Below are positions 1 to 64,000 of a DNA stretch of 64,000 nt, one piece after another. The position numbers and the translations under genes were made by a program. Below the pieces are notes generated by a model. That model saw nothing but the letters and a program-made list of their open reading frames with translations. It was not told where the DNA came from and searched no databases. The stretch is from Mycobacteriales bacterium (GTDB lineage: Bacteria; Actinomycetota; Actinomycetes; Mycobacteriales; QHCD01), in assembly GCA_036497565.1 (NCBI GenBank), contig DASXJE010000006.1:1-64000 (forward strand), read 5' to 3'. Each line of letters opens with the position of its first letter. Position 1 is the stretch's first letter.

Positions 1-607
1 CGACCAGCGAGCGCACTTCCCTGGTGCCCTGCGGGTCGAGCCCGTTGGTCGGCTCGTCGAGCACCAGCAGGTCCCGCGGCTGCAGGAGCGCTGCGGCGAT
101 GCCGAGCCGCTGTTTCATGCCGAGTGAGTAGGCGCGCACCCGCTTGCCCGCCGCGGCCGCGAGGCCGACCGTGTCCAACGCCTCACCGATGCGGGTGCGG
201 GCGGTGGCCGGGTCGGCGGTCCGGTCGGCGGCGTCGAGCCGCTCGAGGTTGGCGTGACCGGACAGGTGCAGATGGAACGCCGGCCCCTCCACGAGCGCGC
301 CGATCCGAGGCAGCACGTCGGCGGCGTGCCGCGGCATCGCCAGGTCGAAGAGCCGGTGCGTGCCGGCGGTTGGCGCGATCAGGCCGAGCAGCATCCGGAT
401 CGTGGTGGTCTTGCCCGACCCGTTCGGGCCGAGGAAGCCATAGACACTGCCCTGAGGTACGACGAGATCGATGTGGTCGACCGCGACCTGCCCGCCCCGG
501 AACTGCTTGGTCAGCCCGATGCTGGTGACCGCCGGCGGGACCGCGCCCGGGGAGCGGTCGTCGAGACCGCCCCCCGGCATCGCAGCCACCTGGCTGATCG
601 TGCTCAC
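1..607 (-). CDS. ABC transporter ATP-binding protein (3' end cut by window edge)
   Basis: ATPase subunit of an ABC transporter, probably ABC-2 type. The translation shows Walker A GPNGSGKTTT, an ABC signature in YSLGMKQRLG and Walker B LLVLDEPTNGLDP; the protein is still open at base 1. The GTG start overlaps the TGA of the upstream LolA-like gene (GTGA), so the two are probably translationally coupled. The first ~20 residues are low-complexity and precede the usual nucleotide-binding fold. The permease should lie beyond the left edge. The substrate cannot be told; a role in envelope homeostasis is inferred only from the LolA-like partner. Confidence 0.9.
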   Translation of the reverse strand, partial: MSTISQVAAMPGGGLDDRSPGAVPPAVTSIGLTKQFRGGQVAVDHIDLVVPQGSVYGFLGPNGSGKTTTIRMLLGLIAPTAGTHRLFDLAMPRHAADVLPRIGALVEGPAFHLHLSGHANLERLDAADRTADPATARTRIGEALDTVGLAAAAGKRVRAYSLGMKQRLGIAAALLQPRDLLVLDEPTNGLDPQGTREVRSLV

Positions 608-1710
608 CGATGTGCCGCAGCGGCGTAGAGCTGGTCGGGCGCGACCGCGCCGACGATCAGCCGTCCGTCGTTGGTGAACAGCGCGCTGACCAGCGACGAC
701 TTGAGCAGCATGCCGCTGCCCCAGGAACCGCTGACCCGCGGCAGCGAGCCCATCACGGTGGCCAGTTCACCATCGCCGTGGATCTTGGCCGGGAGCTTGA
801 CGTTGTGCAGGATCGCGACCTGCGTCCAGCCCTTGCCGACGACCTCCGGCTTCGCGTGGCCCGCACCGTGCCTGGCCTCGGGCCGCGCACCCGGTGCCCG
901 CTTGTGGGCGCCCGGCGTGGACGAATGCACCGTCGCGCCCGCGGGCGGGGTGAACCGGAACTCGCTGGCGTCCGGCTTCGCGAAACTGACATGGGTGAAG
1001 CCCACCTCGAAGGCCGGCTTGACCGTGGAGCCCTTGGAGTAGACCTGCACCCGCAGCGGCACGTGGGTCGCGGAGTCGATCGCGATCCGCACCGAGCCGA
1101 TCAGCGACCGGGCGTCGCGCGGAGCGAGCGTCATCTCGTACGACGGCCGCCCGGCGACGGTCGCCGTACCGGCGGTCGAGACCTTGGTGGACGGGCTGAT
1201 CGCCGCAAGTGCCCTGTTGGCGGCCTGCTGCGGAGTCATGGCCCCCTGCTGGGAGGGCATGGCGTCGGCGTGGTGGCCGCTCATCCGCGCCGGCAGCAGC
1301 GTGTGGCTGGCCGAGTTGGAGGTGCTCGACCATTGCCACAGGTCGCGCCCGGAGCGGATCACGTCGGATTCGCCGAGCGTCCCGAGCAGCGCGATGCGCA
1401 CCTTGTCCGGGCCGGCGTACCAGACCCGCAGGGTGTGCGAGCCGGTGATCAGCGAGGACAGGTTGGAGCTGCCCTGCCCACCGTTCGTCGACGGCAGCGA
1501 CGGCAGGCCGAGATCGGCGTTCTGAACCACCGTTCCCGAAATGCCGGTTACGTGCGCGGTCTGTACCTCAGCCAGCAGCGCTGCCGCGGTCTTGTGCGGC
1601 AGCGGCGGCGAGGCGTTGGCCGAGAGCGCGTCGCCGATACCGACGCCCGCGCCGATGACGACCGCCACCGCGACCGGCGCGGTCCATCGACGAGCTCGGG
1701 CTGACAGCAC
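604..1710 (-). CDS. LolA/RseB-like exported protein
   Basis: About 368 residues. An N-terminal hydrophobic segment (around residues 10-30, ending in ALSANA) suggests a signal anchor or Sec signal. The rest resembles the LolA/RseB fold found in actinobacterial DUF2092-type proteins: a long stretch of beta-strands with a Trp-rich patch (RDLWQW) and a C-terminal half rich in Pro/Ala/His. I chose the GTG at 1710 because AGAGGGG precedes it at sensible distance; an upstream extension would run into the divergent response regulator. It is the first gene of a unit with the ABC ATPase. Binding of a lipid or lipoprotein is inferred from the fold only. Confidence 0.75.
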   Translation of the reverse strand: MLSARARRWTAPVAVAVVIGAGVGIGDALSANASPPLPHKTAAALLAEVQTAHVTGISGTVVQNADLGLPSLPSTNGGQGSSNLSSLITGSHTLRVWYAGPDKVRIALLGTLGESDVIRSGRDLWQWSSTSNSASHTLLPARMSGHHADAMPSQQGAMTPQQAANRALAAISPSTKVSTAGTATVAGRPSYEMTLAPRDARSLIGSVRIAIDSATHVPLRVQVYSKGSTVKPAFEVGFTHVSFAKPDASEFRFTPPAGATVHSSTPGAHKRAPGARPEARHGAGHAKPEVVGKGWTQVAILHNVKLPAKIHGDGELATVMGSLPRVSGSWGSGMLLKSSLVSALFTNDGRLIVGAVAPDQLYAAAAHR

Positions 1711-1816
1711 CCAAACCACCCCTCTTCGTGAGATTCGCCTATTCGGTGTTCGTGACGTCATGCTGCCCGTTGCATGCTGTGAGGAGCCTGAGAGGTCGAT
1801 CCTAAGAGGAGAAACG

Positions 1817-2494
1817 GTGCGCCTGTTGGTCGTCGACGACGAGGTCCGCCTGGCCGACGCGCTCCGGCGCGGCCTGGAGGCGGAGGGCTTCGTCGTCGAC
1901 GTGGCCCACACCGGCCCGGACGGGCTGCACCTGGCACGAGAGCACACCTACGACGCGATCGTTCTCGACGTGATGCTGCCCGGCCTCTCCGGCTACCGGA
2001 TCGCCCGCGCGCTGCGCGCCGAGGACAACTGGGTGCCGGTGCTCATGCTCACCGCGAAGGACGGCGAGTACGACGAAGCCGACGGGCTCGACGTCGGCGC
2101 CGACGACTACCTGACCAAGCCGTTCTCCTTCGTCGTCCTCATCGCCCGGCTGCGCGCCCTGCTGCGCCGCGCGGCGCCGCCGCGCCCGGCCGTCCTCGCC
2201 GCGGGCGACCTCACGCTCGACCCGGCGAGCCGGCAGGTGTCGCGCGCCGGGGCCGACGTACCGCTGACCCCGAAGGAGTTCGCGCTGCTGGAGTATCTGC
2301 TCCGGCACGCCGGCGACGTGGTGTCGAAGACGGACATCCTCACCCACGTCTGGGACGCCCACTACGACGGCGACCCCAACATCGTCGAGGTCTACATCGG
2401 CTACCTGCGCCGCAAGCTCGACACGCCCTTCGGCCGGCGCGGCCTGCAGACGGTGCGGGGCGCCGGCTACCGGCTGGCGGTCGACGGTGGCTGA
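1817..2494 (+). CDS. OmpR-family response regulator
   Basis: 225 residues. The receiver domain has the acidic pair DD near residues 7-8, phospho-acceptor D51 (VLDVMLPG) and K101 (LTKPF). A winged-helix DNA-binding domain follows (LTPKEFALLEYLL, then the recognition region NIVEVYIGYLRRKL and a final GAGYRL). The GTG start at 1817 is fixed by AGAGGAG just upstream and by the family N-terminus RLLVVDDE. The histidine kinase gene follows 11 bases later, so the pair is one operon. It is transcribed away from the LolA-like/ABC unit across a 106-base divergent region, which makes that unit a plausible target. Confidence 0.95.
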   Translation: MRLLVVDDEVRLADALRRGLEAEGFVVDVAHTGPDGLHLAREHTYDAIVLDVMLPGLSGYRIARALRAEDNWVPVLMLTAKDGEYDEADGLDVGADDYLTKPFSFVVLIARLRALLRRAAPPRPAVLAAGDLTLDPASRQVSRAGADVPLTPKEFALLEYLLRHAGDVVSKTDILTHVWDAHYDGDPNIVEVYIGYLRRKLDTPFGRRGLQTVRGAGYRLAVDGG

Positions 2495-2505
2495 CCGGCG
2501 CGACG

Positions 2506-3951
2506 ATGGCTGAGAGCTCCGCCGCGGAGCGGTCGCTCGGGCAGCGATCGGTCGGGCGGCCGGCGTGGTGGCAGACCCGCAGCCTGCGTGCCCGGCTCAC
2601 CGTGCTCGCCACCTCGGTGCTGGCTATCGGCCTCGGCGCCGGAGCCCTGCTGCTCGTCGTCTCGCTCGGCCACAGCCTGACCACCGCGCTGGATGCGAGC
2701 GCCCGACGTACCGCCCAGGACGTGGCGGTCCTGGTGAACAACGGCGAGGCGCTGCCCGAGCCGCTGCCGGTCGGTGACGGCAACACCGTCGTCGTGCAGG
2801 TGATCGACTCCGCGGGACGCGTCGACGCCGCATCCGCGGGTGCCGACCACCTGGTGCCGCTGCTTCCCCCTCCGGCGTTGGCCGAGATCCGGGCGGGAAA
2901 GATCCTGCAGGTGTCCGGCGACCAGGCCGGGGTGACCGGCTCGCTGCGGGTGCTCGGAGTGGCCGCCGGACCGCGTGGCGACCGCCGGACGGTGGTGGTG
3001 GCCGTCGACGCGAGCCAGACCGGCGAGAGCGTGCGGGTGCTGCGGACGGCGCTGTTCATCGGCGTACCGATTCTGTTGGTGCTGCTGGCACTGCTGTCGT
3101 GGTACGTCGTCGGCCGGGCGCTGCGGCCGGTCGAGGAGCTGCGGCGCGGAGCCGAGGAGATCACCGGGGCGGGCGGGGCCCGGCAGCTCCCGGTCGCCGC
3201 CAGCGACGACGAGGTGCATCGGCTCGCGCTGACCCTCAACGACATGCTCGGGCGGCTGGACGCGGCGAGCGCGCAACAGCGGGCGTTCGTCGCCGACGCC
3301 GCGCACGAGTTGCGCAGCCCGCTGGCCAGCCTGCGCACCCAGCTCGAGGTGGCCCACCACCTCGGTGACCGGGCCGACTGGCCGCGCACCGCGGACGGCG
3401 CGCTCGTCGACGTCGCCCGGCTGTCCCGGCTCATCGACGACCTGCTGCTCCTGGCCCGGATGGACGGCGGCGGATCCGCGCAACAGTTGCGTCGTACGCC
3501 GGTCGACGTGACGGCACTGGTCGCCGACTGCGCCACGGGCTACGCGGGCGCGCGGGTGCCGGTCGAGATGGCGTCGACCGCGCCGGCGATCTCCGACGCC
3601 GACCCCGACGCAATGCGCCGGGTCGTGGTCAACCTGCTGGACAACGCCGTACGGCACGCGACCTCGCGGGTGACGGTCTCCGTCGCACTGACGGACGACG
3701 GCGTCACCATCACCGTCGCCGACGACGGGCCCGGGATCCCGGTCGCCGACCGCGATCGGGTCTTCGACCGATTCACCCGGCTGGACGACGCCCGCAGCCG
3801 CGACGCCGGCGGCACCGGGCTGGGTCTGGCCATCGTCCGCGAACTGGTGCAGGCGCACGGCGGGCGGATCGACCTCGCCGACGCCGGCCCCGGCCTGCGA
3901 GCCGTCGTACACCTCCCGCCGCCCGTCCACCGCCGACGCCCCCTCCCGTGA
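2506..3951 (+). CDS. Sensor histidine kinase (HAMP-HisKA-HATPase)
   Basis: 481 residues, cognate kinase of the preceding regulator. Two membrane helices (about residues 30-55 and 180-205) bracket an extracytoplasmic sensor. A HAMP segment (RPVEELRRGAEEI) follows, then the H box FVADAAHELRSPLASL with phospho-acceptor His267, N box NLLDNAVRHA and glycine boxes DDGPGIP and GTGLGLAIV. The last residues (RRRPLP) and the TGA stop lie inside a dispersed inverted repeat, so the C-terminus seems to have been shaped by repeat insertion. The signal sensed is unknown. Confidence 0.95.
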   Translation: MAESSAAERSLGQRSVGRPAWWQTRSLRARLTVLATSVLAIGLGAGALLLVVSLGHSLTTALDASARRTAQDVAVLVNNGEALPEPLPVGDGNTVVVQVIDSAGRVDAASAGADHLVPLLPPPALAEIRAGKILQVSGDQAGVTGSLRVLGVAAGPRGDRRTVVVAVDASQTGESVRVLRTALFIGVPILLVLLALLSWYVVGRALRPVEELRRGAEEITGAGGARQLPVAASDDEVHRLALTLNDMLGRLDAASAQQRAFVADAAHELRSPLASLRTQLEVAHHLGDRADWPRTADGALVDVARLSRLIDDLLLLARMDGGGSAQQLRRTPVDVTALVADCATGYAGARVPVEMASTAPAISDADPDAMRRVVVNLLDNAVRHATSRVTVSVALTDDGVTITVADDGPGIPVADRDRVFDRFTRLDDARSRDAGGTGLGLAIVRELVQAHGGRIDLADAGPGLRAVVHLPPPVHRRRPLP

Positions 3952-4007
3952 TCAAGAGGGGATTCGTACGGCGTTTCGTGTCGGAACCCCCTCTTGATCA
4001 TGGGGGG
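3942..4007. repeat. Dispersed intergenic inverted repeat, copy A
   Basis: Core arms TGATCAAGAGGGG (3949-3961) and CCCCTCTTGATCA (3988-4000) are perfect complements, extended outward by C- and G-runs. The spacer contains GTACGGCGTTTCG. The left arm supplies the stop codon of the histidine kinase gene. Arms and spacer closely match the copy at 51073-51132 and are related to those at 15385 and 61421. It could fold as a strong hairpin and act as a terminator, or be a REP-like element; no U-tract is present. Confidence 0.85.
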
Positions 4008-4066
4008 AGCGAGGGCTAAGCGGGAGGGCCGGCGGTGGTCGGGCGCGGTGCTCCTAGGCTGGCGGC

Positions 4067-5044
4067 ATGCATGCGATCACGCTGCCGTCCTTCGGCGGCC
4101 CCGAGGCGCTGACCTGGGCCGAGGTACCCGACCCGAAGCCCGACACCGGCGAGGTACTGATCGACGTCGCCGCGACCGCGGTCAATCGGGCCGACATCAT
4201 GCAGCGACAGGGTCACTACCCGCCGCCGCCCGGCGCGCCGCCGTACCCGGGGCTGGAGTGCAGCGGACGGATCGCCGCCCTGGGCGACGGCGTCACCGGG
4301 TGGGAGGTCGGCGACGAGGTGTGCGCCCTGCTCGCCGGTGGCGGGTACGCCGAAAAGGTCGCCGCGCCGGCCGGGCAGCTGCTTCCGGTGCCGGCCGGCG
4401 TGTCCGTCGTCGACGCCGCCGCGCTGCCCGAGGTGACCTGCACGGTGTGGTCGAACGTCTTCATGGTCGCCCGGCTGCAGCCCGGCGAGGTCTTCTGCGT
4501 GCACGGCGGGTCGAGCGGCATCGGGACCATGGCGATCCAGCTCGCCGCTCGCCACGGTGCCCGGGTGTTCTGCACCGCCGGTACGCCGGAGAAGCGGGCC
4601 CGCTGCCGCGAGTTGGGCGCCGAGGTGGCGATCGACTACCGCGAGGAGGACTTCGTCGAGCGGATCGCCGACGAGACCGGTGGTCATGGCGCCGACGTGA
4701 TCCTGGACAACATGGGGGCGTCGTACCTGCCCCGCAACATGAAGGCGCTCGCCGCCGACGGCCGCCTCGTGGTGCTCGGCATGCAGGGCGGCCGTACCGG
4801 CGAGCTCGACCTTGGCGCGCTCATGGCCAAGCGCGCCATGGTCACCGCGACCGGTCTGCGCGCCCGGTCACGGGAGAGCAAGGCGGAGATCGTCGCCGCG
4901 GTGCTCGCGAACGTCTGGCCGGCGATCGAGGCGGGCGAGGTTCACCCCGTGATCGACCGGAAGCTGCCCGTGAAGGACGCGGCGGAAGCGCACCGCATCA
5001 TCGAGTCCGGTGGTCACGTGGGCAAGGTGCTGCTCACGGTCTGA
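4067..5044 (+). CDS. NAD(P)H:quinone oxidoreductase, zinc-free MDR family (PIG3-like)
   Basis: 325 residues, the usual length for quinone oxidoreductases of the medium-chain dehydrogenase/reductase superfamily. The N-terminal catalytic domain shows NRADIMQRQGHYPPPPG, a PIG3/TP53I3-type signature, and lacks the zinc-ligand set of alcohol dehydrogenases. The nucleotide-binding motif GGSSGIGTMAIQLA lies near residues 146-159. The expected role is NADPH-dependent reduction of quinones or other electrophiles in the cytosol. It is monocistronic between the repeat at 3942 and the convergent lipoprotein gene, whose stop lies 12 bases beyond. Confidence 0.9.
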   Translation: MHAITLPSFGGPEALTWAEVPDPKPDTGEVLIDVAATAVNRADIMQRQGHYPPPPGAPPYPGLECSGRIAALGDGVTGWEVGDEVCALLAGGGYAEKVAAPAGQLLPVPAGVSVVDAAALPEVTCTVWSNVFMVARLQPGEVFCVHGGSSGIGTMAIQLAARHGARVFCTAGTPEKRARCRELGAEVAIDYREEDFVERIADETGGHGADVILDNMGASYLPRNMKALAADGRLVVLGMQGGRTGELDLGALMAKRAMVTATGLRARSRESKAEIVAAVLANVWPAIEAGEVHPVIDRKLPVKDAAEAHRIIESGGHVGKVLLTV

Positions 5045-5056
5045 CCGCAGCGCGGA

Positions 5057-5686
5057 TCACCCGCCGGTCGGCGCCTTCACCACGACGGTCTGGTTCCAGT
5101 CGGTGAACACGATCGATCCGCTGCTCCCGCTCGACTTGCTCGCGCTGATCTTCAACGGGTACGGATGTGCCGTGTTGTTCGCGACGAACAGCGTGCCCTG
5201 GCCGCTGCTGTCCTTGAGCTGAACGGCATCCTGACCGTTGACGGTGGCAGTCCCCGCCTTCTTGATGGTGCCCTTCGGCTTGAGCGCCTGGTTGATCAGC
5301 GTGTTCTTGTCGACGATGCCGGCGAGCTGACTGGCACTGCTGCTGCCGATCGGCAACTTGACGTACGGCGAGCCGCCCTGCTTGACGTAGAGCTGGCTGC
5401 CGACCTTGACGACGTTGATCGTCCGGCCCTGCGCCTGCACACTTCCGGTCGCGTCGCCCTGCTTGTTCAGTTGCAGGTTAAGGGTCACCGTCTGACCGGA
5501 CTTGCCGACGCTTCCCTTGACCCGCACCGACGATGCCGACTGGGCCGCCTGCTTGGCGTCGGACAGGATGGTCGACGCAGACTTCGACGCTTCGCCGGAA
5601 TTAGCCGACGCGGTCGTTCCGCTGCTGCATCCGGCAGCGATCAACGCACCGAGAACGGCCAGCGCGAGAAGAGGTTTCCGGGACAT
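5057..5686 (-). CDS. LppX/LprG-like lipoprotein
   Basis: 209 residues. A lipoprotein signal peptide ends in the lipobox LIAAGC with Cys20 as the predicted lipidation site. The mature part has alternating strand patterns (VKVGSQLYVKQGG, AVQLKDSSGQGTLFVANN) typical of the LolA-like fold of actinobacterial LprG/LppX proteins, which carry lipids across the periplasm. It ends near the convergent oxidoreductase gene. Upstream, between it and bpa, lies the double palindrome at 5848-5925. The cargo is unknown. Confidence 0.75.
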   Translation of the reverse strand: MSRKPLLALAVLGALIAAGCSSGTTASANSGEASKSASTILSDAKQAAQSASSVRVKGSVGKSGQTVTLNLQLNKQGDATGSVQAQGRTINVVKVGSQLYVKQGGSPYVKLPIGSSSASQLAGIVDKNTLINQALKPKGTIKKAGTATVNGQDAVQLKDSSGQGTLFVANNTAHPYPLKISASKSSGSSGSIVFTDWNQTVVVKAPTGG

Positions 5687-6000
5687 GCGTACCTCCGGTG
5701 CCGCACAGGGAGGTCCTGCATCGCCAGACGGCGAAACGAGGGTTCGCTGAGCCCCTACAACGACAAATTGGACACTACCCGCGCTTTACTTGCGCGTCAG
5801 GGAGATGCCCGAACTGCCCGCCGCCCCGACCGCTGCCCGGCCCTTGCCCAAAACCCACTACTAGTGGGTTTTGGTCCACGACACGCCGTACGCGATGTCC
5901 ACAACCCACTAGTAGTGGGTTTTGTCCACGGTCTTCGATCAGCTACGGCGAACCTGTGGGGTGGTGTGCGGCCCCGGAACGGGTGGGTGAGGATGGAGGC
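5687..6000. promoter_or_regulatory. Divergent intergenic region, lipoprotein gene / bpa
   Basis: 314 bases without a convincing gene, holding the 5' regions of the lipoprotein gene (minus) and bpa (plus). The conspicuous content is the pair of palindromes at 5848-5874 and 5901-5925, described separately. A purine-rich GGATGGAGGC directly precedes the bpa ATG. No clear -35/-10 pair was recognised. Confidence 0.5.
5848..5925. repeat. Nested double palindrome CCCACTA-N-TAGTGGG
   Basis: First unit 5848-5874: arms CCAAAACCCACTA and TAGTGGGTTTTGG are perfect around a single C. Second unit 5901-5925: ACAACCCACTA, G, TAGTGGGTTTTGT. The two units are also near reverse complements of each other, separated by a spacer containing ACACGCCGTACG, which resembles the spacer core of the 15385 element. 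This could be a pair of operators for a dimeric repressor controlling the lipoprotein gene or bpa, or a cruciform-type repeat. Confidence 0.85.
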
Positions 6001-6558
6001 ATGAGCGAACAGCAGGGACAACGTGTAGTGGTGGTCGGACCGGACGGGCAACCGATGGGTCAGATGCCGTTCGGCCAAGGCACCGGAGCGGCGGGCGACG
6101 TGGCGGCGATGGCCGAGGGCGATCATCCCGAGGTCAGCGATCTGGTGGAGCAGCCGGCCAAGGTGATGCGGATCGGCACGATGATCAAGCAGTTGCTCGA
6201 GGAGGTGCGTGCGGCTCCCCTCGACGAAGCCAGTCGGCAACGACTCAAGGAGATCCACGCATCGTCCGTCCGCGAACTCGAACAGGGTCTCGCCCCCGAG
6301 CTGCGCGAAGAGCTCGAGCGCCTTTCGCTGCCCTTCTCCGACGACAAGACGCCGTCGGATTCGGAACTGCGCATCGCCCAGGCGCAGCTGGTCGGCTGGC
6401 TCGAGGGTTTGTTCCACGGCATTCAGACCGCGTTGTTCGCGCAGCAGATGGCGGCGCGCGTGCAGCTCGAGGAGATGCGCCGACGCGCGCTGCCCGGCGG
6501 CTCGCAGCCCGGCGGCTCGATGCCGTCGCAGCCCGGCTCGACCGGGCAGTACCTCTAG
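6001..6558 (+). CDS. bpa: Bacterial proteasome activator Bpa
   Basis: 185 residues. Matches the Bpa (PafE) family: an extended N-terminus, a central helical bundle (EQPAKVMRIGTMIKQLLEEV and the segment through IQTALFAQQMAARVQLEEMRRR), a Gly/Pro/Ser-rich linker and the C-terminal GQYL. In mycobacteria the C-terminal GQYL docks in the alpha-ring pockets of the 20S proteasome to open the gate without ATP; the ring stimulates breakdown of unfolded proteins such as HspR. Its presence implies the organism has a 20S proteasome. The start is the ATG after GGATGGAGGC. Its stop overlaps that of the convergent heparinase-like gene in CTAG. Confidence 0.97.
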   Translation: MSEQQGQRVVVVGPDGQPMGQMPFGQGTGAAGDVAAMAEGDHPEVSDLVEQPAKVMRIGTMIKQLLEEVRAAPLDEASRQRLKEIHASSVRELEQGLAPELREELERLSLPFSDDKTPSDSELRIAQAQLVGWLEGLFHGIQTALFAQQMAARVQLEEMRRRALPGGSQPGGSMPSQPGSTGQYL

Positions 6559-8471
6559 CCCGCCGACATCGACAGCCGCCACGACCCGTCCCTGCCCGGG
6601 TTGCGGGCGGCGAGGACCGCGCGGTACAGCGTCGAGCCCCACACCGGAGTCAGTCGCCGGTCGTCGACGGCGATCGGCTCGACCGTGACGGAGACCGCGT
6701 CCTTGTCGTAGTCGACGGCCAGCGGGCGACCGCTCCCCGGCGGACGTACGACGATCCGGCCGGCGGTCGACGTATCCACGGGCCCGGAGCACATCAGATG
6801 CAGGACCACCGACTCGGGATCATGGTCGAGTTGCCAGCGCTCCTGCACCGTGATGCGCGAGTCGGCACGGTCGAGCGCCACCTCCCTGACCCATGAGGTG
6901 ATACCGGCCTCCGCGGGATAGGCGCCGGCGATGTCCTGCCTGATCGACGCGCTGTCGCCGTCCCCGGACTGGAACACGTCGGAAGCGCGATGGTCGCGGC
7001 CCGGCGCCTGATCGACGCCGTCCACCTCGGGCAGGTTGTGGTAGCTGCTGCGCATCGTCCAAATGCTGTATCGGTCCGGGCCGAAGGTCGCCCGGGTGTA
7101 TTCCCCGACCCCGACGTCGACCAGTGCCGGCTGACCGTCGACCGCCACGAGGAAGCTGCCGACGTCGTTGTGGTTGTGGCACTCGGCGTTGTGGCCGCCC
7201 TTCACCGCGACGAAGAGTCCGGCCGTGTCGCCGGCGCGCTCCCGGGCCACCCAGAGCTCGGTCTGCGGCCACCAGGCCGCGCGGACCAGCGGTGGCGGCT
7301 GGTTCGGTTCGGTCGCCCATTGCCGGTCGGTCAACGCCCGGAGCTGGCGCATCGGCGAGAGCACACCGCCCATGCTGACGGCCGGTCCGGCGCCGCGCAT
7401 GGACCGCGCATGCGCGCGCATCTCCGGGTCGCCGACCCGACCGCCGTAGGCGTAGAGCAGTTGCGGCTCGTTGGAACCGTCGGAGCGGGCTGATCCGTCG
7501 GCGACGTTGACATACCAGCTCTCGCCGATGTGGATGCGGTGCGGGTAGCGGCCGATCTCCCGGACGAGCGGCAGTTCGAACCCGTCGAGCGCTCCACCGC
7601 TGCTCTGCAGCAGCAGTTCCAGGCAGTCGAACAGCGACGCTCCGGCGCGCCACCAGTAGCTCTGCCCCTCGTCGCAGCCACCGTCCTCGGAGTAGCTGTC
7701 GAGAAAGACGTCGAGGCCTTCGAGCGCGCGCTGCACCGTGGTACGCCGGTCGTCCTCATCGTCGAGCAGCAGCGAGCAGGCCAGCACGTTGGAGTGGATC
7801 CACGGGTTCCAGTTGTTCACCGGGTGCCCGGGGCGACCCCGGCCGGACCAGTGCCAGTCCGTCGCCCGGAACGGCACCAGGACCCGTGTGCGCACCTCGT
7901 CCCGCAGCCGGCGCACCGACTCCGGGGCGCGAGCTGCGAGCTCCTCGCCGAGTACCTCGTGCACCCAGGCCATGAGCGCCGCCGTCTCGGCCGCGAAGAG
8001 GTCGACGAAGGGCCGGGCCGGGTCGGGCAGCCCGCCATCGGAGTGGGCGAACCGGTCGTGAGCCGGCACCGACCATGACGTCTCCTCGCACACCAGCCAC
8101 ACGCCGTCGAGTACGTCGTCGATCCACCGCGCGTCACCGGTGACGCAGGCCGCCTGCAGTGCCGCCGAGATTCGGTGCCGCCGGGCAAAGTATCGGGTCT
8201 CGTATTCCGACCGGTTGCCGGTCCGGAGGAACGCCAGCCACTGGGCCGCCGGAAGCACCGACCACTCGGCGGCCGACAACTCCTCGGCCCGATCGACGAT
8301 CGCCCGCGTGGTCGTGTCGTCCACGAACGACCAGGCAGGTCGGTCCGACACCGAGGGCAGCGGATGCCACGAGCCGGGTGCCGGAAGCTTCGCCAGCGCC
8401 GAACCACCGAGCATCTCGACGAGTCGGGAACCGGCCGGGGACACTCCCGACGGGACCTGGTCGGTCGCCAC
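6555..8471 (-). CDS. Heparinase II/III-family polysaccharide lyase
   Basis: 638 residues. The N-terminal half is a helical toroid-like region (RIHIGESWYVNVADGSAR within it). The C-terminal half has the heparinase II/III signature (GHNAECHNHNDVGSFLVAVDG) with the His/Asn/Asp cluster, then a beta-sandwich. Enzymes of this family cleave uronate-containing polysaccharides by beta-elimination. No signal peptide is visible, so it probably acts in the cytosol on imported oligosaccharides. The start is GTG at 8471, preceded by AGGAGG. It faces the divergent permease/binding-protein operon across a 227-base control region, so the two units look like one utilisation locus. Confidence 0.85.
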   Translation of the reverse strand: MATDQVPSGVSPAGSRLVEMLGGSALAKLPAPGSWHPLPSVSDRPAWSFVDDTTTRAIVDRAEELSAAEWSVLPAAQWLAFLRTGNRSEYETRYFARRHRISAALQAACVTGDARWIDDVLDGVWLVCEETSWSVPAHDRFAHSDGGLPDPARPFVDLFAAETAALMAWVHEVLGEELAARAPESVRRLRDEVRTRVLVPFRATDWHWSGRGRPGHPVNNWNPWIHSNVLACSLLLDDEDDRRTTVQRALEGLDVFLDSYSEDGGCDEGQSYWWRAGASLFDCLELLLQSSGGALDGFELPLVREIGRYPHRIHIGESWYVNVADGSARSDGSNEPQLLYAYGGRVGDPEMRAHARSMRGAGPAVSMGGVLSPMRQLRALTDRQWATEPNQPPPLVRAAWWPQTELWVARERAGDTAGLFVAVKGGHNAECHNHNDVGSFLVAVDGQPALVDVGVGEYTRATFGPDRYSIWTMRSSYHNLPEVDGVDQAPGRDHRASDVFQSGDGDSASIRQDIAGAYPAEAGITSWVREVALDRADSRITVQERWQLDHDPESVVLHLMCSGPVDTSTAGRIVVRPPGSGRPLAVDYDKDAVSVTVEPIAVDDRRLTPVWGSTLYRAVLAARNPGRDGSWRLSMSAG

Positions 8472-8498
8472 GATTTAAGCCTCCTGAGTCGACCAAAA

Positions 8499-8512
8499 GG
8501 AAAGCGTTTGCC
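8499..8512. promoter_or_regulatory. Candidate LacI/GalR-type operator
   Basis: GGAAAGCGTTTGCC, read on the other strand as GGCAAACGCTTTCC, is a near-palindrome with a central CG matching the general LacI/CcpA operator pattern. It lies just upstream of the lyase start and in the region shared with the permease operon, so one repressor could control both. No LacI gene is adjacent; the nearest in the window is at 61508. Confidence 0.5.
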
Positions 8513-8563
8513 CTGTTCGCCCGGCCAATCGTTGCGGTACGGCGGACAACCGTCAACCAGGTC

Positions 8564-8595
8564 TTGACAATGATTCGCGCGGTGCACAGACTGCT
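8564..8595 (+). promoter_or_regulatory. Weak candidate promoter for the permease operon
   Basis: TTGACA at 8564-8569 is a perfect -35 hexamer about 130 bases upstream of the first permease gene. The -10 at 17-18 bases spacing (CAGACT/AGACTG) is poor, so this is only a candidate. Confidence 0.3.
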
Positions 8596-8698
8596 CGGCA
8601 CACAAAAGCAGCGACGTGTAGGCCGATGTCGTCCAACCCTCGTACCAGACCGCACACCGGCGTTCAAGGCTCCGTCGGGTAAACCATTTCCAGGAGGA

Positions 8699-9691
8699 AT
8701 GTTGGCGACCAACGCCGAGGTCGACGCGCGGTCTGACCTTGCAACTTCGGAGCTGTCACCCGCGCCGAAGCATCGGCCGACAGGGACGTGGCGACGACGT
8801 CTGCGCCGGGATCGACTCCTCGTCCTGCTGGGTGTCCCCGGGATCACCCTGTTGCTGCTCTTCCACTACCTGCCGCTGCTCGGCAACATCATCGCCTTCC
8901 AGGACTACCAGCCCTATCTGGGCATCATGCACAGTCCGTGGAACGGCGTGACCAACTTCGACGTCATCTTCAACGGCGATCCGGAGTTTCTCAACGCACT
9001 CAAGAACACGCTGATCGTCACGGTGCTGCAGGTCGTCTTTGTATTCCCGGCACCGGTGGTCCTCGCTCTGATGCTCAACAGCCTGCTCTCCGAACGCCTC
9101 AAGCGAGTCGTGCAGAGCATCCTCTACCTGCCGCACTTCCTGTCCTGGGTGATCGTGGTGGCGATCTTCCAGCAGATGCTCGGCGGGAGCGGTCTGCTCA
9201 ACGACTACCTCCGCTCGCACGGACACGGCACGTTCAACTTCATCGGCAACGCCGGGCTCTTCAAGGAACTGCTCACCAGCCAGGTGATCTGGAAGGACAC
9301 CGGCTGGGCGACGATCCTCTTCCTCGCCGCGCTCTCCCAGATCGACGCGGCTCTCTACGAGGCGTCGAGCGTGGACGGTGCAAGCCGGTGGCGGCAGATG
9401 TGGCATGTGACGCTGCCCGGCCTACGGAGCATCATCATCCTGCTCTTCATCCTGCGGCTGGGGAACATCCTCACCGTCGGCTTCGAGCAGATCGTGCTGC
9501 AGCAGGCTCCGGTCGGCATACCAGCCAGCGAGGTCTTAGACACCTACGTCTACAACAACGGAATCCTGCACGGCGACTGGGGCGTCGCCGCGGCGGTCGG
9601 CCTGGTCAAGGGCGTGGTCGGCGTCGCGCTGGTCGTCGTGGCCAACAAGGTCGCCCACCTGTTCGGAGAACAGGGGATCTACCAGTCATGA
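8699..9691 (+). CDS. Carbohydrate ABC transporter permease (LplB-like)
   Basis: About 330 residues with six predicted membrane helices. The first, LLVLLGVPGITLLLLFHYLPLL, is typical of LplB/YteP permeases of the CUT1 type. The EAA loop is at EASSVDGASRWRQMWHVTLPGL. The ATG at 8699 or the TTG at 8702 follows CAGGAGG; the TTG has the better spacing. The gene overlaps the second permease by ATGA. No ATPase is encoded in this operon, as is common for systems served by a shared MsiK-type ATPase. A TTA codon, rare in such GC-rich genes, lies at 9536-9538. Confidence 0.93.
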   Translation: MLATNAEVDARSDLATSELSPAPKHRPTGTWRRRLRRDRLLVLLGVPGITLLLLFHYLPLLGNIIAFQDYQPYLGIMHSPWNGVTNFDVIFNGDPEFLNALKNTLIVTVLQVVFVFPAPVVLALMLNSLLSERLKRVVQSILYLPHFLSWVIVVAIFQQMLGGSGLLNDYLRSHGHGTFNFIGNAGLFKELLTSQVIWKDTGWATILFLAALSQIDAALYEASSVDGASRWRQMWHVTLPGLRSIIILLFILRLGNILTVGFEQIVLQQAPVGIPASEVLDTYVYNNGILHGDWGVAAAVGLVKGVVGVALVVVANKVAHLFGEQGIYQS

Positions 9692-10581
9692 GTCGATCTG
9701 CAGTCGCCGGGACAACCGCACCGTCGCCGGTGAGCCGCGGCCTGAAGGCCGTCGTCCTCATCGCGATCTGCGCGGTTGTCGTCCTGCCCTTCGTCGGGAT
9801 CCTCTCCACCAGCATCGCCGGCCGCGCGCAGATCACCAAGGCCGGCGGGTTCGTCCTTCTCCCGGACTCGGCGAGCCTGAGCGCCTACCGTGCGATCTTC
9901 GCCGGCGGTGTCGTCACCCGGGCGCTCGTGGTCAGCGTCGCGATCACCGTCGTCGGCACGTTGCTGAGCCTGACCTGCACGGCGCTGCTCGCCTACTCAC
10001 TCAGCAGGCCCGGGTCATTCGGCCACAAACCCATGCTGATGGTCGTGCTGTTCACGCTGCTCTTCGCCCCGGGGATCATCCCGGCCTATCTCGTCGTCAA
10101 GCAGCTGGGGCTGCTCAACAGCTACTGGTCGCTCGTCCTTCCGACCGCGATCAACGCCTTCAATGTCATCGTCATGCGCGCCTTCTTCATGGGCCTCCCG
10201 CATGAGCTGCTCGAGAGCGCGCGCATCGACGGAGCGGGCGAGCTGACCATCCTCCGTCGGCTCGTGCTGCCGCTCTCCCGCGCCGTACTGGCGGTGATCG
10301 GCCTCTTCTACGCCGTTAGCTACTGGAACGCGTTCTTCAACGCGCTTCTCTACATGAACGACACGACCAAGTGGCCACTACAGCTCGTCCTGCGTACCTA
10401 TGTGGTCAACAACGCCCCGATCGGCGTCAACCAGCTCGCGGGAAGCGGCGAGGCGCTCCCCCCGCAACAGTCGATCCAGATGGCGATCCTGGTGATCTCG
10501 ATCGTCCCGATCCTGCTCGTCTACCCATTCCTGCAGCGGCACTTCGCCAAGGGCGTCCTGACCGGCGCCGTCAAAGGCTGA
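9688..10581 (+). CDS. Carbohydrate ABC transporter permease (YtcP-like)
   Basis: 297 residues, six predicted membrane helices. The second CUT1 permease has the EAA motif ELLESARIDGAGELTILRRLVLPLS. The sequence FLQRHFAKGVLTGAVKG at the C-terminus is the conserved end of YtcP/LplC-type permeases. The ATG overlaps the stop of the first permease. Together they would form the transmembrane channel for an oligosaccharide, probably the substrate or product of the divergent lyase. Confidence 0.95.
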   Translation: MSRSAVAGTTAPSPVSRGLKAVVLIAICAVVVLPFVGILSTSIAGRAQITKAGGFVLLPDSASLSAYRAIFAGGVVTRALVVSVAITVVGTLLSLTCTALLAYSLSRPGSFGHKPMLMVVLFTLLFAPGIIPAYLVVKQLGLLNSYWSLVLPTAINAFNVIVMRAFFMGLPHELLESARIDGAGELTILRRLVLPLSRAVLAVIGLFYAVSYWNAFFNALLYMNDTTKWPLQLVLRTYVVNNAPIGVNQLAGSGEALPPQQSIQMAILVISIVPILLVYPFLQRHFAKGVLTGAVKG

Positions 10582-10600
10582 CCCCAAGGAGCCCAGCGCC

Positions 10601-12241
10601 ATGACCCATCGCACCTTCGATCGGCGGCTATTTCTGCGCGGCGCGCTCGGCACCGCGGCCCTGACGGCCGGCCCGGCACTGCTCAGCGGCTGCGGCGACG
10701 GTGGCAAGAGCAACACCAACGCGGTCAACGCAAAGGTGAAGCTTCCGTCGTACGCGCCGTATCAGGGTCCGCAGCCGGATCTGCGCGGTACGTCGGAGGG
10801 GGTCCTCGACGGGTTCCTGAAGTATCCGGCGAACCCGAAGCGCGTCGCCAAGGCCCCGCCCGGCGACGGCAGCACGGTGAATGTCTTCGTCGAGACGTAC
10901 AGCCCGATCCCTCCGGGCCTGTCCCAGAACCAGTACTGGCAGCAGATCAACAAGCGTGTCGGCCTCAATCTCAAGATGACCGTCATCACGTCGAGTGACT
11001 ACGCCGACAAGCTGGCTACGACCACGGCCGGCGGTGACCTGCCCGATCTGCTGCAGCTCGCCGGTCTGGTTCCGCAGCTCCCGCAGATGCTCGCGGCCAA
11101 GTACGAAGACCTGACGCCGTATCTGGGCGGGGACGCGGTAAAGGACTACCCGTTCCTGGCCAACATCCCGGAGATCTACTGGAAGACCTCGTGCGTCTAC
11201 AACGGCGGGATCTACGGCGTGCCGATCCCGCGCTCCAAGATGGGCGCGGTCTTCTACCTGCGGTCGGACATCCTGTCCGCGAAGGGCCTTGACCCGGCGC
11301 CCGCCAGCTTCGCCGACTTCAAGAAGCTGTGCATGGCTCTGACCGAGCCGCGCCAGAACAAGTGGGCGATCGCCAACCCGACCGGTGCCGTCAACTTCGT
11401 CCAGCAGATGCTCGGCGTCGCGAACTCCTGGAAGAACGACGGCGGCAAGCTCACCAACGCGTACGAGTTGGAGGAGACCAAGCAGGCGATCGCTGCGGTG
11501 GCACAGCTGGCGAAGGCCGGAACCGTCCACCCGGACAGCTACGACCCGACGCTGACCACCGACTTCAAACAGTGGTTCAATGCCGGAAACGCGGCGCTGG
11601 ACTACGACAATTACACGGCCTGGCCGCAGTTCTACGTGCAGAACGTCGCGGGACCGTCGTTCAAGATCGCCGGGATGCTGCCGCCGGCGTACGACAGCGG
11701 CTCCAAGCCGGTGACCTGGCAGGGCAACCCGGACCTCAGCTTCACCGCCATCAAGAAGGGCGACAAGAAGCGGATCAAGATGCTGCTGGAGGTCTGCAAC
11801 TGGCTGTCCGCGCCGTTCGGCACCGAGGAGTACCTCTTCCGCACCTATGGGATCGCCGGCCGCGACTACGAGGTCAAGAACGGCGACCCCGTGGTCACGT
11901 CGACCGGCGAGGCGGAGGTTCCCGGCCTGTCGATCGGCTACATCGCCAACGCGCCGACCGTGCTCTACTTCCCCGGATTCCCCGAGGCGACCAAGGACGG
12001 CTACGAGTTCCAGCGCAAGTTCCTGCCGATGGCCGTCGCAAACCCGACGCTGGGCCTGTACTCCAACACCAACTCGACCAAGGGCTCCGACATCAACCTG
12101 AAGATGACCGACGCTCAGAGTGCCATCCTGCAGGGCCGGGAGCCACTGTCGTCGTGGGACGACGCGGTCAAGACGTGGCGCAGTGCGGGTGGCGACACGA
12201 TCCGCAAGGAGTACCAGGACGCGTTGCAGAAGACGTCCTGA
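10601..12241 (+). CDS. Extracellular solute-binding lipoprotein (LipO-like), Tat-exported
   Basis: 546 residues, long for a sugar-binding protein but usual for the LipO/YtcQ group that pairs with LplB/YtcP permeases. The N-terminus has a twin-arginine motif (DRRLFLRG) and the lipobox LLSGC, so it is probably exported folded and lipid-anchored. The start follows AAGGAG. It is the third gene of the operon and ends three bases before the convergent Sel1-repeat gene. Long oligosaccharides are likely ligands given the heparinase-like lyase opposite. Confidence 0.93.
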   Translation: MTHRTFDRRLFLRGALGTAALTAGPALLSGCGDGGKSNTNAVNAKVKLPSYAPYQGPQPDLRGTSEGVLDGFLKYPANPKRVAKAPPGDGSTVNVFVETYSPIPPGLSQNQYWQQINKRVGLNLKMTVITSSDYADKLATTTAGGDLPDLLQLAGLVPQLPQMLAAKYEDLTPYLGGDAVKDYPFLANIPEIYWKTSCVYNGGIYGVPIPRSKMGAVFYLRSDILSAKGLDPAPASFADFKKLCMALTEPRQNKWAIANPTGAVNFVQQMLGVANSWKNDGGKLTNAYELEETKQAIAAVAQLAKAGTVHPDSYDPTLTTDFKQWFNAGNAALDYDNYTAWPQFYVQNVAGPSFKIAGMLPPAYDSGSKPVTWQGNPDLSFTAIKKGDKKRIKMLLEVCNWLSAPFGTEEYLFRTYGIAGRDYEVKNGDPVVTSTGEAEVPGLSIGYIANAPTVLYFPGFPEATKDGYEFQRKFLPMAVANPTLGLYSNTNSTKGSDINLKMTDAQSAILQGREPLSSWDDAVKTWRSAGGDTIRKEYQDALQKTS

Positions 12242-12244
12242 GCC

Positions 12245-13072
12245 TCAGGCCTCGCGGCTGGCCCGCATCCAGTCCTCTGCCTCGCGGCGGGCCTGACGGT
12301 CGCCGCGGTGCTTGAGGAGCACGGCGAGGTTGTGCATCGCGTCGGAGTGGTCCCGGGCGGCCGCGCGGCGGAACCACTCCTCGGCCTCGGTCCGGGAATC
12401 CCGGTCGCCGCGGTCGTAGAGCAGGATGCCGAGGTTGTTCATCGCGTTGACGTGATCGGCGTTGGCGGCCCGCCGGAACCACTGCTCGGCCTCCTGCACC
12501 GAGCCCCGGTCGCCGCGGTCGTAGAGCAGCAGCCCGAGGTTGTCCATGGCGTCGGTGTGGTCGGCGTCGGCCGCCTTCCGGAACCAGTCCTCGGCCTCTC
12601 GCCGGTCGTTGAGGTCCCAGCGCCGGACGAGCAGCAGACCGAGGTTGTTCATCGCGTTGAGATGGTCGCCCGCCGCCGCCCGCCGATACCAGTCCTCCGC
12701 CTCGTGCAGCGACCGCCGGTCACCGTTGCGATTGAGCAGTACGCCGAGGTTGTTCATCGCGCCGGGATGGCCGCTCGCGGCCGCCTCCCGGAACCAGCGT
12801 TCGGCCTCCCGCACCGACTGCTCGTCGCCCCGGTCCACGAGCAGCAGCCCGCGGGTGTTCTTGTTCTCCTCGCCCCCGTGGCGGACCAGCCACTCGTTGA
12901 GCCCCACGCCGGCAAGTACGCCGAGGACAATAAGGGCGATCTGCACCCAGGCGGGAGCCCCGGCGAAGCGGGCGACCAGCGCGAGGAAGAGCCCGGTGAT
13001 GATGAGGGCAGCCAGCACGGCCCACGACCGTCCCTGGTCGCGACCAGTCCCCTTACCGGCTCGGTCGGCCAT
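12245..13072 (-). CDS. Membrane-anchored Sel1/TPR-repeat protein
   Basis: 275 residues. Two N-terminal membrane helices (about residues 17-35 and 42-62) are followed by five near-identical 35-residue helical repeats with consensus EAExWFRRAAxxDHxxAMNNLGxLLxxRGDR, plus a partial sixth. The repeats also show as a 105-base imperfect tandem repeat in the DNA (about 12260-12840). Sel1-like repeats form a solenoid that binds proteins. The partner is unknown, and neighbours give no clue. Repeat number may vary between strains. Confidence 0.85.
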   Translation of the reverse strand: MADRAGKGTGRDQGRSWAVLAALIITGLFLALVARFAGAPAWVQIALIVLGVLAGVGLNEWLVRHGGEENKNTRGLLLVDRGDEQSVREAERWFREAAASGHPGAMNNLGVLLNRNGDRRSLHEAEDWYRRAAAGDHLNAMNNLGLLLVRRWDLNDRREAEDWFRKAADADHTDAMDNLGLLLYDRGDRGSVQEAEQWFRRAANADHVNAMNNLGILLYDRGDRDSRTEAEEWFRRAAARDHSDAMHNLAVLLKHRGDRQARREAEDWMRASREA

Positions 13073-13207
13073 TCGGCAATCCTGCCTTGAAGGACCGCGT
13101 CGGCGCGGCCAGTCGCCAAGATCGCGACCGTGGTCCTGCCCCTTCGCGCACGGTTCTGGACCGGCTTGTCCGACTCCGACCCCGATGGCGGATCCCGGCG
13201 GTCCCGG

Positions 13208-14047
13208 TCATCTGGCCAACAGCCGTTCGAGTACGACGGCGACGCCGTCGTCGTCGTTGCTCACCGTGATCTCGTCGGCCGCCGCCCGCACGCTCGGGTG
13301 GGCGTTGGCCACCGCGACCGAGTGGCCGGCCCATTCGAGCATCGCGAGGTCGTTGGGCATGTCGCCGAACGCCACCACCTCCTCAGGTCCGATCCCGAGC
13401 TCACCGGCGAGCTCGGCCAGCCCGGAGGCCTTGGTGACGCCGAACGCCGAGATCTCCAGCAGGCCGTCCGCGGCCGACGCGGAGTGGGTGAAGGTGGCGA
13501 GATCGCCCGCCGCCTCGACCGCCTGGGCGAGCAGGTCGTCGGGGTGCAGCTCGCTGTGCCGGGCCAGCATCTTCGCCGCCTCGAGTTCGACGATCTGGTC
13601 CACCTGCCCGACGACCGCGTCGACGCCGAGGTCGTAGGTGTGGCGATAGTCAGGCTCGTGGGCGAAGGCGTCGCCGTACTCCACCGCGAAGGCCAGACCG
13701 GGGATCGCGGCGCGCAGCCGGGCCGCGACCTTGGCCATCGTGGCCGGATCCAGCGGCGAGCCGCCGACGACCTGCTCGGTGTGCAGGTCGTAGCGCAGCG
13801 CGCCGTTGGAACAGATCGCCAGGCCGGTGTGACCGGTCGCCTCGGCGACCTCGTGCATCCACCGCGGCGGCCGCCCGGTGACGAAGACGACCGATCGGCC
13901 GCTGGCCTCGGTCGCCTGCAGGGCGCGCCTGCTGCGCTCGGAGATAGTGCCGTCGGTGCGGACGAGCGTGCCGTCGAGGTCGGTCGCGACGAGCTTCACG
14001 GGCGGCTCGGTCACGTCGTCGGCGACCGCCGGGTTGTCGGCGCTCAC
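13208..14047 (-). CDS. Cof-type HAD-superfamily phosphatase
   Basis: 279 residues. HAD motif [11 protein letters not shown] with both aspartates, motif II in VFVTGRPPR, motif III Lys around VTKASGL and motif [13 protein letters not shown] are all present. The intervening cap is of the C2B (Cof) type. Such enzymes dephosphorylate sugar phosphates, flavin precursors or other small metabolites. The GTG start at 14047 overlaps the stop of serS by GTGA. The serS-HAD gene order is seen in other actinomycetes, but the substrate is unknown. Confidence 0.92.
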
Positions 14048-15315
14048 GGAGTCAGCGGCTCGATGCGGTCCCGCCCGCCCAGGTGCGGGCGGAGCGCCTT
14101 CGGCACGTAGACCGATCCGTCCGCCCGCTGGTGCACCTCGAGCAGGCAGGCGATGGTGCGGGCGATCGCGCACAGCGTGCCGTTGAGGGTGGCGGCCGGT
14201 TGCGGCTTGCCGCCGGCGTCGCGGTAGCGCACACCGAGCCGGCGGGCCTGGAAGGTCGTACAGTTGGAGGCCGACGTCAGTTCGCGGTAGCGCCCCTCCG
14301 CGGGGAACCACGCCTCGCAGTCGTACTTGCGGGCCGCGCTGGACCCGAGGTCGCCCGCGGCGACGTCGATGACGCGGTAGCTGAGCTCCAGTTTGTCGAG
14401 GAACTCCTTCTCCCAGGCCAGCAGGCGCGCGTGCTCGTCCTCGGCCTCCTCGGGCCGGGTGAAGGTGAACATCTCCACCTTGTCGAACCAGTGCACCCGG
14501 AAGATGCCGCGGGTGTCCTTGCCGTAGGAGCCGGCCTCGCGCCGGAAGCAGGCCGAGTAGCCGGCGTAGCGACGTGGTCCGGCCGACAGGTCGAGGATCT
14601 CGTTGGAGTGATAGGCGGCGAGCGGCACCTCGGACGTACCGACGAGGTAGAGGTCGTCGCGCTCGATGCGATAGACCTCCTCGGCGTGCGCCCCGAGGAA
14701 GCCGGTGCCCTCCATCGCCTCCGGCCGCACGAGCGCCGGCGCGACCATCGGGGTGAACCCGGCCCCGACCGCCTGTTCGATCGCGAGGTTGAGCAGGGCG
14801 ATCTCCAGCAGCGCGCCGGGGCCGGTCAGGAAGTAGAACCGGGCACCGGAGACCTTCGCGCCGCGTTCGGTGTCGAACGCCCCGACCCGGGTCCCGATCT
14901 CGACGTGGTCGCGGACCTCGAAGTCGTAGGCCGGGGCCTCGCCCACGGTCTCCAGCAGCTCGAAGTCGTCCTCGCCACCCGGCGGTACGCCGTCGATCAC
15001 CACGTTGGAGACCGCCCGGTGGGCCGCCCGCAACGCCTCGTCGGCCTGGGCCTGCTCGGCCTCGGCAGCCTTCACCTCGTCGGCGAGGTGCTTGGCGTGC
15101 TCGAGCAGCGTGTGACGGTCGTCGGGCGCGGCCTTGCCGACCTTGCGGCCCAGCGCCTTCTGCTCGGCCCGCAGGTCGTCCGCGGTGGCGACGGCGGCGC
15201 GCCGACGTTCGTCCGCCTCGAGCAGCGCGTCGACCGTGGCCGGGTCCTCGCGGCGGGCACGCTGGGACGCCCGGACACGGTCCGGGTCGTCACGGACCAG
15301 GCGGAGGTCGATCAC
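14044..15315 (-). CDS. serS: Seryl-tRNA synthetase
   Basis: 423 residues, normal for the bacterial enzyme. It charges tRNA-Ser with serine. In selenocysteine-using bacteria it also charges tRNA-Sec, the first step of Sec synthesis, which matters here because of the probable selenoprotein at 33591. The N-terminal coiled-coil arm (about residues 30-105) is rich in Glu/Ala/Lys. Class II motif 2 is at [21 protein letters not shown] and motif 3 follows [16 protein letters not shown]. It starts at GTG 15315 and is coupled to the HAD gene. Confidence 0.98.
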
Positions 15316-15384
15316 GATGATCCAGCCTACCGGGGAGCGCGGGCGGGTCCGTCCTGCTTATCGTGGTCACCCAGCCCCACCGGG

Positions 15385-15442
15385 CCATGATCAGGAGGGG
15401 ATTCGGGTGCAACACGCCGTACGAATCCCCTCCTGATCATGG
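15385..15442. repeat. Dispersed intergenic inverted repeat, copy B
   Basis: Perfect 21-base arms at 15385-15405 and 15422-15442 (core TGATCAGGAGGGGATTCG and its complement) around the 16-base spacer GGTGCAACACGCCGTA. It lies between divergent serS and the zincin gene, so it cannot be a simple 3' terminator for either. The arm differs from copies A and C by A to G with a compensating T to C in the other arm, so pairing is conserved. Confidence 0.9.
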
Positions 15443-15470
15443 GAGGTTCGGGGGCGAGGGGGAGGTGGTC

Positions 15471-15818
15471 ATGGTCGAGATGAGCACGGACCGGTTCGAG
15501 GAGCTCGTCGCCACGGCCCTCGACGAGGTGCCCCCGGCGCTGACCCGGCTGATGGACAACGTCGTGGTCCTGGTCGAGGACGCCGACCCGCAGGACGCCC
15601 GGCTGCTCGGGCTCTACGAAGGCATCGCGCTCACCGAACGCGGCCACGACTACGGCGGCACCCTGCCGGACCGGATCACGATCTTCCGGCTGCCGATCCT
15701 CTCGATCTGCTTCGACGACGACGACGTGGTGGACGAGGTCGCGACCACCGTGGTCCACGAGATCGCCCATCACTTCGGGATCGACGAGGCCCGGCTGCAC
15801 GAACTGGGTTGGGGCTGA
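15471..15818 (+). CDS. Zincin-like metallopeptidase family protein
   Basis: 115 residues. The HExxH zinc-binding motif is in VVHEIAHHFGIDE near the C-terminus, with a following acidic residue as expected for a third ligand in the Zincin_1 family. A preceding acidic strand (ICFDDDDVVDEV) is typical of this small actinobacterial family. The ATG follows GGGGGAGG. No signal peptide, so it is cytosolic. Peptidase activity has not been shown for most members, and the substrate is unknown. The GroES-like gene follows within a few bases. Confidence 0.85.
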   Translation: MVEMSTDRFEELVATALDEVPPALTRLMDNVVVLVEDADPQDARLLGLYEGIALTERGHDYGGTLPDRITIFRLPILSICFDDDDVVDEVATTVVHEIAHHFGIDEARLHELGWG

Positions 15819-15821
15819 CCG

Positions 15822-16184
15822 GTGGTGGACCCAAGGACCGAGGTAGCGTCCACCGACGTGACCGAGCCCGACACCGGCCTACCGATCAAGATGCTGCACG
15901 ACCGGGTACTGGCGAAGTACTCCCGGGAGGACGGCGAGCGACGCTCGTCCGGCGGCATCGTGATCCCCGCGACCGCGCAGGTGGCCAAGCGGCTGTCCTG
16001 GGGCGAAGTGCTCGCGGTCGGCAACCACGTCCGCGCCGTGAAGTCGGGCGACCGGGTGCTCTTCAGCCCCGATGACCAGTACGAGGTCGAGGTGCACGGG
16101 CAGGACTACATCATCCTGCGGGAACGCGACATCCACGCCATCGCCGCGGAGCGGGTGGAGCCGTCGACCGGGCTCTACCTCTAG
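15822..16184 (+). CDS. GroES-like co-chaperonin protein
   Basis: Up to 120 residues. The GroES beta-barrel is recognisable: LHDRVLAKY, GGIVIPATA in place of the mobile loop, GEVLAVG, VKSGDRVLFS and YIILRERDIHAI. It is a divergent paralogue; no groEL is adjacent. Two GTG codons at 15822/15825 and another at 15858 are possible starts; none has a strong ribosome site. The stop CTCTAG touches the end of the convergent DinB gene. It may cap a chaperonin or have another role. Confidence 0.8.
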   Translation: MVDPRTEVASTDVTEPDTGLPIKMLHDRVLAKYSREDGERRSSGGIVIPATAQVAKRLSWGEVLAVGNHVRAVKSGDRVLFSPDDQYEVEVHGQDYIILRERDIHAIAAERVEPSTGLYL

Positions 16185-16738
16185 ACCGATCGGCCGCCGT
16201 GGGCGTAGAGGTCGCGCAGCAGCGCCACCTCGGCCCCGTGGTGGGCGACCTCGTCGATGGCGTGCAGCACCAGGCCCGCCCAGGGGTCGGCCGCGTAGGG
16301 GCCCCAATCCGGACCGAGAGCGCGCCACATCCCATCCTCACCGAGCCCGTCCAGCCCGGACCGGAACGCCGCCCAGCCCTTGTCCAGCGCGACCAGCGCG
16401 TCGTCGACGTGCTCGTACCAGTCGCGGTCGGTGACGTCGAGCGGCCACTCGCCCAATCCTTCGGCGGTGTAGCCGGACAGGCACTCCGAGCCGATGTGCC
16501 ACAGCCGCCAGGCGATCGTCGTGACCGGTGCCGGATCCGGGGCAGGGATGACCCGCTCCACGCGCCACACGCCGTCGTCGCCGGCACGCACGGACCAGCA
16601 GCCGGCAACGGGCTCGAACAGGTATTCGTCCTGACTCAGACCCTCGAGGCGGCCCCGGAAGCGGGACCAGATGTAGTCGAAGCCTCCGAGCAACAGCGGA
16701 CCGACGGCACGGGTGGGGGCACCGGGTTCAGCGGACAT
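16181..16738 (-). CDS. DinB-superfamily protein
   Basis: 185 residues. The four-helix DinB fold is indicated by the spaced histidines: IAWRLWHIGSE in the middle and LVLHAIDEVAHHGAEVALLRDL near the C-terminus, the usual metal-binding triad. Actinobacterial members include mycothiol-dependent S-transferases and maleylpyruvate isomerases, so thiol transfer or detoxification is possible but not demonstrated. The ATG at 16738 was chosen from the N-terminus MSAEPGAPTRAVGPLLLGGF. Confidence 0.8.
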   Translation of the reverse strand: MSAEPGAPTRAVGPLLLGGFDYIWSRFRGRLEGLSQDEYLFEPVAGCWSVRAGDDGVWRVERVIPAPDPAPVTTIAWRLWHIGSECLSGYTAEGLGEWPLDVTDRDWYEHVDDALVALDKGWAAFRSGLDGLGEDGMWRALGPDWGPYAADPWAGLVLHAIDEVAHHGAEVALLRDLYAHGGRSV

Positions 16739-16773
16739 GCCGGTCACGCTAACAACGACCTCCGACAAATCTG

Positions 16774-17391
16774 CTAGGCGGCCAGCGCGACGCCGAGCGA
16801 GTCGGCACCGGCGAACTTCGGGCCGCCCTTCTCGTAGAAGACGTCGAGGTCGGCGATGGTGAGGCCGGCATCGGTCAGCAGGCGAACGATGGGGCGGCTG
16901 AAGGTGCACCCGGCGAACAGCCGCCGCTCGATCGGGTCGAGGCGTCGCTGCCAGCGCTGGACCCGCTCGTCCGGGGCCAGCCCGTGCTCGAGGAAATGCA
17001 GTGTCCCGCCCGGCTTGAGGACCCGGCGCAGCTCGCCCAGGGCTGCCATCGCATCGGGGATCGTGCACATCGTCCATGTGGACAACGCCGAGTCGAACGT
17101 GTCGTCGGGGAACGGCATGGACTGTCCGTCGAGTCCGGCCCGCTCCACCGGTATCTCGGTCGTACCGACCCGCTCTGCAGCGAGCTTCCATGCGAGGTCT
17201 GAGGGCTCGACGGCGGTCACCCGACTCACGGTCGCCGGATAGAAGTCGATATTGAGCCCGGACCCGAACCCGATCTCCACCACATGACCGGTCAGGCCCG
17301 CGCAGACCCGCTCCCTCAGCGGCCGAAGTGCCTCCATTCCACCCAGCTTGTTCAACAGCCGCGGGACGACCCGTTCGTCGTAGTAACTCAT
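16774..17391 (-). CDS. Class I SAM-dependent methyltransferase
   Basis: 205 residues. Motif I VVEIGFGSGLN binds S-adenosylmethionine. An acidic residue after strand 2 (VEPSD), motif IV FDSALSTWTMCTI and the post-IV segment LRRVLKPGGTLHFLEHG complete the type-11 methyltransferase pattern. An LEHG after strand 5 is common in UbiE/COQ5-like and METTL7-like enzymes, suggesting a lipid-like or small aromatic substrate. It precedes the DinB gene on the same strand, 35 bases apart, and may be co-transcribed. Confidence 0.9.
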   Translation of the reverse strand: MSYYDERVVPRLLNKLGGMEALRPLRERVCAGLTGHVVEIGFGSGLNIDFYPATVSRVTAVEPSDLAWKLAAERVGTTEIPVERAGLDGQSMPFPDDTFDSALSTWTMCTIPDAMAALGELRRVLKPGGTLHFLEHGLAPDERVQRWQRRLDPIERRLFAGCTFSRPIVRLLTDAGLTIADLDVFYEKGGPKFAGADSLGVALAA

Positions 17392-17494
17392 CGCTCCCAC
17401 ACCCTTCGCCGATCGGCAGGACCGACGCCTGCCGTCATGCACCGACGCTAGGAGCACCCGGCCGCGCGGGCATGAGCGATTCGCCCCATCTTCC

Positions 17495-19084
17495 TCAGGG
17501 GTGGGCGGCGCCGGCTGCGGGCTCGAAGCTGCCCACGAGCCCGTGCTGCGTGGCATACAGCGTCGCGCTGGCCCGGCTGGAGACCCCGAGTTTGCTGTAG
17601 ATGTGTTCCACGTGGTTGGCGACGGTCTTCGGCGAGACCACGAGTTCGGCGGCGATCTGCCGGTTCGAACGGCCACGCGCCAGCAGTCCCAGTACCTCCA
17701 CCTCGCGGGCCGTAAGCCCCGCGGGCCAGGCGCGCAGGGCGGGCGCCCGATGGCCCGCCGCGGCCAACACCGCATCGACCGCGGCGCCGTCCAGGCGCCC
17801 GGCGGTGACCTCGGCGCGCAACTCCCGCACGATCCGGTCTGGAGGCAGCGCGGGCCGGTACGGACGGGGTTCGGTCCTGGCGTGATAGCTGTCCGCCGCG
17901 GCGAGCAGCCGGTCCGCGGGAGTCAGCGCGGCGGCGGTCAATCCGCCAGGATAGCCGGACCCGTCCAATCGCTCGTGGTGACGGGTCGCGATCACCCGAC
18001 TGGCATCCAATCCGGTCAGCCGGGCGAGCATGCGGTCGGTCAGATACGGATGCAGGCGGACGCGTTCGAACTCGGCCTTGGTCAACGGACCGGGCTTGTC
18101 CCAGATCGCGTTCGACACTCCGAGTCGGCCGAGGTCGTGCACGTAACCGGCCCGGCGCAACGTCACGACGTCGTGGTCGGAGTGTCCGGACAGCCGGGCC
18201 GCTTCGCCGACGAGGTTCGCGACGCCTCGCGAATGCCCTGCCAGGTAAGGAGATTTGAGATCTACGAGGTCGGCCATCGCCATCAGGACATCGTCGAGTT
18301 CGGTGCCGCTGACCCGGCGGGACAGCTCCGGCTCGGCGGCCAGGATCGCGTCCCAGTCAGCCGCCTCGTCGAGACCGTCGAGGACATCCGGCGCATGGTC
18401 GAAGAACAGGTCGACGACGGTCGGGTCGAAGTCTGCACTGCGGTTTCTCCGGGCGATCGTCCGTGCGGCGTCGATGCCGCGCCGCCGGCTGAAGATCTCG
18501 ATCGGGCTGGCGAAATGCACCAGTCTGGCGGGCAGGCAGATCTCGTCGCCCACGCGATGGTCGGGATAGCCCTTGCCGTCCCACTGCTCGTAACCCTGAC
18601 GCAGCGCCGCGCAGACCTCGTCGTTCAGCCCGATCCGGCCGGCGAACTGGGCGGCCAACGTGGAGTGGGTCGCCATGAACGCGAGCACCTCCTTCTGCCC
18701 CGAGAATGCGAAGGTGGCCAGCCGCTTGGCACGGGCCGGCCCGGTGCCGTGCGAGCCCACCCGCCGGAGGATGAAGGAGATGGTTTGCGCCGTGCTCATG
18801 TCGAGCGTCTCGAATCCGTCGCCCTTGAGGGCGATGTCGTCCCCGAACCATTTCGCCTGCTCAGCCGCGTCGGCGTGGCAGTAGACGTTCATCATCAGCC
18901 CGAGGTAGTAGGTGGCCTCACGCTCGGCGTCGCTCGCGCCGGCGAGGTCGGCCAGCCGGAGCGCCACCACCGTCTGGCGCATGCAGTGCGCCATGGGTTG
19001 CCCGAGGCCGAGGTCGGCGGCGTAGGACAGGGTCGCCACGAGTTCCGCGATCCTGATGCTCCCCGTGCCCGGCCCACCGGCCAT
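17495..19084 (-). CDS. HD-GYP phosphodiesterase-like protein with C-terminal LuxR helix-turn-helix
   Basis: About 529 residues. The N-terminal half is a degenerate HD-like domain. The middle is an HD-GYP domain ([10 protein letters not shown], later [15 protein letters not shown]), a fold that hydrolyses cyclic di-GMP or related messengers. The C-terminal LuxR-type helix-turn-helix reads [22 protein letters not shown]. The fusion implies nucleotide signalling or hydrolysis directly linked to transcription. I place the start at ATG 19084, 17 bases after the response-regulator gene; an earlier in-frame start would overlap that gene. It probably shares the operon with the two-component pair. Confidence 0.88.
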
Positions 19085-19101
19085 GACTACAGCGTAGGCC
19101 C

Positions 19102-19731
19102 TCAGGAACCGGTCGAGCCGAGTCCGTGCCGCTGCGCCCACAATGCCGCTTGCGTGCGATCCGCGACGCCGATGCTGGCGAAGACCCGGGTCAGATGAGC
19201 CTTGACCGTGCGCTCGGAGATACCGAGTGCCCGGCCGATTTGCTTGTTGGCCAGGCCTCGTACGACGAGTCTCAGCACCTCACGCTCCCGGTCGGTGAGC
19301 TCGTCGTCCGACCGCGCGGTACGCCGCGACAACAAGGTGCGCGCCACCTTCGAGTCGATCGGCGACTCGCCGTCGGCGGCGGCGCGGACCCCGCGGATCA
19401 ACTCCTCCGGTTTGGCGTCCTTGAGCAGATAACCGACTGCGCCGGCGTCCACCGCGTCGAGCACCAGCTCGCGGTCGCTGAAGGAGGTGAGTACGACGAC
19501 CGCCACGGACGGATCCGCCGCGACGATCGCCCGGGTGGCCTCGACACCACCCATCCCGGGCATGGACAGGTCCATGAGGATCACGTCCGGGCGCAGGTCG
19601 GCGGCGGCGGCGACCGCTTCCGCACCGTCGGAGGCCGACGCGACGACGGAGATGTCACCGACGGCGGTGAGCAACGACTCCAGTCCGGCTCGCAACAGCC
19701 GATGGTCGTCGACCAGGAGCACGCGGATCAC
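19102..19731 (-). CDS. NarL/FixJ-family response regulator
   Basis: 209 residues. The receiver domain has [14 protein letters not shown], phospho-acceptor Asp in [10 protein letters not shown], conserved Thr/Ser (VVLTSF) and Lys ([10 protein letters not shown]). The LuxR helix-turn-helix is [28 protein letters not shown]. It overlaps the kinase gene by ATGA and is followed by the HD-GYP-LuxR gene. Confidence 0.95.
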
Positions 19732-21098
19732 GTCGCGGGCACCTCCAGCCGGATGCGCGTACCCCGGCCCGCCGCGGAGTCGACCTCGAGGGAGGCATCG
19801 GCGTCGGTGGCGAGATCGCGCAGCAGCCGCAGACCGAAATGGCCCCGATCGCCGGTCTGGCTCGGAACCGCCGGGTCGAATCCCACGCCGTCGTCGGCCA
19901 TGGTCAGCACCAGCAGGTCGCCGACCCGGCGCAACTCGACGTCGACCTGCGTCGCCTGCGCATGTGACACCACGTTGCGCAGCGCCTCCTGCGCCACCCG
20001 GAACACGAGCTCCTCGGCCTCCGGCGCCGCGTCGATCTCGTCCGGAACCGAAAGATGGACGTCGACGCCGCGGTCGGAAACCGTCGACGCCAGGTCGGCC
20101 AGCACCGCCGACAGTCCCGAGGTATGCAGGCTGGGCGGATAGATCTCGACGAGGAGCGACCGCAACGACCGGATCCCCCGGTGCACCGTGTCGGCGGCGC
20201 TGCGCAGGACGTGCGAGTCGTCCGGGCGGCCGGACCTGTTGGCTCGCTCCGCCGAGCCGGACAGCGAGTACGACGCCGCGACCAGATCCTGCACGACGCC
20301 GTCGTGCAGGTCACCGGCGATGCGCCTCCGGGCGGTGTCGGATGCCGCGAGTGCATCGTGCATCAGCCGCTCGCGTTCCTGCTGGCTCGCGTCCAACCGG
20401 CGGGCCATGCGCCGGGCGAGCGGGATCTGCACCAGTTGCAGCGCGACCAGCATTCCCAGGGTGATCGGCGCGAACTCCACCCAGATCCGGTGCTCCCGAT
20501 CGGTCACCGCGCGATAGGAGGAGTAGGTCTCGAACAACAGCCGCTGACCGGACGGTGTGCGGACCGGCTGGTAGACCTCGAGCAGCTGGCCGTGACCGCG
20601 CTCGAAACTGTTCTCCGGCTGGGACAGTTCGCTGACGGCAGCGTCCGCGTGGTTCTGGCGCAGAGCGTCGAGTTCCTCCGAGTCCAGCGGGTAGACCTTG
20701 CCGATCAGCCGTGGCTCGTCGGAGTAGACGACCCGGCCGGAGGGAGTCCAGAGTTTGACCCGGATGACGGTGCGGCCGTTGACGATGCCGCCCGCCGCGG
20801 CGTTCATTCGGCGCAGGGCTGCCGGATCGCCCGCAACGAGACCATCGGTCAAGGCGGGCTGGATCACCGCACGGCCGAATGCGGCCGTCACGAGGCGGGC
20901 GTCGGCAATGGCCTCGTCCCGCGCGATCCCGCGGCTCACCAGCCCGCCGACGACGGCGACGATGACAAGGGCGACGACTCCGGCGGCCGCGAACTGGCGT
21001 ACGGCGCGGCGGGTGTAGTTCGTGCGGGGCGGGGGGGTTCGTCCCCCGGCCGGACGCACGGGGACGTCGGCTATCGGTTTCGCGTCGACGTCCGTCAT
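19728..21098 (-). CDS. NarX-type sensor histidine kinase (HisKA_3)
   Basis: About 456 residues. An N-terminal membrane helix (near residues 35-55) and a second near 215-235 flank an extracytoplasmic sensor of about 160 residues. The dimerisation/phosphoacceptor motif TARRRIAGDLHDGVVQDL is of the HisKA_3 class, and the HATPase domain has EALRNVVSHAQA, DDGVGFD and GHFGLRLLRDLA. The ATG at 21098 gives MTDVDAK; an earlier ATG in frame would overlap the protein kinase gene. It phosphorylates the regulator encoded immediately downstream. Confidence 0.93.
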   Translation of the reverse strand: MTDVDAKPIADVPVRPAGGRTPPPRTNYTRRAVRQFAAAGVVALVIVAVVGGLVSRGIARDEAIADARLVTAAFGRAVIQPALTDGLVAGDPAALRRMNAAAGGIVNGRTVIRVKLWTPSGRVVYSDEPRLIGKVYPLDSEELDALRQNHADAAVSELSQPENSFERGHGQLLEVYQPVRTPSGQRLLFETYSSYRAVTDREHRIWVEFAPITLGMLVALQLVQIPLARRMARRLDASQQERERLMHDALAASDTARRRIAGDLHDGVVQDLVAASYSLSGSAERANRSGRPDDSHVLRSAADTVHRGIRSLRSLLVEIYPPSLHTSGLSAVLADLASTVSDRGVDVHLSVPDEIDAAPEAEELVFRVAQEALRNVVSHAQATQVDVELRRVGDLLVLTMADDGVGFDPAVPSQTGDRGHFGLRLLRDLATDADASLEVDSAAGRGTRIRLEVPAT

Positions 21099-21121
21099 CG
21101 GCCCTGCCCTCGCTCGTACGG

Positions 21122-22048
21122 TCAAGGGCTCAGTCTGCCTTGACCCGGGCGGCGCAGGGGCGCGGAGCGGGGAGCCGGAGCGGGGAGCCGGGCCGGACCA
21201 CCGCTCGGGAGCGCCGCGGTCGCCCATTCCGGCCAGGTGGGGGCCGATCCCGCGGGGAGGGCCGCCGCGAGCTCGGTGAGGAGATGGGCCGCGTCGGCGG
21301 GTCGGGCCGCCGGATCGGGGTCCCGCAGCCGGGTCAGCACCGTCGCCAGCTCGATCGGCAGCGCCCCGAGATCTTCCGGCAGCCAATCGACGTCCCCGAC
21401 AGCGGCCTCGGCGAGGATCGTGCCGAGCGCGTAGAGGTCGGCCGCGGGCTCAGCCGCGGCACCGCGCTCCTGCTCGGGCGCGCGGTAGCCGTCGCTGCCC
21501 TGGGGTGCGTCCGCCCGGCCGGCGGTCCCGATCGGGCAGGCGAGACCGAGATCGAGCAGCACCGGCCGGCCCTCGCGGATGACGACGTTCTCCGGCTTCA
21601 GGTCGCGGTGCACGAAACCCCGGCCGTGCAGGTAGTGCAGCGCGCCGGCGAGATGCATCCCCAAAAGTACGAGGTCGGCGGGCCCGAGCGGGCCGTCGTC
21701 GATGACGGTGTCGAGGCTCGGTCCCTCGACGTACTCGAGGACGAGGTGGGGCAGCGGTTCATCCGAACCGTCGTGGAGCAGGCGTTGGAAGCCGGTGTGC
21801 CGGATCTGCCCCAGCAGTACGGCCTCGGCCCGCAACGTCGCGGCGGATCGCGGCTCCGCGGCGTACGACGGACGGGGCAGCTTGACGGCGACGGGCGCCC
21901 ACCGATCGATCGACCAGGCCAGCCACATCTCCCGCCGTACGCCGTCGCCCAGCAACTCCCAGGCGAGCAGCCCCGGCAGCAGGAGATCTCCCGGGCCCGC
22001 GGACCAGCTGTCGGCCGTCGCGGCGGGTGTCGTCTCGGAGAGGGTCAC
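21122..22048 (-). CDS. Serine/threonine protein kinase next to an SR-repeat peptide gene
   Basis: 308 residues. A Hanks-type kinase core: the ATP-anchoring Lys in VAVKLPRPS, catalytic HRDLKPENVV, DLGLA in place of DFG, and APE-like APEQE in the activation segment. The C-terminus is Pro/Ala/Arg-rich, with no clear membrane helix or sensor domain, unlike PknB-type kinases. It lies 98 bases downstream of the gene for a 37-residue peptide with six Ser-Arg repeats, with a strong hairpin between them. Phosphorylation of that peptide is an attractive inference, not shown by sequence. Confidence 0.9.
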   Translation of the reverse strand: MTLSETTPAATADSWSAGPGDLLLPGLLAWELLGDGVRREMWLAWSIDRWAPVAVKLPRPSYAAEPRSAATLRAEAVLLGQIRHTGFQRLLHDGSDEPLPHLVLEYVEGPSLDTVIDDGPLGPADLVLLGMHLAGALHYLHGRGFVHRDLKPENVVIREGRPVLLDLGLACPIGTAGRADAPQGSDGYRAPEQERGAAAEPAADLYALGTILAEAAVGDVDWLPEDLGALPIELATVLTRLRDPDPAARPADAAHLLTELAAALPAGSAPTWPEWATAALPSGGPARLPAPAPRSAPLRRPGQGRLSP

Positions 22049-22092
22049 GGTGCGCCTGTCCTGGAGGGAGGTGGGTCTGAGATGGTCGAGGT

Positions 22093-22129
22093 CGGACGGG
22101 GCCGGCGCATTGATCGCCGGCCCCGTCCG
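22093..22129. terminator. Strong 15-bp hairpin between SR-peptide and kinase genes
   Basis: CGGACGGGGCCGGCG (22093-22107) and CGCCGGCCCCGTCCG (22115-22129) are perfect complements around a 7-base loop. It follows the stop codon of the small peptide gene by 16 bases. There is no U-tract, so it may be a terminator, an attenuator that lowers kinase expression, or an mRNA-stabilising structure that lets the peptide be made in excess. Confidence 0.75.
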
Positions 22130-22145
22130 GATTTCACCTCACCGT

Positions 22146-22259
22146 TCAGTCGCGCGAGCGCGAGCGGGAACGGCTACGCGACCGGCTGTGGCGCCGACCG
22201 TGGTGCGACGGGTGCGAAACAACGGCACCGCGAATGCGGCCTTGACTCGTCTTGGACAT
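22146..22259 (-). CDS. 37-residue Ser-Arg repeat peptide
   Basis: A short gene: 37 residues, N-terminus MSKTSQGRIRGAVVS, a His-rich middle (HPSHHGRRH), then six Ser-Arg dipeptides and a final Asp. The ATG follows GAGAGGGGGTGA at good distance and lies 5 bases after the ABC exporter stop, so the ribosome site overlaps the exporter's last codons. Ser is encoded by AGC, TCG and TCC and Arg by CGG, CGT and CGC, so the dipeptide repeat is not just a DNA repeat. It resembles eukaryotic SR-protein tails, substrates of SR kinases. Possible roles: exported peptide precursor, kinase substrate, nucleic-acid-binding peptide. No family recognised. Confidence 0.7.
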   Translation of the reverse strand: MSKTSQGRIRGAVVSHPSHHGRRHSRSRSRSRSRSRD

Positions 22260-22264
22260 AAGGT

Positions 22265-24061
22265 TCACCCCCTCTCGGTGCTCGTGGTGAACACGGGAAG
22301 CGTGGTGCTCACCGTGGAGGATTCGAGGGACGCCGGGCGCCCGTTGCGGCGCCGGGCGGCGCCGTGGTTTTCGATCCGACCGCCGTCGAGCACGACCACG
22401 CGGTCGGCGAGGGCGGCGACCGCCGGATCGTGGGTGACGAGCAGGGTCGCGCGACCGGTCGAGGCCCGGCGCAGCGCGGACATCACCGCCGTGGCCGATT
22501 GGGCGTCGAGGCCCGAGGTCGGTTCATCGAGGAGCAGGACCGGGGCGTCGCGGACCACGGCCCGGGCGAGTGCGAGGCGGCGCCGCTGGCCGCCGGAGAG
22601 GCGCACGCCGCCCTCCCCCACCACCGCGTCGTACCCGTCGGGCAGGTCGCGGACGAAGGGCTCGAGCAACGCGGTCCGGGCCGCGAGCCGGATGTCGAGG
22701 TCGGTGACCGCGGGCCGCCCGAAGGCGATGTTGTCGCGGATCGAACCGTCGAGCAGCCACGGATCCTGCGGCACGAGGGCGATCTGGCGGCGGACCGAGG
22801 CGACCGAGCAGTTCCGTACGTCGACGCCGTCGAAGGTGATGACACCGCTGTCGGGGTCGTAGAGCCGGAGCAGGAGGTTGAGCAGCGTGGACTTGCCCTC
22901 GCCCGAGCTGCCCATGATCGCGACGGTCTCGTCGATGCGGACCGTCAGGTCGACTCCGCGCAGCACAGGAAGGTCCGGTGAGTAGCCGAACCGCACGCCG
23001 GTCAGGGCGACCTCGGTGGTCAGCGCCGGGGCGGACCCGACCTCGTCGTCGCGGGGTTGGTGTTCGTCACTGTCCAGCAGTTCGACGATGCGGGCGCGGC
23101 TCGCGGCGCCCCGCGACAGGGTCGACGACAGCCGGGTGAGGGAACGCACCGGGCCGTAGAGGCTGGCGACGTAGGACAGCACGACGAGCAGGGTGCCGAT
23201 GGAGACGGCGCCGTCGGTCACCCGGATGACGCCGGCACACAGGACCAGGCCCGCACCGATCGCGAGTACCAGATCGGCGACCGGCCCCAGCCGGCGTTCC
23301 ACGCCCAGCGCATCGATCTCCGAACGCGTCGAGGAACGACCGGCGACGGCGAACTCGTGCTGTGCGCGGTCGTTCTGGTCGAATGCCTGGATCACCCGGA
23401 CGTTGCGCAGGAGGTCACCGGCGCGGGCGGCGAGCCGGCCTTGTGCAGCCCGTGCGGTGGCATGCGAGGTCCGCACCCGGGCACGCCGGCGAATCGCCAC
23501 GATCGCGAGTACCGGCGTGACCGCGAGCGCGACCCCCGCCAGCGGCGGATCCACCAGCAGCAGCACGAGCAGCATGCCGACGAGCTCGAGCGAACCGGGG
23601 ATCACGCTCTCGTACCAGACCACGAGCGAGTCCTCGGTGCGCCGTACGTCGGTGGTGAGCCGCGACACGAGTTCGGTGCTGCGGTGTCGGTCGTGGAACC
23701 GCAGCGAGAGCCCGAGCAGTCGGGTCATGAGTGCATTGCGGAGGTCGGCACCGATCCGCTCGGCGGCGACGCCGACCAGCATCTCGGCGATGTATCCGCA
23801 GGCCGCGCCGAGCAACGTAAGGAAGACGGAGGCGGCCGCGGCAACGGCGGCCAATTGCACCGTGGACAACGAGTCGAGCGGTGCCAGCCAACTCGGCATG
23901 GCCTGATGCTGCAGTCCCTGGTCGACCGCGATCGCGAGTGGCCACGGCCGGGCGAGATCGAGCACCGCCTCGGCGACGGTCAGCGCGGTTGCGGCGGAGA
24001 GCGAGCCCCGGTAGGGCCGCCGGAACTCGGCGACCGACCGGCTCACCACTGCGGTCGTCAC
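22265..24061 (-). CDS. ABC exporter, fused membrane and ATPase domains (MsbA/MDR type)
   Basis: About 598 residues. An N-terminal six-helix exporter domain (roughly residues 15-320) is followed by an ATPase domain with Walker A GSSGEGKST, Q-loop ALVPQDPWLL, signature LSGGQRRRLALARA, Walker B VLLLDEPTSGLD and the H-loop VTHDPA. No C39 peptidase domain precedes it, so it would not itself cleave a double-glycine leader. The GTG start overlaps the stop of the upstream gene (GTGA), and the SR-peptide gene follows after 5 bases. Lipids, drugs or the peptide itself are all possible cargo. Confidence 0.93.
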   Translation of the reverse strand: MTTAVVSRSVAEFRRPYRGSLSAATALTVAEAVLDLARPWPLAIAVDQGLQHQAMPSWLAPLDSLSTVQLAAVAAAASVFLTLLGAACGYIAEMLVGVAAERIGADLRNALMTRLLGLSLRFHDRHRSTELVSRLTTDVRRTEDSLVVWYESVIPGSLELVGMLLVLLLVDPPLAGVALAVTPVLAIVAIRRRARVRTSHATARAAQGRLAARAGDLLRNVRVIQAFDQNDRAQHEFAVAGRSSTRSEIDALGVERRLGPVADLVLAIGAGLVLCAGVIRVTDGAVSIGTLLVVLSYVASLYGPVRSLTRLSSTLSRGAASRARIVELLDSDEHQPRDDEVGSAPALTTEVALTGVRFGYSPDLPVLRGVDLTVRIDETVAIMGSSGEGKSTLLNLLLRLYDPDSGVITFDGVDVRNCSVASVRRQIALVPQDPWLLDGSIRDNIAFGRPAVTDLDIRLAARTALLEPFVRDLPDGYDAVVGEGGVRLSGGQRRRLALARAVVRDAPVLLLDEPTSGLDAQSATAVMSALRRASTGRATLLVTHDPAVAALADRVVVLDGGRIENHGAARRRNGRPASLESSTVSTTLPVFTTSTERG

Positions 24062-24705
24062 TGCTCGACCGACTTCATCCGGGCCAGCGTGCGGGCGCCC
24101 GCGGCGAGCAGCCCGAGGACGAAGACCAGGACACCGGCGCCGACGGCCGCCGCGAACAACGCCGACGATCCGCCCGGCCCGCCGTCGCCGGCCGACGTCA
24201 CCGCCCCGGCAGCGGCCGACCGGGTCGCTGCGACGGAGGGAACGGCCGCGGCGGGACTGGTCGTCGCAGCGGGCCGATGGGCAGACGTCCGAGCAGACGT
24301 CCGGGCGGCCGGTGTAGTCGCGCGGTGCGCAGACGGTGTCGTAGCCGTGGCGGTTGCGGGGGGCGCCGGCGTCCGGGCGGGCAGCGTGGTCGCCGGTTTG
24401 GTGGGCGTGACGGGAGGTGTCGCCGCGGGTTGTGGGGTGATCGCCGTCGGCGCCGGCGCAGGGTGCGCGTCGTCGTGCCCGGGCCCGCTCCGACCCGGGG
24501 CGCCCTGACCGGGTCCGCCGCCATGATGCTCGTCGCCGCGCCCCTGGTCCGCGCTGGAGACCGAGCCGCCCGAACCAGGGCCGCCCGAACCAGGGCCGTG
24601 GTCGGCGGCGGCGACCGACGGGATCAGCAGCACCGGGCCGGCGATGAGCACGGCGACGAGCGCCCACACCCACCAACCCGATCGCCCGTCCCGCGTAGCC
24701 CGCAT
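24058..24705 (-). CDS. Secreted Pro/Thr/Ala-rich membrane-anchored protein
   Basis: 215 residues. An N-terminal signal or anchor (WWVWALVAVLIAGPVLLIPSVAAA) precedes a Gly/Ser/His-rich region, a long low-complexity Pro/Thr/Ala stalk, and a C-terminal membrane helix (LFAAAVGAGVLVFVLGLLAAG) with a short basic tail. The shape suggests a stalk spanning the envelope, possibly O-mannosylated on its many Thr/Ser. The ATG follows AGGAG. It is the first gene of the exporter/SR-peptide operon and is coupled to the exporter by GTGA. No known family recognised. Confidence 0.75.
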   Translation of the reverse strand: MRATRDGRSGWWVWALVAVLIAGPVLLIPSVAAADHGPGSGGPGSGGSVSSADQGRGDEHHGGGPGQGAPGRSGPGHDDAHPAPAPTAITPQPAATPPVTPTKPATTLPARTPAPPATATATTPSAHRATTPAARTSARTSAHRPAATTSPAAAVPSVAATRSAAAGAVTSAGDGGPGGSSALFAAAVGAGVLVFVLGLLAAGARTLARMKSVEQ

Positions 24706-24731
24706 CAGATCTCCTGGGTGCCGTGTCGCTG

Positions 24732-24747
24732 TGCACCGTGCGGTGCA
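24732..24747. promoter_or_regulatory. Palindromic operator candidate upstream of the exporter operon
   Basis: TGCACCG-TG-CGGTGCA, perfect 7-base arms with a 2-base centre, 27 bases upstream of the ATG at 24705 and 215 bases before the LCP gene on the other strand. The size and symmetry fit a dimeric repressor. No regulator gene is adjacent. Confidence 0.5.
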
Positions 24748-24962
24748 TCGAGTTCACCGTGACGTCACTCAGGTCGGGTCGTCCATCGCACCTTGGTCGT
24801 AGTACCTGCGCACCGGTCGCCCTCCGACCGGCGGTAGCAGTGGCCAGATCCGACCAAACCTCCACCCGTCCGGTGGCCGCCGGTAGCCTGAGCATTGAAG
24901 GGTTCTCCGCGGCTGGGCCGCGAGCGCACCGAACACCATGCTTGCGAGGAGAGGCACCTGCC

Positions 24963-26123
24963 GTGTCCGATCCCCAAGCCCCATTGCCGAAGTCGCCCGG
25001 GGGCTCCGGACGACATCGGGCGGCGTTCGCGGGCAAGGTGATCGCCGCCGTGGTGTCGCTGGTGGTCCTGGTGGCCAGCGGTACGGCGTGGGCCCTCTAC
25101 ACGCGCTTCAACGGCCAGGTCACGCATCTGGGTCGTGGGGTCATCGAGTCCCCGAAGCAGGGCGGGGGCCACGACGTCGACGGGGTCGACCAGAACATTC
25201 TGCTGGTCGGTAACGACAGCCGCGGCGGCCTGACCAACCGCCAGCTCCGGGAGCTGGGGACGCAGGTCAACGCGGGCTTCAACACCGACACGATCCTGCT
25301 CGTTCACATCCCCGCCGACGGCCGGAAGGCGACCGTGGTGTCCTTCCCCCGCGACTCCTACGTGACCATCCCGGGTTATCGCAGCAACAAGATCAACGCG
25401 GCGTACGCCGACGGCGCCTGCCTTCCCCCCGGAGCGACCCAGTCACAGTGCGGCGGCACCCTGACCGGGGCGGAGAAGACAGCAGGAGCCAGGGAGCTGG
25501 TCAAAACCGTGAGCGCACTGACCGGCCTGCACATCGACCATTACGTCGAGGTCGGGCTGCTCGGCTTCTACCAGATCAGCAAGGTGCTCAACGGCGTCGA
25601 GATCTGCCTGAAGGCGCCCGCGAAAGACCACTACTCCGGGATCGACCTGCCGGCCGGCAGACAGAAGATCGAGGGCACCCAGGCGCTGGCTTTCGTGCGG
25701 CAACGGCACGGCATCCCCGGCGGTGACCTGGGCCGGATCAAGCGCCAGCAGGCCTTCCTCGGCGCCGTGGCGCACCAGATCCTCAGTGCCGGCACACTGC
25801 TCAACCCGATCCGGCTCAACCAGTTACTCGACGCGGTGTCGAAGTCGCTCACCACCGACAACGACGGACTGGACCTGCTGAGGCTGGCCGGTCAGATGCG
25901 TGACATCGCCGCCGGCAACGTGGTCTTCAAGACCGTTCCGATCGCGAGTCTCAGCTACTCCGCCGGCGGAATACCCGACGCCATCGAGCTGGACAAGGCG
26001 AAGCTCCCGGGCTTCTTCTCCACCATCGTCAGCGGCCACCCCACGCACCGATCGACGTCGCACAAATCGTCGTCGGCCAACCGGCCGGCCCGGACCGCGG
26101 CGAGCAAGAGCTGCGTGTACTGA
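24963..26123 (+). CDS. LytR-CpsA-Psr (LCP) family cell-wall ligase
   Basis: 386 residues. A cytosolic N-terminus, one membrane helix (KVIAAVVSLVVLVASGTAWAL) and an extracellular LCP domain with the conserved DQNILLVGNDSR, NTDTILLVHIPAD, VVSFPRDSYV and an Arg-rich catalytic pocket (LAFVRQRHGIPGGDLGRIKRQQ). LCP enzymes attach polymers such as arabinogalactan or teichoic acid from a lipid carrier to peptidoglycan. The GTG start follows GAGGAGAGG. The C-terminal tail is Ser/Lys-rich. A TTA codon is at 25824-25826. It diverges from the exporter/SR-peptide operon. Confidence 0.93.
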   Translation: MSDPQAPLPKSPGGSGRHRAAFAGKVIAAVVSLVVLVASGTAWALYTRFNGQVTHLGRGVIESPKQGGGHDVDGVDQNILLVGNDSRGGLTNRQLRELGTQVNAGFNTDTILLVHIPADGRKATVVSFPRDSYVTIPGYRSNKINAAYADGACLPPGATQSQCGGTLTGAEKTAGARELVKTVSALTGLHIDHYVEVGLLGFYQISKVLNGVEICLKAPAKDHYSGIDLPAGRQKIEGTQALAFVRQRHGIPGGDLGRIKRQQAFLGAVAHQILSAGTLLNPIRLNQLLDAVSKSLTTDNDGLDLLRLAGQMRDIAAGNVVFKTVPIASLSYSAGGIPDAIELDKAKLPGFFSTIVSGHPTHRSTSHKSSSANRPARTAASKSCVY

Positions 26124-26247
26124 CCGCCGCATGAACGCTCACCGTTGAACGTTCACCGTCCCGTCGACGTGGTGTGAGGGTACGGGCCGCCCGGCATCCC
26201 AGAGCTCCTGACCGGCCGGCTGCCTCCGGCGGAATGGGAGTCGCGCG

Positions 26248-26856
26248 ATGCAAGCCAGCCCTCCGGGACGTCCGACCAGGATGCGAGCCTGGCAGCGCGC
26301 CCATTCGCGGCAAGTCGACAGGTCGGGACATGTTCGCGCAGCAGCGGCCGTGGGCGCGCCGATCGGGGCGCACGAGCGAGTGCTGTTCGCCGGACGGGAC
26401 GTCACCGGCGCAGCCGTCGTCGCAACCGGCTGGGCTCTCTACCACCAACCCCAGGCCGGGCCGGGACAGGCCTGGCTCCGCCTGGGTTGGGAGGACGTCG
26501 GCCGGGTCGCCTGGGCGGAGGGGTCGGGCATCCTGACCCTGACCGCGCTCCCCTGCAGCGGCTCCTCGCGCCTGGTCCTCCCGCTGTCCGGCCACGCGCC
26601 GCTCGTGGAGCTGGCCCGCGAACGGGTGGCCTCGACCCTGCTGGGGGGCACCCTGGTCTGGCACCGCGACCGCGCCTGCGCCCAGGTCATCGCCCGGCGT
26701 AGGCCGGGCACCGACCAGGTGAGCTGGATCCTGGCCTTCTCGCGGGCCGAGGACATCGACGATGCCGGGGTCCAGGCCCAGGTGGCCCTGGCCATCACCG
26801 AACTGCAGGAAGAGATCGGACCCGCGATTGCGGAGCGCCACCGTCGGGTAAGCTGA
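26248..26856 (+). CDS. Conserved actinobacterial hypothetical protein
   Basis: 202 residues. The pattern ERVLFAGRDVTGAAVVATGWALYHQ followed by WLRLGWEDVGRVAW resembles a short beta-rich (PH-like) actinobacterial family of unknown function. The second half has an amphipathic helix (VQAQVALAITELQEEIGPAIAERH). The ATG follows GGGAG. No membrane helix or catalytic motif is visible. The gene ends just before the manganese riboswitch, so transcription may run into the leader of the next gene. Confidence 0.7.
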   Translation: MQASPPGRPTRMRAWQRAHSRQVDRSGHVRAAAAVGAPIGAHERVLFAGRDVTGAAVVATGWALYHQPQAGPGQAWLRLGWEDVGRVAWAEGSGILTLTALPCSGSSRLVLPLSGHAPLVELARERVASTLLGGTLVWHRDRACAQVIARRRPGTDQVSWILAFSRAEDIDDAGVQAQVALAITELQEEIGPAIAERHRRVS

Positions 26857-26857
26857 A

Positions 26858-27010
26858 CGGCGAAGGGGAGTAGCCCCGAATCGATGATCGACATGCTGGC
26901 GCGCTCCTGCGCCCGGTCATCGGGCCCGTGTTTGGCGGGCGGGCGAGACCTTCGACCTCGACACTTGTGTCGGGTCGAAGAGTCGGCCCCCGACCTCCGG
27001 CCCGGCCCCG
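26858..27010 (+). ncRNA. yybP-ykoY manganese riboswitch
   Basis: AAGGGGAGTAGCCCC at 26863-26877 is the hallmark 5' segment of this riboswitch. GGGCGAGACC follows near 26941 and starts a long hairpin (CTTCGACC 26950-26957 with GGTCGAAG 26973-26980, inner CGACAC/GTGTCG). The GC-rich segment just before the downstream GTG could act as the expression platform. It sits directly upstream of a GDT1-type exporter gene, the classic partner of this Mn2+-sensing RNA. Manganese binding would be expected to turn expression on. The exact 3' boundary is uncertain. Confidence 0.9.
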
Positions 27011-27031
27011 ATAGAGACCGGAGCCCGCCCC

Positions 27032-27628
27032 GTGCAACCGCTGCTGATTCCTCTTGTGTTCGTCGTCGTCCTCGTCGCCGAACTCCCCGACAAGTCGATG
27101 TTCGCGTCGCTGGTGTTGGGCACCAGGTTCCGGCCACGCTGGGTCTTCCTCGGCGTGGCCACCGCCTTCCTGGTGCACGTCATCCTGGCCGTCGTGGCCG
27201 GCCACCTGTTGTCGTTGCTGCCGCACCGGGCGCTCGAGGTCCTCATCGCGACCCTCTTCGCCGCCGGCGCGGCGTACATGTGGATCTCGGCGTCGAAGAG
27301 CAGCGACGAGGAGACCGCCCAGGAACACCTCGACAGCGCGGCATCGGGCTCGGCGCTCGCGGCCTTCGCCACATCTTTCGGCGTGGTCTTCATCGGCGAA
27401 TGGGGTGACATCACCCAGATCCTGACCGCGAACCTGACCGCACGTTACGACGACCCCCTCGCGGTCGCCATCGGCGCCACACTCGGCCTGTGGACGGCGG
27501 CCCTGCTCGCGATCACCGCCGGCCGCGCTCTCCTGCGCTACATCTCGGTGGCCTTGCTGCAGCGGCTGGGCGCCCTCATCCTGCTGGGCTTCACGGCCTA
27601 CAGCATCCTGCAGATCATCACGAGTTAG
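27032..27628 (+). CDS. GDT1/TMEM165 family manganese exporter
   Basis: 198 residues, about six membrane helices in two homologous halves. Each half carries the family's acidic motif: ELPDKSM in the first helix and EWGDITQ in the second half (ExGD-type cation site). Bacterial members (UPF0016, such as MneA and Mnx) export manganese. The GTG start follows GACCGGAG. Control by the Mn riboswitch immediately upstream agrees with this role. Confidence 0.93.
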
Positions 27629-27695
27629 CCCGCGGCGGTCGAAGGGTGGGACCATCCTTCTCGCCGGTGCTCCCTCGCCGGGTGAGGAGGATGCG

Positions 27696-29744
27696 ATGGC
27701 CACGGCGACCGACTCAGCGCCCACCGAGGCACCGGTCAGTCGGCAACGGATCTGGCTGATCCTGATCGGCCTGCTCCTCGGCATGCTGCTGGCCTCGCTG
27801 GACCAGACGATCGTGGCCACGGCGCTGCCCACGATCGCCGGCGACCTGCACGGCCTGTCCCACCTGTCCTGGGTAGTCACCGGCTACCTGCTCGCGTCGA
27901 CCGCGTCCACCCCGCTGTGGGGGAAGCTCGGCGACATGTACGGCCGGAAGAGGTTCTTCCAGGCCGCGATCGTGATCTTCCTGATCGGCTCGATCCTCAG
28001 CGGGCTCGCGCAGTCGATGATCGAACTGATCGGGTTCCGGGCCCTGCAGGGCATCGGTGGTGGTGGGCTGATCGTCGGGGCTCAGTCCATCATCGGCGAC
28101 GTCGTCGCGCCCCGTGAACGCGGTCGCTACCAGGGCATCTTCGGCGCCGTATTCGGTGTGACCAGCGTGATCGGCCCCCTGCTGGGCGGTTTCTTCGTCG
28201 ACAACCTGTCCTGGCGCTGGGTGTTCTACATCAACATCCCCGTCGGTCTGGTGGCTCTCGTGGTCACGGGGATCGTGCTTCCCTCGCGTTCGACGACCGT
28301 GCAGCACGTCATCGACTATCTCGGTGCGGGCCTGCTCGCCGCCGCGGCGACCTGCCTGGTACTGCTGACCAGCCTGGGCGGCACGACCTATCGGTGGGGG
28401 TCGGTGCAGATCTACGGCCTCGGTGTCGCAGCAGTCGTCGCAATCATCGGTTTCATCCTCGTCGAGCGCCGCGCTCCCGAGCCGGTCCTTCCGCTGACCC
28501 TGTTCCGCAACCGCATCTTCTCGGCCGCATCGGCGGTCGGCTTCGTGGTGGGGTTCGCGATGTTCGGCGCGATCACCTATCTGCCGCAGTACATGCAGGT
28601 CGTGCAAGGGGTCAGCCCGACCGCGTCGGGGCTTCGCCTGCTGCCGTTGATGGCCGGACTCTTGTTGACCTCGATCGGTTCCGGCCAGCTGATCAGTCGC
28701 ACCGGCAGATACCGAATCTTCCCGATCATGGGCACGCTGATCATGTCGGTGGGGTTGTTCCTGCTCTCCCGGCTCTCGGTGTCGACCCCGACCTGGCAGT
28801 CCTCGATCTCGATGTTCGTGCTCGGGGTCGGCATCGGTGCGGTGATGCAGGTCCTGGTCATCGCCGTACAGAACGCCGTCGACTACCGCAATCTCGGCGC
28901 CGCGACGTCCGGAGCCACGTTCTTCCGCTCCATCGGCGGCAGCTTCGGCACGGCGGTCTTCGGCGCCATCTTCGCCAACGTGCTCGTCGGGAACCTCGCC
29001 CATCACCTGCGCGGCGTGCGGATTCCGCCGGGCTTCTCACCACAGTCCGGTGCCGACCCCGCGACGCTCAACCGGCTGCCCGCGCCGGTACACATGGGCT
29101 ACATCGAGGCCTACGCCGCCAGCATCCGCACCGTCTTCCTTGTCGCGGTGCCGATCGCGCTGGTCGGTTTCGCCCTCAGCTGGCTGATCCGCGAGATACC
29201 GCTCCGGGCTACCGCGGCGGCCGCCAACCCGGCCGACACCTACGCGCCGACGTCCGTCCCCTCCGAGCGCACATCAATGCAGGAGATGGAGCGTGCGGTG
29301 GAGGTCCTCGCCCACCGTGAAGACCGGCGCAAGCTCTACGGCAGGCTGGCCGAACGGGCCGGCCTGTCGCTCGCACCGCCGGACAGTTGGCTGCTCTACC
29401 GGCTCGCCGATACTCCCGACGTCACGGTCGGTCAGCTCTGTCGCCGGCTCCGCGTCCCGCCGGAGCGACTCGACGCGCACCTGCACGTGCTCGCCGAGGC
29501 CGGCCTGCTGCGTCTCGGTCCTGGTGTCGACGGCGACTCCACGATCGCGGTCACCGCGGCCGGCGAGACGGCGATCGCCGACCTGCTCGATGCACGGCGC
29601 GCTGCTCTCGCGGAGTACGTGCGGGGCTGGTCGCCGGAGGACAACGCCGAACTCCGCCGGTTGATCGAACGCCTCGCCGGCCAACTCCTCGCCGACGACG
29701 ACCGACTGATCCGCGACGCCCAGGTGGCCAGCGTGCCGCGCTGA
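27696..29744 (+). CDS. DHA2-type MFS drug exporter with fused C-terminal winged-helix-like domain
   Basis: 682 residues, clearly longer than the usual ~500 for EmrB/QacA pumps. The MFS part has 14 predicted helices with motif A ([13 protein letters not shown]), motif C-like ([18 protein letters not shown]) and the DHA2 start [17 protein letters not shown]. From about residue 525 a soluble domain follows. A winged-helix-like pattern lies at [20 protein letters not shown] and continues into a MarR-like wing and dimer helices ([21 protein letters not shown]). The domain would lie in the cytosol and could regulate transport or sense substrate. A divergent TetR/SDR operon lies downstream. Confidence 0.9.
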
Positions 29745-29774
29745 TCGACAGCTCGCCCGGACCGATCTCTGACG

Positions 29775-30419
29775 TCACCGTGAAGCCTGCAGCCGTCGCC
29801 CAGCGTTCCGAGTGCCGCCGACCACCTCGTCGGGCGCACCGAGTCGCTCCAGTAACAGGTCGAGCACGGCCTCTAGGTCTGCGCTACTGCCGGTCGCGAG
29901 GAGGATCGCGACGCCACCGTGTATCCCGGCGACGATGGCGCCTGCGAAGCGATCCGCATCGAGAGCCGCCGGGGCGGCTCCATTTGCTTGCATGGTGCGC
30001 ACTCCGGTTGCGAGGTCGCTACGCCAGCGCAGCAGCAGGCTTCGAGTGACCGCCTGTGCGGCGGGGTCGGTGCGCCCCAACTCGGACATCAGCACGGCCA
30101 TCGGGCACGTCGGGCCTTGCTTGCGATAGCGACGGAGCAGAGCCACTTTCCATCGCTGCCACGAATCCCACGTTGTGAGGTCGGACAGGTGCGGTTGTTG
30201 GTCGAGCAGCACGCGGTCGGCCTCGAACTGCGCTACCGCAAGCAGCAATTCGTCGCGACCGGACGGGAAGTAGTGGAACAACTGGCTCTTGCTGGTGGCC
30301 GTGCGCATGCGGATGTCGTCCAGGGTCGTGTCCCCGAGCCCTACCTCGCGGATCACCCCGGCGGCGCCTTCGATAATGCGCTGTCTCGTCGCCGCACCCT
30401 TTGCGGTGAGCTTGGTCAT
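29775..30419 (-). CDS. TetR-family transcriptional regulator
   Basis: 214 residues. The N-terminal helix-turn-helix reads TRQRIIEGAAGVIREVGLGDTTLDDIRMRTATSKSQLFHYF, a TetR family signature. The C-terminal domain has the pattern of TetR_C-type ligand-binding proteins, with CPMAVLMSEL typical of AcrR/NemR-like members. The ATG overlaps the stop of the SDR gene (ATGA), so the regulator is second in the operon. The palindrome TGGACTAGCAAGTCCA upstream of the SDR gene is its likely operator. Confidence 0.92.
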   Translation of the reverse strand: MTKLTAKGAATRQRIIEGAAGVIREVGLGDTTLDDIRMRTATSKSQLFHYFPSGRDELLLAVAQFEADRVLLDQQPHLSDLTTWDSWQRWKVALLRRYRKQGPTCPMAVLMSELGRTDPAAQAVTRSLLLRWRSDLATGVRTMQANGAAPAALDADRFAGAIVAGIHGGVAILLATGSSADLEAVLDLLLERLGAPDEVVGGTRNAGRRLQASR

Positions 30420-31177
30420 CGGGCCGCGAACAGCACGGACGACCGCCCTCCATCGATGTCCAACACGCTGCCGTGGATGTCGGTCGCGTCGTCGCTGGCC
30501 AGGAACACAGCGGCTCGCGCGACCGCGTCGGGCGCCACGAGACGCCCGAGCGGCGCGGTCGCCATCATCGGGCCGGCGACCTCGGCCACCGGGCTGGCGC
30601 TGTCGAAAGTGACGCCGGGAGAGATCGCGTTGACGCGCACCCCCTGTGCACCGAACTCTGCAGCCCAGGCGCGGGTGAGCGTTTCCATCGCTCCCTTCGA
30701 CGAGGCGTACGCCGTGCCCGCGGGAATGCCAAGCCGCGCCCCCCAAGAACCCAGATTGAGTACGACACCCCGACCGACGTCAGCCATTGCAGGGACGAGT
30801 GCGGCTGTCAGGAAGTACGGCGCCTTCACGTTCACGGCCATGATGCGGTCGAAGGTGTCCCCGTCGATTGCCAGCGTCCCACCCGGCGGGTAGATGCCCG
30901 CATTGTTGACGAGAATGTCGATCGATCCGTAGACCTTCGTCGCCAGCTCCGCCAACTCACGTGAGGCTTCGACGGATCCGTCGAGCTCGTGAGGGAGAAA
31001 AGTCGCCTCTCCGCCGGCTGCCCGGGCCACTCCGACGACCGCGCCACCGCGCTCGGCGTCGCGTCCTGTGACTACTACCTGCGCTCCCTCGGCGGCGAAC
31101 CGGATTGCGATTGCCTTCCCGATGTTGCTGGTGGACCCCGTGATCAGGGCGGCCTTGCCCCGTAGGCGCTCAGACAT
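30416..31177 (-). CDS. Short-chain dehydrogenase/reductase
   Basis: 253 residues. A classical SDR: the coenzyme motif is ALITGSTSNIGKAIA (TGxxxxIG), followed by VNNAGIYPPGG (NAG), the catalytic Ser in NLGSWGAR and YASSKGAMET (YxxxK). TGRDAER after strand 2 suggests NADP use. The substrate cannot be inferred. Operon with the TetR repressor gene, under the candidate operator at 31230. Confidence 0.93.
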   Translation of the reverse strand: MSERLRGKAALITGSTSNIGKAIAIRFAAEGAQVVVTGRDAERGGAVVGVARAAGGEATFLPHELDGSVEASRELAELATKVYGSIDILVNNAGIYPPGGTLAIDGDTFDRIMAVNVKAPYFLTAALVPAMADVGRGVVLNLGSWGARLGIPAGTAYASSKGAMETLTRAWAAEFGAQGVRVNAISPGVTFDSASPVAEVAGPMMATAPLGRLVAPDAVARAAVFLASDDATDIHGSVLDIDGGRSSVLFAAR

Positions 31178-31229
31178 CCGTTCTCTCCTCGTCCATCATC
31201 GCGAGGTCTCAACGGTAGGTCTCGAATAA

Positions 31230-31245
31230 TGGACTAGCAAGTCCA
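31230..31245. promoter_or_regulatory. Operator candidate for the TetR regulator
   Basis: TGGACT-AGCA-AGTCCA, perfect 6-base arms with a 4-base centre, 53 bases upstream of the SDR start. It fits a TetR-family palindrome and autoregulation of the SDR-tetR operon. Confidence 0.65.
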
Positions 31246-31291
31246 GAAGTGCGCCCTCGGCCGACTATCGCCGGACATCCCGCCAACGCCC

Positions 31292-31720
31292 TCAGGCGCC
31301 CTCGACGGTGCCCTTGAGCCCGGTCAGCAGCATCGTCCAGTTTGCGGTCGCCCGCTCCGCCTCGGCTTCGTCGCCGTTGTTGTCCTGGCTCAACGACACG
31401 TGCGTGGCCTTCCCGCGTTCCTCGAGGTCGTACGTGAGCGTGTGGTAGTTCTCGGGTTCGTCCGGCTGGCCGCTCATGGGGCTGAAGTGGGTGACCTGCA
31501 GGCGGCGATTCGGCGCGAACTCGACGACCTCGCCCTTGTCCTCATAGGTCTTGCCGTCGTACTCACCCGTCCAGCGGATCGGTCCGCCCACCTGCCAGTC
31601 GGTGACGACGTCCGTGCCGAAGAAGTACTGCTTGATCAGTGCCGGATCCGTCAACGCGACCCACACCTGCGAAGGTGCCGCATCAATGTCGATCTCCGCC
31701 GTCGCAACGTGACTGGCCAT
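31292..31720 (-). CDS. SRPBCC/AHSA1-family protein
   Basis: 142 residues. The START/SRPBCC-like AHSA1 fold is indicated by the N-terminal strand AEIDIDAAPSQVWVALTDP, the WTGEYDGKTYEDKGEVVEFAP segment and a long C-terminal helix (RATANWTMLLTGLKGTVEGA). Bacterial members bind hydrophobic ligands; some act in stress or detoxification. The ATG at 31720 follows GAGGAGAGG. It diverges from a MarR regulator, with two palindromes in the shared promoter, so MarR probably represses it. Confidence 0.9.
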   Translation of the reverse strand: MASHVATAEIDIDAAPSQVWVALTDPALIKQYFFGTDVVTDWQVGGPIRWTGEYDGKTYEDKGEVVEFAPNRRLQVTHFSPMSGQPDEPENYHTLTYDLEERGKATHVSLSQDNNGDEAEAERATANWTMLLTGLKGTVEGA

Positions 31721-31744
31721 GACCCTCTCCTCAGCCGCTTGAAA

Positions 31745-31784
31745 CATATGACTCGATCACATATCTTGTGTGACTGAATCACAC
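31745..31784. promoter_or_regulatory. Two palindromic MarR operator candidates in a divergent promoter
   Basis: GTGTGA-CTGAA-TCACAC (31768-31784) has perfect 6-base arms. A second, imperfect dyad CATATGA-CTCGA-TCACATAT (31745-31764) lies immediately beside it. Both share the TGA-N5-TCA core. Their place between the SRPBCC gene and the MarR gene suggests autoregulation and repression of the SRPBCC gene. Confidence 0.7.
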
Positions 31785-31817
31785 GTCCGGCACGAGGTCA
31801 ATTCCTACGGTGGATCT

Positions 31818-32372
31818 ATGCGCACATCCCGCGATGCTCGGCTCGCCAACCTCCTCGGTGCAGTCGCTACCGGACTGGCCGACCGGGTGGCCGATTCGGT
31901 CGACACCACGGCCCTCGACGACAGGGCGCGGATGGCGTTGGTCGCGTTGCTGGACTTCTCGCCGAAAGGCTCCGTGCACACCCTGAGCCAGGTCGTCGGA
32001 CTGACGCACTCCGGCGCCGTGCGACTCGTGGATCGGCTGGTCGACGCCGGCTATGTGCGCCGCAGGCCCGGCGCCGACGATCGTTCGGTCAGCATCGGCC
32101 TCACCCGGTCAGGCCGGCTGGTGGCGAATCGGGTGCGGGACCGACGCCAGGATGCGATCACCGACGCGATGACCGACCTGAGCGATCGGCAACGTGACGA
32201 CCTCGTACGGGCCTGCGAGACCATCGTCGCCAACCTCACCCGCGAGCGGCTGGACCGACGCGCGGCGGGCGAGCGACCGAGCGGGGGTGCGCTGTGCCGG
32301 ATGTGCGACTTCGCCGCGTGCGGGCGTCCGGCCGGCCGGTGTCCGGCGGCTGGTGCGGTGGTCCAGCGGTAG
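31818..32372 (+). CDS. MarR-family regulator with C-terminal cysteine cluster
   Basis: 184 residues. The winged helix includes LSQVVGLTHSGAVRLVDRLVDAGYVRRRPGADDRSVSIGLT. The C-terminus has CRMCDFAACGRPAGRCPAA, four cysteines in a C-x2-C-x4-C-x6-C pattern found in a subset of actinobacterial MarR proteins and possibly binding metal or sensing redox. The N-terminal ATG at 31818 was chosen for MRTSRDARLANLLGAV. It diverges from the SRPBCC gene, its probable target. A truncated SDR remnant abuts its 3' end. Confidence 0.92.
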   Translation: MRTSRDARLANLLGAVATGLADRVADSVDTTALDDRARMALVALLDFSPKGSVHTLSQVVGLTHSGAVRLVDRLVDAGYVRRRPGADDRSVSIGLTRSGRLVANRVRDRRQDAITDAMTDLSDRQRDDLVRACETIVANLTRERLDRRAAGERPSGGALCRMCDFAACGRPAGRCPAAGAVVQR

Positions 32373-32482
32373 TCGCCGGCTTCTCCTGACGCCGCGGCGA
32401 TTCCCCGCCCGGCACCTCGGGCTCCCCCCGCGACGACTGCCACGCGGTCCCGCAGCGCGTGGGTATCGAGCGACCACGTCAT
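32373..32482 (-). pseudogene. 5' remnant of an SDR gene
   Basis: Starting at ATG 32482, about 36 codons read as the N-terminus of a short-chain dehydrogenase: LRDRVAVVAGGARGAGRGIA, with the glycine-rich coenzyme loop and GEAG. The similarity stops at the 3' end of the MarR gene, after which the frame runs antisense through marR. The rest of the SDR (NAG, YxxxK) is missing. It looks like a deletion or rearrangement scar. Confidence 0.6.
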
Positions 32483-32556
32483 CGCTCGATGGTGTCATCG
32501 CCGACCCGAGGTTCCGGCGGGCCGGGCGAACCATCGTCGCCCGGCCGGCGGGACGG

Positions 32557-32712
32557 CTACCAGTAGTGCCGGCGTCCGGCGATCTCGCGGCCGGTGGAGC
32601 CGACGACGAAGAGGACGGCGCCGACGACGAGGACGACGATGCCGAGCGTCCACAGGATGGCGATATGGGCGAGGAAACCCAGAGCGAGAAGAATGATGCC
32701 GAGAATGATCAT
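32557..32712 (-). CDS. Small membrane protein, DUF6131-like
   Basis: 51 residues, almost wholly two membrane helices (MIILGIILLALGFLAHI and a second through VLVVGAVLFVVG), ending in the conserved STGREIAGRRHYW. This is the pattern of the DUF6131 family of small actinobacterial membrane proteins, of unknown function. The ATG at 32712 follows AAGGGAAG. The gene stands alone; the next gene upstream on this strand is a GAF-ANTAR protein 140 bases away. Confidence 0.85.
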   Translation of the reverse strand: MIILGIILLALGFLAHIAILWTLGIVVLVVGAVLFVVGSTGREIAGRRHYW

Positions 32713-32852
32713 GCTGCTTCCCTTGCGGTGAGGGTGGAACCGCACCGGTCAGAAGGGGCATCGGTAGGAACCGATGCGCAGGGACCGAGGCGTTGCACCG
32801 AGGGCCGCAGGTTTCTGGGCGGCGAACGTGACAGGCAGGAGTATGCGCAGAG

Positions 32853-33569
32853 TCAGGAGGACGGCGCAACTCGAGCCGGATCGGCGACGATCTCTGCCGA
32901 AACGGCGGCCAGGGAGCGGCGGCTCGATCGAGCCTGGGCCCGCAAGCGTTGGTACGCAGTTCGCGCATCCACACCCGCCTGGGCCATCAGGATTCCCTTG
33001 GCCTGCTCGATGAGGGTGCGGGAATCCAAAGCGCGCTGGAGGTGGCCCGCCAACTCGGTCTGGCTCGACGCCTGCATCATGCTGGCGATGAGCAGCGCGG
33101 CCAGGTCGGTGAATGCCATCACCGCCAGTTCCCCTTCCGGCGTCCACGGATGGGCGTCCTCGGACACCACCGCGACGACACCGACGGGCTGCTGGTTGTA
33201 AGGAATCGGGCTCGCCATGACCGCGTGCACGCCATGGGCGACGGCGTCGGCGGCGAACAACGGCCACCGCGAGTCGGCGGCGAGGTCCTCGACGGTGATC
33301 AGCTGCCGCGAGTCGAAGGCGGCGATGCATGGGCCCTCGAAATGGGTGACCTGAAGGTCTTCGAGGTGGGCAAGCCGCTCATCGGACACCGCGACGTTGC
33401 GCAGGTGGTGCTGGTCGTCGGTCAGCATCAGCGCGGCACCGTCGACGTTGAAGACGGTATGCGTGGTCCGCACGATCTCGCGCATTCCGTCCTGCACGTT
33501 CATCTCCCCGAAGCGCAGCCGGCCGAGCTCCTCGAGAGCTCGCCGCACGTCGGGTATCGATACCGCCAT
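32853..33569 (-). CDS. GAF-ANTAR regulatory protein
   Basis: 238 residues (two more if the GTG at 33575 is used). An N-terminal GAF domain (VFNVDGAALMLTDDQ, FEGPCIAAFDSRQLITVEDLAADSRWP) is followed by an ANTAR RNA-binding domain (ALDSRTLIEQAKGILMAQAGVDARTAYQRLRAQAR). ANTAR proteins bind paired hairpins in nascent RNA and prevent termination. The GAF domain probably senses a small molecule or redox state. A similar protein is encoded at 42171. Confidence 0.93.
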   Translation of the reverse strand: MAVSIPDVRRALEELGRLRFGEMNVQDGMREIVRTTHTVFNVDGAALMLTDDQHHLRNVAVSDERLAHLEDLQVTHFEGPCIAAFDSRQLITVEDLAADSRWPLFAADAVAHGVHAVMASPIPYNQQPVGVVAVVSEDAHPWTPEGELAVMAFTDLAALLIASMMQASSQTELAGHLQRALDSRTLIEQAKGILMAQAGVDARTAYQRLRAQARSSRRSLAAVSAEIVADPARVAPSS

Positions 33570-33590
33570 GGTCACATCTTGACCGGCCGG

Positions 33591-35096
33591 TCAACTCGGG
33601 TCGATCGGGGCGTCCGGCCCGAGCAGGCCACGGATGTTGGCCTCCAGCTCGGCCGGGATGACGCCACCCACCGCGGTTACCGTCCCGTCGGCGTCGACGA
33701 AGACGTTGGTCGGCACGCCCCGGACCCCGACCTGGCGCGCGTAGTCACCGGGCTCGTCGACGAGCACCGTGCCGTCGATCCCCCACAGGTTGCAGAAGGC
33801 CTCTGCCTCGGCGTCGCTACCGGCGCCTTCCCACACGTTGACCATGACGATTTCCAGCCCCGACCGGGCGGTACGACGGCGCCACTGCTCCATGATCGGC
33901 GCGGCCGCGTTGCACGGTCCTCACCAGCTGGCGAAGAAGTTGAGGATGTACTTGCGCTCGGACCACTCCCGGCTGTGCCGCACCGTCTCGCTGCGCATCG
34001 CGGGGAGCGCGAACTCGGGCAGTCGCTGACCGACCAGCGGATGGGCGACGGGCACCGACGTGCCGGGCGCGGGTGGCCCGGTGGTGAGATCGTCCGCGAC
34101 GGTGAGGGTCCCCGAACCGGCGTTCGCCACCAGGATTCGGTTGCGGTGTTCGGGGTGGACCGAGACTCCGCCGGGTCCGTCGCTGACGGGGATCCTGGTC
34201 CACTCGTGACCGTCTACGCCGACGACGCTCACCGTGCCGTCGCCGCGGTTGCCCACGTAGAGCCGGTCCCCGTCCGGTCCCGCCACGAGTCCGACGGGTG
34301 CACTCCCGGTCGGGATCTCGTCGCCGGTGGTCTCGCCCTTGGCGGCGTCGATGCGCGAGACAGTCCCGGCGACGGAGTTGATCACATAGATCTCGTCGTC
34401 CACCGGGTTGACGGCCACCGCACAGGGCCCGGCCCCGACGTCGAGCCGCGCGACCGACTCGCGGGTGTCCAGATCGACGACGGTGACCGATGCGGCGAGG
34501 AAGTTGACGCAGTAGGCCCGTCCGTACCGCGGGTCGACCGCGACCGCTCCGGCGCCGATCTCCGCCGTCACGGTGTCCAGCACCGCGAGGGAGTCGAGGT
34601 CGACGATCGACATCGTGCCACCCATGGCGTTGCCGACGTAGAGGCGGCGGCCCGGGACGTCGATCGCCAGCCCGGCGGGATAGGTCCCCACGGGAATCTC
34701 GGCCACGACCTCGTCGCGCAGTGGATCGACGACGGAGAGCTGGTCCGAGCGGGCGTCCGCGGTGAAGATCAGGCCGCGCTGGTCGTCGATGGCGATGTCG
34801 ATCGGCTCGAGGCCGACGGCGACCTCGCCGATCCGGGTCATGGTGTCGAGGTCGACGACCGCGACCGCGTTCGAGCGGGAGCACGCGACGTACGCCCGAT
34901 CGGTACGCCGATCGACCACGACGCCCTCCGGGTCGTAGCCGACCCAGACCTCGCCGAGGATGCGCCACGGCTCCGCACCGGGCGGCCCGTCGACGAGGCA
35001 CGCGGCACCGTCGACGTCGGACTCCGAGGATTCCGGCCCGTCGCGAAGCCCCGCGTCCGCCGGACGTTCGCTGGAGTCGCTCATACCCTCTTCCAC
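33591..35096 (-). CDS. Probable selenoprotein: beta-propeller fused to a TlpA-like thioredoxin domain with UGA at the CxxC motif
   Basis: 501 residues if the in-frame UGA at 33921-33923 is read as selenocysteine (residue 392). Residues about 40-345 form YVTN/YncE-type beta-propeller repeats (VVDLDTMTRIGEVAVGLEPI and similar). From about 355 a TlpA/ResA-like thioredoxin domain begins: GQRLPEFALP, YILNFFASW, then UGA, then GPCNAAAPIMEQW, and a cis-Pro GVPTNVFVD. UGA replaces the first Cys of CGPC, and the frame stays open for 110 more codons with the rest of the fold intact. No signal peptide was seen. A redox role is likely. If not selenocysteine, it is a nonsense mutation. Starts: GTG 35096 or ATG 35084. 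Confidence 0.8.
33879..33902 (-). promoter_or_regulatory. Candidate bacterial SECIS hairpin after the UGA
   Basis: Counting from the base after UGA, GCGCC (19-23) pairs with GGCGC (38-42) around a 14-base loop GAUCAUGGAGCAGU containing GG. Distance and loop G fit the general plan of bacterial selenocysteine insertion elements, which are variable; weak extra pairing is possible outside. This is a hand fold in a GC-rich sequence and needs computation. Confidence 0.4.
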
Positions 35097-35352
35097 GGTC
35101 GTCCTGACGGATCTGTGCTCTCAGGCACGTCGCCCGGCACCCAGGAGTTGGCGAACACAGACGGAAAACCTAACACGCGAGCCGATCCGCACCGCGGTCG
35201 CAGTCACCGGACGACACCCGGCCCGCGACTGCTCCGGGTGCGCCCACCGAGCCGCGCGATCCCGCGTCAAACGGGCTCTCCCGATCGCTCTCCTTTGTTA
35301 CGCTCCGCTGCAGAGACGCTACGCGCACTCTCGATCTCGAGGGAGATGAACG
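35097..35352. promoter_or_regulatory. Divergent intergenic region, selenoprotein / DUF4331 gene
   Basis: 256 bases holding the start regions of both genes. GAGGGAGATGAACG precedes the DUF4331 GTG. I see no gene, no tRNA-Sec and no strong dyad here. Confidence 0.4.
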
Positions 35353-36366
35353 GTGTCGAATCACTTCACCGGCCTCAGTCTTGGGCCACCTCTCGGTGAC
35401 CAACGGCTCGACCTCTGCGATCTCTACGCCTTCCAGTCGCCGGCCGATCCGACGAGGACCGTGCTCATCCTCAACGCGAATCCGAATGCCGATGCACTCG
35501 ACCCCGATGCCATCTACCGGCTGAATATCGACAACGACGGCGACTACCGGACCGACGTTGCGTTGAGCTACGTATTTGGCCCACCACGTGACGGTGTGCA
35601 GACCGCGAGCGTCTTTCTCGCGAGAGGCGCCGAGGCACGATCGGAAGAGGCCGCGGGAAACACGATCTTCGCCGACGTCGAGGTCTCCTTCGACGCCGCC
35701 CCCAACATCGTCACGTCTGGGCCTTACACCTTCTTTGCGGGCGCTCGCAGCGATGCTTTCTTCTTCGACTACGACGGAATCGACAACCTCTTCGACACGT
35801 CCGGCGGCAGAAACTTCACGGCGCCGCACCTTGGCGGCAAGTCGCCGTGGACGGGCAAGGACTCCAACACGGAAGCCAATGTGTTCTCCACCGTGATCGA
35901 GCTACCCACGAGCGAGCTCGGCGGCGACCCGGAGATCCACATCTGGGGCCGGTGCAGCGTCCAGCGCGACGGCAAGCTGCTGCACGTCGACCGGGCCGGC
36001 CACCCGTCGGTCAGCAGCTTCTTCAACACCGACGAGACCAAAGAGGAATTCAACGCCAGCGAGCCGGTCAACGACCGCGCTCGCTGGCTGGATCAGTTCG
36101 TCCACCTGATGGGCCACACCGGCGGATACACGAGGGACGAAGCGATCGCCGCGATCGACGCCCACCGCATCCTTCCGGACACGCTGAATTTTGATCCGTC
36201 CCGGCCCGCGAAATATCCCAACGGGCGTGTCTTCAGCGACAATGTCATCGATCACCGCCTGGCCTTTCTCTCCAAGGGAGAAATTCCGCCGGACGGCCTC
36301 AGCCCGCACACCGACGTGCTCGAGGAGTTCCCCTATCTCGGAACGCCACACCCGGTCGTGCCCTAG
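35353..36366 (+). CDS. DUF4331 family protein
   Basis: 337 residues. Matches the DUF4331 pattern: an N-terminal HFTGLSLGPPLGDQRLDLCDLYAFQSP, LNANPNADA, YRLNIDNDGDYRTDVAL, and DAFFFDYDGI. The family is widespread in actinobacteria and of unknown function; the Asp/Asn-rich loop suggests cation binding. No clear signal peptide in this version, and many members are secreted. The GTG start is preceded by GAGGGAGATG. Its stop overlaps the stop of the convergent SLAC1/TehA gene in CTAG. Confidence 0.88.
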   Translation: MSNHFTGLSLGPPLGDQRLDLCDLYAFQSPADPTRTVLILNANPNADALDPDAIYRLNIDNDGDYRTDVALSYVFGPPRDGVQTASVFLARGAEARSEEAAGNTIFADVEVSFDAAPNIVTSGPYTFFAGARSDAFFFDYDGIDNLFDTSGGRNFTAPHLGGKSPWTGKDSNTEANVFSTVIELPTSELGGDPEIHIWGRCSVQRDGKLLHVDRAGHPSVSSFFNTDETKEEFNASEPVNDRARWLDQFVHLMGHTGGYTRDEAIAAIDAHRILPDTLNFDPSRPAKYPNGRVFSDNVIDHRLAFLSKGEIPPDGLSPHTDVLEEFPYLGTPHPVVP

Positions 36367-37355
36367 GCCACGGCAGGTTCTTCCGACGGGAGCCGCGGCA
36401 GGAACGTGTCGGTGGCCAGACCGATCCCGGTGCGGACGAGCAGGGCGCCGATCCCGGCGGTGATGACGGCGAGCAGGACGTAGGTCCAGTCCTGCTGCCG
36501 GTGGACGTGCTCGGCCGCCAACCACCGGATCGCGATCGTGAACGCAGCGGCGTAGGAGAAGGCGAACGCCCAGATGCCCGGCCCGAAGGGCACCCGCAGG
36601 TACGCCGGAATGAGTCGTACCTGCACGAGCAGCATCAGCAGGGCATAGCCGGCGAGGAGCAGGGCGACGACGTCGAGGTGGCCACCGTTGATCGCGAACC
36701 ACGCGTTGCCGGCGACCACCGGCGGAGCGAAGTCGATGGCGACCGTCGGCAGCAACGCGAGGGGCAGGGCCGGCTCGACGAACAACCGCAGCAGGAGGAT
36801 CGAGCCCAACAGCAACCAGCAGATCACGCCGTAGCCGAACATGAGATAGGCCAGGCTCCGGAAGCCGAGGGTGGCACTGCCGGCCGCGGCGATCAGTCCG
36901 CCCGCTGTGGTCGGGAGGAAGTAGCCGGGGTGCCATTGTTCCAGGCGCATGTCTGCGACGATCCACTCCCCGGTCAGCCAGCCCCCGATCAGGACCGTCC
37001 CGATCAATGCCACGACGAAGACCGCTTCCCCGAATCCCCGTGCCTGCCCGGCCAGGGTCACGCCCAGCATCATGGGGACCACGAAGGCGAGTGCCGTGAA
37101 CGGCGCGTGGACGGGATCCATCAGTTGTGTCCGCCACCGGGAACCGGCGATGACGTTGGCGGAGTAGCCGATCACCGTCACCAACCACACGGCGGCGGTC
37201 AGGATCCAGAGGACGTCGCCGGGCCAGGTCGGCACCCGCGTCAGCATCGATGCGGCCGACCAGGCCTGCGCGAGGCCGGCCAGTCCGAAGGAGATGCCGA
37301 AGACGTTCGCCCCCAGATGCAGCGGCGGTTTCCCGGCACTCGCCTGCACGCTCAT
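36363..37355 (-). CDS. SLAC1/TehA-family (TDT) membrane transporter
   Basis: 330 residues, about ten membrane helices. The start GANVFGISFGLAGLAQAW and the central WHPGYFLPTTAGGLIAA match the TDT/SLAC1/TehA family, anion channels linked to tellurite resistance, C4-dicarboxylate or chloride/sulfite transport. The family's pore-gating Phe probably corresponds to one in these helices but was not assigned. It stands alone, convergent with DUF4331. Confidence 0.88.
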   Translation of the reverse strand: MSVQASAGKPPLHLGANVFGISFGLAGLAQAWSAASMLTRVPTWPGDVLWILTAAVWLVTVIGYSANVIAGSRWRTQLMDPVHAPFTALAFVVPMMLGVTLAGQARGFGEAVFVVALIGTVLIGGWLTGEWIVADMRLEQWHPGYFLPTTAGGLIAAAGSATLGFRSLAYLMFGYGVICWLLLGSILLLRLFVEPALPLALLPTVAIDFAPPVVAGNAWFAINGGHLDVVALLLAGYALLMLLVQVRLIPAYLRVPFGPGIWAFAFSYAAAFTIAIRWLAAEHVHRQQDWTYVLLAVITAGIGALLVRTGIGLATDTFLPRLPSEEPAVA

Positions 37356-37488
37356 GACCGCTCCTTGTCGGCGTCGCGGGCCCGATCATGGCCCAGCCGG
37401 GACGACCGGCCCGGCGAGACGCGCCGTCTCGCCGCCCTCCTTCGTCGGTAGGCGGGCCTACGGTGCCGGCACAGGGAGCGGAGGCGTC

Positions 37489-37959
37489 ATGAACTCACCT
37501 GACCAGGTCATGCTCGAGATCGGCCGGGGCATCGAGCTGCAGCAACGCGGCGAGCGCGAGGCGGCGCGGACGCTGTTCACCGACATCTGGAGTCGGATCG
37601 GAGCCGGCGGTGACCCCTTGCACCGGTGTGCCCTTGCGCACTCGATGGCCGACGTCCAAGAACTCCCCGAGGACGAGCTCGTCTGGGATCTGCGCGCACT
37701 GGATGCCGCCGACTCGATCAGCGACGACCGCGCCCGCATGGCCGGTGTCGCCGGGACAGTGGCCGGGTTCTACCCGTCCTTGCATCTCAATCTCGGCGAC
37801 GTCTACCGCCGGCTCGGCGACGTCGACAACGCCAGGAAACACCTCACGTGCGGTCGGGAACGGGTGCCTGCGCTCGGCGTCGACGGCTACGCGGCGATGA
37901 TCGTCGCCGGCTTGGACCGGCTCGCTAGCCGCCTGCCACGGACGGGCGGGCCCCCGTGA
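37489..37959 (+). CDS. Tetratricopeptide-like hypothetical protein
   Basis: 156 residues, all-helical. IELQQRGEREAARTLFTDIWSRIG and LHLNLGDVYRRLGDVDNARKHLTCGRERV have TPR-like A/B helix pairs. The central HRCALAHSMADVQ with Asp/Glu-rich neighbours is conserved in a widespread actinobacterial family of unknown role. The ATG follows AGGGAGCGGAGG. Its 3' end overlaps the convergent cyclase-ATPase gene by 35 bases. Confidence 0.8.
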   Translation: MNSPDQVMLEIGRGIELQQRGEREAARTLFTDIWSRIGAGGDPLHRCALAHSMADVQELPEDELVWDLRALDAADSISDDRARMAGVAGTVAGFYPSLHLNLGDVYRRLGDVDNARKHLTCGRERVPALGVDGYAAMIVAGLDRLASRLPRTGGPP

Positions 37960-40657
37960 CGGCCTGCTGGCCGATATGTTCGGCGACCGCCGCCGGCTCC
38001 GGCACGGCCGCGAGGGCGAGTGCCTCCGCCTGGTCGAACGTGCGACCCAGGTCGCGCTCGCGGTCCCAGGCAGCGTCGCCCAGGACCTCCCGGACCGGAC
38101 CGAGAGCGCGGTCGAGGAGCGCGATGTCCGGTGGCGGTGCGGGCATCTCCGCCTTGTCGCGCATCGACTCCGCCGCACCGGCGAGCCGGGCCGCGCTCGT
38201 CGCGGCACCGAGCGCGGCCGCGATCACGGCGGCGAGTTCCACGGCGGTCGCGGTGAGCTCGACGTCGCCGAGAGCGGCGATCCCGTCGAGGATCGACCGG
38301 AGCAGGGCGAGCGCCGCTTCCGGGCGCCCGCCGAAGGCCAGGCCGCCGACCAGGTTGGTCTTGTCGATCAGCACGTCCGACGGGTCGCCGTTGCGCTCGT
38401 CGATCTCGAGACACTCCTCGAGCAACGCGATCGCGTGGTCGTTACGACCCGAGTCGACCTCCACCACGGCGAGATTGGACAAGCCCGTCGTGAGCCGCTC
38501 CTCGGCACCGATCCTCCGAGCGATCGCGATGCTCTCCTCCAGGAGTGGGCGAGCGACATCCAGCTCACCGACCATCCGGTGCACCACGCCGAGACTGCTG
38601 AGCACCCGGGCGACCTGTTCCGGGTCGTCGAGCGCGCGCCACAACCGCAGCGCGCGTTCCAGCAGGCGTTGCGCCGCCTCGTGCTCGCCCTGCTGGATCA
38701 GCAGTACGCCGAGCCCGTGGACGGCACGGACGTAGTCGCGGCCGGTGCCCTCGGTGTTCTGATCGACCGCGCGCTCCAGCCATCGACGACCCTCGGCCGC
38801 GTGCCCGTGGCCGTACCAGAACCAGGTGAGCGGGCCGACCAGACGCAGGCCGATCGAGGCCCGGTCGTCGTCGGTCCCGGTCCGGTCCGGCGACACGTCC
38901 GGCGACAGGTCCGGCGATAGGGCCCACGACAGTGCCGCGCGCAGATTGTCGTGCTCGGCCTCGAGCCGGTCCAGCCAGCGCAGCCGTTCACTGCCGCTGA
39001 GCTGCTCGGCCGCCTGCTCGGCGAAGTCGAGGTAATACTCGGCGTGCCGCCGGCGTACCGCCTCCGCCTCGTCGGCCTCGGCCAGCCGCTCCGCGGCGAA
39101 CTCCCGGATCGTCACCAGCATCCCGGCGCGCGGCTCACCGTCGGGACCCTCGCGCACCGTCGACAGGTTGAGGTCGACGAGGGACGCCAGCACGTCGAGC
39201 GGATCGGCTCCGGCCAGACCGCCCGACGCCAGCGCGACCGCGGCGAGGCCGTCGAGATCGCAGCCCCGCACGAAGACGGACAGCGCGCGGAACGCCCGGC
39301 GGAGGTCGTCGTCGAGCAGGTCGTAGCTCCACCCGATGGTCTGCCGCAGCGTCTGATGCCGGTCCGGCCGGCCCGCCGTGCCGCCGGACAGACCAAGGCT
39401 CCGGTCGAGCCGGCCGCGGAGCGACTGCGGCGACAGCAGTTTGGTCCGCGCGGCCGCGAGCTCGATGGCGAGCGGCAGCCCGTCCAGCCGCTCGCAGATC
39501 GCCACCACGTCGGCCTCGTTGTCCTCGGTCACGGTGAAACCCGGCTTCACCATCGCGGCGTGCATCGCGAAAAGCGCAACCGCGCCGGAGGTGCGGATCT
39601 CGGCGAAGCTCGCCCGGGCCGGGGGCAGGTCCAGCGGCGGCACCGGCAGCTCGTACTCCCCCGGCAGGTGTAGCACTCGCCGTGACGTGGCGATGACGAC
39701 CGCCCGGGGCGCGGCGGTCAGCAGGTCGTGCACCAACTCGCCGGCACCGGCGAGCTGCTCGAGGTTGTCGAGGACGACGAGGACCGGCCGGTCGGCGATC
39801 TGGGCGGCGACGAGATCGGCGGGCGCGCCGTCTCCCGCCGCACCGACCACGCCGACGAGGGTCTGCCAGGCGACCGCGGCGTCGGTGGCGGCGGCGAGCG
39901 GGACGAAGTAGACGCCCTGGTTGAACATGTCGTCGAGTTGGCGCGCTGCGGCCAGCGCGAGACGGGTCTTGCCACTGCCGCCCGGCCCGGTCAGGGTGAG
40001 CAGGCGCGTGTCCCCGCCCGCGAGTATGTCGTGCACGGTGGCCAACTCACGTTCGCGGCCGACGAGGCGGGTCGGCGGATCGGGCAGCCGCGACGGAGCG
40101 CCGAGGCTCTTCAACGGCGGGAAGTCCGCGACCAGATCGGACGCGACCAGCTGGTGCACCCGCATCGGTTCGGGCAGGTCCTTGAACCGGTGCCAGCCGA
40201 GGTCGTGCAGCGTCACACCGGCCGGCAGATCATCGACAAGCTCCGACCGGGTCCGGCCCGACACCAGCACCTGCGCGCCGTGCGCCGCGGCGGCGAGCCG
40301 GGCCGCCCGGTGCACGTCCAGCCCGACGTAGCCGTCCTCGTGCCGGGTCGGCTCGCCGGTGTGCACCGCCATCCGCACCCGCACCGAGCAGCCGTCCGGC
40401 CACTCGCACCGGGCGAGAGCCCGCTGGGCCGAGAGGGCCGCGGCGAACCCGTCGCCGGCCCGCTCGAAGACGACGAAGAAGCTGTCTCCCTCGGTGCCCA
40501 TCTCGTGCCCGTGCCACCGGTGGAACGCCTCGCGCAGCGTCAGCCGCTGGAGCGACAGCACGTCGGCGTACCGGCTGCCGAGCCGGCGCAGCAGTGCCGT
40601 CGACCCCTCGATGTCCGAGAACAGCATCGTCACGGTCCCGGACGGGAGCGCCTCCAT
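37925..40657 (-). CDS. Class III cyclase / AAA-type ATPase / TPR regulator
   Basis: About 910 residues in three parts. Residues 1-180 form a class III nucleotide cyclase homology domain (MLFSDIEGSTALLRR with the first metal Asp; GTEGDSFFVVF with the second). Residues 205-480 form an NB-ARC-like ATPase with Walker A GPGGSGKTRLA and LVVLDNLEQL. The rest is a helical TPR-like array. This is a large actinobacterial signalling architecture. Here no LuxR DNA-binding domain is present, so output may be through the cyclase or by protein contact. Start ATG 40657 or TTG two codons earlier. It may make cAMP for the neighbouring cNMP-binding protein, which is divergent. Confidence 0.9.
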   Translation of the reverse strand: MEALPSGTVTMLFSDIEGSTALLRRLGSRYADVLSLQRLTLREAFHRWHGHEMGTEGDSFFVVFERAGDGFAAALSAQRALARCEWPDGCSVRVRMAVHTGEPTRHEDGYVGLDVHRAARLAAAAHGAQVLVSGRTRSELVDDLPAGVTLHDLGWHRFKDLPEPMRVHQLVASDLVADFPPLKSLGAPSRLPDPPTRLVGRERELATVHDILAGGDTRLLTLTGPGGSGKTRLALAAARQLDDMFNQGVYFVPLAAATDAAVAWQTLVGVVGAAGDGAPADLVAAQIADRPVLVVLDNLEQLAGAGELVHDLLTAAPRAVVIATSRRVLHLPGEYELPVPPLDLPPARASFAEIRTSGAVALFAMHAAMVKPGFTVTEDNEADVVAICERLDGLPLAIELAAARTKLLSPQSLRGRLDRSLGLSGGTAGRPDRHQTLRQTIGWSYDLLDDDLRRAFRALSVFVRGCDLDGLAAVALASGGLAGADPLDVLASLVDLNLSTVREGPDGEPRAGMLVTIREFAAERLAEADEAEAVRRRHAEYYLDFAEQAAEQLSGSERLRWLDRLEAEHDNLRAALSWALSPDLSPDVSPDRTGTDDDRASIGLRLVGPLTWFWYGHGHAAEGRRWLERAVDQNTEGTGRDYVRAVHGLGVLLIQQGEHEAAQRLLERALRLWRALDDPEQVARVLSSLGVVHRMVGELDVARPLLEESIAIARRIGAEERLTTGLSNLAVVEVDSGRNDHAIALLEECLEIDERNGDPSDVLIDKTNLVGGLAFGGRPEAALALLRSILDGIAALGDVELTATAVELAAVIAAALGAATSAARLAGAAESMRDKAEMPAPPPDIALLDRALGPVREVLGDAAWDRERDLGRTFDQAEALALAAVPEPAAVAEHIGQQAVTGARPSVAGG

Positions 40658-40834
40658 GCCCAAGGATTGTGCTGCCCTCCCCGGTCCCCGGCAGTCGATT
40701 CGGCAAGGCTATCCGGACAATCATCGACTCATCGGACGTCGCCCGGCGGTCGGCTCGACCGATTCGGCGGACCGGGCCCGCGCGAGCTCCGAAGATCGCT
40801 ACAGTTCCGCCGGCTGCTCACGACGGAGGCCACG

Positions 40835-41830
40835 ATGCGCCACTCGAGTTCGGTGACCACGGTGTCGTGGATCCCCAGTGAGGCGATCACGGGCGCGGTC
40901 CTGAAGATGCCGTTCGACGCCGGCATGGCCCAGTACGACGCGCCGCCGCCGGACACGATCAGCGATCTCGCCGCGTTCGTGGCGGACGGGCGGTGCCGGT
41001 TCGCCAACGTTCTCGAGGCGTCCATCGACGTCGACGACGGCGTGATCGTCGGGTACGAGCAGTCCGGCGGCGGGCACGTCGGCGCGACGACGCTGCGGGT
41101 GGCCCATCGGGCGCTCACCTTCGCCGCCCTCGCCCTCCCCGACCGGCGCAGTGCCCGCCGGATCGGCGACACCGCGGTCCGGTTCGAGCAGACCGCCGGC
41201 GGGCGCACCGGCGTACCGGCTCCCCGGCGGGTCGCCCACCCGCCGTATCTCCAGTTGAGCGCGCCCCTCGCCTGGACGACGTTGGCCCTGACCCTGCACG
41301 CCGACGGCCGCTCGGAATGGGAGCTCGTCGGCGCAAGCCCGTTCCCGCGGCACTGGATCTACGACCCGGCCGGCCAACTGCACAGCAAGTCGTCGACCAT
41401 CGACTACCACACGTGGAGCGTGCGCGCGTTCGGCCGGCATACGCCGTGGGGCGACCAGGATTCGGCGGCACTGGTCAACGTCGTGGAATCGGCGGTCGAA
41501 CGGCAGCTGTCCGCCCAGATCATGGGCGGCGCCGTCGACGTCCGCCGGCTGCCGGCCGGTGCGATCCTGACCGAGCAGGGCGCCCCGGCAGACGAGCTCT
41601 ACCTGCTCCTCGACGGCGTGCTCCGGGTGGAGGTCGACGGCGCCGCGGTCGCCGACATCGGTCCCGGCGCGATCCTGGGCGAGCGGGCCGTGCTGGAGGA
41701 CGGTCGTCGTACGGCGACGCTGCGGGCGGTCAGCCCGTGCACGGTCGCGGCCACCGATCCCGCCACCGTCGACGGCGACGCGCTGATGCAGGTCGCCGGG
41801 GGCCACCGGCGGGAGGAGACCGGCGGGTAG
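40835..41830 (+). CDS. Protein with C-terminal cyclic-nucleotide-binding domain
   Basis: 331 residues. Roughly residues 225-331 form a cNMP-binding beta-barrel (LPAGAILTEQGAPADELYLLLDGVLRVEVDG, then IGPGAILGERAVLEDGRRTATLRAV with the phosphate-binding GERA and R). The N-terminal 220 residues are of no family I recognise and have no helix-turn-helix. The ATG at 40835 follows GACGGAGG. It is divergent from the class III cyclase gene, so it may be an effector of the cAMP or cGMP made there. Confidence 0.82.
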   Translation: MRHSSSVTTVSWIPSEAITGAVLKMPFDAGMAQYDAPPPDTISDLAAFVADGRCRFANVLEASIDVDDGVIVGYEQSGGGHVGATTLRVAHRALTFAALALPDRRSARRIGDTAVRFEQTAGGRTGVPAPRRVAHPPYLQLSAPLAWTTLALTLHADGRSEWELVGASPFPRHWIYDPAGQLHSKSSTIDYHTWSVRAFGRHTPWGDQDSAALVNVVESAVERQLSAQIMGGAVDVRRLPAGAILTEQGAPADELYLLLDGVLRVEVDGAAVADIGPGAILGERAVLEDGRRTATLRAVSPCTVAATDPATVDGDALMQVAGGHRREETGG

Positions 41831-41937
41831 CACCCCGATCCGGCCGATCTACGCGAACCGGACTGTGGGAATTTCCGGTGACAACGAGGACAACAGTGAC
41901 CGTCTGCTCGCCCTGAGTACGCTAACGTACAGCTGCC

Positions 41938-41989
41938 TCGGGCGACCCGGTCCCAGTGGCAAGGGGGAGGTTGGGCCCGGGTCGCCCGA
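41938..41989 (+). other. Structured RNA/DNA hairpin with purine-rich loop
   Basis: TCGGGCGACCCGG (41938-41950) and CCGGGTCGCCCGA (41977-41989) form a perfect 13-bp stem enclosing a 26-base loop that contains AAGGGGGAGG. It is followed by no U-tract. It could be a terminator, a stable RNA, or a protein-binding hairpin. I cannot match it to a known RNA family. Confidence 0.55.
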
Positions 41990-42033
41990 CGGCCTCGAGT
42001 CCTGGTTGGCGATCCAGCGCGCCATTCCGTCGC

Positions 42034-42096
42034 CATTCCGCGTGAACGTCACGTTCAGGCGCTCTATCCGCATCAACGTCACGTTGACGCGGAATG
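42034..42096. repeat. Nested palindrome AACGT-C-ACGTT
   Basis: Outer arms CATTCCGCGT (42034-42043) and ACGCGGAATG (42087-42096) are perfect complements. Inside are two small palindromes, GAACGT-C-ACGTTC (42044-42056) and CAACGT-C-ACGTTG (42074-42086), separated by 17 bases. Each arm of the large hairpin is thus itself palindromic, the same plan as the element at 5848. Confidence 0.85.
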
Positions 42097-42170
42097 GGCT
42101 GGGCTACGGCGCCGCGGGATAGAGACGGTTGATCCCGCTCGCGGCGACCTGGCCACCGCAACCTCGCCCG

Positions 42171-42884
42171 CTAGTTGGCGACGGTGGAGTCGACCAGCTC
42201 GCGGGCGACGTCGCGCAGCCTGATGTTGCGGCGTTGCGAGGCGGCCCGCAGCACGCCGAAGGCCTCCTCCGCGGTACAGCGGCGCTGGCCCATGATGATG
42301 CCCATCGCCTGGTCGATGACCGACCGGGAGGTCAGCGCGGTGCGCAGCTGCTCGGTCAAGGTCACCTGGTCGGCGTAGCGCATCGTCATCGTGATCGCGG
42401 CCGCGGCCTGAGCGGCGAACACCGACGCGTGCTGGCGCACCGGCGCGTCGAACGCCGACGACTTCGAATAGAGGTTCAGCGCTCCGACACTGCCGTCGCC
42501 CGCACGCAGCGGGATCGAGAGCGACGCCCGAACGCCCTTGGACAGGGCGTGTTTGCAGTACGTCGGCCACCGGTCCTCGATGCTCAGGTCGGCGATCGAG
42601 TTGATCCGGTCGTTGCGCAGCGCGTCGAGGCACGGCCCGGCGTCGACGCCGTACTGCACCTCGTCGAGTTCCTCGGCGAGGCCGTCGCTGCTGGCCACGG
42701 TCAGCGGGCGACCCTCGCCCTGGACGGTGATCCCGCATGATCCGGCGATGGGCAGGGTGGCCGCGGCCAGACCCGCGACGCGGCCCAGGAATTCGTGCAG
42801 GCTGTCGGTCGCGAGCATCGCGGCGGCCAACTCCGTGAGCCCCGCCGCGATCGGCGTACTCGGAGGTTCGAATGTGTCGCTCAT
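42171..42884 (-). CDS. GAF-ANTAR regulatory protein
   Basis: 237 residues. A GAF domain (AGSCGITVQGEGRPLTVASSD, YGVDAGPCLDALRNDRI) followed by an ANTAR domain (ALTSRSVIDQAMGIIMGQRRCTAEEAFGVLRAASQRRN). It probably binds nascent RNA hairpins as an antiterminator in response to a signal sensed by the GAF domain. The ATG at 42884 gives the family-like MSDTFEPP. The gene follows a Crp/Fnr regulator gene, separated by a strong hairpin. Confidence 0.93.
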   Translation of the reverse strand: MSDTFEPPSTPIAAGLTELAAAMLATDSLHEFLGRVAGLAAATLPIAGSCGITVQGEGRPLTVASSDGLAEELDEVQYGVDAGPCLDALRNDRINSIADLSIEDRWPTYCKHALSKGVRASLSIPLRAGDGSVGALNLYSKSSAFDAPVRQHASVFAAQAAAAITMTMRYADQVTLTEQLRTALTSRSVIDQAMGIIMGQRRCTAEEAFGVLRAASQRRNIRLRDVARELVDSTVAN

Positions 42885-42924
42885 CGCGTGGCGGGACCCT
42901 GAGTGTCGAAGTACAGCGGACTCA

Positions 42925-42955
42925 CCGCGGGCGAACGCTTCGGCGTTCGCCGCGG
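42925..42955. terminator. GC-rich hairpin with TTCG loop
   Basis: CCGCGGGCGAACGC (42925-42938), loop TTCG, then GCGTTCGCCGCGG (42943-42955); one bulged base. It lies downstream of the Crp/Fnr gene (minus strand) and before the GAF-ANTAR gene, so it may terminate the former or be the kind of leader hairpin ANTAR proteins act on. Confidence 0.6.
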
Positions 42956-43082
42956 CGGAGGCGGCACAGGTCCCGACCGCCCCCTGCCGCACCGTCAGGG
43001 TCGACGCTGTCGACTCAGGCGGTCCGGCGGGAAGACGCAATGGCTCCTATCCTGGCAGCCGCGCGACGGATTGTCGGCGTAA

Positions 43083-43796
43083 TCATAGAGCATTGATCAA
43101 CTGGTCCTGCGCCAGCAGCAGCGGGTAACAGGAGCAGGCCCGGTCGGCCAGCCCGGCCCGGTCGATGGTGGTGATGACCCCCCGCCGGTAGCTGATCAAG
43201 CCGGCATCCTGCAGGTCCCGGGCGATCTCGCTGACCGTCGCCCGGCGTACCCCCAACATCTGGGCGAAGAAGTCCTGGGTGAGCTCCACCCGTTCCCGGC
43301 CGGTGCGGTCGGCCGTGGTCAACAGCCAGCGCGCCGCCCGTCTCGGGGCGGGATGGCGGCCGAGACAGGCGGCGTTCTGCCCGAGTTGCACCATGCTGAC
43401 GTGGCTGTAGAGCGCGATCCGACGCTGCAACTCCGGCGCCGCAGGAAGCACCTCGGCGACGGCGTCGGCCGGGAACTCGATCGCGCGCCCCGCGACCTGG
43501 CACAGCGCGGCGTGCGGGGTGCTGTCGACCCCGAGCACCACGGGCAGGCCGGCCAGCCCGTCCCGGCCGACCGTGTTGACCTCGACCATGGCCCGGCCGG
43601 CGAACACGGCGACCTGCGAAATCATCGAGTCGACCGGAAACCACAGCGCCTTGATCGGCTCGCCGGCGTCGTAGAGCTGTTGATGGGGGACCAACGAGGT
43701 CAGCGTCAGATGCGGGTCGAGGAGGGCGTCTTCGGCGGGCGGCAGGTCCCGCAGGAGCCGGTTGGCGCGCAGATCGGGCGGCGGAGGAACGCACAC
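43083..43796 (-). CDS. Crp/Fnr-family transcriptional regulator
   Basis: 237 residues. An N-terminal cNMP-binding-type beta-barrel (HQQLYDAGEPIKALWFPVDSMIS) lacks the full cAMP-binding arginine loop, so the ligand may differ. The C-terminal winged helix is TQDFFAQMLGVRRATVSEIARDLQDAGLISYRRGVITT. A C-terminal CSCYPLLL tail carries two cysteines. The gene precedes the GAF-ANTAR gene on the same strand. Confidence 0.9.
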   Translation of the reverse strand: MCVPPPPDLRANRLLRDLPPAEDALLDPHLTLTSLVPHQQLYDAGEPIKALWFPVDSMISQVAVFAGRAMVEVNTVGRDGLAGLPVVLGVDSTPHAALCQVAGRAIEFPADAVAEVLPAAPELQRRIALYSHVSMVQLGQNAACLGRHPAPRRAARWLLTTADRTGRERVELTQDFFAQMLGVRRATVSEIARDLQDAGLISYRRGVITTIDRAGLADRACSCYPLLLAQDQLINAL

Positions 43797-43892
43797 GACG
43801 TGTCCTTAGAACTGCGGCATGTCCCGTGTGCCCCTAACTGCCTAAGGACGGTCGACGACGCTACCCGAGCCGCCCGACCGCGGTGACAGCGG

Positions 43893-44831
43893 CTAGTCCG
43901 CGCGGCCCTCGCGCAGGCGGGTCAGCCATGCCGCGGCGTCGGCGAAGTCGGTGTCCTCCCGACCGGGTGGCAGAGGCTTCGGTGCGCCGTCTGCGCGCGG
44001 GTAGGAGCCCAGGTAGCGGACGTCGGCGCAGATCCGCCGCAGTGCGCCCAGCGCGTCACCGACCCGGGCCTCGGCGATGTGCCCCTCGCAGTCGATGGAG
44101 AAGCAGTAGCGGCCGAGCTGTTCCTTGGTCGGCCGGGACTCGATGCGGGTCAGGTTGACCCCGCGGACCGCGAACTCGGTCAGCACCTCGAGCAGCGCCC
44201 CGGTGTGGTCTTCCCGGATGAAGGCGACCAGCGAGGTCTTGTCGCGGCCGGTCGGCTCCGGCGGCGGACCCGCGCGGGCGACGAGGACGAACCGGGTGAC
44301 GGCGTCGGCGTTGTCGGCGATGTCCGCAGCAAGCTCGATGAGCCGGTAGTGCTGGCCGGCGATGGGTGCGCTGATCGCGGCGTCGTACTTCCCCTCGGCG
44401 ACGGCCCGGGCCGCGTCGGCGGTCGAGGAAACGAGGTCGACATGGGCGGCCGGCAGGTGCGCGCGCAGCCAGCCGCGGCACTGGGCCTCCGCGTGCGGGT
44501 GGGTGGCGACCGACGCCACCTGCTCGCACGTCGTGCCGGCCCTGGCCAGCAGCGAAAACCCGACGGGTACGAAGACCTCTCGGACGACCACCAGCGGATC
44601 ACCCGCCGCCAGGGCGTCGAGGGTCGCCGGGACCGAACCCTCGACGGAGTTCTCCAGCGGGACGACGGCCGCGTCGGCGGTGCCGTCGCGGACCGCGTCT
44701 ATCGCGGCCATGACGCTGGCCTCCGGCAACAGGATCCCGTTGATCGCGGCGGGGATGCTGCGCAGCGCGGCCTCGGCGAACGTACCCTCGGGTCCGAGGT
44801 AGGCGTAGCGGGTCGGTGGCACACCGGGCAT
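43893..44831 (-). CDS. pheA: Prephenate dehydratase
   Basis: 312 residues, typical of monofunctional PheA. It converts prephenate to phenylpyruvate in phenylalanine synthesis. The dehydratase domain has YLGPEGTFAEAAL at the start and the catalytic TRF motif (DAVTRFVLVAR). A C-terminal ACT domain (GALLEVLTEFAVRGVNLTRIESRP, later YCFSIDCEGH) binds phenylalanine for feedback control. The ATG at 44831 gives MPGVPPTRYAYLGPEG. A small protein gene diverges upstream. Confidence 0.97.
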   Translation of the reverse strand: MPGVPPTRYAYLGPEGTFAEAALRSIPAAINGILLPEASVMAAIDAVRDGTADAAVVPLENSVEGSVPATLDALAAGDPLVVVREVFVPVGFSLLARAGTTCEQVASVATHPHAEAQCRGWLRAHLPAAHVDLVSSTADAARAVAEGKYDAAISAPIAGQHYRLIELAADIADNADAVTRFVLVARAGPPPEPTGRDKTSLVAFIREDHTGALLEVLTEFAVRGVNLTRIESRPTKEQLGRYCFSIDCEGHIAEARVGDALGALRRICADVRYLGSYPRADGAPKPLPPGREDTDFADAAAWLTRLREGRAD

Positions 44832-44913
44832 GGGGCGAGCGTAGCGGGACCCGACCGGATGCCGCCCGCGCGGCGGCGCCACAACGCGTTCACGATCAGC
44901 CGAAGGAGCAGCG

Positions 44914-45075
44914 ATGACCGAGCCCGAGGATCGTCCCGACGACCGCAACGCAGCCGAGCACCGCGAGCCGCCGACCGAGAATCCCCAGCAGGAGGGCGAA
45001 AGCCGGCTCGACCACATCGATCCCGACACGCAGAACACGCCCGACAAGGTGAAGCGGGAGCGGGACCGCGACTGA
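44914..45075 (+). CDS. 53-residue charged hydrophilic protein
   Basis: A short gene from ATG 44914 to TGA 45075, preceded by AAGGAG at good spacing. The protein is highly charged: an acidic, Pro/Glu-rich first two-thirds and a basic end (DKVKRERDRD). It has no hydrophobic core and is likely disordered. It lies alone between divergent pheA and the convergent RpiR-type regulator gene. Its function is unknown; small disordered stress proteins are a possibility. Confidence 0.6.
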   Translation: MTEPEDRPDDRNAAEHREPPTENPQQEGESRLDHIDPDTQNTPDKVKRERDRD

Positions 45076-45096
45076 GCTGTCAGCGCACCCGCCGGC

Positions 45097-45993
45097 TCAC
45101 CGCCGGCGCCGGTCCCGGCGTACCGACACCGCCTCCCGGGTCGCGTCGAGCGCGGCCTGGGTGGCGGCGAGCGTCTGCTGCGCCACCCCGACGAAGACAC
45201 AATCGACCACCGTGAGCTGCGCCAGCCGGCTCGCCGTGGCACCGGACCGGTAGGTCGTCTCCCGGGCCGCGGTGGTCAGGGTCAGGTCGGCGAGCCGGGC
45301 GAGCGGCGAGCGGGGCGCGTTGGTCAGCCCCACGGTCACCGCACCGCGCCGGCCCGCTTCGGCCAGCGCGTCGATGGTCTCCTGGGTCGAGCCGGTGTGC
45401 GAGATGCCGATCGCGACGTCGCCCGCACGCAGCACGGCCGCGCTGGTGAGGGCGATGTGTACGTCGGACCAGGCGAAGGCGACCCGACCGATCCGGTGCA
45501 GCTTCTGCTGGAAGTCGGCCGCGACGAAGCCGCTCGCGCCCACGCCGTAGATGTCGATCCGCGACGCCCCGACGATCGCGTCGACGACTTGACCGAGCAC
45601 CGTCACGTCGAGTTGTGCGGCGGTCTCCTCGACGGCCCGTGCATCGGCGAAGGCGATCTTCTCGACGACGCTGGCGAGGTCGTCGTCCGGCCCGATGTCG
45701 CTGCCGACCACCCGGGCCGGATCGCCGCCCTGTAGCCAGCCGGCCTCGGTGGCCAGGGCGATCCGCAGCTGCGGGTAGCCGGAGAAACCGAGCTGCCGGC
45801 AGAAGCGCACGACCGTGGTCTGCGACGTACCGGCGCGGCCGGCGAGCTCACCGATCGTGAGTGCCGCGGCCGCGGCGTCATCGAGCACGACCTGCCCGAC
45901 CCGGCGCTCGGCGGGCGCCAGGGACGGCAGCAGTGCCCGTATCCGCACGACCGCCCGGTCTGGACCGGCGGTCAGTTCGCGCTCGGAGTCCAT
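45097..45993 (-). CDS. MurR/RpiR-family regulator with SIS domain
   Basis: 298 residues. The N-terminal helix-turn-helix is TIGELAGRAGTSQTTVVRFCRQLGFSGYPQLRIAL, as in RpiR/MurR. The C-terminal SIS sugar-phosphate-binding domain includes IDIYGVGASGFVAADFQQKL and the phosphate-binding ISHTGST. Its 5' end overlaps the end of the serine hydrolase gene by 22 bases, so it is third in an operon with namZ and the hydrolase. In E. coli MurR senses N-acetylmuramic acid 6-phosphate; a similar ligand fits this context. Confidence 0.93.
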   Translation of the reverse strand: MDSERELTAGPDRAVVRIRALLPSLAPAERRVGQVVLDDAAAAALTIGELAGRAGTSQTTVVRFCRQLGFSGYPQLRIALATEAGWLQGGDPARVVGSDIGPDDDLASVVEKIAFADARAVEETAAQLDVTVLGQVVDAIVGASRIDIYGVGASGFVAADFQQKLHRIGRVAFAWSDVHIALTSAAVLRAGDVAIGISHTGSTQETIDALAEAGRRGAVTVGLTNAPRSPLARLADLTLTTAARETTYRSGATASRLAQLTVVDCVFVGVAQQTLAATQAALDATREAVSVRRDRRRR

Positions 45994-47702
45994 CCGACCG
46001 CCTGGAACGCCGCCGTGTCCTTCTCGCCGTCGAACACCGTCCTGCCGTCCGCCGCGACCCGGACGTCGTCGACGTAGACGCCGCGGCCGTGGTAGAGCGG
46101 ATCGGTCGTGTAGCGCCAGCGCAGCTGCACCGGGCCGGACCAGTCGGCGAGATCAGCCGACGCGCGCAGCCACTGGTGCCCGTCGTAGCCGGAGACCGAG
46201 CCGTCCGTCGTGGTGTCGAGACCACGCCCGTGCAGCGCGAAGGGGACCGGCGACCACGTGGCTCCGCCGTCGGCCGAGCCCTCCAGATGGAGGAAGTCCG
46301 ACGCCGGCTCGGTGTCGTACCAGAGGTCGAAGTTCACGGTCGCCGGCCGGCCGGCGGGCAGGGTGACCGGCGCGGTGAGGGTGGCCGTCGAGTCGTCGGC
46401 CATCCCGGCGTACCACGCGTCGCGGCCGCGGGCCGGATGCACCGCGATCGCCCGGGCGACGTCATCGGCGACCGCGCGGCGCGGCCCGTTGGTGGATCCC
46501 CAGTTGCGGTTGGGGTGCACGTGGTTGGTGAGCAGGATGACGAAGGAGTCGGTGGTCGGGTCGATCACCAGTGAGGTGCCGGTGAACCCGGTGTGCCCGG
46601 CGGTGTAGGGCGTCGCGAGTGCGCCCATGTACCAGTGCTGGTAAAGCTCGAAGCCCAGGCCGTGGTCGTCACCCGGGAAGGCCTGGTTGAGGTTGGTCAT
46701 CATGGCCGTGACCGACTGCGCGGACAGGATCCGGGTGTGCCCGTAGGCGCCGCCGTTGAGGATCGTCTGGCACAGGATCGCCAGGTCGTGCGCGGTGGAG
46801 AAGACACCGGCGTGGCCGGCGACGCCGTTCAGTGCCCACGCGTTCTCGTCGTGCACCTGACCCCACACCAGCCCGCGGTCCGGGGTGAGCTCGTACTCCT
46901 CCGCGGCGATCCGCGGCTTCAGCGACGCCGGCGGGTCGTACATCGTGTCGTGCATCCCGAGCGGCGCCGTGATGCCGTCGCGCACCGCCACGTCGAGCGG
47001 CTTGCCCGTCAGGTGCTCGACCAGCAACTGCAACGTCAGCATGTTGAGGTCGGAGTAGATGTACGTCGTCCCCGGCGCCGCGGTGGGCTTGCTCGCGTAG
47101 ATGGCGGCGATCCGCTCGTCGTACGTCGGATAGGTCCACAGGGCGGGGCTCGGGTCCGGTGGCAGGCCGGAGGTGTGGGTCATGAGCTGGCGGACCGTGA
47201 TGTCGCCCTTGCCACCCTCGGCGAACGCCGGCAGGTAGGACGCCACGGTGCGGTCGAGGTCGAGTCGGCCCGCCTGCACCTGCTGCATCGCGACGATCGA
47301 GGTGAACAGCTTGGACAGCGACGCCAGGTCGTAGATGGTGTCGGTGCGGGTGGGGATCCATTGGTCGCGGGGCAGCTCGGTGCCGGCCTGGTCGGCGTAG
47401 CGCAGGTTGTATCCGCCGGCCGACTCCGCGGCGATCACCCCGTGCCGGGCGGCGAGCACCACCTCGCCCGGGTAGAGCGGATGCCCGTCGACGCCGGTGC
47501 CCGGGGCGAGACCGGCCGCGGCGTCGTCGCTGATCTTGTCGGCGTACTGCGGAAGCAGGTCGGCCTGCTGCGGCGTTCCGGGGCGCAGGGTGCGGGCCGG
47601 GCGGTCGAACATCGCCGCGCCGGCCGGCGAGGCAGCGAGCGGCAGCACGGCTGCGAGGACGAACACCACGGGTACCAGCATTCCCGGTCGGCGCAAGGGC
47701 AT
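45972..47702 (-). CDS. Secreted serine hydrolase (beta-lactamase class C fold) with C-terminal beta-sandwich
   Basis: About 576 residues. A Sec signal peptide (MLVPVVFVLAAVLPLAASPAGA) is followed by a penicillin-binding/AmpC-type domain with catalytic S128-x-x-K131 (ASLSKLF) and the Tyr motif in YSDLN. The last ~130 residues form an immune-inhibitor-A/MAM-like beta-sandwich (VNFDLWYDTEPASDFLHLEGSADG). It may cleave peptide stems or esters in the cell wall. It starts 2 bases after namZ and is followed by the MurR-type regulator, so it belongs to a peptidoglycan recycling operon. Confidence 0.9.
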   Translation of the reverse strand: MPLRRPGMLVPVVFVLAAVLPLAASPAGAAMFDRPARTLRPGTPQQADLLPQYADKISDDAAAGLAPGTGVDGHPLYPGEVVLAARHGVIAAESAGGYNLRYADQAGTELPRDQWIPTRTDTIYDLASLSKLFTSIVAMQQVQAGRLDLDRTVASYLPAFAEGGKGDITVRQLMTHTSGLPPDPSPALWTYPTYDERIAAIYASKPTAAPGTTYIYSDLNMLTLQLLVEHLTGKPLDVAVRDGITAPLGMHDTMYDPPASLKPRIAAEEYELTPDRGLVWGQVHDENAWALNGVAGHAGVFSTAHDLAILCQTILNGGAYGHTRILSAQSVTAMMTNLNQAFPGDDHGLGFELYQHWYMGALATPYTAGHTGFTGTSLVIDPTTDSFVILLTNHVHPNRNWGSTNGPRRAVADDVARAIAVHPARGRDAWYAGMADDSTATLTAPVTLPAGRPATVNFDLWYDTEPASDFLHLEGSADGGATWSPVPFALHGRGLDTTTDGSVSGYDGHQWLRASADLADWSGPVQLRWRYTTDPLYHGRGVYVDDVRVAADGRTVFDGEKDTAAFQAVGWTPSAN

Positions 47703-47704
47703 GG

Positions 47705-49012
47705 TCAGTGGCCTCCGTAGATGAGGTACTTCTGCCGCATCGCCGAGAAGGCCCGGAGCTCGCCCTGCCAGCCGGCGACCACCGCGTCGGTGTCCTTGCC
47801 CGCGTCGATCGCCGTACGCAGGTAGTCCGACCCGGACAGCTTGTCGATCCAGTAGGGGTCTAGCGCGTCGCCGGTGTCGTAGCGCCAGGCGAAGTCGGCG
47901 GGGTACAACCGCTTGGCGGTGACGATCATCGCCGCCGCCGTCCGGATCGCGTCGAACGCCGTCCGGTCGGTGACGAAGGCCTGTACGCCGGCGCAGGTCT
48001 CGTTGACGAACTTGGAGAAGGTCGGGGCGAAGTAGGCCTCGCGCCACTCCACGCCGGGAAGCCGGGCCACGGTGAGTGCCTCGGCCCAGTGATAGTCGGC
48101 GTACGGCGCCCCGATCAGCTCGAACGGGCGGGTCGTGCCGCGGCCCTCGGAGAGGTTGGTGCCCTCGAACATCCCGAGCCCGGGATAGACGAACGCGGTG
48201 TCGACGGTCGGCATGTTGGGTGAGGGCATCACCCACGGCAGGCCGGTGGCGTCGTAATCCATCCCGCGTCGCCAGCCCTGCATCGCGACGACGGTCAGGT
48301 CGACCCGCGAACCGCCGGTCTCGGCCGGGATGAACTCGGCCGCGAAGAGCCCGGCCAGCTCGCCGACCGTCATCGCATGCTGCTGGGCGATCGGCTCGAG
48401 CCCGACGCCGGTCGACCAATGCGGATGCAGCACCGGCCCGGTGGCCCGGGCACCGCCGAGCGGATTCGGCCGGTCGAGGACGACGAAACGGGTGCCGAGC
48501 GTGGCGGCCGCCTTCATCGCCGAGTACATGGTCCAGATGTAGGTATAGAAGCGGGCGCTGACGTCCTGGATGTCGAAGAGCACCGTGTCGACGCCCGCCT
48601 TCGTGAAGGCGTCGGCCATCTCGTCGACGGTCTTCGCGTAGAGGTCGTAGACCGGCAGGCCGGTCTTCTCGTCGGTGTAGAAGCCCTGCGAGCCGCCGGC
48701 CTGCGCGGTTCCGCGGAAGCCGTGCTCGGGACCGAAGACGGCGATCAGGTCGACGTCGGACGACCCGTGCATCACATCGACCTCGTGCTGCAGGTCGGTA
48801 GTGATGCTGGTCGGGTTGGCGATGATCCCGACCTTCCGACCAGCCAGCGGGCGGTAGCGCCCGGCGGCCAGGACGGCGAACCCGGTGCGGACCACACCGG
48901 GGCGGCCCGCCGAGGCCACGGTCGGCGGCGTAGCGGCGTCGGCGGCGCGGGAGCCGACCGCGACGGTGGCCGCCGCAGCGGCGGAGGCGGACAGGAACTG
49001 GCGGCGTCTCAT
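47705..49012 (-). CDS. namZ: NamZ-like exo-beta-N-acetylmuramidase (DUF1343)
   Basis: About 435 residues. A twin-arginine-like signal (MRRRQFLSASAAAAATVAVG) suggests export. The DUF1343 family pattern includes VGIIANPTSI, FGPEHGFRGTAQAG, LPVYDLY, VLFDIQDVSARFYTYI and NLSEGRGTTRPFE. NamZ removes terminal N-acetylmuramic acid from peptidoglycan fragments. The ATG at 49012 follows GAGGAG. First gene of the NamZ-serine hydrolase-MurR/RpiR operon, so MurNAc scavenging is the most likely function of the unit. Confidence 0.93.
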   Translation of the reverse strand: MRRRQFLSASAAAAATVAVGSRAADAATPPTVASAGRPGVVRTGFAVLAAGRYRPLAGRKVGIIANPTSITTDLQHEVDVMHGSSDVDLIAVFGPEHGFRGTAQAGGSQGFYTDEKTGLPVYDLYAKTVDEMADAFTKAGVDTVLFDIQDVSARFYTYIWTMYSAMKAAATLGTRFVVLDRPNPLGGARATGPVLHPHWSTGVGLEPIAQQHAMTVGELAGLFAAEFIPAETGGSRVDLTVVAMQGWRRGMDYDATGLPWVMPSPNMPTVDTAFVYPGLGMFEGTNLSEGRGTTRPFELIGAPYADYHWAEALTVARLPGVEWREAYFAPTFSKFVNETCAGVQAFVTDRTAFDAIRTAAAMIVTAKRLYPADFAWRYDTGDALDPYWIDKLSGSDYLRTAIDAGKDTDAVVAGWQGELRAFSAMRQKYLIYGGH

Positions 49013-49148
49013 GGTCGCTCCTCGCAGAAGCAGGTAATTCCGCAACGGGCCGCAACTTGCGGCCGGAAGTTACCCACATCCGGACAATGCGTCAACGGAC
49101 GACGTCCCACCCGGTCGGCGCCGGATGGCTCGGCGTTAGGGTTCGCTG

Positions 49149-49880
49149 GTGCCCGGCGAGACCCCTCCCCCAGACCCGGCCGGCGAGACCGGTTTCGCCG
49201 ACCTCGGGTTCGCCCGCCTCGACACCGACCGGCTGTCCCGCACCGGCGACCCCGAGGTGGTCTACGGCGCCGGGAAGACCCCGGCGCAGACGCTCGATCT
49301 GATCGCCGCCCTGCGTCAGGCGCATCCCGACCGCCCGGCGCTGGTCACCCGGGCCGACGAAGAGATGCAGGAGGTCATCGCCAGTCATTACGCCGACGCC
49401 GTGATCGTCGACCCGCAGGCCCGGGCCGTCGCCGTCGGCGCGCTGCCGCCGACCCGCGGGACCGTCTGCGTGGTGACCGCCGGCACCTCTGATCTCCCGG
49501 TGGCCGCGGAGGCGGCGTTCACGGCACGGGCGTTCGGCGCCGGTGTCACCCGCGTGACCGACGTCGGGGTGGCCGGGATCCATCGGCTGCTCGCCTCCCG
49601 CGACGCGCTGGAGAGTGCCGACGCGCTCGTCGTCGTGGCGGGCATGGACGGCGCCCTGCCGAGCGTCGTCGGCGGACTCACCGGAGTGCCGCTGATCGCC
49701 GTACCGACCAGCGTCGGGTACGGCGCATCGTTCGGCGGCGTGGCCGCCCTGCTCACGATGCTGAACTCCTGCGCGCCCGGGGTCGTCGTCACCAACATCG
49801 ACAACGGCTTCGGCGCGGGGGTTTTCGCGTCGCGCGTCGCCCGCCGCAGCGCCCGCCCGCCGGCGCCGGAGACGCCGTGA
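49149..49880 (+). CDS. larB: Nickel-pincer cofactor biosynthesis protein LarB
   Basis: 243 residues. LarB belongs to the PurE-like fold: it carboxylates nicotinate adenine dinucleotide to make pyridinium-3,5-biscarboxylate mononucleotide. Diagnostic are VVYGAGKTPAQT, VVTAGTSDLPVAAEA, VVVAGMDGALPSVVGGL and the final GVVVTNIDNGFGAG. GTG start. The next gene, larC, overlaps it by GTGA. LarE, the sulfur-donating third enzyme, is not in the window. The cofactor serves lactate racemase and related racemases. Confidence 0.96.
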   Translation: MPGETPPPDPAGETGFADLGFARLDTDRLSRTGDPEVVYGAGKTPAQTLDLIAALRQAHPDRPALVTRADEEMQEVIASHYADAVIVDPQARAVAVGALPPTRGTVCVVTAGTSDLPVAAEAAFTARAFGAGVTRVTDVGVAGIHRLLASRDALESADALVVVAGMDGALPSVVGGLTGVPLIAVPTSVGYGASFGGVAALLTMLNSCAPGVVVTNIDNGFGAGVFASRVARRSARPPAPETP

Positions 49881-51079
49881 TCGGCTGGCTCGACTGCGTC
49901 GCCGGCGCCAGCGGCGACATGTTCCTCGGCGCGCTGGTCGACGCGGGCGCACCGGTGGAGGCGATCCGCTCGGCCATCGCGGCGCTGGCCGTCGAGCCGA
50001 TCGAGCTCGAACTGTCCACCGTCACGCGGCACGGACTCGGTGCCACCAAGGTCGACGTCGTCGCACCGCACACCGTGGTGACCCGCACCTGGGCCAACAT
50101 CCGGGAGCAACTGTCGGCCGCGCAACTCCCGGACCGGGTCCGGGCCACGGCGCTGGAGGCGTTCGAGCGGCTGGCCCGCGCCGAAGCCGACGTGCACCGC
50201 ACCAGCCCCGAGCAGGTGCACTTCCACGAGGTCGGCGGGCTGGACGCGATCGCCGACGTCGTCGGAGCCGCCGCCGGGCTCGCCGCGCTCGACATCGACC
50301 ACCTCGCCGCGAGCACGGTGACCCTCGGCTCGGGCATGACCCGCGGCGAGCACGGCATGGTCCCGGTGCCCGGCCCGGCCGTGCTGGCGCTGCTGCGCGA
50401 CGCCGGGGCGCCGGTATGGTCCGGGCCGGCGCCGTACGAGATGTGTACGCCGACCGGTGCCGCGCTGCTCGCCACGACCGTGTCGTCGTGGGGACCGATG
50501 CCGCCGATGCGGATCAGCTCGGTCGGGATGGGCGCGGGCGGTCGCGACCTCGACGAGTTGCCCAACCTGCTGCGCCTCGTCATCGGCGTACCCGCCGACG
50601 AGCGGTCGGCGGACCAGGCCGAGTCGGCGGTCGTCCTCGAGACCAACGTCGACGACCTCGACCCGCGGCTGTGGCCGGCCGTCCTCGAGGAGTTGCTCGC
50701 CGCGGGCGCCTCCGATGCCTGGCTCACCCCGATCCTGATGAAGAAGGGCCGGCCGGCGCACACCCTGCACGTGCTGTGCCCGCCGCCGCGCGCGGACCGG
50801 ATGCGCGAGATCGTCTTCACCCATACCTCGACGATCGGGCTGCGCTCCCATGTCGTCGACAAGGTCGCGTTGCGCCGGGAGCAGTTCTCGGTGCAGGTGC
50901 ACGGCCAGCCCGTGGGCGTGAAGGCGGCCCGGCACGACGGCCGGGTCGTCAACGTCAGCGTCGAGTACGACGACGTACGCCGGGCGGCCGAGGCGACGGG
51001 GCTCCCGGTCGCCGAGGTGCTGCGCGAAGCCACCGCCCTCGCGCACGACACCGTCCGGTCCCACCACCCCCTCCCGTGA
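49877..51079 (+). CDS. larC: Nickel-pincer cofactor nickel insertase LarC
   Basis: 400 residues. It inserts nickel into the pincer cofactor using CTP. The N-terminal LDCVAGASGDMFLGALVDAG, the HFHEVGGLDAIADVVGAA segment and the C-terminal LETNVDDLDPRLWPAVLEELLAAGA mark the family. In Lactobacillus the gene is split by a programmed frameshift; here it is a single frame. The last residues (HHPLP) and stop codon are inside repeat copy C. It is coupled to larB. Confidence 0.96.
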   Translation: MIGWLDCVAGASGDMFLGALVDAGAPVEAIRSAIAALAVEPIELELSTVTRHGLGATKVDVVAPHTVVTRTWANIREQLSAAQLPDRVRATALEAFERLARAEADVHRTSPEQVHFHEVGGLDAIADVVGAAAGLAALDIDHLAASTVTLGSGMTRGEHGMVPVPGPAVLALLRDAGAPVWSGPAPYEMCTPTGAALLATTVSSWGPMPPMRISSVGMGAGGRDLDELPNLLRLVIGVPADERSADQAESAVVLETNVDDLDPRLWPAVLEELLAAGASDAWLTPILMKKGRPAHTLHVLCPPPRADRMREIVFTHTSTIGLRSHVVDKVALRREQFSVQVHGQPVGVKAARHDGRVVNVSVEYDDVRRAAEATGLPVAEVLREATALAHDTVRSHHPLP

Positions 51080-51132
51080 TCAAGAGGGGATTCGTACGGC
51101 GTTTCGTACCGGAATCCCCTCTTGATCACGGG
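51073..51132. repeat. Dispersed intergenic inverted repeat, copy C
   Basis: Perfect 21-base arms at 51073-51093 and 51112-51132 (core TGATCAAGAGGGGATTC and complement) with spacer GTACGGCGTTTCGTACCG. The flanks CCCC and GGGG extend pairing loosely. It overlaps the last codons and stop of larC, as copy A does with the histidine kinase gene. Nearly identical to copy A, 47 kb away. Confidence 0.92.
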
Positions 51133-51157
51133 GTGGGGGACCGGCGAGAGTAAACCG

Positions 51158-51919
51158 GTGGTCTCCTCCGTCGCGGTGCTCTCCGACATCCACGGCGTAC
51201 TGCCCGCGCTCGACGCGGTGCTCGCCGAGCCGTCGGTCGCCGCGGCCGAGCGCATCGTGCTGACCGGGGACATCGCGGCCGGTCCGCAGCCGGTCGAGGT
51301 GCTCGATCGGCTGACCGGGCTGGGTGAGCGGGTGGTGTGGGTACGCGGCAACGCCGACCGCGAGTTGGTCAGCCTGGCCCGCGGTGGCGCCACCTCGATC
51401 CCCGACCCGATCGCACCGTGGGCTGCCGCGGCACTGCGCCCCGACCAGGTCGACCTGCTGGCCGGCCTGCCGTACCCGGTGACGCTCGAGGTCGACGGCT
51501 TCGGCGACGTGCTCTTCTGCCACGGCAGTCCCCGCGACGACGACGAGGTGGTGCTCGTCGACACCCGCCTCGAACGGTGGGCCGAGGCTCTCTCGACGGT
51601 CCCGCCGGCCGTATCGACCGTGGTCTGCGGCCACACCCACATGCCGTTCGTCCGGCTCGCGCACGGCCGACTGGTCGTCAATCCCGGCAGCGTCGGCATG
51701 CCTTACGGGAGGTCGGGAGCACACTGGGCGCTGCTCGCCGACGGAGCGGTCCGCCTGCAGCGCAGCGTCTTCGACCTCGACGCCGCATGTGCGTCGGTCG
51801 CCGCCGCCTCCGGGTACGACGACGCGGCCGCCTGGGCGGACTTCTTCATCCGCGCCCGCGGGTCCGACGTCCAGGCCCTGGAGACCTTCGGCCCGCGGGA
51901 CGGTCGCCGTACCGAATAG
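51158..51919 (+). CDS. Calcineurin-like metallophosphoesterase (YfcE type)
   Basis: About 253 residues. All metal-binding motifs are present: VLSDIHG, LTGDIAAG, WVRGNADRE (GNxxxE-like with Asp), a His near FCHGSPRDDD and CGHTHMPF. The small size fits YfcE/MJ0936-like phosphodiesterases. The C-terminal region is an added helical cap. The GTG at 51158 gives the expected strand start VVSSVAVLSDIHG; it lies 26 bases after the repeat. The substrate is unknown. Confidence 0.92.
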   Translation: MVSSVAVLSDIHGVLPALDAVLAEPSVAAAERIVLTGDIAAGPQPVEVLDRLTGLGERVVWVRGNADRELVSLARGGATSIPDPIAPWAAAALRPDQVDLLAGLPYPVTLEVDGFGDVLFCHGSPRDDDEVVLVDTRLERWAEALSTVPPAVSTVVCGHTHMPFVRLAHGRLVVNPGSVGMPYGRSGAHWALLADGAVRLQRSVFDLDAACASVAAASGYDDAAAWADFFIRARGSDVQALETFGPRDGRRTE

Positions 51920-51928
51920 ACCTACGGC

Positions 51929-52396
51929 TCAGCCGTCGTCCGGTCCGGTCCCTTCGACGAGGCCGTCCCAGGACCAGTGCGGGATGCGAAGTCCGGCCGG
52001 AACGTCGTCCGCGGACCCGTGGTACCGGGACATCGTGGTGGTGGTCGCCCAGGCGAAGTAGTCGTGCAGTACCTGCCGGACCCGGTCGTCGCCGACGCCG
52101 ATGTCGGCCAGCGCCAGATCGAAGCAGGCTATTGCCCGGCGATCCATGTCCTCGTGCGGGCCGTTGCCGCTGTGCATCCGCACGACCGAGGTCTCGTCGC
52201 CGTACGAGTCGGAGAAGGTCGCCGGGCCACCGAGTGCCTCGGCCCAATAGGCGGCGAGGCGCTCGCTGTGCTCGGGATGGAACCCGTGGCTGAACGCGTG
52301 GCTGACCACGTCGTCGGCCATCACCCGGGCGTGCCATGCGTTGGCGAGGCGCAGCAACCCATCGGCACCGCGGACGGACTCGTAGACCGATTGCAT
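51929..52396 (-). CDS. Truncated-hemoglobin family protein
   Basis: 155 residues. The pattern VVSHAFSHGFHPEHSERLAAYWAEALGGP resembles the F-helix region of truncated globins (HPEHxERLAAYWAE is typical of group II HbO proteins) with a candidate proximal His. The rest is helical: IACFDLALADIG and VLHDYFAWATTTTMSRYHGS. It may bind heme and handle oxygen or NO. The ATG at 52396 gives MQSVYES. It is convergent with the phosphoesterase gene. Confidence 0.8.
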   Translation of the reverse strand: MQSVYESVRGADGLLRLANAWHARVMADDVVSHAFSHGFHPEHSERLAAYWAEALGGPATFSDSYGDETSVVRMHSGNGPHEDMDRRAIACFDLALADIGVGDDRVRQVLHDYFAWATTTTMSRYHGSADDVPAGLRIPHWSWDGLVEGTGPDDG

Positions 52397-52608
52397 TGTT
52401 CGAAGATGGCACGCTCGATCACAGATGGCGAAACGATCGCCGTCGCACCGTTCTATGTCTGGCGGCGAGACACTGCCGGTGGGCAGTCGACATGTGGCCT
52501 GGATCACACGGGCGTGAGCCTCTGGCCTCGCCGGTGTCCAACTAAGTACTCGCGACACGCCCCGTCCGGGGCGCCATGTCCGAGCACGCAGCCGAGAGGG
52601 GACTCGCG
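52397..52608. promoter_or_regulatory. Promoter region between globin and CsbD genes
   Basis: 212 bases between divergent genes. The ribosome site GAGAGGGG for csbD lies at its right end. No clear dyad or promoter hexamers recognised. Confidence 0.35.
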
Positions 52609-52794
52609 ATGAGCATCGGTGACAAGGCCAAGAACAAGGCCAAGAACAAGGCCCAGGAGCTGGCAGGCAAGGCCAAGAAGAAGGCCGGGAAGGCAAGCGA
52701 CGACGAGCAACTACGGGCCGAGGGGCAAGCCGACCAGGCCAAGGGAGACCTGAAGCAGGCCGGCGAGAACGTGAAGGGCGCGTTCGACAAGTAG
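52609..52794 (+). CDS. CsbD-family stress protein
   Basis: 61 residues. Lys/Ala/Gly-rich repeats (KAKNKAKNKAQELAGKAKKK, then DQAKGDLKQAGENVKGAFD) are typical of the CsbD family of small general-stress proteins, such as those under sigma-B control in Bacillus. The ATG follows GAGAGGGG. It opens the envelope-stress cluster, 66 bases before the first Asp23 gene. Confidence 0.9.
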   Translation: MSIGDKAKNKAKNKAQELAGKAKKKAGKASDDEQLRAEGQADQAKGDLKQAGENVKGAFDK

Positions 52795-52860
52795 TTCATC
52801 GGGCAGGCAAATGACATACGACTGCGGGCGTAGCCGCCCGCATCGAAGGAGCAGATATCT

Positions 52861-53361
52861 GTGAGTACTGAGGACACGGACCGTTTGGCAGGGGCGGACA
52901 AGAAGCCTCGGGTGGACCGCCCCGCGGGTGGTGCCCCGGCCCGGCTCGGCGGAGTGAGCAGCGCAGAGTTGGTCACCGGGCAGGGGCGGACCGCGATCGC
53001 CGACGTGGTGGTGCAGAAGATCGCCGGGATCGCCGCGAGCGACGTCGCCGGCGTCCACAACCTAGGTGGCGGCACGGCCCGGGCCATGGGTGCCCTGCGG
53101 GAGCGGATTCCCGGCGCAGCGCGGAGCAGCGGCCAGGGCGTATCGGTGGAGGTCGGTGAACGGCAGACCGCCGTCGACCTGGCCCTCGTCGTCGAGTATG
53201 GCGTCTCCATCCCCGACCTCGCGCAGTCGATCCGCCGGAACGTCATCACCTCGATAGAGCGGATGACGGGGCTGGAGGTCACCGAGGTCAACATCGATGT
53301 CGACGACGTACACCTCCCGGACGACAACGACGACGGGTCCAACGAGTCGCGGGTCCAGTGA
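52861..53361 (+). CDS. Asp23/Gls24-family protein
   Basis: 166 residues. The Asp23 (alkaline shock protein) fold is at RTAIADVVVQKIAGIAASDVAGVHNLGG and VDLALVVEYGVSIPDLAQSIRRNVITSIERMTGLEVTEVNIDVDDVHL. Asp23 proteins sit at the inner face of the membrane, anchored by AmaP. The N-terminus is charged and variable. A GTG start follows AAGGAGC. The gene overlaps the next by GTGA. First of at least three Asp23-like proteins here. Confidence 0.92.
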   Translation: MSTEDTDRLAGADKKPRVDRPAGGAPARLGGVSSAELVTGQGRTAIADVVVQKIAGIAASDVAGVHNLGGGTARAMGALRERIPGAARSSGQGVSVEVGERQTAVDLALVVEYGVSIPDLAQSIRRNVITSIERMTGLEVTEVNIDVDDVHLPDDNDDGSNESRVQ

Positions 53362-53729
53362 GCACCCGGCACCGGACTGATCGGGTTCTGTCCGGTAGCG
53401 AGGTGGATGTCGACCTGGTGGCGGCCGCGGCCGCGGGATGCCCCGCGGTCGCCGCCCTGTCAGCCGGGATGTTCGGAGAGGTCGCCACCTACCTCCCCGG
53501 CCGAAAGGTCAGCGGGATCCGGGTCACCGACGCCGACGTCGAAATCCACATCGTCGCCCACCGCGGACACCCGCTCCACCACGTCGCCGCTCATCTCGGT
53601 GCGCTGACCCGGCCACTCATCGGTGACCGCCGGCTGACCGTTGCGGTCGACGACCTCGACGTCGACCTCCCCAGCGGCAACCGCGCCGACCGGTCAATTG
53701 CGTCGCGCTCAGGAAGCGAGCAGCCATGA
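53358..53729 (+). CDS. Small Asp23-cluster protein
   Basis: 123 residues. The pattern VTDADVEIHIVAHRGHPLHHVAAHLGALTRPLIGDRRLTVAVDDLDVDL resembles the second half of an Asp23/Gls24 domain, with strands and a helix, but the first half is shortened. Coupled to both neighbours by overlaps (GTGA at 53358, ATGA at 53726). Likely part of the same membrane-proximal assembly. Confidence 0.7.
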   Translation: MSTRHRTDRVLSGSEVDVDLVAAAAAGCPAVAALSAGMFGEVATYLPGRKVSGIRVTDADVEIHIVAHRGHPLHHVAAHLGALTRPLIGDRRLTVAVDDLDVDLPSGNRADRSIASRSGSEQP

Positions 53730-53926
53730 ACCTCACCGCAACCCACTTTGGCTTCATATTCGGCATCGCATTGGGGCTGGCCGGCGCGTTCGGCGGCTTC
53801 GCCGCATTCATCATCGTGCTGATCATGGGCATCGTCGGACTCGTCGCCGGACGCGCAATCGACGACGGAGGCGACCCGGCCGGCCTGCTCGGCCGGCTGA
53901 ATCGGCATGACCGTGAGCGGCTGTGA
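53726..53926 (+). CDS. DUF2273-like small membrane protein
   Basis: 66 residues, two membrane helices (FGFIFGIALGLAGAFGGFAAFIIVLIMGIVGLVAG) and a short charged tail (LNRHDRERL). DUF2273 proteins accompany Asp23/AmaP operons in Gram-positive bacteria and presumably help anchor them in the membrane. Overlaps both neighbouring genes by 4 bases. Confidence 0.85.
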   Translation: MNLTATHFGFIFGIALGLAGAFGGFAAFIIVLIMGIVGLVAGRAIDDGGDPAGLLGRLNRHDRERL

Positions 53927-54300
53927 GGACGCAACCACTGGCTGTCCCGGAACGACGTGGCCGCACCAGCGTCGCCGCCCGGGTTGTGGAGAAAATTGCC
54001 GCCCAGGCCGTCGACGAGATCGGCGAGGCGAGTGGCGTTCCCCGCCGCCTGCTCGGTGTTCGGCTCGGACACGATGACGGACAGGGCAGGGCGCAGGCCG
54101 CCGCCGAAATCGACGGCGACATCGCCATCGTGTCGGTGCGGATGTCGGTCACCTACCCGAATCCGATCCGGCGCACCGCCGACGCTGCCCGAAGCCGTGT
54201 CATCGTCCGGGTCGGCGAGCTGACCGGCCTGCAGGTCAAACAGGTGGACGTCGACATCGCCCGGCTCATCCCCCCAACTGGACACCAGAGGGTGCGCTGA
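53923..54300 (+). CDS. Asp23/Gls24-family protein
   Basis: 125 residues. A full Asp23 domain: RTSVAARVVEKIAAQAVDEIGEASGVPRRLL, IDGDIAIVSVRMSVTYPNPIRRTADAARSRVIVRVGELTGLQVKQVDVDIA. GTG start overlapping the DUF2273 gene. Ends exactly where the DUF6286 gene begins. Confidence 0.9.
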   Translation: MRTQPLAVPERRGRTSVAARVVEKIAAQAVDEIGEASGVPRRLLGVRLGHDDGQGRAQAAAEIDGDIAIVSVRMSVTYPNPIRRTADAARSRVIVRVGELTGLQVKQVDVDIARLIPPTGHQRVR

Positions 54301-54836
54301 TGCCCGCCCTTCCCCGCCGCCGCCGTACGCTGCCAGCCATCGTCGTGGCCGCCGTCGGTGCCGCCGTCGGCGCAACCGTGGTGATCGACGTGATCGCCGT
54401 CGCGACCATCCGCCGCTCGCTGATCTGGCCGTACGAACAAATAGGCGAGCTTCTGCGGGAGAACACCTGGGACACCACCGTCGTACTAATGATCTCCGCT
54501 GGAGTCGCGTTGATCGGCATGCTTCTGCTGATCGCCGCAGCCGCACCGGGCCGGCAGAAGCTGCAGGCGCTGACCACCGGCGACCCCGACGTCGTCGCCG
54601 GAGCCACGCGGCGAAGCCTGAGCCGCACACTCACCGAAGCCGCACGCGTCGACGGCATCGCCAAGGCCCACGTGGACGTGGGCCGGCGGCGGGTCAAGGT
54701 CACGGCCACCAGCTACCTGCGGGATCCGACCGGGCAACGCGAGGCCGTCACCACCGCGGTCACCGCCCGCCTGGACCAGCTCGCCCCGATCCGACCCCGC
54801 ACCGTGCACACCAAACTTCATCGACGGAAGGCGTGA
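54300..54836 (+). CDS. DUF6286 membrane protein
   Basis: 178 residues. Two N-terminal membrane helices (IVVAAVGAAVGATVVIDVIAVA and VVLMISAGVALIGMLLLIAAA) and a cytosolic domain with RRSLSRTLTEAARVDGIAKAHVDVGRRRVKVTATS, matching the DUF6286 domain found beside Asp23 genes in actinobacteria. A structural partner of the alkaline-shock membrane assembly; the molecular function is unknown. Coupled to the next gene by ATGA-type overlap. Confidence 0.85.
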   Translation: MPALPRRRRTLPAIVVAAVGAAVGATVVIDVIAVATIRRSLIWPYEQIGELLRENTWDTTVVLMISAGVALIGMLLLIAAAAPGRQKLQALTTGDPDVVAGATRRSLSRTLTEAARVDGIAKAHVDVGRRRVKVTATSYLRDPTGQREAVTTAVTARLDQLAPIRPRTVHTKLHRRKA

Positions 54837-55417
54837 TGACCACCGCCCGCACCGGCCGCGGCAACCGCTACGGCCTCGCCTTCGTCGGCCTCCTGCTCGC
54901 CGCTGGTGGAGCCGCCTCGTTGACCGTCGGCCTCGGTGTCTTCGGCACCGGCCGTGCACATGCCGCGCTATTCACCCCAGCAGAGTCGCGCTACGTGGAC
55001 GGGAGCGGTTGGTTCTGGCCCGTCGTCGCTGCGGCCGCTGCCGTCGTCGGACTCGCCTGCCTGCGCTGGCTCCTCGTCCAGTCCCGCCGCGACCGGGTCG
55101 GCACACTTCACCTGGAAGCCGACCACAGGCGCGGCACAACCCGCGTCGGCGCGCACATCGCCACCGACGCTCTCGAGACCGAGATCGGCTCATACCCCGG
55201 AGTCACCTACGCCCGCGGCAGGCTCACCGGCAGCACCGACGCCCTCGAACTCGTCCTGACCATCGGCGTCGAAGAACGCGCCGACCTCGCCGGCCTGCGT
55301 ACGAAGATCAACACCGAGGCGGTGGCCCACCTTCGCGAAGCGTTGGGAGAGCAGCACCTACCCACCCGGCTCGCCCTCCGCCTCGACACCACCAGCGCCA
55401 GGCGACACCTCACTTGA
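54833..55417 (+). CDS. amaP: Alkaline shock response membrane anchor protein AmaP
   Basis: 194 residues. Two membrane helices (YGLAFVGLLLAAGGAASLTVGLGVFG and FWPVVAAAAAVVGLACLRWLLV) separated by a short extracellular loop, then a cytosolic region whose ALELVLTIGVEERADLAGLRTKINTEAVAHLREAL resembles an Asp23-interacting domain. AmaP tethers Asp23 to the membrane. Last gene of the first block of the cluster; a 357-base gap follows. Confidence 0.85.
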   Translation: MMTTARTGRGNRYGLAFVGLLLAAGGAASLTVGLGVFGTGRAHAALFTPAESRYVDGSGWFWPVVAAAAAVVGLACLRWLLVQSRRDRVGTLHLEADHRRGTTRVGAHIATDALETEIGSYPGVTYARGRLTGSTDALELVLTIGVEERADLAGLRTKINTEAVAHLREALGEQHLPTRLALRLDTTSARRHLT

Positions 55418-55774
55418 TCATCCCGCCACATGCCTCGGGCGGGACGGAAACGAAGCCGGAACGGAGGACCAAAACCCGACAAGCCGCGTCAAGAGGCTGC
55501 CCGAACCGGAGGGGCCATGACCGAGCGAACGGCACGCCACCGCATGCTCTGCGCCGCGCACGGGCCGCCCACTCCAGCCTCGGTAGGACTTGGCGCGCGC
55601 CCCGCCGCCGGATGCCCTCTACCGTTGTGGGTCGGATCTGCCGACCCGGCGACGGCCGCAGCGCCGGCCCGCTTGATCACGCCTGCGGTTCATGACAAGG
55701 AGACCAGCCCGTGCCCGATCCGGTGCGAAACAAGCCCGTCGGGGCGTCGCGCGCTGGTGCCGGCCCTTGACCCG
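55418..55774. promoter_or_regulatory. Gap before the ECF sigma gene, with a possible short leader reading frame
   Basis: 357 bases without a recognised gene, probably the promoter and leader of the sigma-factor operon. At its end a GTG at 55711, preceded by AAGGAG, opens a 19-codon frame ending in TGA at 55768-55770, 4 bases before the sigma ATG. No strong dyad was recognised. Confidence 0.45.
55711..55770 (+). CDS. Possible 19-residue leader peptide upstream of the sigma factor
   Basis: GTG start with strong AAGGAG 8 bases upstream; translation VPDPVRNKPVGASRAGAGP, then TGA immediately before the sigma ATG. The layout fits translational coupling or a leader peptide. Alternatively the true sigma start is a GTG at 55757 in the sigma frame and this frame is incidental. 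Low certainty. Confidence 0.3.
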   Translation: MPDPVRNKPVGASRAGAGP

Positions 55775-56386
55775 ATGAGCTCGCCAAGTCAACCGCCCGC
55801 CGGCGAGCCCCCGACGGCTACCCCACGCCGTGCGCCCGGTCCCACATTCACATCCGATCCGGCTGCCGACGCCTGGCTCGTCGGCAAGGCACGCAACGGC
55901 GACACCGCCGCCTACGAGGCGCTGGTGCGCCGCCACCGCGTCCGGGTCTACCGGATCGCGCTCCGCATGCTCGGCAACCACGAAGACGCCGAGGACGTCG
56001 CCCAAGACACCTTCGTGCAAGTCTGGTCCGCTCTGGCCGGGTTCGTGGGCGGCGCGCAATTCACCACCTGGCTCTACCGGATCGTCATCAACCGTTGCAT
56101 CAACCACAAGCGGCGCCGCCCGCCGCCCGTCCCACTCCGGGACGAGGACTACCCGGCTGGAAGCGGTCCGGAGGATGCCGTCGTCGCCGAGCACCGAGCC
56201 CGCGCCACTGCAGCCGCGATAGCGGCTCTGCCGCCAGACCAACGCACGGTCCTCGTGCTCCATCAGATGGAAGGACTCACCTATCAGGAGGTCGCCGACA
56301 TCCTCAAACTTCCCGAACCCACTGTCCGCGGCAGGCTCGCCAGAGCGCGGCGAACCCTGATCACCGACCTTCGGGATTGGGCATGA
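55775..56386 (+). CDS. ECF (sigma-70 region 2/4) sigma factor
   Basis: About 203 residues. Region 2: YEALVRRHRVRVYRIALRMLGNHEDAEDVAQDTFVQVWSAL, with TTWLYRIVINRCINHKRRR. Region 4: IAALPPDQRTVLVLHQMEGLTYQEVADILKLPEPTVRGRLARARRTL. The N-terminus is Pro-rich. Starts: ATG 55775 or GTG 55757. It overlaps by ATGA a gene for a zinc-binding anti-sigma domain fused to Asp23, which is therefore its probable antagonist. It likely directs the Asp23 cluster in response to envelope stress. Confidence 0.94.
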   Translation: MSSPSQPPAGEPPTATPRRAPGPTFTSDPAADAWLVGKARNGDTAAYEALVRRHRVRVYRIALRMLGNHEDAEDVAQDTFVQVWSALAGFVGGAQFTTWLYRIVINRCINHKRRRPPPVPLRDEDYPAGSGPEDAVVAEHRARATAAAIAALPPDQRTVLVLHQMEGLTYQEVADILKLPEPTVRGRLARARRTLITDLRDWA

Positions 56387-56961
56387 CCGGCACCCGCGGC
56401 GACCAAGTGCCCTGTGGCGCCACGATCGACGACCTCATCGCCCAGGTCGCCGACGGCGACGCCACACGGCGCACCCCACATCAGCAAGGGTGCGTCCACT
56501 GCCAGGCAGCGCTCACCGAATACGCCCGGCTGTGGGACCCGGTCACTGTGCTCGCCGCCGAACATGTGCAGCCACCCGACAGCCTCATCGACGAGGCGCT
56601 ACGCCGCATTCGGACCACCCTCGAACACCCCGAGTACGGACTGCTACCAGGAGGCCCGGACGGACTCACCCGAATCGCCGTGCGCGTCATCATCGTCACC
56701 GCCCGCACGGCAGCCGAACGCACCGACGGCGTCCGGGCCGCCCTGACCCATGCCGCTCCGAGCGACTCCTCCGCCACCGTCGCCGCTGGCATCACCGGCT
56801 CCAGCACTGCCATCGAGGTCACCGTTGCCGCCACCTACGGCCACGACCTACCCGCCCTCGCCGACCGCATCCGCCGCACTGTCGCCCATGACATCCGTAC
56901 TTACACAGGACTGCGACCTGCGGACATCACCATCGTCATCGACGACATTCTCCAACCCTGA
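56383..56961 (+). CDS. Zinc-binding anti-sigma domain fused to an Asp23 domain
   Basis: 192 residues. The N-terminus has PCGATIDDLIAQVADGD and HQQGCVHCQAAL, i.e. a Cys plus H-x3-C-x2-C, the zinc-binding anti-sigma (ZAS) motif. From about residue 95 an Asp23/Gls24-like domain follows: TRIAVRVIIVTARTAAERTDGVRAAL, AIEVTVAATYGHDLPALADRIRRTVAHDIRTYTGLRPADITIVIDDIL. There is no transmembrane helix. ATG overlaps the sigma stop, so stoichiometric coupling is expected. It probably holds the sigma factor at the Asp23 membrane scaffold. Confidence 0.85.
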   Translation: MTGTRGDQVPCGATIDDLIAQVADGDATRRTPHQQGCVHCQAALTEYARLWDPVTVLAAEHVQPPDSLIDEALRRIRTTLEHPEYGLLPGGPDGLTRIAVRVIIVTARTAAERTDGVRAALTHAAPSDSSATVAAGITGSSTAIEVTVAATYGHDLPALADRIRRTVAHDIRTYTGLRPADITIVIDDILQP

Positions 56962-57288
56962 CCGTTAGGCGGGCCCGGCCTATACCGCGTCACCTCGCGA
57001 ATTGATGGCTGCTCCTCCTCGCCGCCTGGCGTCGCAGCCGCGCCCTACCCGGCCAACTCCACCGTTTCGTCGGCGTCGCCGGCATCATCCTCCTCAGCCT
57101 GCCATGACACGATCACGTTCCAGTGCGTCCGCCCGGTGCACTGCGAACGGCCCGTTCCGGGGTGCTCCCGATGCTGACGGCTGCGTCCGAGAATGGCGGT
57201 CGTAGAGTCCAGAGGTCGACGCGGAGCCCAAGCGGGGATCCACCTCTCCTCCCGTTTGCCGCCGGCGCGGGAGGAGCTTGTTACCGGA
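56962..57288. promoter_or_regulatory. Gap before cydA
   Basis: 327 bases between the sigma/anti-sigma operon and the cytochrome bd genes. It has no recognised gene. GGAGGAG at about 57270 is 12 bases before the cydA ATG. It presumably holds the promoter and any redox operator of cydAB, but no site was recognised. Confidence 0.4.
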
Positions 57289-58650
57289 ATGGTCTCGCAC
57301 GTGTCGATTGCAGCTGCGGGAAGCATCATCGCGCCGCGGTCGCAGATGGGCTTCTCGCTGGGCTGGCACATCATCCTTGCCTGTCTCGGGGTTGGCATGC
57401 CCGGTCTGACGCTGTTCCTGGAATGGCGAGGTCAGCGGACCGGCGACGTGCACTACCGTCTGCTCGCGCGTCGGTGGGCTCGGACGCTGGGCGTCCTGTT
57501 CGCGGTGGGCGCCGTATCCGGGACGATTCTGTCCTTCGAGATGGGCCTGTTGTGGTCGGGCCTGATGGAGCACTACGGATCGGTGATCGGTCTGCCGTTC
57601 GCGATCGAGGGATTCGCGTTCTTCGTCGAAGCGATTTTTCTCGGTATCTACCTCTACGGCTGGGATCGACTCACGCCACGGGTCCATCTGCTCTCAGGTA
57701 TCCCGATCTTCCTGGCCGGCGTGCTGTCGGCGTTCTTCGTGGTATGCGCCAACTCATGGATGAACAGCCCACAAGGCTTCACTGAACGCAACGGCAAGCT
57801 GACGAGTGTGTCCCCCTGGTCGGCGATGTTCAACAAGGCGACCTGGCCCGAAACCACCCACATGATCCTGGCCGCGTTCATGGTCACCGGTTTCCTCATC
57901 GCCAGCGTGTACGCCGTTGCCATGTTGCGGGGACACCGTGACCGCTACCACCGTCTCGGGATGCTCGTCCCGCTGTCCTTCGCCTGCGCGGTGACGCCGA
58001 TCCAGATCGTGGTCGGAGACTGGGCGGCCCGCTACGTGGCCGACGACCAGCCGGCGAAGCTCGCGGCGATGGAGGGCCTATTCCGCGGCAGGCACGGCGC
58101 CCCCGAGTCGCTCGGTGGCATCTACTACGACAACGCCCTGCACGGAGCGATCCGCATTCCTGATGGTCTGTCTCTTCTGGCCCGGCTTGACCCGAGAGCC
58201 TATGTCGCTGGGCTGCACGAAATACCCGTCGACCAGCGCCCACCGGTCAATATCGTTCATCTGGCCTTCGACAGCATGGTCGGCGTCGGCTTCGCGCTCC
58301 TCGCACTCGGCGCGTGGTTCGGATGGGCCTGGTGGCGCCACCATGACCTACCTGCCTCGGCCTGGTTCCTGCGTGCAGTCGCAGTGTCCGGCGTTGCGGC
58401 CGTCGTGGCCATGGAAGCGGGTTGGATCACTACCGAGGTCGGACGCCAGCCATGGATCGTCTACCGCCTGCTTCGGGTCGATCAGGCCGTCAATCCCGCG
58501 ACAGGGATCGGTTGGGGACTGCCGCTGCTGCTGATCGTCTATGCCGTCCTCACTGTGGCCATCGTCTATGTCCTGCGTCATATGGTCCGCAGCAGGCCTG
58601 TCCCTGCCGCGCCACAAGAGTCTGACCTCGCCGACTACGAAGTGGGGTAA
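57289..58650 (+). CDS. cydA: Cytochrome bd oxidase subunit I
   Basis: About 453 residues. The membrane core of bd-type quinol oxidase: SQMGFSLGWHIILACLG with the N-terminal heme ligand His, SGTILSFEMGLLWSGLM, FAIEGFAFFVEAIFLGIYLYGWDRL, WMNSPQGF and GWITTEVGRQPWIVYRLLR. The length and short periplasmic Q-loop place it in the short-loop (CioA-like) group. Its ATG follows GGAGGAG at a rather long 12 bases. cydB follows after 2 bases; cydDC are not in the window. Confidence 0.97.
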   Translation: MVSHVSIAAAGSIIAPRSQMGFSLGWHIILACLGVGMPGLTLFLEWRGQRTGDVHYRLLARRWARTLGVLFAVGAVSGTILSFEMGLLWSGLMEHYGSVIGLPFAIEGFAFFVEAIFLGIYLYGWDRLTPRVHLLSGIPIFLAGVLSAFFVVCANSWMNSPQGFTERNGKLTSVSPWSAMFNKATWPETTHMILAAFMVTGFLIASVYAVAMLRGHRDRYHRLGMLVPLSFACAVTPIQIVVGDWAARYVADDQPAKLAAMEGLFRGRHGAPESLGGIYYDNALHGAIRIPDGLSLLARLDPRAYVAGLHEIPVDQRPPVNIVHLAFDSMVGVGFALLALGAWFGWAWWRHHDLPASAWFLRAVAVSGVAAVVAMEAGWITTEVGRQPWIVYRLLRVDQAVNPATGIGWGLPLLLIVYAVLTVAIVYVLRHMVRSRPVPAAPQESDLADYEVG

Positions 58651-58652
58651 CC

Positions 58653-59666
58653 ATGTCGCTGGCTACCGCGCTTCTGGCGCTCATCTGGCTTTCCGTGACC
58701 GCCTATGCCCTGCTCGGCGGAGCGGACTTCGGTGCCGGGTTCTGGGATCTGATCGCCGGCAACCCGGACCGCGGACACGAGCGGCGCACGCTCATCGAAC
58801 ACTCCATCGGGCCGGTATGGGAAGCCAACCATGTCTGGCTGATCTTCGTCCTCGTACTGATGTGGACGTCCTTCCCGGCCCTATTCGCTGCGATTGCCTC
58901 TACGCTCTACATTCCGCTAACCCTTGTTGCGATCGGCATCATCGCCCGCGGTTCGGCGTTCGCGTTCCGCAAAGCCGTCACCGAGACATGGCAACGACGT
59001 CTGTTCGGCGCGGCGTTCGCGTTCTCGTCTGTGATCACACCTTTCTTCCTCGGCGCACTGGCCGGCGGCATCGCCTCCGGCCGGGTTCCACCAGGGCTCG
59101 CCAACGGCGACATCATCACCAGTTGGGTCAACCCCACCTCGCTGGCCTGCGGCGTACTCGCGATCGCCGTCTGCGCCTATCTCTCAGCGATCTACCTCAC
59201 GGCGGACGCCCGCCGCGGCGGACACGGCGAACTTGCTGAGTACTACCGCCGACAGGGCCTGCTCAGTGGCATCACGGTCGGCGTCGTAGCGGTCGCTGCG
59301 ATCGCGGTCGTGCACGCAGACGCGCGCCAGATCTACCGCGAGCTGCTCGACGGCGGGCTACCGCTCGTCATCGTCTCGATCGTCGCCGGACTCACGTCGC
59401 TGCTACTCCTGACAAGGCGTGATTACATCGCCGTGCGAGTCACGGCAGCGCTCGCCGTCACCGCCATGTTGTGGGCGTGGGGAGTCGGCCAATACCCCGA
59501 GTTGCTGCCTGGCCTGTCCCTCGATCAAGCGGCAGCCGCGCACGCCACCCTGCAGGCGACCGCCATCGCGTCCCTCGTGGGCCTCCTATTCGTAGTGCCG
59601 TCTCTGGCATGGCTGTTCGTCCTGTTCCAACGAGATCAAAGCCGAGCGGCGCGCCGCGACTCGTAG
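58653..59666 (+). CDS. cydB: Cytochrome bd oxidase subunit II
   Basis: 337 residues, about eight membrane helices. Diagnostic features are the N-terminal YALLGGADFGAGFWDLIAG and IEHSIGPVWEANHVWLIFVLVLMWTSFP. The subunit supports assembly and stability of the oxidase and oxygen access. The gene is 2 bases after cydA, in one operon. The basic C-terminus (RDQSRAARRDS) lies in the cytosol. Confidence 0.97.
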   Translation: MSLATALLALIWLSVTAYALLGGADFGAGFWDLIAGNPDRGHERRTLIEHSIGPVWEANHVWLIFVLVLMWTSFPALFAAIASTLYIPLTLVAIGIIARGSAFAFRKAVTETWQRRLFGAAFAFSSVITPFFLGALAGGIASGRVPPGLANGDIITSWVNPTSLACGVLAIAVCAYLSAIYLTADARRGGHGELAEYYRRQGLLSGITVGVVAVAAIAVVHADARQIYRELLDGGLPLVIVSIVAGLTSLLLLTRRDYIAVRVTAALAVTAMLWAWGVGQYPELLPGLSLDQAAAAHATLQATAIASLVGLLFVVPSLAWLFVLFQRDQSRAARRDS

Positions 59667-59710
59667 GTGGTAGAAGTGCGGTCGGCGCAACCGTGCGGGA
59701 TGATCGCGAG

Positions 59711-60691
59711 ATGCGGTCCGGGACGCGTCCTGCGGGCGAGGCGAAGGGCGACGCGCCGGCGCTGCGTGCGGAGGGGCTGGGCAAACGGTTCGGCGACCGG
59801 GTCGCCTTCGACGACGTCTCGTTCCAGATCGGCTACGGCGAAGTATTCGGGTTTCTCGGCCCCAATGGTGCGGGGAAGACGACGACCGTGCGGACTCTTG
59901 GCACGCTGATCGCGCCGACGTCCGGGTCGGCGACGGTCGCCGGCCTGCCGCTCACGCCGGAGAACGGCGTCGAGATCCGCCGGCGGATCTCGATCATGCC
60001 CGAGTCACCCGGTCTGTATCTGCGGCTGAGCGTGGCCGAGAACCTCGCCTGCTTCGCGGATCTCTATGAGGTGGCCGAGCCGCGGCAGCGCATCGCCCGA
60101 GCGCTGGAAGCGGTCAACCTCGCCGACCGAGCGGCCGATGCCTGCGGCACCCTGTCCAAAGGACTTCGGCAGCGCGTGGCCCTGGCCAGGGCGTTGCTCA
60201 ACGATCCCGAGGTGCTCTTCCTGGACGAGCCGACCTCAGGCCTGGACCCCGTCGCGGCCCGCGACGTCCACGGACTGATCGGCGAGCTGCGGGAGCGCGG
60301 TGTCACGATCTTCCTCACCACGCACCGGCTCGACGAGGCCGAACGCCTGTGTGACCGGATCGCGATCCTGAACACGACGCTGCGCACGATCGGCCGCACG
60401 GACGAGCTCCGCGACCACCTGTTCGCCAAGACACTCATGGTGCGCACCCGCATCGCACTGCCGGATCCCGACAGGGTCTTCGCCGGCCTGCCCGAAGTCG
60501 ACGGCTGGAGCCGCGACAGCGCGGACCACTACGTCCTGACCGTGTCCGACCCGGCCGCCGCCGCGCCGTCGGTCACCCGCGCTCTCGTGGCGGCCGGCGC
60601 GGACGTGCTGTCGATCGGGGAGTCCCGCCACTCGCTGGAGGACGTCTACCTCGAGCTCATCGACACCGACGACGAGGCGAGACGGGCATGA
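59711..60691 (+). CDS. ABC-2 type transporter ATP-binding protein
   Basis: About 326 residues. Walker A GPNGAGKTTTVR, signature LSKGLRQRVALARALL, Walker B VLFLDEPTSGLDP and the H-loop TTHRLDEAE are present, followed by a ~100-residue C-terminal extension with DUF4162-like features. This resembles daunorubicin-resistance-type (DrrA) exporters. The start ATG at 59711 was chosen since earlier codons overlap cydB. The permease gene overlaps by ATGA. The substrate is unknown; it is not CydDC. Confidence 0.92.
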   Translation: MRSGTRPAGEAKGDAPALRAEGLGKRFGDRVAFDDVSFQIGYGEVFGFLGPNGAGKTTTVRTLGTLIAPTSGSATVAGLPLTPENGVEIRRRISIMPESPGLYLRLSVAENLACFADLYEVAEPRQRIARALEAVNLADRAADACGTLSKGLRQRVALARALLNDPEVLFLDEPTSGLDPVAARDVHGLIGELRERGVTIFLTTHRLDEAERLCDRIAILNTTLRTIGRTDELRDHLFAKTLMVRTRIALPDPDRVFAGLPEVDGWSRDSADHYVLTVSDPAAAAPSVTRALVAAGADVLSIGESRHSLEDVYLELIDTDDEARRA

Positions 60692-61404
60692 GCCGGCGGC
60701 GGGTGCGTGCGATCTTCGACAAGGAGCTTCGGGAGTACCGCCGCAACGGCAACATCGTGTACGCGATGGTCATCCTCCCCTTCGTCTTTCTCATCCAGCC
60801 GTTGATCCAGATCTTCACCCTGCCGAGTTCGGCGTCGGTGACGCTGCACCACGAGCACTCGCTGGTCTACATGCTGGCGATCCCGGCACTCGTACCGGCG
60901 ACGCTGGCCTCCTACGCCGTGGTGGGCGAGCGCCTGCAAGGCACTCTCGAACCTGTGCTCGCGACTCCTGTACGCCGGGACGAGCTGCTGCTCGGTAAGG
61001 CGCTCGCCGCCTTCGTCCCGTCCGTGGTCGTCTCATACGGCGTCTATGCCGTCTTCATCGCCGCGGTCGAACTCTTCGCCCACGCCGGCGTGGCCACCGC
61101 GCTCATTCAGGCGCCGGACCTGATCGCCCAGGTGCTCTTCACGCCGCTATTGGCCGCGTGGTCGATCTGGGTCGGCATCGCGGTCTCGGCCCGGTGCCGG
61201 GACCCGCGTACGGCAGGACAGCTGTCGATCCTCGCGGGGCTCCCGTCGGTCGCGATCACCACGCTCATCGCGTTCAACGTCATTCCGGCGACCCTTCCGG
61301 TCGCCCTCGCGTTCGGGGCCGCTCTGCTGATCCTCATCCGCCTCGGCTGGCGGGTCGCGTCCGCCATCTTCGACCGCGAACGACTGATCACCAACACCAC
61401 GTAG
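60688..61404 (+). CDS. ABC-2 type transporter permease
   Basis: 238 residues, six predicted membrane helices. The N-terminus (RAIFDKELREYRRN) and the central YAVVGERLQGTLEPVLATPVRRDELLLGKAL are characteristic of ABC-2 permeases. It pairs with the ATPase in the same operon. The conserved ERLQGTLEPVLATP motif is the coupling-helix region. Repeat copy D follows its stop, between it and the convergent LacI gene. Confidence 0.93.
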   Translation: MSRRRVRAIFDKELREYRRNGNIVYAMVILPFVFLIQPLIQIFTLPSSASVTLHHEHSLVYMLAIPALVPATLASYAVVGERLQGTLEPVLATPVRRDELLLGKALAAFVPSVVVSYGVYAVFIAAVELFAHAGVATALIQAPDLIAQVLFTPLLAAWSIWVGIAVSARCRDPRTAGQLSILAGLPSVAITTLIAFNVIPATLPVALAFGAALLILIRLGWRVASAIFDRERLITNTT

Positions 61405-61420
61405 CCGCGTCTCCCCCCTC

Positions 61421-61507
61421 CGCTCCTCCCCTCGGTTCTTCCATGATCATGATCGGATAAAGCCGCGAAACGCCGACGGAATCCGATCACGATCATGGGG
61501 AGGAGCG
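61421..61507. repeat. Dispersed intergenic inverted repeat, copy D
   Basis: Arms CCATGATCATGATCGGAT (61441-61458) and ATCCGATCACGATCATGG (61481-61498), one mismatch, with spacer containing AGCCGCGAAACGCCGAC, the complement-like form of the GGCGTTTCG core of copies A and C. Outer CGCTCCTCCCC (61421-61431) and GGGGAGGAGCG (61497-61507) extend the stem. It lies between two convergent genes, a natural place for a bidirectional terminator. Confidence 0.8.
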
Positions 61508-62533
61508 CTACGGCGACGGCGGCGGTCCGGTGCTCTCCCGCTCGATCAACGAGGTGGCCAGCTCGACCCGACGGGTCCGGGGCATCTGCCCGCGCATCGC
61601 CGCGGCCAGGAGCCCGACGGCCGTCGCCCCCATCTCGTCCAGCGGCTGGTGCACGGTGGTCAGGCGCGGACTGGTCCAGCGCGATTCGGGCCGGTCGTCG
61701 AACCCGACGACGCTTATCTCAGCAGGCACCGTCACCCCCGCCTCCCGCAGCGCCCGGTACGCACCGAGAGCGATCGGATCCGAACCGGCAAAGATCGCCG
61801 TCGGGCGCGGGTCGAGCTCGAGCAGGTCCCTTGTCGCCTGCCGGCCGTCGTGGGTGTCGGACCGGCAGTAGCGCACATACCCGGCCGGTACGCCGAGCCC
61901 GGCGCGAGCCATCGCGGCCCGGTAGCCGTCCGTCCTGGCCCGGCTGTAGAGCAGCCGGGACGGTCCGCCGATCACGGCGATCCGCCGATGGCCCAGCGCG
62001 ATCAAGTGCTCGGTCGCGGAGAGCCCGCCGGCCCAGTTGGTCGCCCCGACCGACGGGATGTCGGCGGTGGGTAACGTCAAGGGGTCGACGACGACGTACG
62101 GAATGTTCACTCGTCGCAATGTCGACTGGTGCCCGGGCAGCAGGTCGACCAGACACAGCAGAACGCCCTGCGACGACCGGGCGACCGCCTGGTCCAGCCA
62201 ACGCGGCTTCGCCCGTCGCCGGTCCTCCGCACGCGCCACCGACACCACCACGCCGAGTCCGGCGTCATGGCACGCCGCCTCGACGCCACCGAGCATCGAC
62301 GCGGCCCACGAATTATCCAGCGAATCGATGACGACATCGATCACCGGTGCCACGGCACCGCGATCGGCCCGGGAGCCGCGCACGTATCCGCTCTGATCGA
62401 GCAGCCGTTCGATCCGCTGCCGCGTCGCGGGCGCCACGTCGCTGCGACCGTTGAGCGCTTTGGACACCGTCGGCACCGAGACCCCCGCCGCACGGGCAAT
62501 GGTCGCCAACGTCGGTCGCGCATCGGGGTTCAT
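61508..62533 (-). CDS. LacI/GalR-family transcriptional regulator
   Basis: 341 residues. The N-terminal helix-turn-helix TLATIARAAGVSVPTVSKALNGRSDVAPATRQRI has the LacI signature. The periplasmic-binding-like ligand domain includes VDPLTLPTADIPSVGATNWAGGLSATEHL and ISVVGFDD. The ATG at 62533 gives MNPDARPTLATIA. It diverges from the gene of a family-5 solute-binding protein, probably its target, with several palindromes between them. The inducer is likely a sugar or oligosaccharide. Confidence 0.95.
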   Translation of the reverse strand: MNPDARPTLATIARAAGVSVPTVSKALNGRSDVAPATRQRIERLLDQSGYVRGSRADRGAVAPVIDVVIDSLDNSWAASMLGGVEAACHDAGLGVVVSVARAEDRRRAKPRWLDQAVARSSQGVLLCLVDLLPGHQSTLRRVNIPYVVVDPLTLPTADIPSVGATNWAGGLSATEHLIALGHRRIAVIGGPSRLLYSRARTDGYRAAMARAGLGVPAGYVRYCRSDTHDGRQATRDLLELDPRPTAIFAGSDPIALGAYRALREAGVTVPAEISVVGFDDRPESRWTSPRLTTVHQPLDEMGATAVGLLAAAMRGQMPRTRRVELATSLIERESTGPPPSP

Positions 62534-62551
62534 CCGGTGATCGCCCACCTG

Positions 62552-62565
62552 TCGAAAGTTTTCGA
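62552..62565. promoter_or_regulatory. Operator candidate 1, TCGAAA-GT-TTTCGA
   Basis: Perfect 6-base arms with a 2-base centre, 18 bases upstream of the LacI gene start. Its right portion, AAGTTTTCGAT, recurs at 62662-62672. Probably for autoregulation. Confidence 0.6.
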
Positions 62566-62661
62566 TGAACTTCGGTGTGAAACAAGCCTTGACGGCCGAA
62601 ATGCGCATGCCTACCGTACCTGGCCAGCACAGCTTGGGCGTCACCGTAAACCCGATGCCGC

Positions 62662-62672
62662 AAGTTTTCGAT
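62662..62672. promoter_or_regulatory. Operator candidate 2, AAGTTTTCGAT
   Basis: Second copy of the sequence in operator 1, 106 bases away and about 90 bases upstream of the binding-protein gene. The left half of the palindrome is not conserved, so it may be a half site or a promoter element. Confidence 0.45.
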
Positions 62673-62725
62673 AGCACGACTGTGGTCTGGCAGAACTCCA
62701 CCTCACCAGCCAACTGCTGAGGTTC

Positions 62726-62740
62726 GGGAGAGCGCTTCCC
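62726..62740. promoter_or_regulatory. Operator candidate 3, GGGAGAGCGCTTCCC
   Basis: Near-perfect palindrome centred on AGCGCT (62731-62736), the LacI/GalR core, 24 bases upstream of the binding-protein GTG. This is the best candidate for repression of the downstream operon. Confidence 0.6.
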
Positions 62741-62763
62741 GGTTGGATCGAAAAGAGGCACCA

Positions 62764-64000
62764 GTGGCCGAGATGTCACGACGCAACTTCCTGCGTGCAG
62801 CCGGCACCGCGGCTGTCGCGGTCGAGCTCGGCGGATGCGCACGATCGGGATCGACCTCCGACGTGCGCCGTTCGGACACCTTCAGCGTCCTCAACAAAGA
62901 CGTGCAGGCGGTCCGCAACTACAACGCGTTCTCCCCGTCCAACCACGCGACGCCGTCCTTCGGGCTGGTCTACGAGCAACTCGTCCGACTCGACGCGCTA
63001 CACGGAGCGCGGATCAGGCCATGGCTGGCCAGCGCCTGGGAGTTCAGCGACGGCGGCCGGACGCTGACGTTCACCGCACGTCGTGGCGTGACGTTCTCCG
63101 ACGGCACGCCGATGACCGCGAACGACATCTTCTACACCCTGCAACTGCCGCTGAAGCACGCCGAACTGACCCCGTCAGGGGTCGAGTACACCGGCGTGCA
63201 CATGGTGGGCCGGGACAAGGTCGCACTCACCTTCGACGAGCCGTCGTACCAGAACCTCGTCGAATGCGTGAACGTCCGGGTCGTTCCCCGCCACATCTGG
63301 CAGCACCAGGATCCGGTGAAGTGGACCAACCCCAATCCGGTCGGGACCGGGCCAACCGTTCTGCAGGGCTTCTCCTCGCAACAGAGCACCTTCCGGCGGC
63401 GCAAGGGCTACTGGGGCGGCGACCTCCCGATGGAGTACGTGCGCTATCCCTGCGCGACCGAGGACGCGGCGAAGCTCATGCTCATCGACGGGGAACTCGA
63501 CCTCGCGACGATCGCGTGGCCCGGCGCCACCCAGCACTACGTCCCGAAGGACCCGCGGAAGTACCGCTACAACCCGCCGCCGGCCGGAGGCAGCGAAGGC
63601 GTCGCGTTCAACCTCACCACGCCGCCGTGGAACGACGTACACGTCCGCCGTGCGATGTCACTCGCGATCGACCGCAAGGTGGTCTCCCGGGTGATGAACG
63701 ACGGCCAGCTGCCCATGTACGTGACCAACCTCGACGACCGCATCTACCGCGACTGGATCGCCCCGGAGTATCGCGGCAAGGTCCAGCAGCTCGACGTCGC
63801 CGGCGCCCGGCACGAGTTGCAGCAGGCGGGCTGGTCGGTGCAGAACGGCCGCCTGGTCAAGGACGGGCGCACGCACCGGGTGAGCATGCGGTTCTGCAAC
63901 GACTACCCAGCCTGGCACATCGAGTCGGCGGTGCTCGTCGACCAGTGGCGCAAGCATCTCGGCCTGGACGTGGAGCTCATCGCTCAGCCGGGGGCGACGT
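62764..64000 (+). CDS. Family-5 extracellular solute-binding protein, Tat signal (3' end beyond window)
   Basis: At least 412 residues, open at the right edge. The N-terminus has a twin-arginine motif SRRNFLRA and then ELGGCA, a plausible lipobox. The family-5 peptide/oligosaccharide-binding pattern is clear: FGLVYEQLVRLDA, PWLASAWEFSDGGRTLTFTARRGVTFSDGTPMTANDIFYTL and VRRAMSLAIDRKVV. The GTG start at 62764 is preceded by AGAGG; an ATG at 62773 is an alternative. The gene diverges from the LacI regulator. Permease and ATPase genes would be expected beyond the edge. Family-5 proteins also carry oligosaccharides in some actinomycetes. Confidence 0.9.
   Translation, partial: MAEMSRRNFLRAAGTAAVAVELGGCARSGSTSDVRRSDTFSVLNKDVQAVRNYNAFSPSNHATPSFGLVYEQLVRLDALHGARIRPWLASAWEFSDGGRTLTFTARRGVTFSDGTPMTANDIFYTLQLPLKHAELTPSGVEYTGVHMVGRDKVALTFDEPSYQNLVECVNVRVVPRHIWQHQDPVKWTNPNPVGTGPTVLQGFSSQQSTFRRRKGYWGGDLPMEYVRYPCATEDAAKLMLIDGELDLATIAWPGATQHYVPKDPRKYRYNPPPAGGSEGVAFNLTTPPWNDVHVRRAMSLAIDRKVVSRVMNDGQLPMYVTNLDDRIYRDWIAPEYRGKVQQLDVAGARHELQQAGWSVQNGRLVKDGRTHRVSMRFCNDYPAWHIESAVLVDQWRKHLGLDVELIAQPGAT

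Follow-up and report, generated by a model that had tools for sequence, protein, structure and literature searches.

ResA and TlpA proteins are exported and use a CxxC motif, and the propeller protein YncE is periplasmic and stands alone. In NHLRC2, the thioredoxin-like domain comes first, i.e. the order of the two domains is reversed relative to the protein described below. Selenocysteine (Sec) in place of the N-terminal Cys of CxxC is found in the UxxC thioredoxin-fold selenoproteins, such as the Prx-like thiol:disulfide oxidoreductase, the thiol-disulfide isomerase-like protein and SaoT, and a 2026 review that lists them counts 119 families or subfamilies of prokaryotic selenoproteins (PMC13188914). 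That review describes no propeller fusion among the 119 families, and our literature search found no propeller-selenoprotein. Here we describe a propeller-redoxin gene with an in-frame UGA, which on comparative evidence almost certainly represents a genuine selenoprotein family, the UGA being decoded as Sec by the organism's own SelB and tRNA-Sec with a downstream hairpin as the predicted SECIS element.

The window, i.e. the whole stretch of 64,000 nucleotides analyzed, contains on the minus strand of 33591-35096 a frame with one internal UGA (33923-33921), which reads KYILNFFASW-TGA-GPCNAAAPIMEQ...GVPTNVFVDADG...DPS-TGA. The UGA is located between FFASW and GPCN, precisely where the CxxC motif should have its first Cys (FFASW-U-GPC), with 391 open codons before it, counted from a GTG at 35096, and 109 after it. 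We prefer the ATG at 35084-35082, just after GGAAGAGG, to the alternative GTG start. The likely complete CDS is then 33591-35084, ending at its own stop TGA (33593-33591), and would encode 497 residues with predicted Sec388 as the leading residue of the UxxC active site and Cys391 (TGC, 33912-33914), the expected resolving residue. Ordinary ORF listing cuts the gene into two pieces, 33921-35096 (391 codons, ending at the UGA) and 33591-33893 (100 codons). A sequence-only reading of the window had placed the UGA at the first Cys of a CGPC motif, had claimed that the thioredoxin fold is intact beyond it and had predicted the split by gene finding; all of this was borne out, and the strand, unstated there, is minus. 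It had also proposed Sec at this position and named as checks a search for selA to selD, alignment of homologues and folding of the mRNA after the UGA, the results of which, positive or neutral in each case, are given below.

In the window, the selenoprotein gene has a GAF-ANTAR regulator directly downstream on the same strand (32856-33569) and a divergent DUF4331 gene on the plus strand (35353-36363), after which lies a gene for a SLAC1-type anion channel (36363-37355, minus). The Rfam scan of the 64-kb window gave no match, and no tRNA was found in it.

The C-terminal part (residues about 352-482; 33639-34031, minus) is a TlpA/ResA-like redoxin domain, and its matches to PF08534 (Redoxin, E = 1e-14, residues 355-477) and PF00578 (AhpC-TSA, E = 3.5e-13) run straight across the UGA. 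Sequence profiles of the C-terminus also retrieve ResA structures. The N-terminal part (residues about 40-332; 34089-34967, minus) matches YNCE/YVTN propellers (PF21783; TIGR02276, E = 6e-36). In NCBIfam 20.0 the repeat model TIGR02276 alone was over its cut-off and there was no model for the propeller-redoxin fusion. The propeller is evidently not YncE itself, because its score against the YncE equivalog (67.5 of 400 bits) is below the cut-off. An AlphaFold2 model built with 33 orthologues (mean pLDDT 89.9, pTM 0.88) has seven blades made up of 28 strands (residues 40-332, pLDDT mostly above 90), followed by a thioredoxin fold with a CxxC-type site, Sec replacing the first Cys, and a cis-Pro GVP loop. 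The closest solved folds of the propeller are YVTN and YncE propellers, the best being 1l0q. The 33 sequences show no evident signal peptide or membrane segment, and none has a hydrophobic N-terminus, the top 19-residue hydropathy within the first 60 residues being 1.30; because of this, the protein is probably cytosolic.

To what extent the UGA is conserved was determined with several searches. When 395 genomes of the class were searched with the redoxin domain, a single further close match was obtained (G230, 59% identical), which has one internal TGA and whose full gene is the same propeller-redoxin fusion. A second apparent case of an internal TGA (L037) was rejected, since it is just the tail of an ordinary WCAPC redoxin gene. 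A scan of about 85,000 species genomes with the patterns REW[SA]E[RK]KY and ILNFFASW, both of which leave out the Sec codon, gave 68 loci. In all of the 31 close loci (43-73% identity in the domain) the UGA is followed by GPCN and the propeller is fused; the 37 distant loci, at most 36% identical, encode ordinary Cys TlpA-like proteins. Together with G230 this gives 32 full-length orthologues, or 33 sequences with the window copy (L194, which is the same as L082 over the part read, was left out of the count). The two parts are always fused, and the UGA is kept in 32/32 at 42-66% identity over the full length. Thus the UGA is not a chance stop, as the Redoxin match spans it and it occupies the same codon in all 32 orthologues. 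A full-length profile recovered from 397 genomes of the phylum only the window copy and one more UGA copy, the latter equal to L082 in the part read. Neither the pattern scan nor the profile search found a Cys orthologue, with the proviso that Cys forms differing in both patterns could escape, and a plasmid search gave only 34%-identical TlpA proteins. Carriers are MAGs of Actinomycetes, Acidimicrobiaceae (one), Thermoleophilia and Acidobacteria (one), together with Streptomyces, Microtetraspora, Actinoallomurus and Planosporangium, all four of which include isolates. Across the 33 sequences E53, N194, C221, N279, the Sec position 388, Cys391 and Pro458 are invariant, and among the other propeller cysteines C68 (32/33) and C192 (31/33) are nearly so. 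Conserved Asn, Asp and Glu residues recur at matching blade positions of the propeller, and by the register of the strands C68 and C221 would be on one face close to the channel mouth, together with N194, N279 and N321. An untranslated tail would drift; the codons 3′ of the UGA are, from their substitution pattern, under purifying selection, dN/dS being 0.08-0.45 over 99 codons in 15 pairs, values that resemble those of the codons immediately preceding the UGA.

The source genome (G000; 4.81 Mb, 316 contigs) encodes the complete Sec machinery, all four of selA to selD being present: selC (tRNA-Sec, 78.6 bits, anticodon UCA), selD (382.8 bits), and selA and selB on contig C113, with fdhD and mobA genes after selB. 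SelA, FdhD and MobA of this contig were named from their sequence. The gene order in 845-7778 of this locus (L010) is selC, uppP-like and GMC-oxidoreductase-like genes on the opposite strand, and then selA, selB, fdhD and mobA. The formate dehydrogenase alpha gene of the same genome (G000:C179:8490-9227; L187 around 1820) also has an in-frame TGA and reads ARI-UGA-HSSTVPG. As this TGA is located at the known Sec site of FdhA, the organism very probably produces at least one well-known selenoprotein besides the propeller-redoxin.

Among the 32 carrier genomes, 29 have a tRNA-Sec at E ≤ 1e-10, compared with a base rate of 100 of 390 genomes (26%) in the class at a slightly stricter threshold, although the carriers are interrelated and the counts are not independent. 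The anticodon was UCA in 13/13 loci tested. Nearly all carriers have a SelB that is clear, these calls leaning on length and adjacency to tRNA-Sec because several actinobacterial SelB proteins fall below the curated cut-off. Two of the three carriers with no tRNA-Sec match have a SelB over the cut-off. The third, Streptomyces mexicanus Marseille-Q0842 (L067), has no clear selB and is the sole carrier seeming to be without both; its UGA gene is not obviously decayed but contains three unusual substitutions, with C192 changed to Ser, and a recent loss of the Sec system is possible. These data, together with the UGA in all close relatives and Cys in the distant TlpA-like ones, support the proposal of Sec at the first CxxC position. 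The sequence-only reading had further called the gene unusual for an actinomycete. This does not hold for Sec itself, considering the base rate above and the Sec-FdhA reported in a Streptomyces (PMC4498112); it does hold for the propeller-redoxin architecture, found here with no Cys form.

The orthologue adjoins a Sec-fdhA gene, in divergent orientation, in two MAGs (L063 and L064), with selA 7.8 kb away in the former. An MFS-like gene with the motif DGADKGT/DAADKGT lies <3 kb from the orthologue in four loci of Streptomyces, Microtetraspora and Actinoallomurus (L068, L073, L075 and L078). Clustering of the neighborhoods, which was noisy from spurious frames, gave no partner shared across clades and no conserved neighbor that names a substrate.

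Individual folds predict a stem-loop at about +15 to +51 from the first base of the UGA in most orthologues. In the window this candidate SECIS corresponds to 33873-33908 (minus), and the folding energy of the 44-nt stretch 33869-33912 is −16.2 kcal/mol. When the stretch from +12 to +54 was compared with shuffles among synonymous codons, which leave the protein unchanged, the mean z of the family was −1.94, with 19/33 sequences below −2 and 27/33 below −1, versus means of −0.17 to +0.63 for six other regions of the gene. For 49 Cys homologues the mean z of the +12 to +54 stretch was −0.31, and for the 20 of them whose GC exceeds 0.6 it was −0.45. The hairpin is supported at the family level, but the window copy alone is weak and not beyond its shuffles (z = +0.5 codon-preserving, −0.34 dinucleotide). 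A 13-pair consensus forms in 86% of cells, and since shuffled 3′ letters reach almost the same value, the make-up of the columns explains much of this pairing. Covariation in the hairpin is weak, the covariation score alone standing out (10 of 500 shuffles). We regard these results as supportive, not as proof, of a SECIS role.

One objection to a selenoprotein is that a nonsense mutation or a sequencing error split an ordinary propeller-redoxin gene. The assembly is in 316 contigs and UGA also serves as a normal stop here, being the gene's own terminator; still, the identical UGA recurs in 32 orthologues from independent genomes, isolates included, with purifying selection downstream, and we rejected this explanation as having a negligible probability. 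Reading of the UGA as Cys or Trp by a suppressor or non-canonical tRNA is scarcely more probable. Non-canonical UGA-reading tRNA-Cys species exist elsewhere, and since the site is that of a catalytic Cys, insertion of Cys would also work; however, canonical tRNA-Sec, SelA, SelB and SelD are present and tRNA-Sec co-occurs with the gene, and were Cys sufficient, one or another orthologue ought to have TGY, while none was found in the searches above.

Two other explanations concern the product rather than the codon. UGA-Sec decoding generally competes with termination, so that the gene might be a selenium-responsive switch that makes the 387-residue propeller as a second product and the redoxin only with selenium, a possibility compatible with Sec decoding. 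The propeller is a complete folded domain in the AlphaFold2 model without the C-terminal part, but the UGA lies about 36 residues into the redoxin fold, which would leave a broken part-domain on the truncated product, and the two parts are always fused; we consider a switch improbable, if less so than misreading. Somewhat higher, but still unlikely, we rank the possibility that the main activity resides in the propeller, and that the role of the Sec domain is just to protect or reload a metal or thiol site there. C221 (34422-34424) is at the start of a strand (E220-225) and C68 (34881-34883) at the end of strand 63-68, and C192 is nearly invariant as well; judged by the strand register, these strand ends should face the mouth of the channel. 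The propeller also gives weak scores against the hydrazine synthase beta and L-NosZ models, but these are far below the curated cut-offs and no metal-binding motif was shown.

Returning to the Sec redoxin as the active part, we propose that the protein is a cytosolic oxidoreductase that depends on Sec and docks its substrate on the propeller. The enzymatic role is putative, since no conserved gene neighbor points to a substrate. The propeller would dock a partner protein or a small substrate, Sec388 would act as a low-pKa nucleophile attacking a disulfide or an oxidized group, Cys391 would resolve the selenenylsulfide, and a cellular thiol system would regenerate the enzyme; we consider this specific mechanism of Sec388 and Cys391 somewhat favored. 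More tentatively, and with rather more doubt than belief, the genes may constitute an obligate selenoprotein family without a Cys counterpart, cytosolic redox proteins whose Sec redoxin acts on, or by way of, a propeller lined with thiols, distributed from Actinomycetota to Acidobacteriota and overlooked through the annotation split. All instances found have Sec and none has Cys, suggesting that the reaction really needs selenium, and chemistry at C68, C192 and C221 of the propeller would represent a Sec-dependent reaction of a new kind. The family would add a selenoprotein architecture to bacteria whose usual selenoprotein is formate dehydrogenase, and standard annotation would cut a real family into a truncated propeller and a headless redoxin. 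Since carriers include culturable Streptomyces such as S. anandii and S. kebangsaanensis, the proposal is directly testable.

Compared with known systems, the protein resembles the UxxC thioredoxin-fold selenoproteins of the review in having Sec for the N-terminal Cys of CxxC, encoded by UGA, in carriers with Sec machinery, and may be a new variant among them. The main doubt concerns its entry "Redoxin family protein" (PF08534, UxxC; HEU0032618.1 and MBA3499694.1), which, compared by the table entry, might overlap the C-terminal domain (PMC13188914). NHLRC2 likewise has a thioredoxin-like domain and a beta-propeller in one chain (PMC6107167), but by its description the propeller is of the NHL type and no Sec is described. 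With YncE and YVTN propellers the N-terminal part shares seven blades with YVTN repeats, and differs from YncE, apart from its score against the equivalog, in the conserved Cys residues, the redoxin tail and the probably cytosolic location. The TlpA/ResA/CcmG thiol-disulfide oxidoreductases have the same domain by sequence (PF08534, PF00578 and the ResA structures) and the cis-Pro GVP loop; in contrast, here identity to Cys relatives is at most about 37%, Sec replaces Cys, a propeller precedes the domain, and the typical export or membrane anchoring is not seen, with no evident signal peptide or transmembrane segment. As judged from these features, the protein appears to work like a ResA domain, yet is not a standard exported ResA/TlpA.
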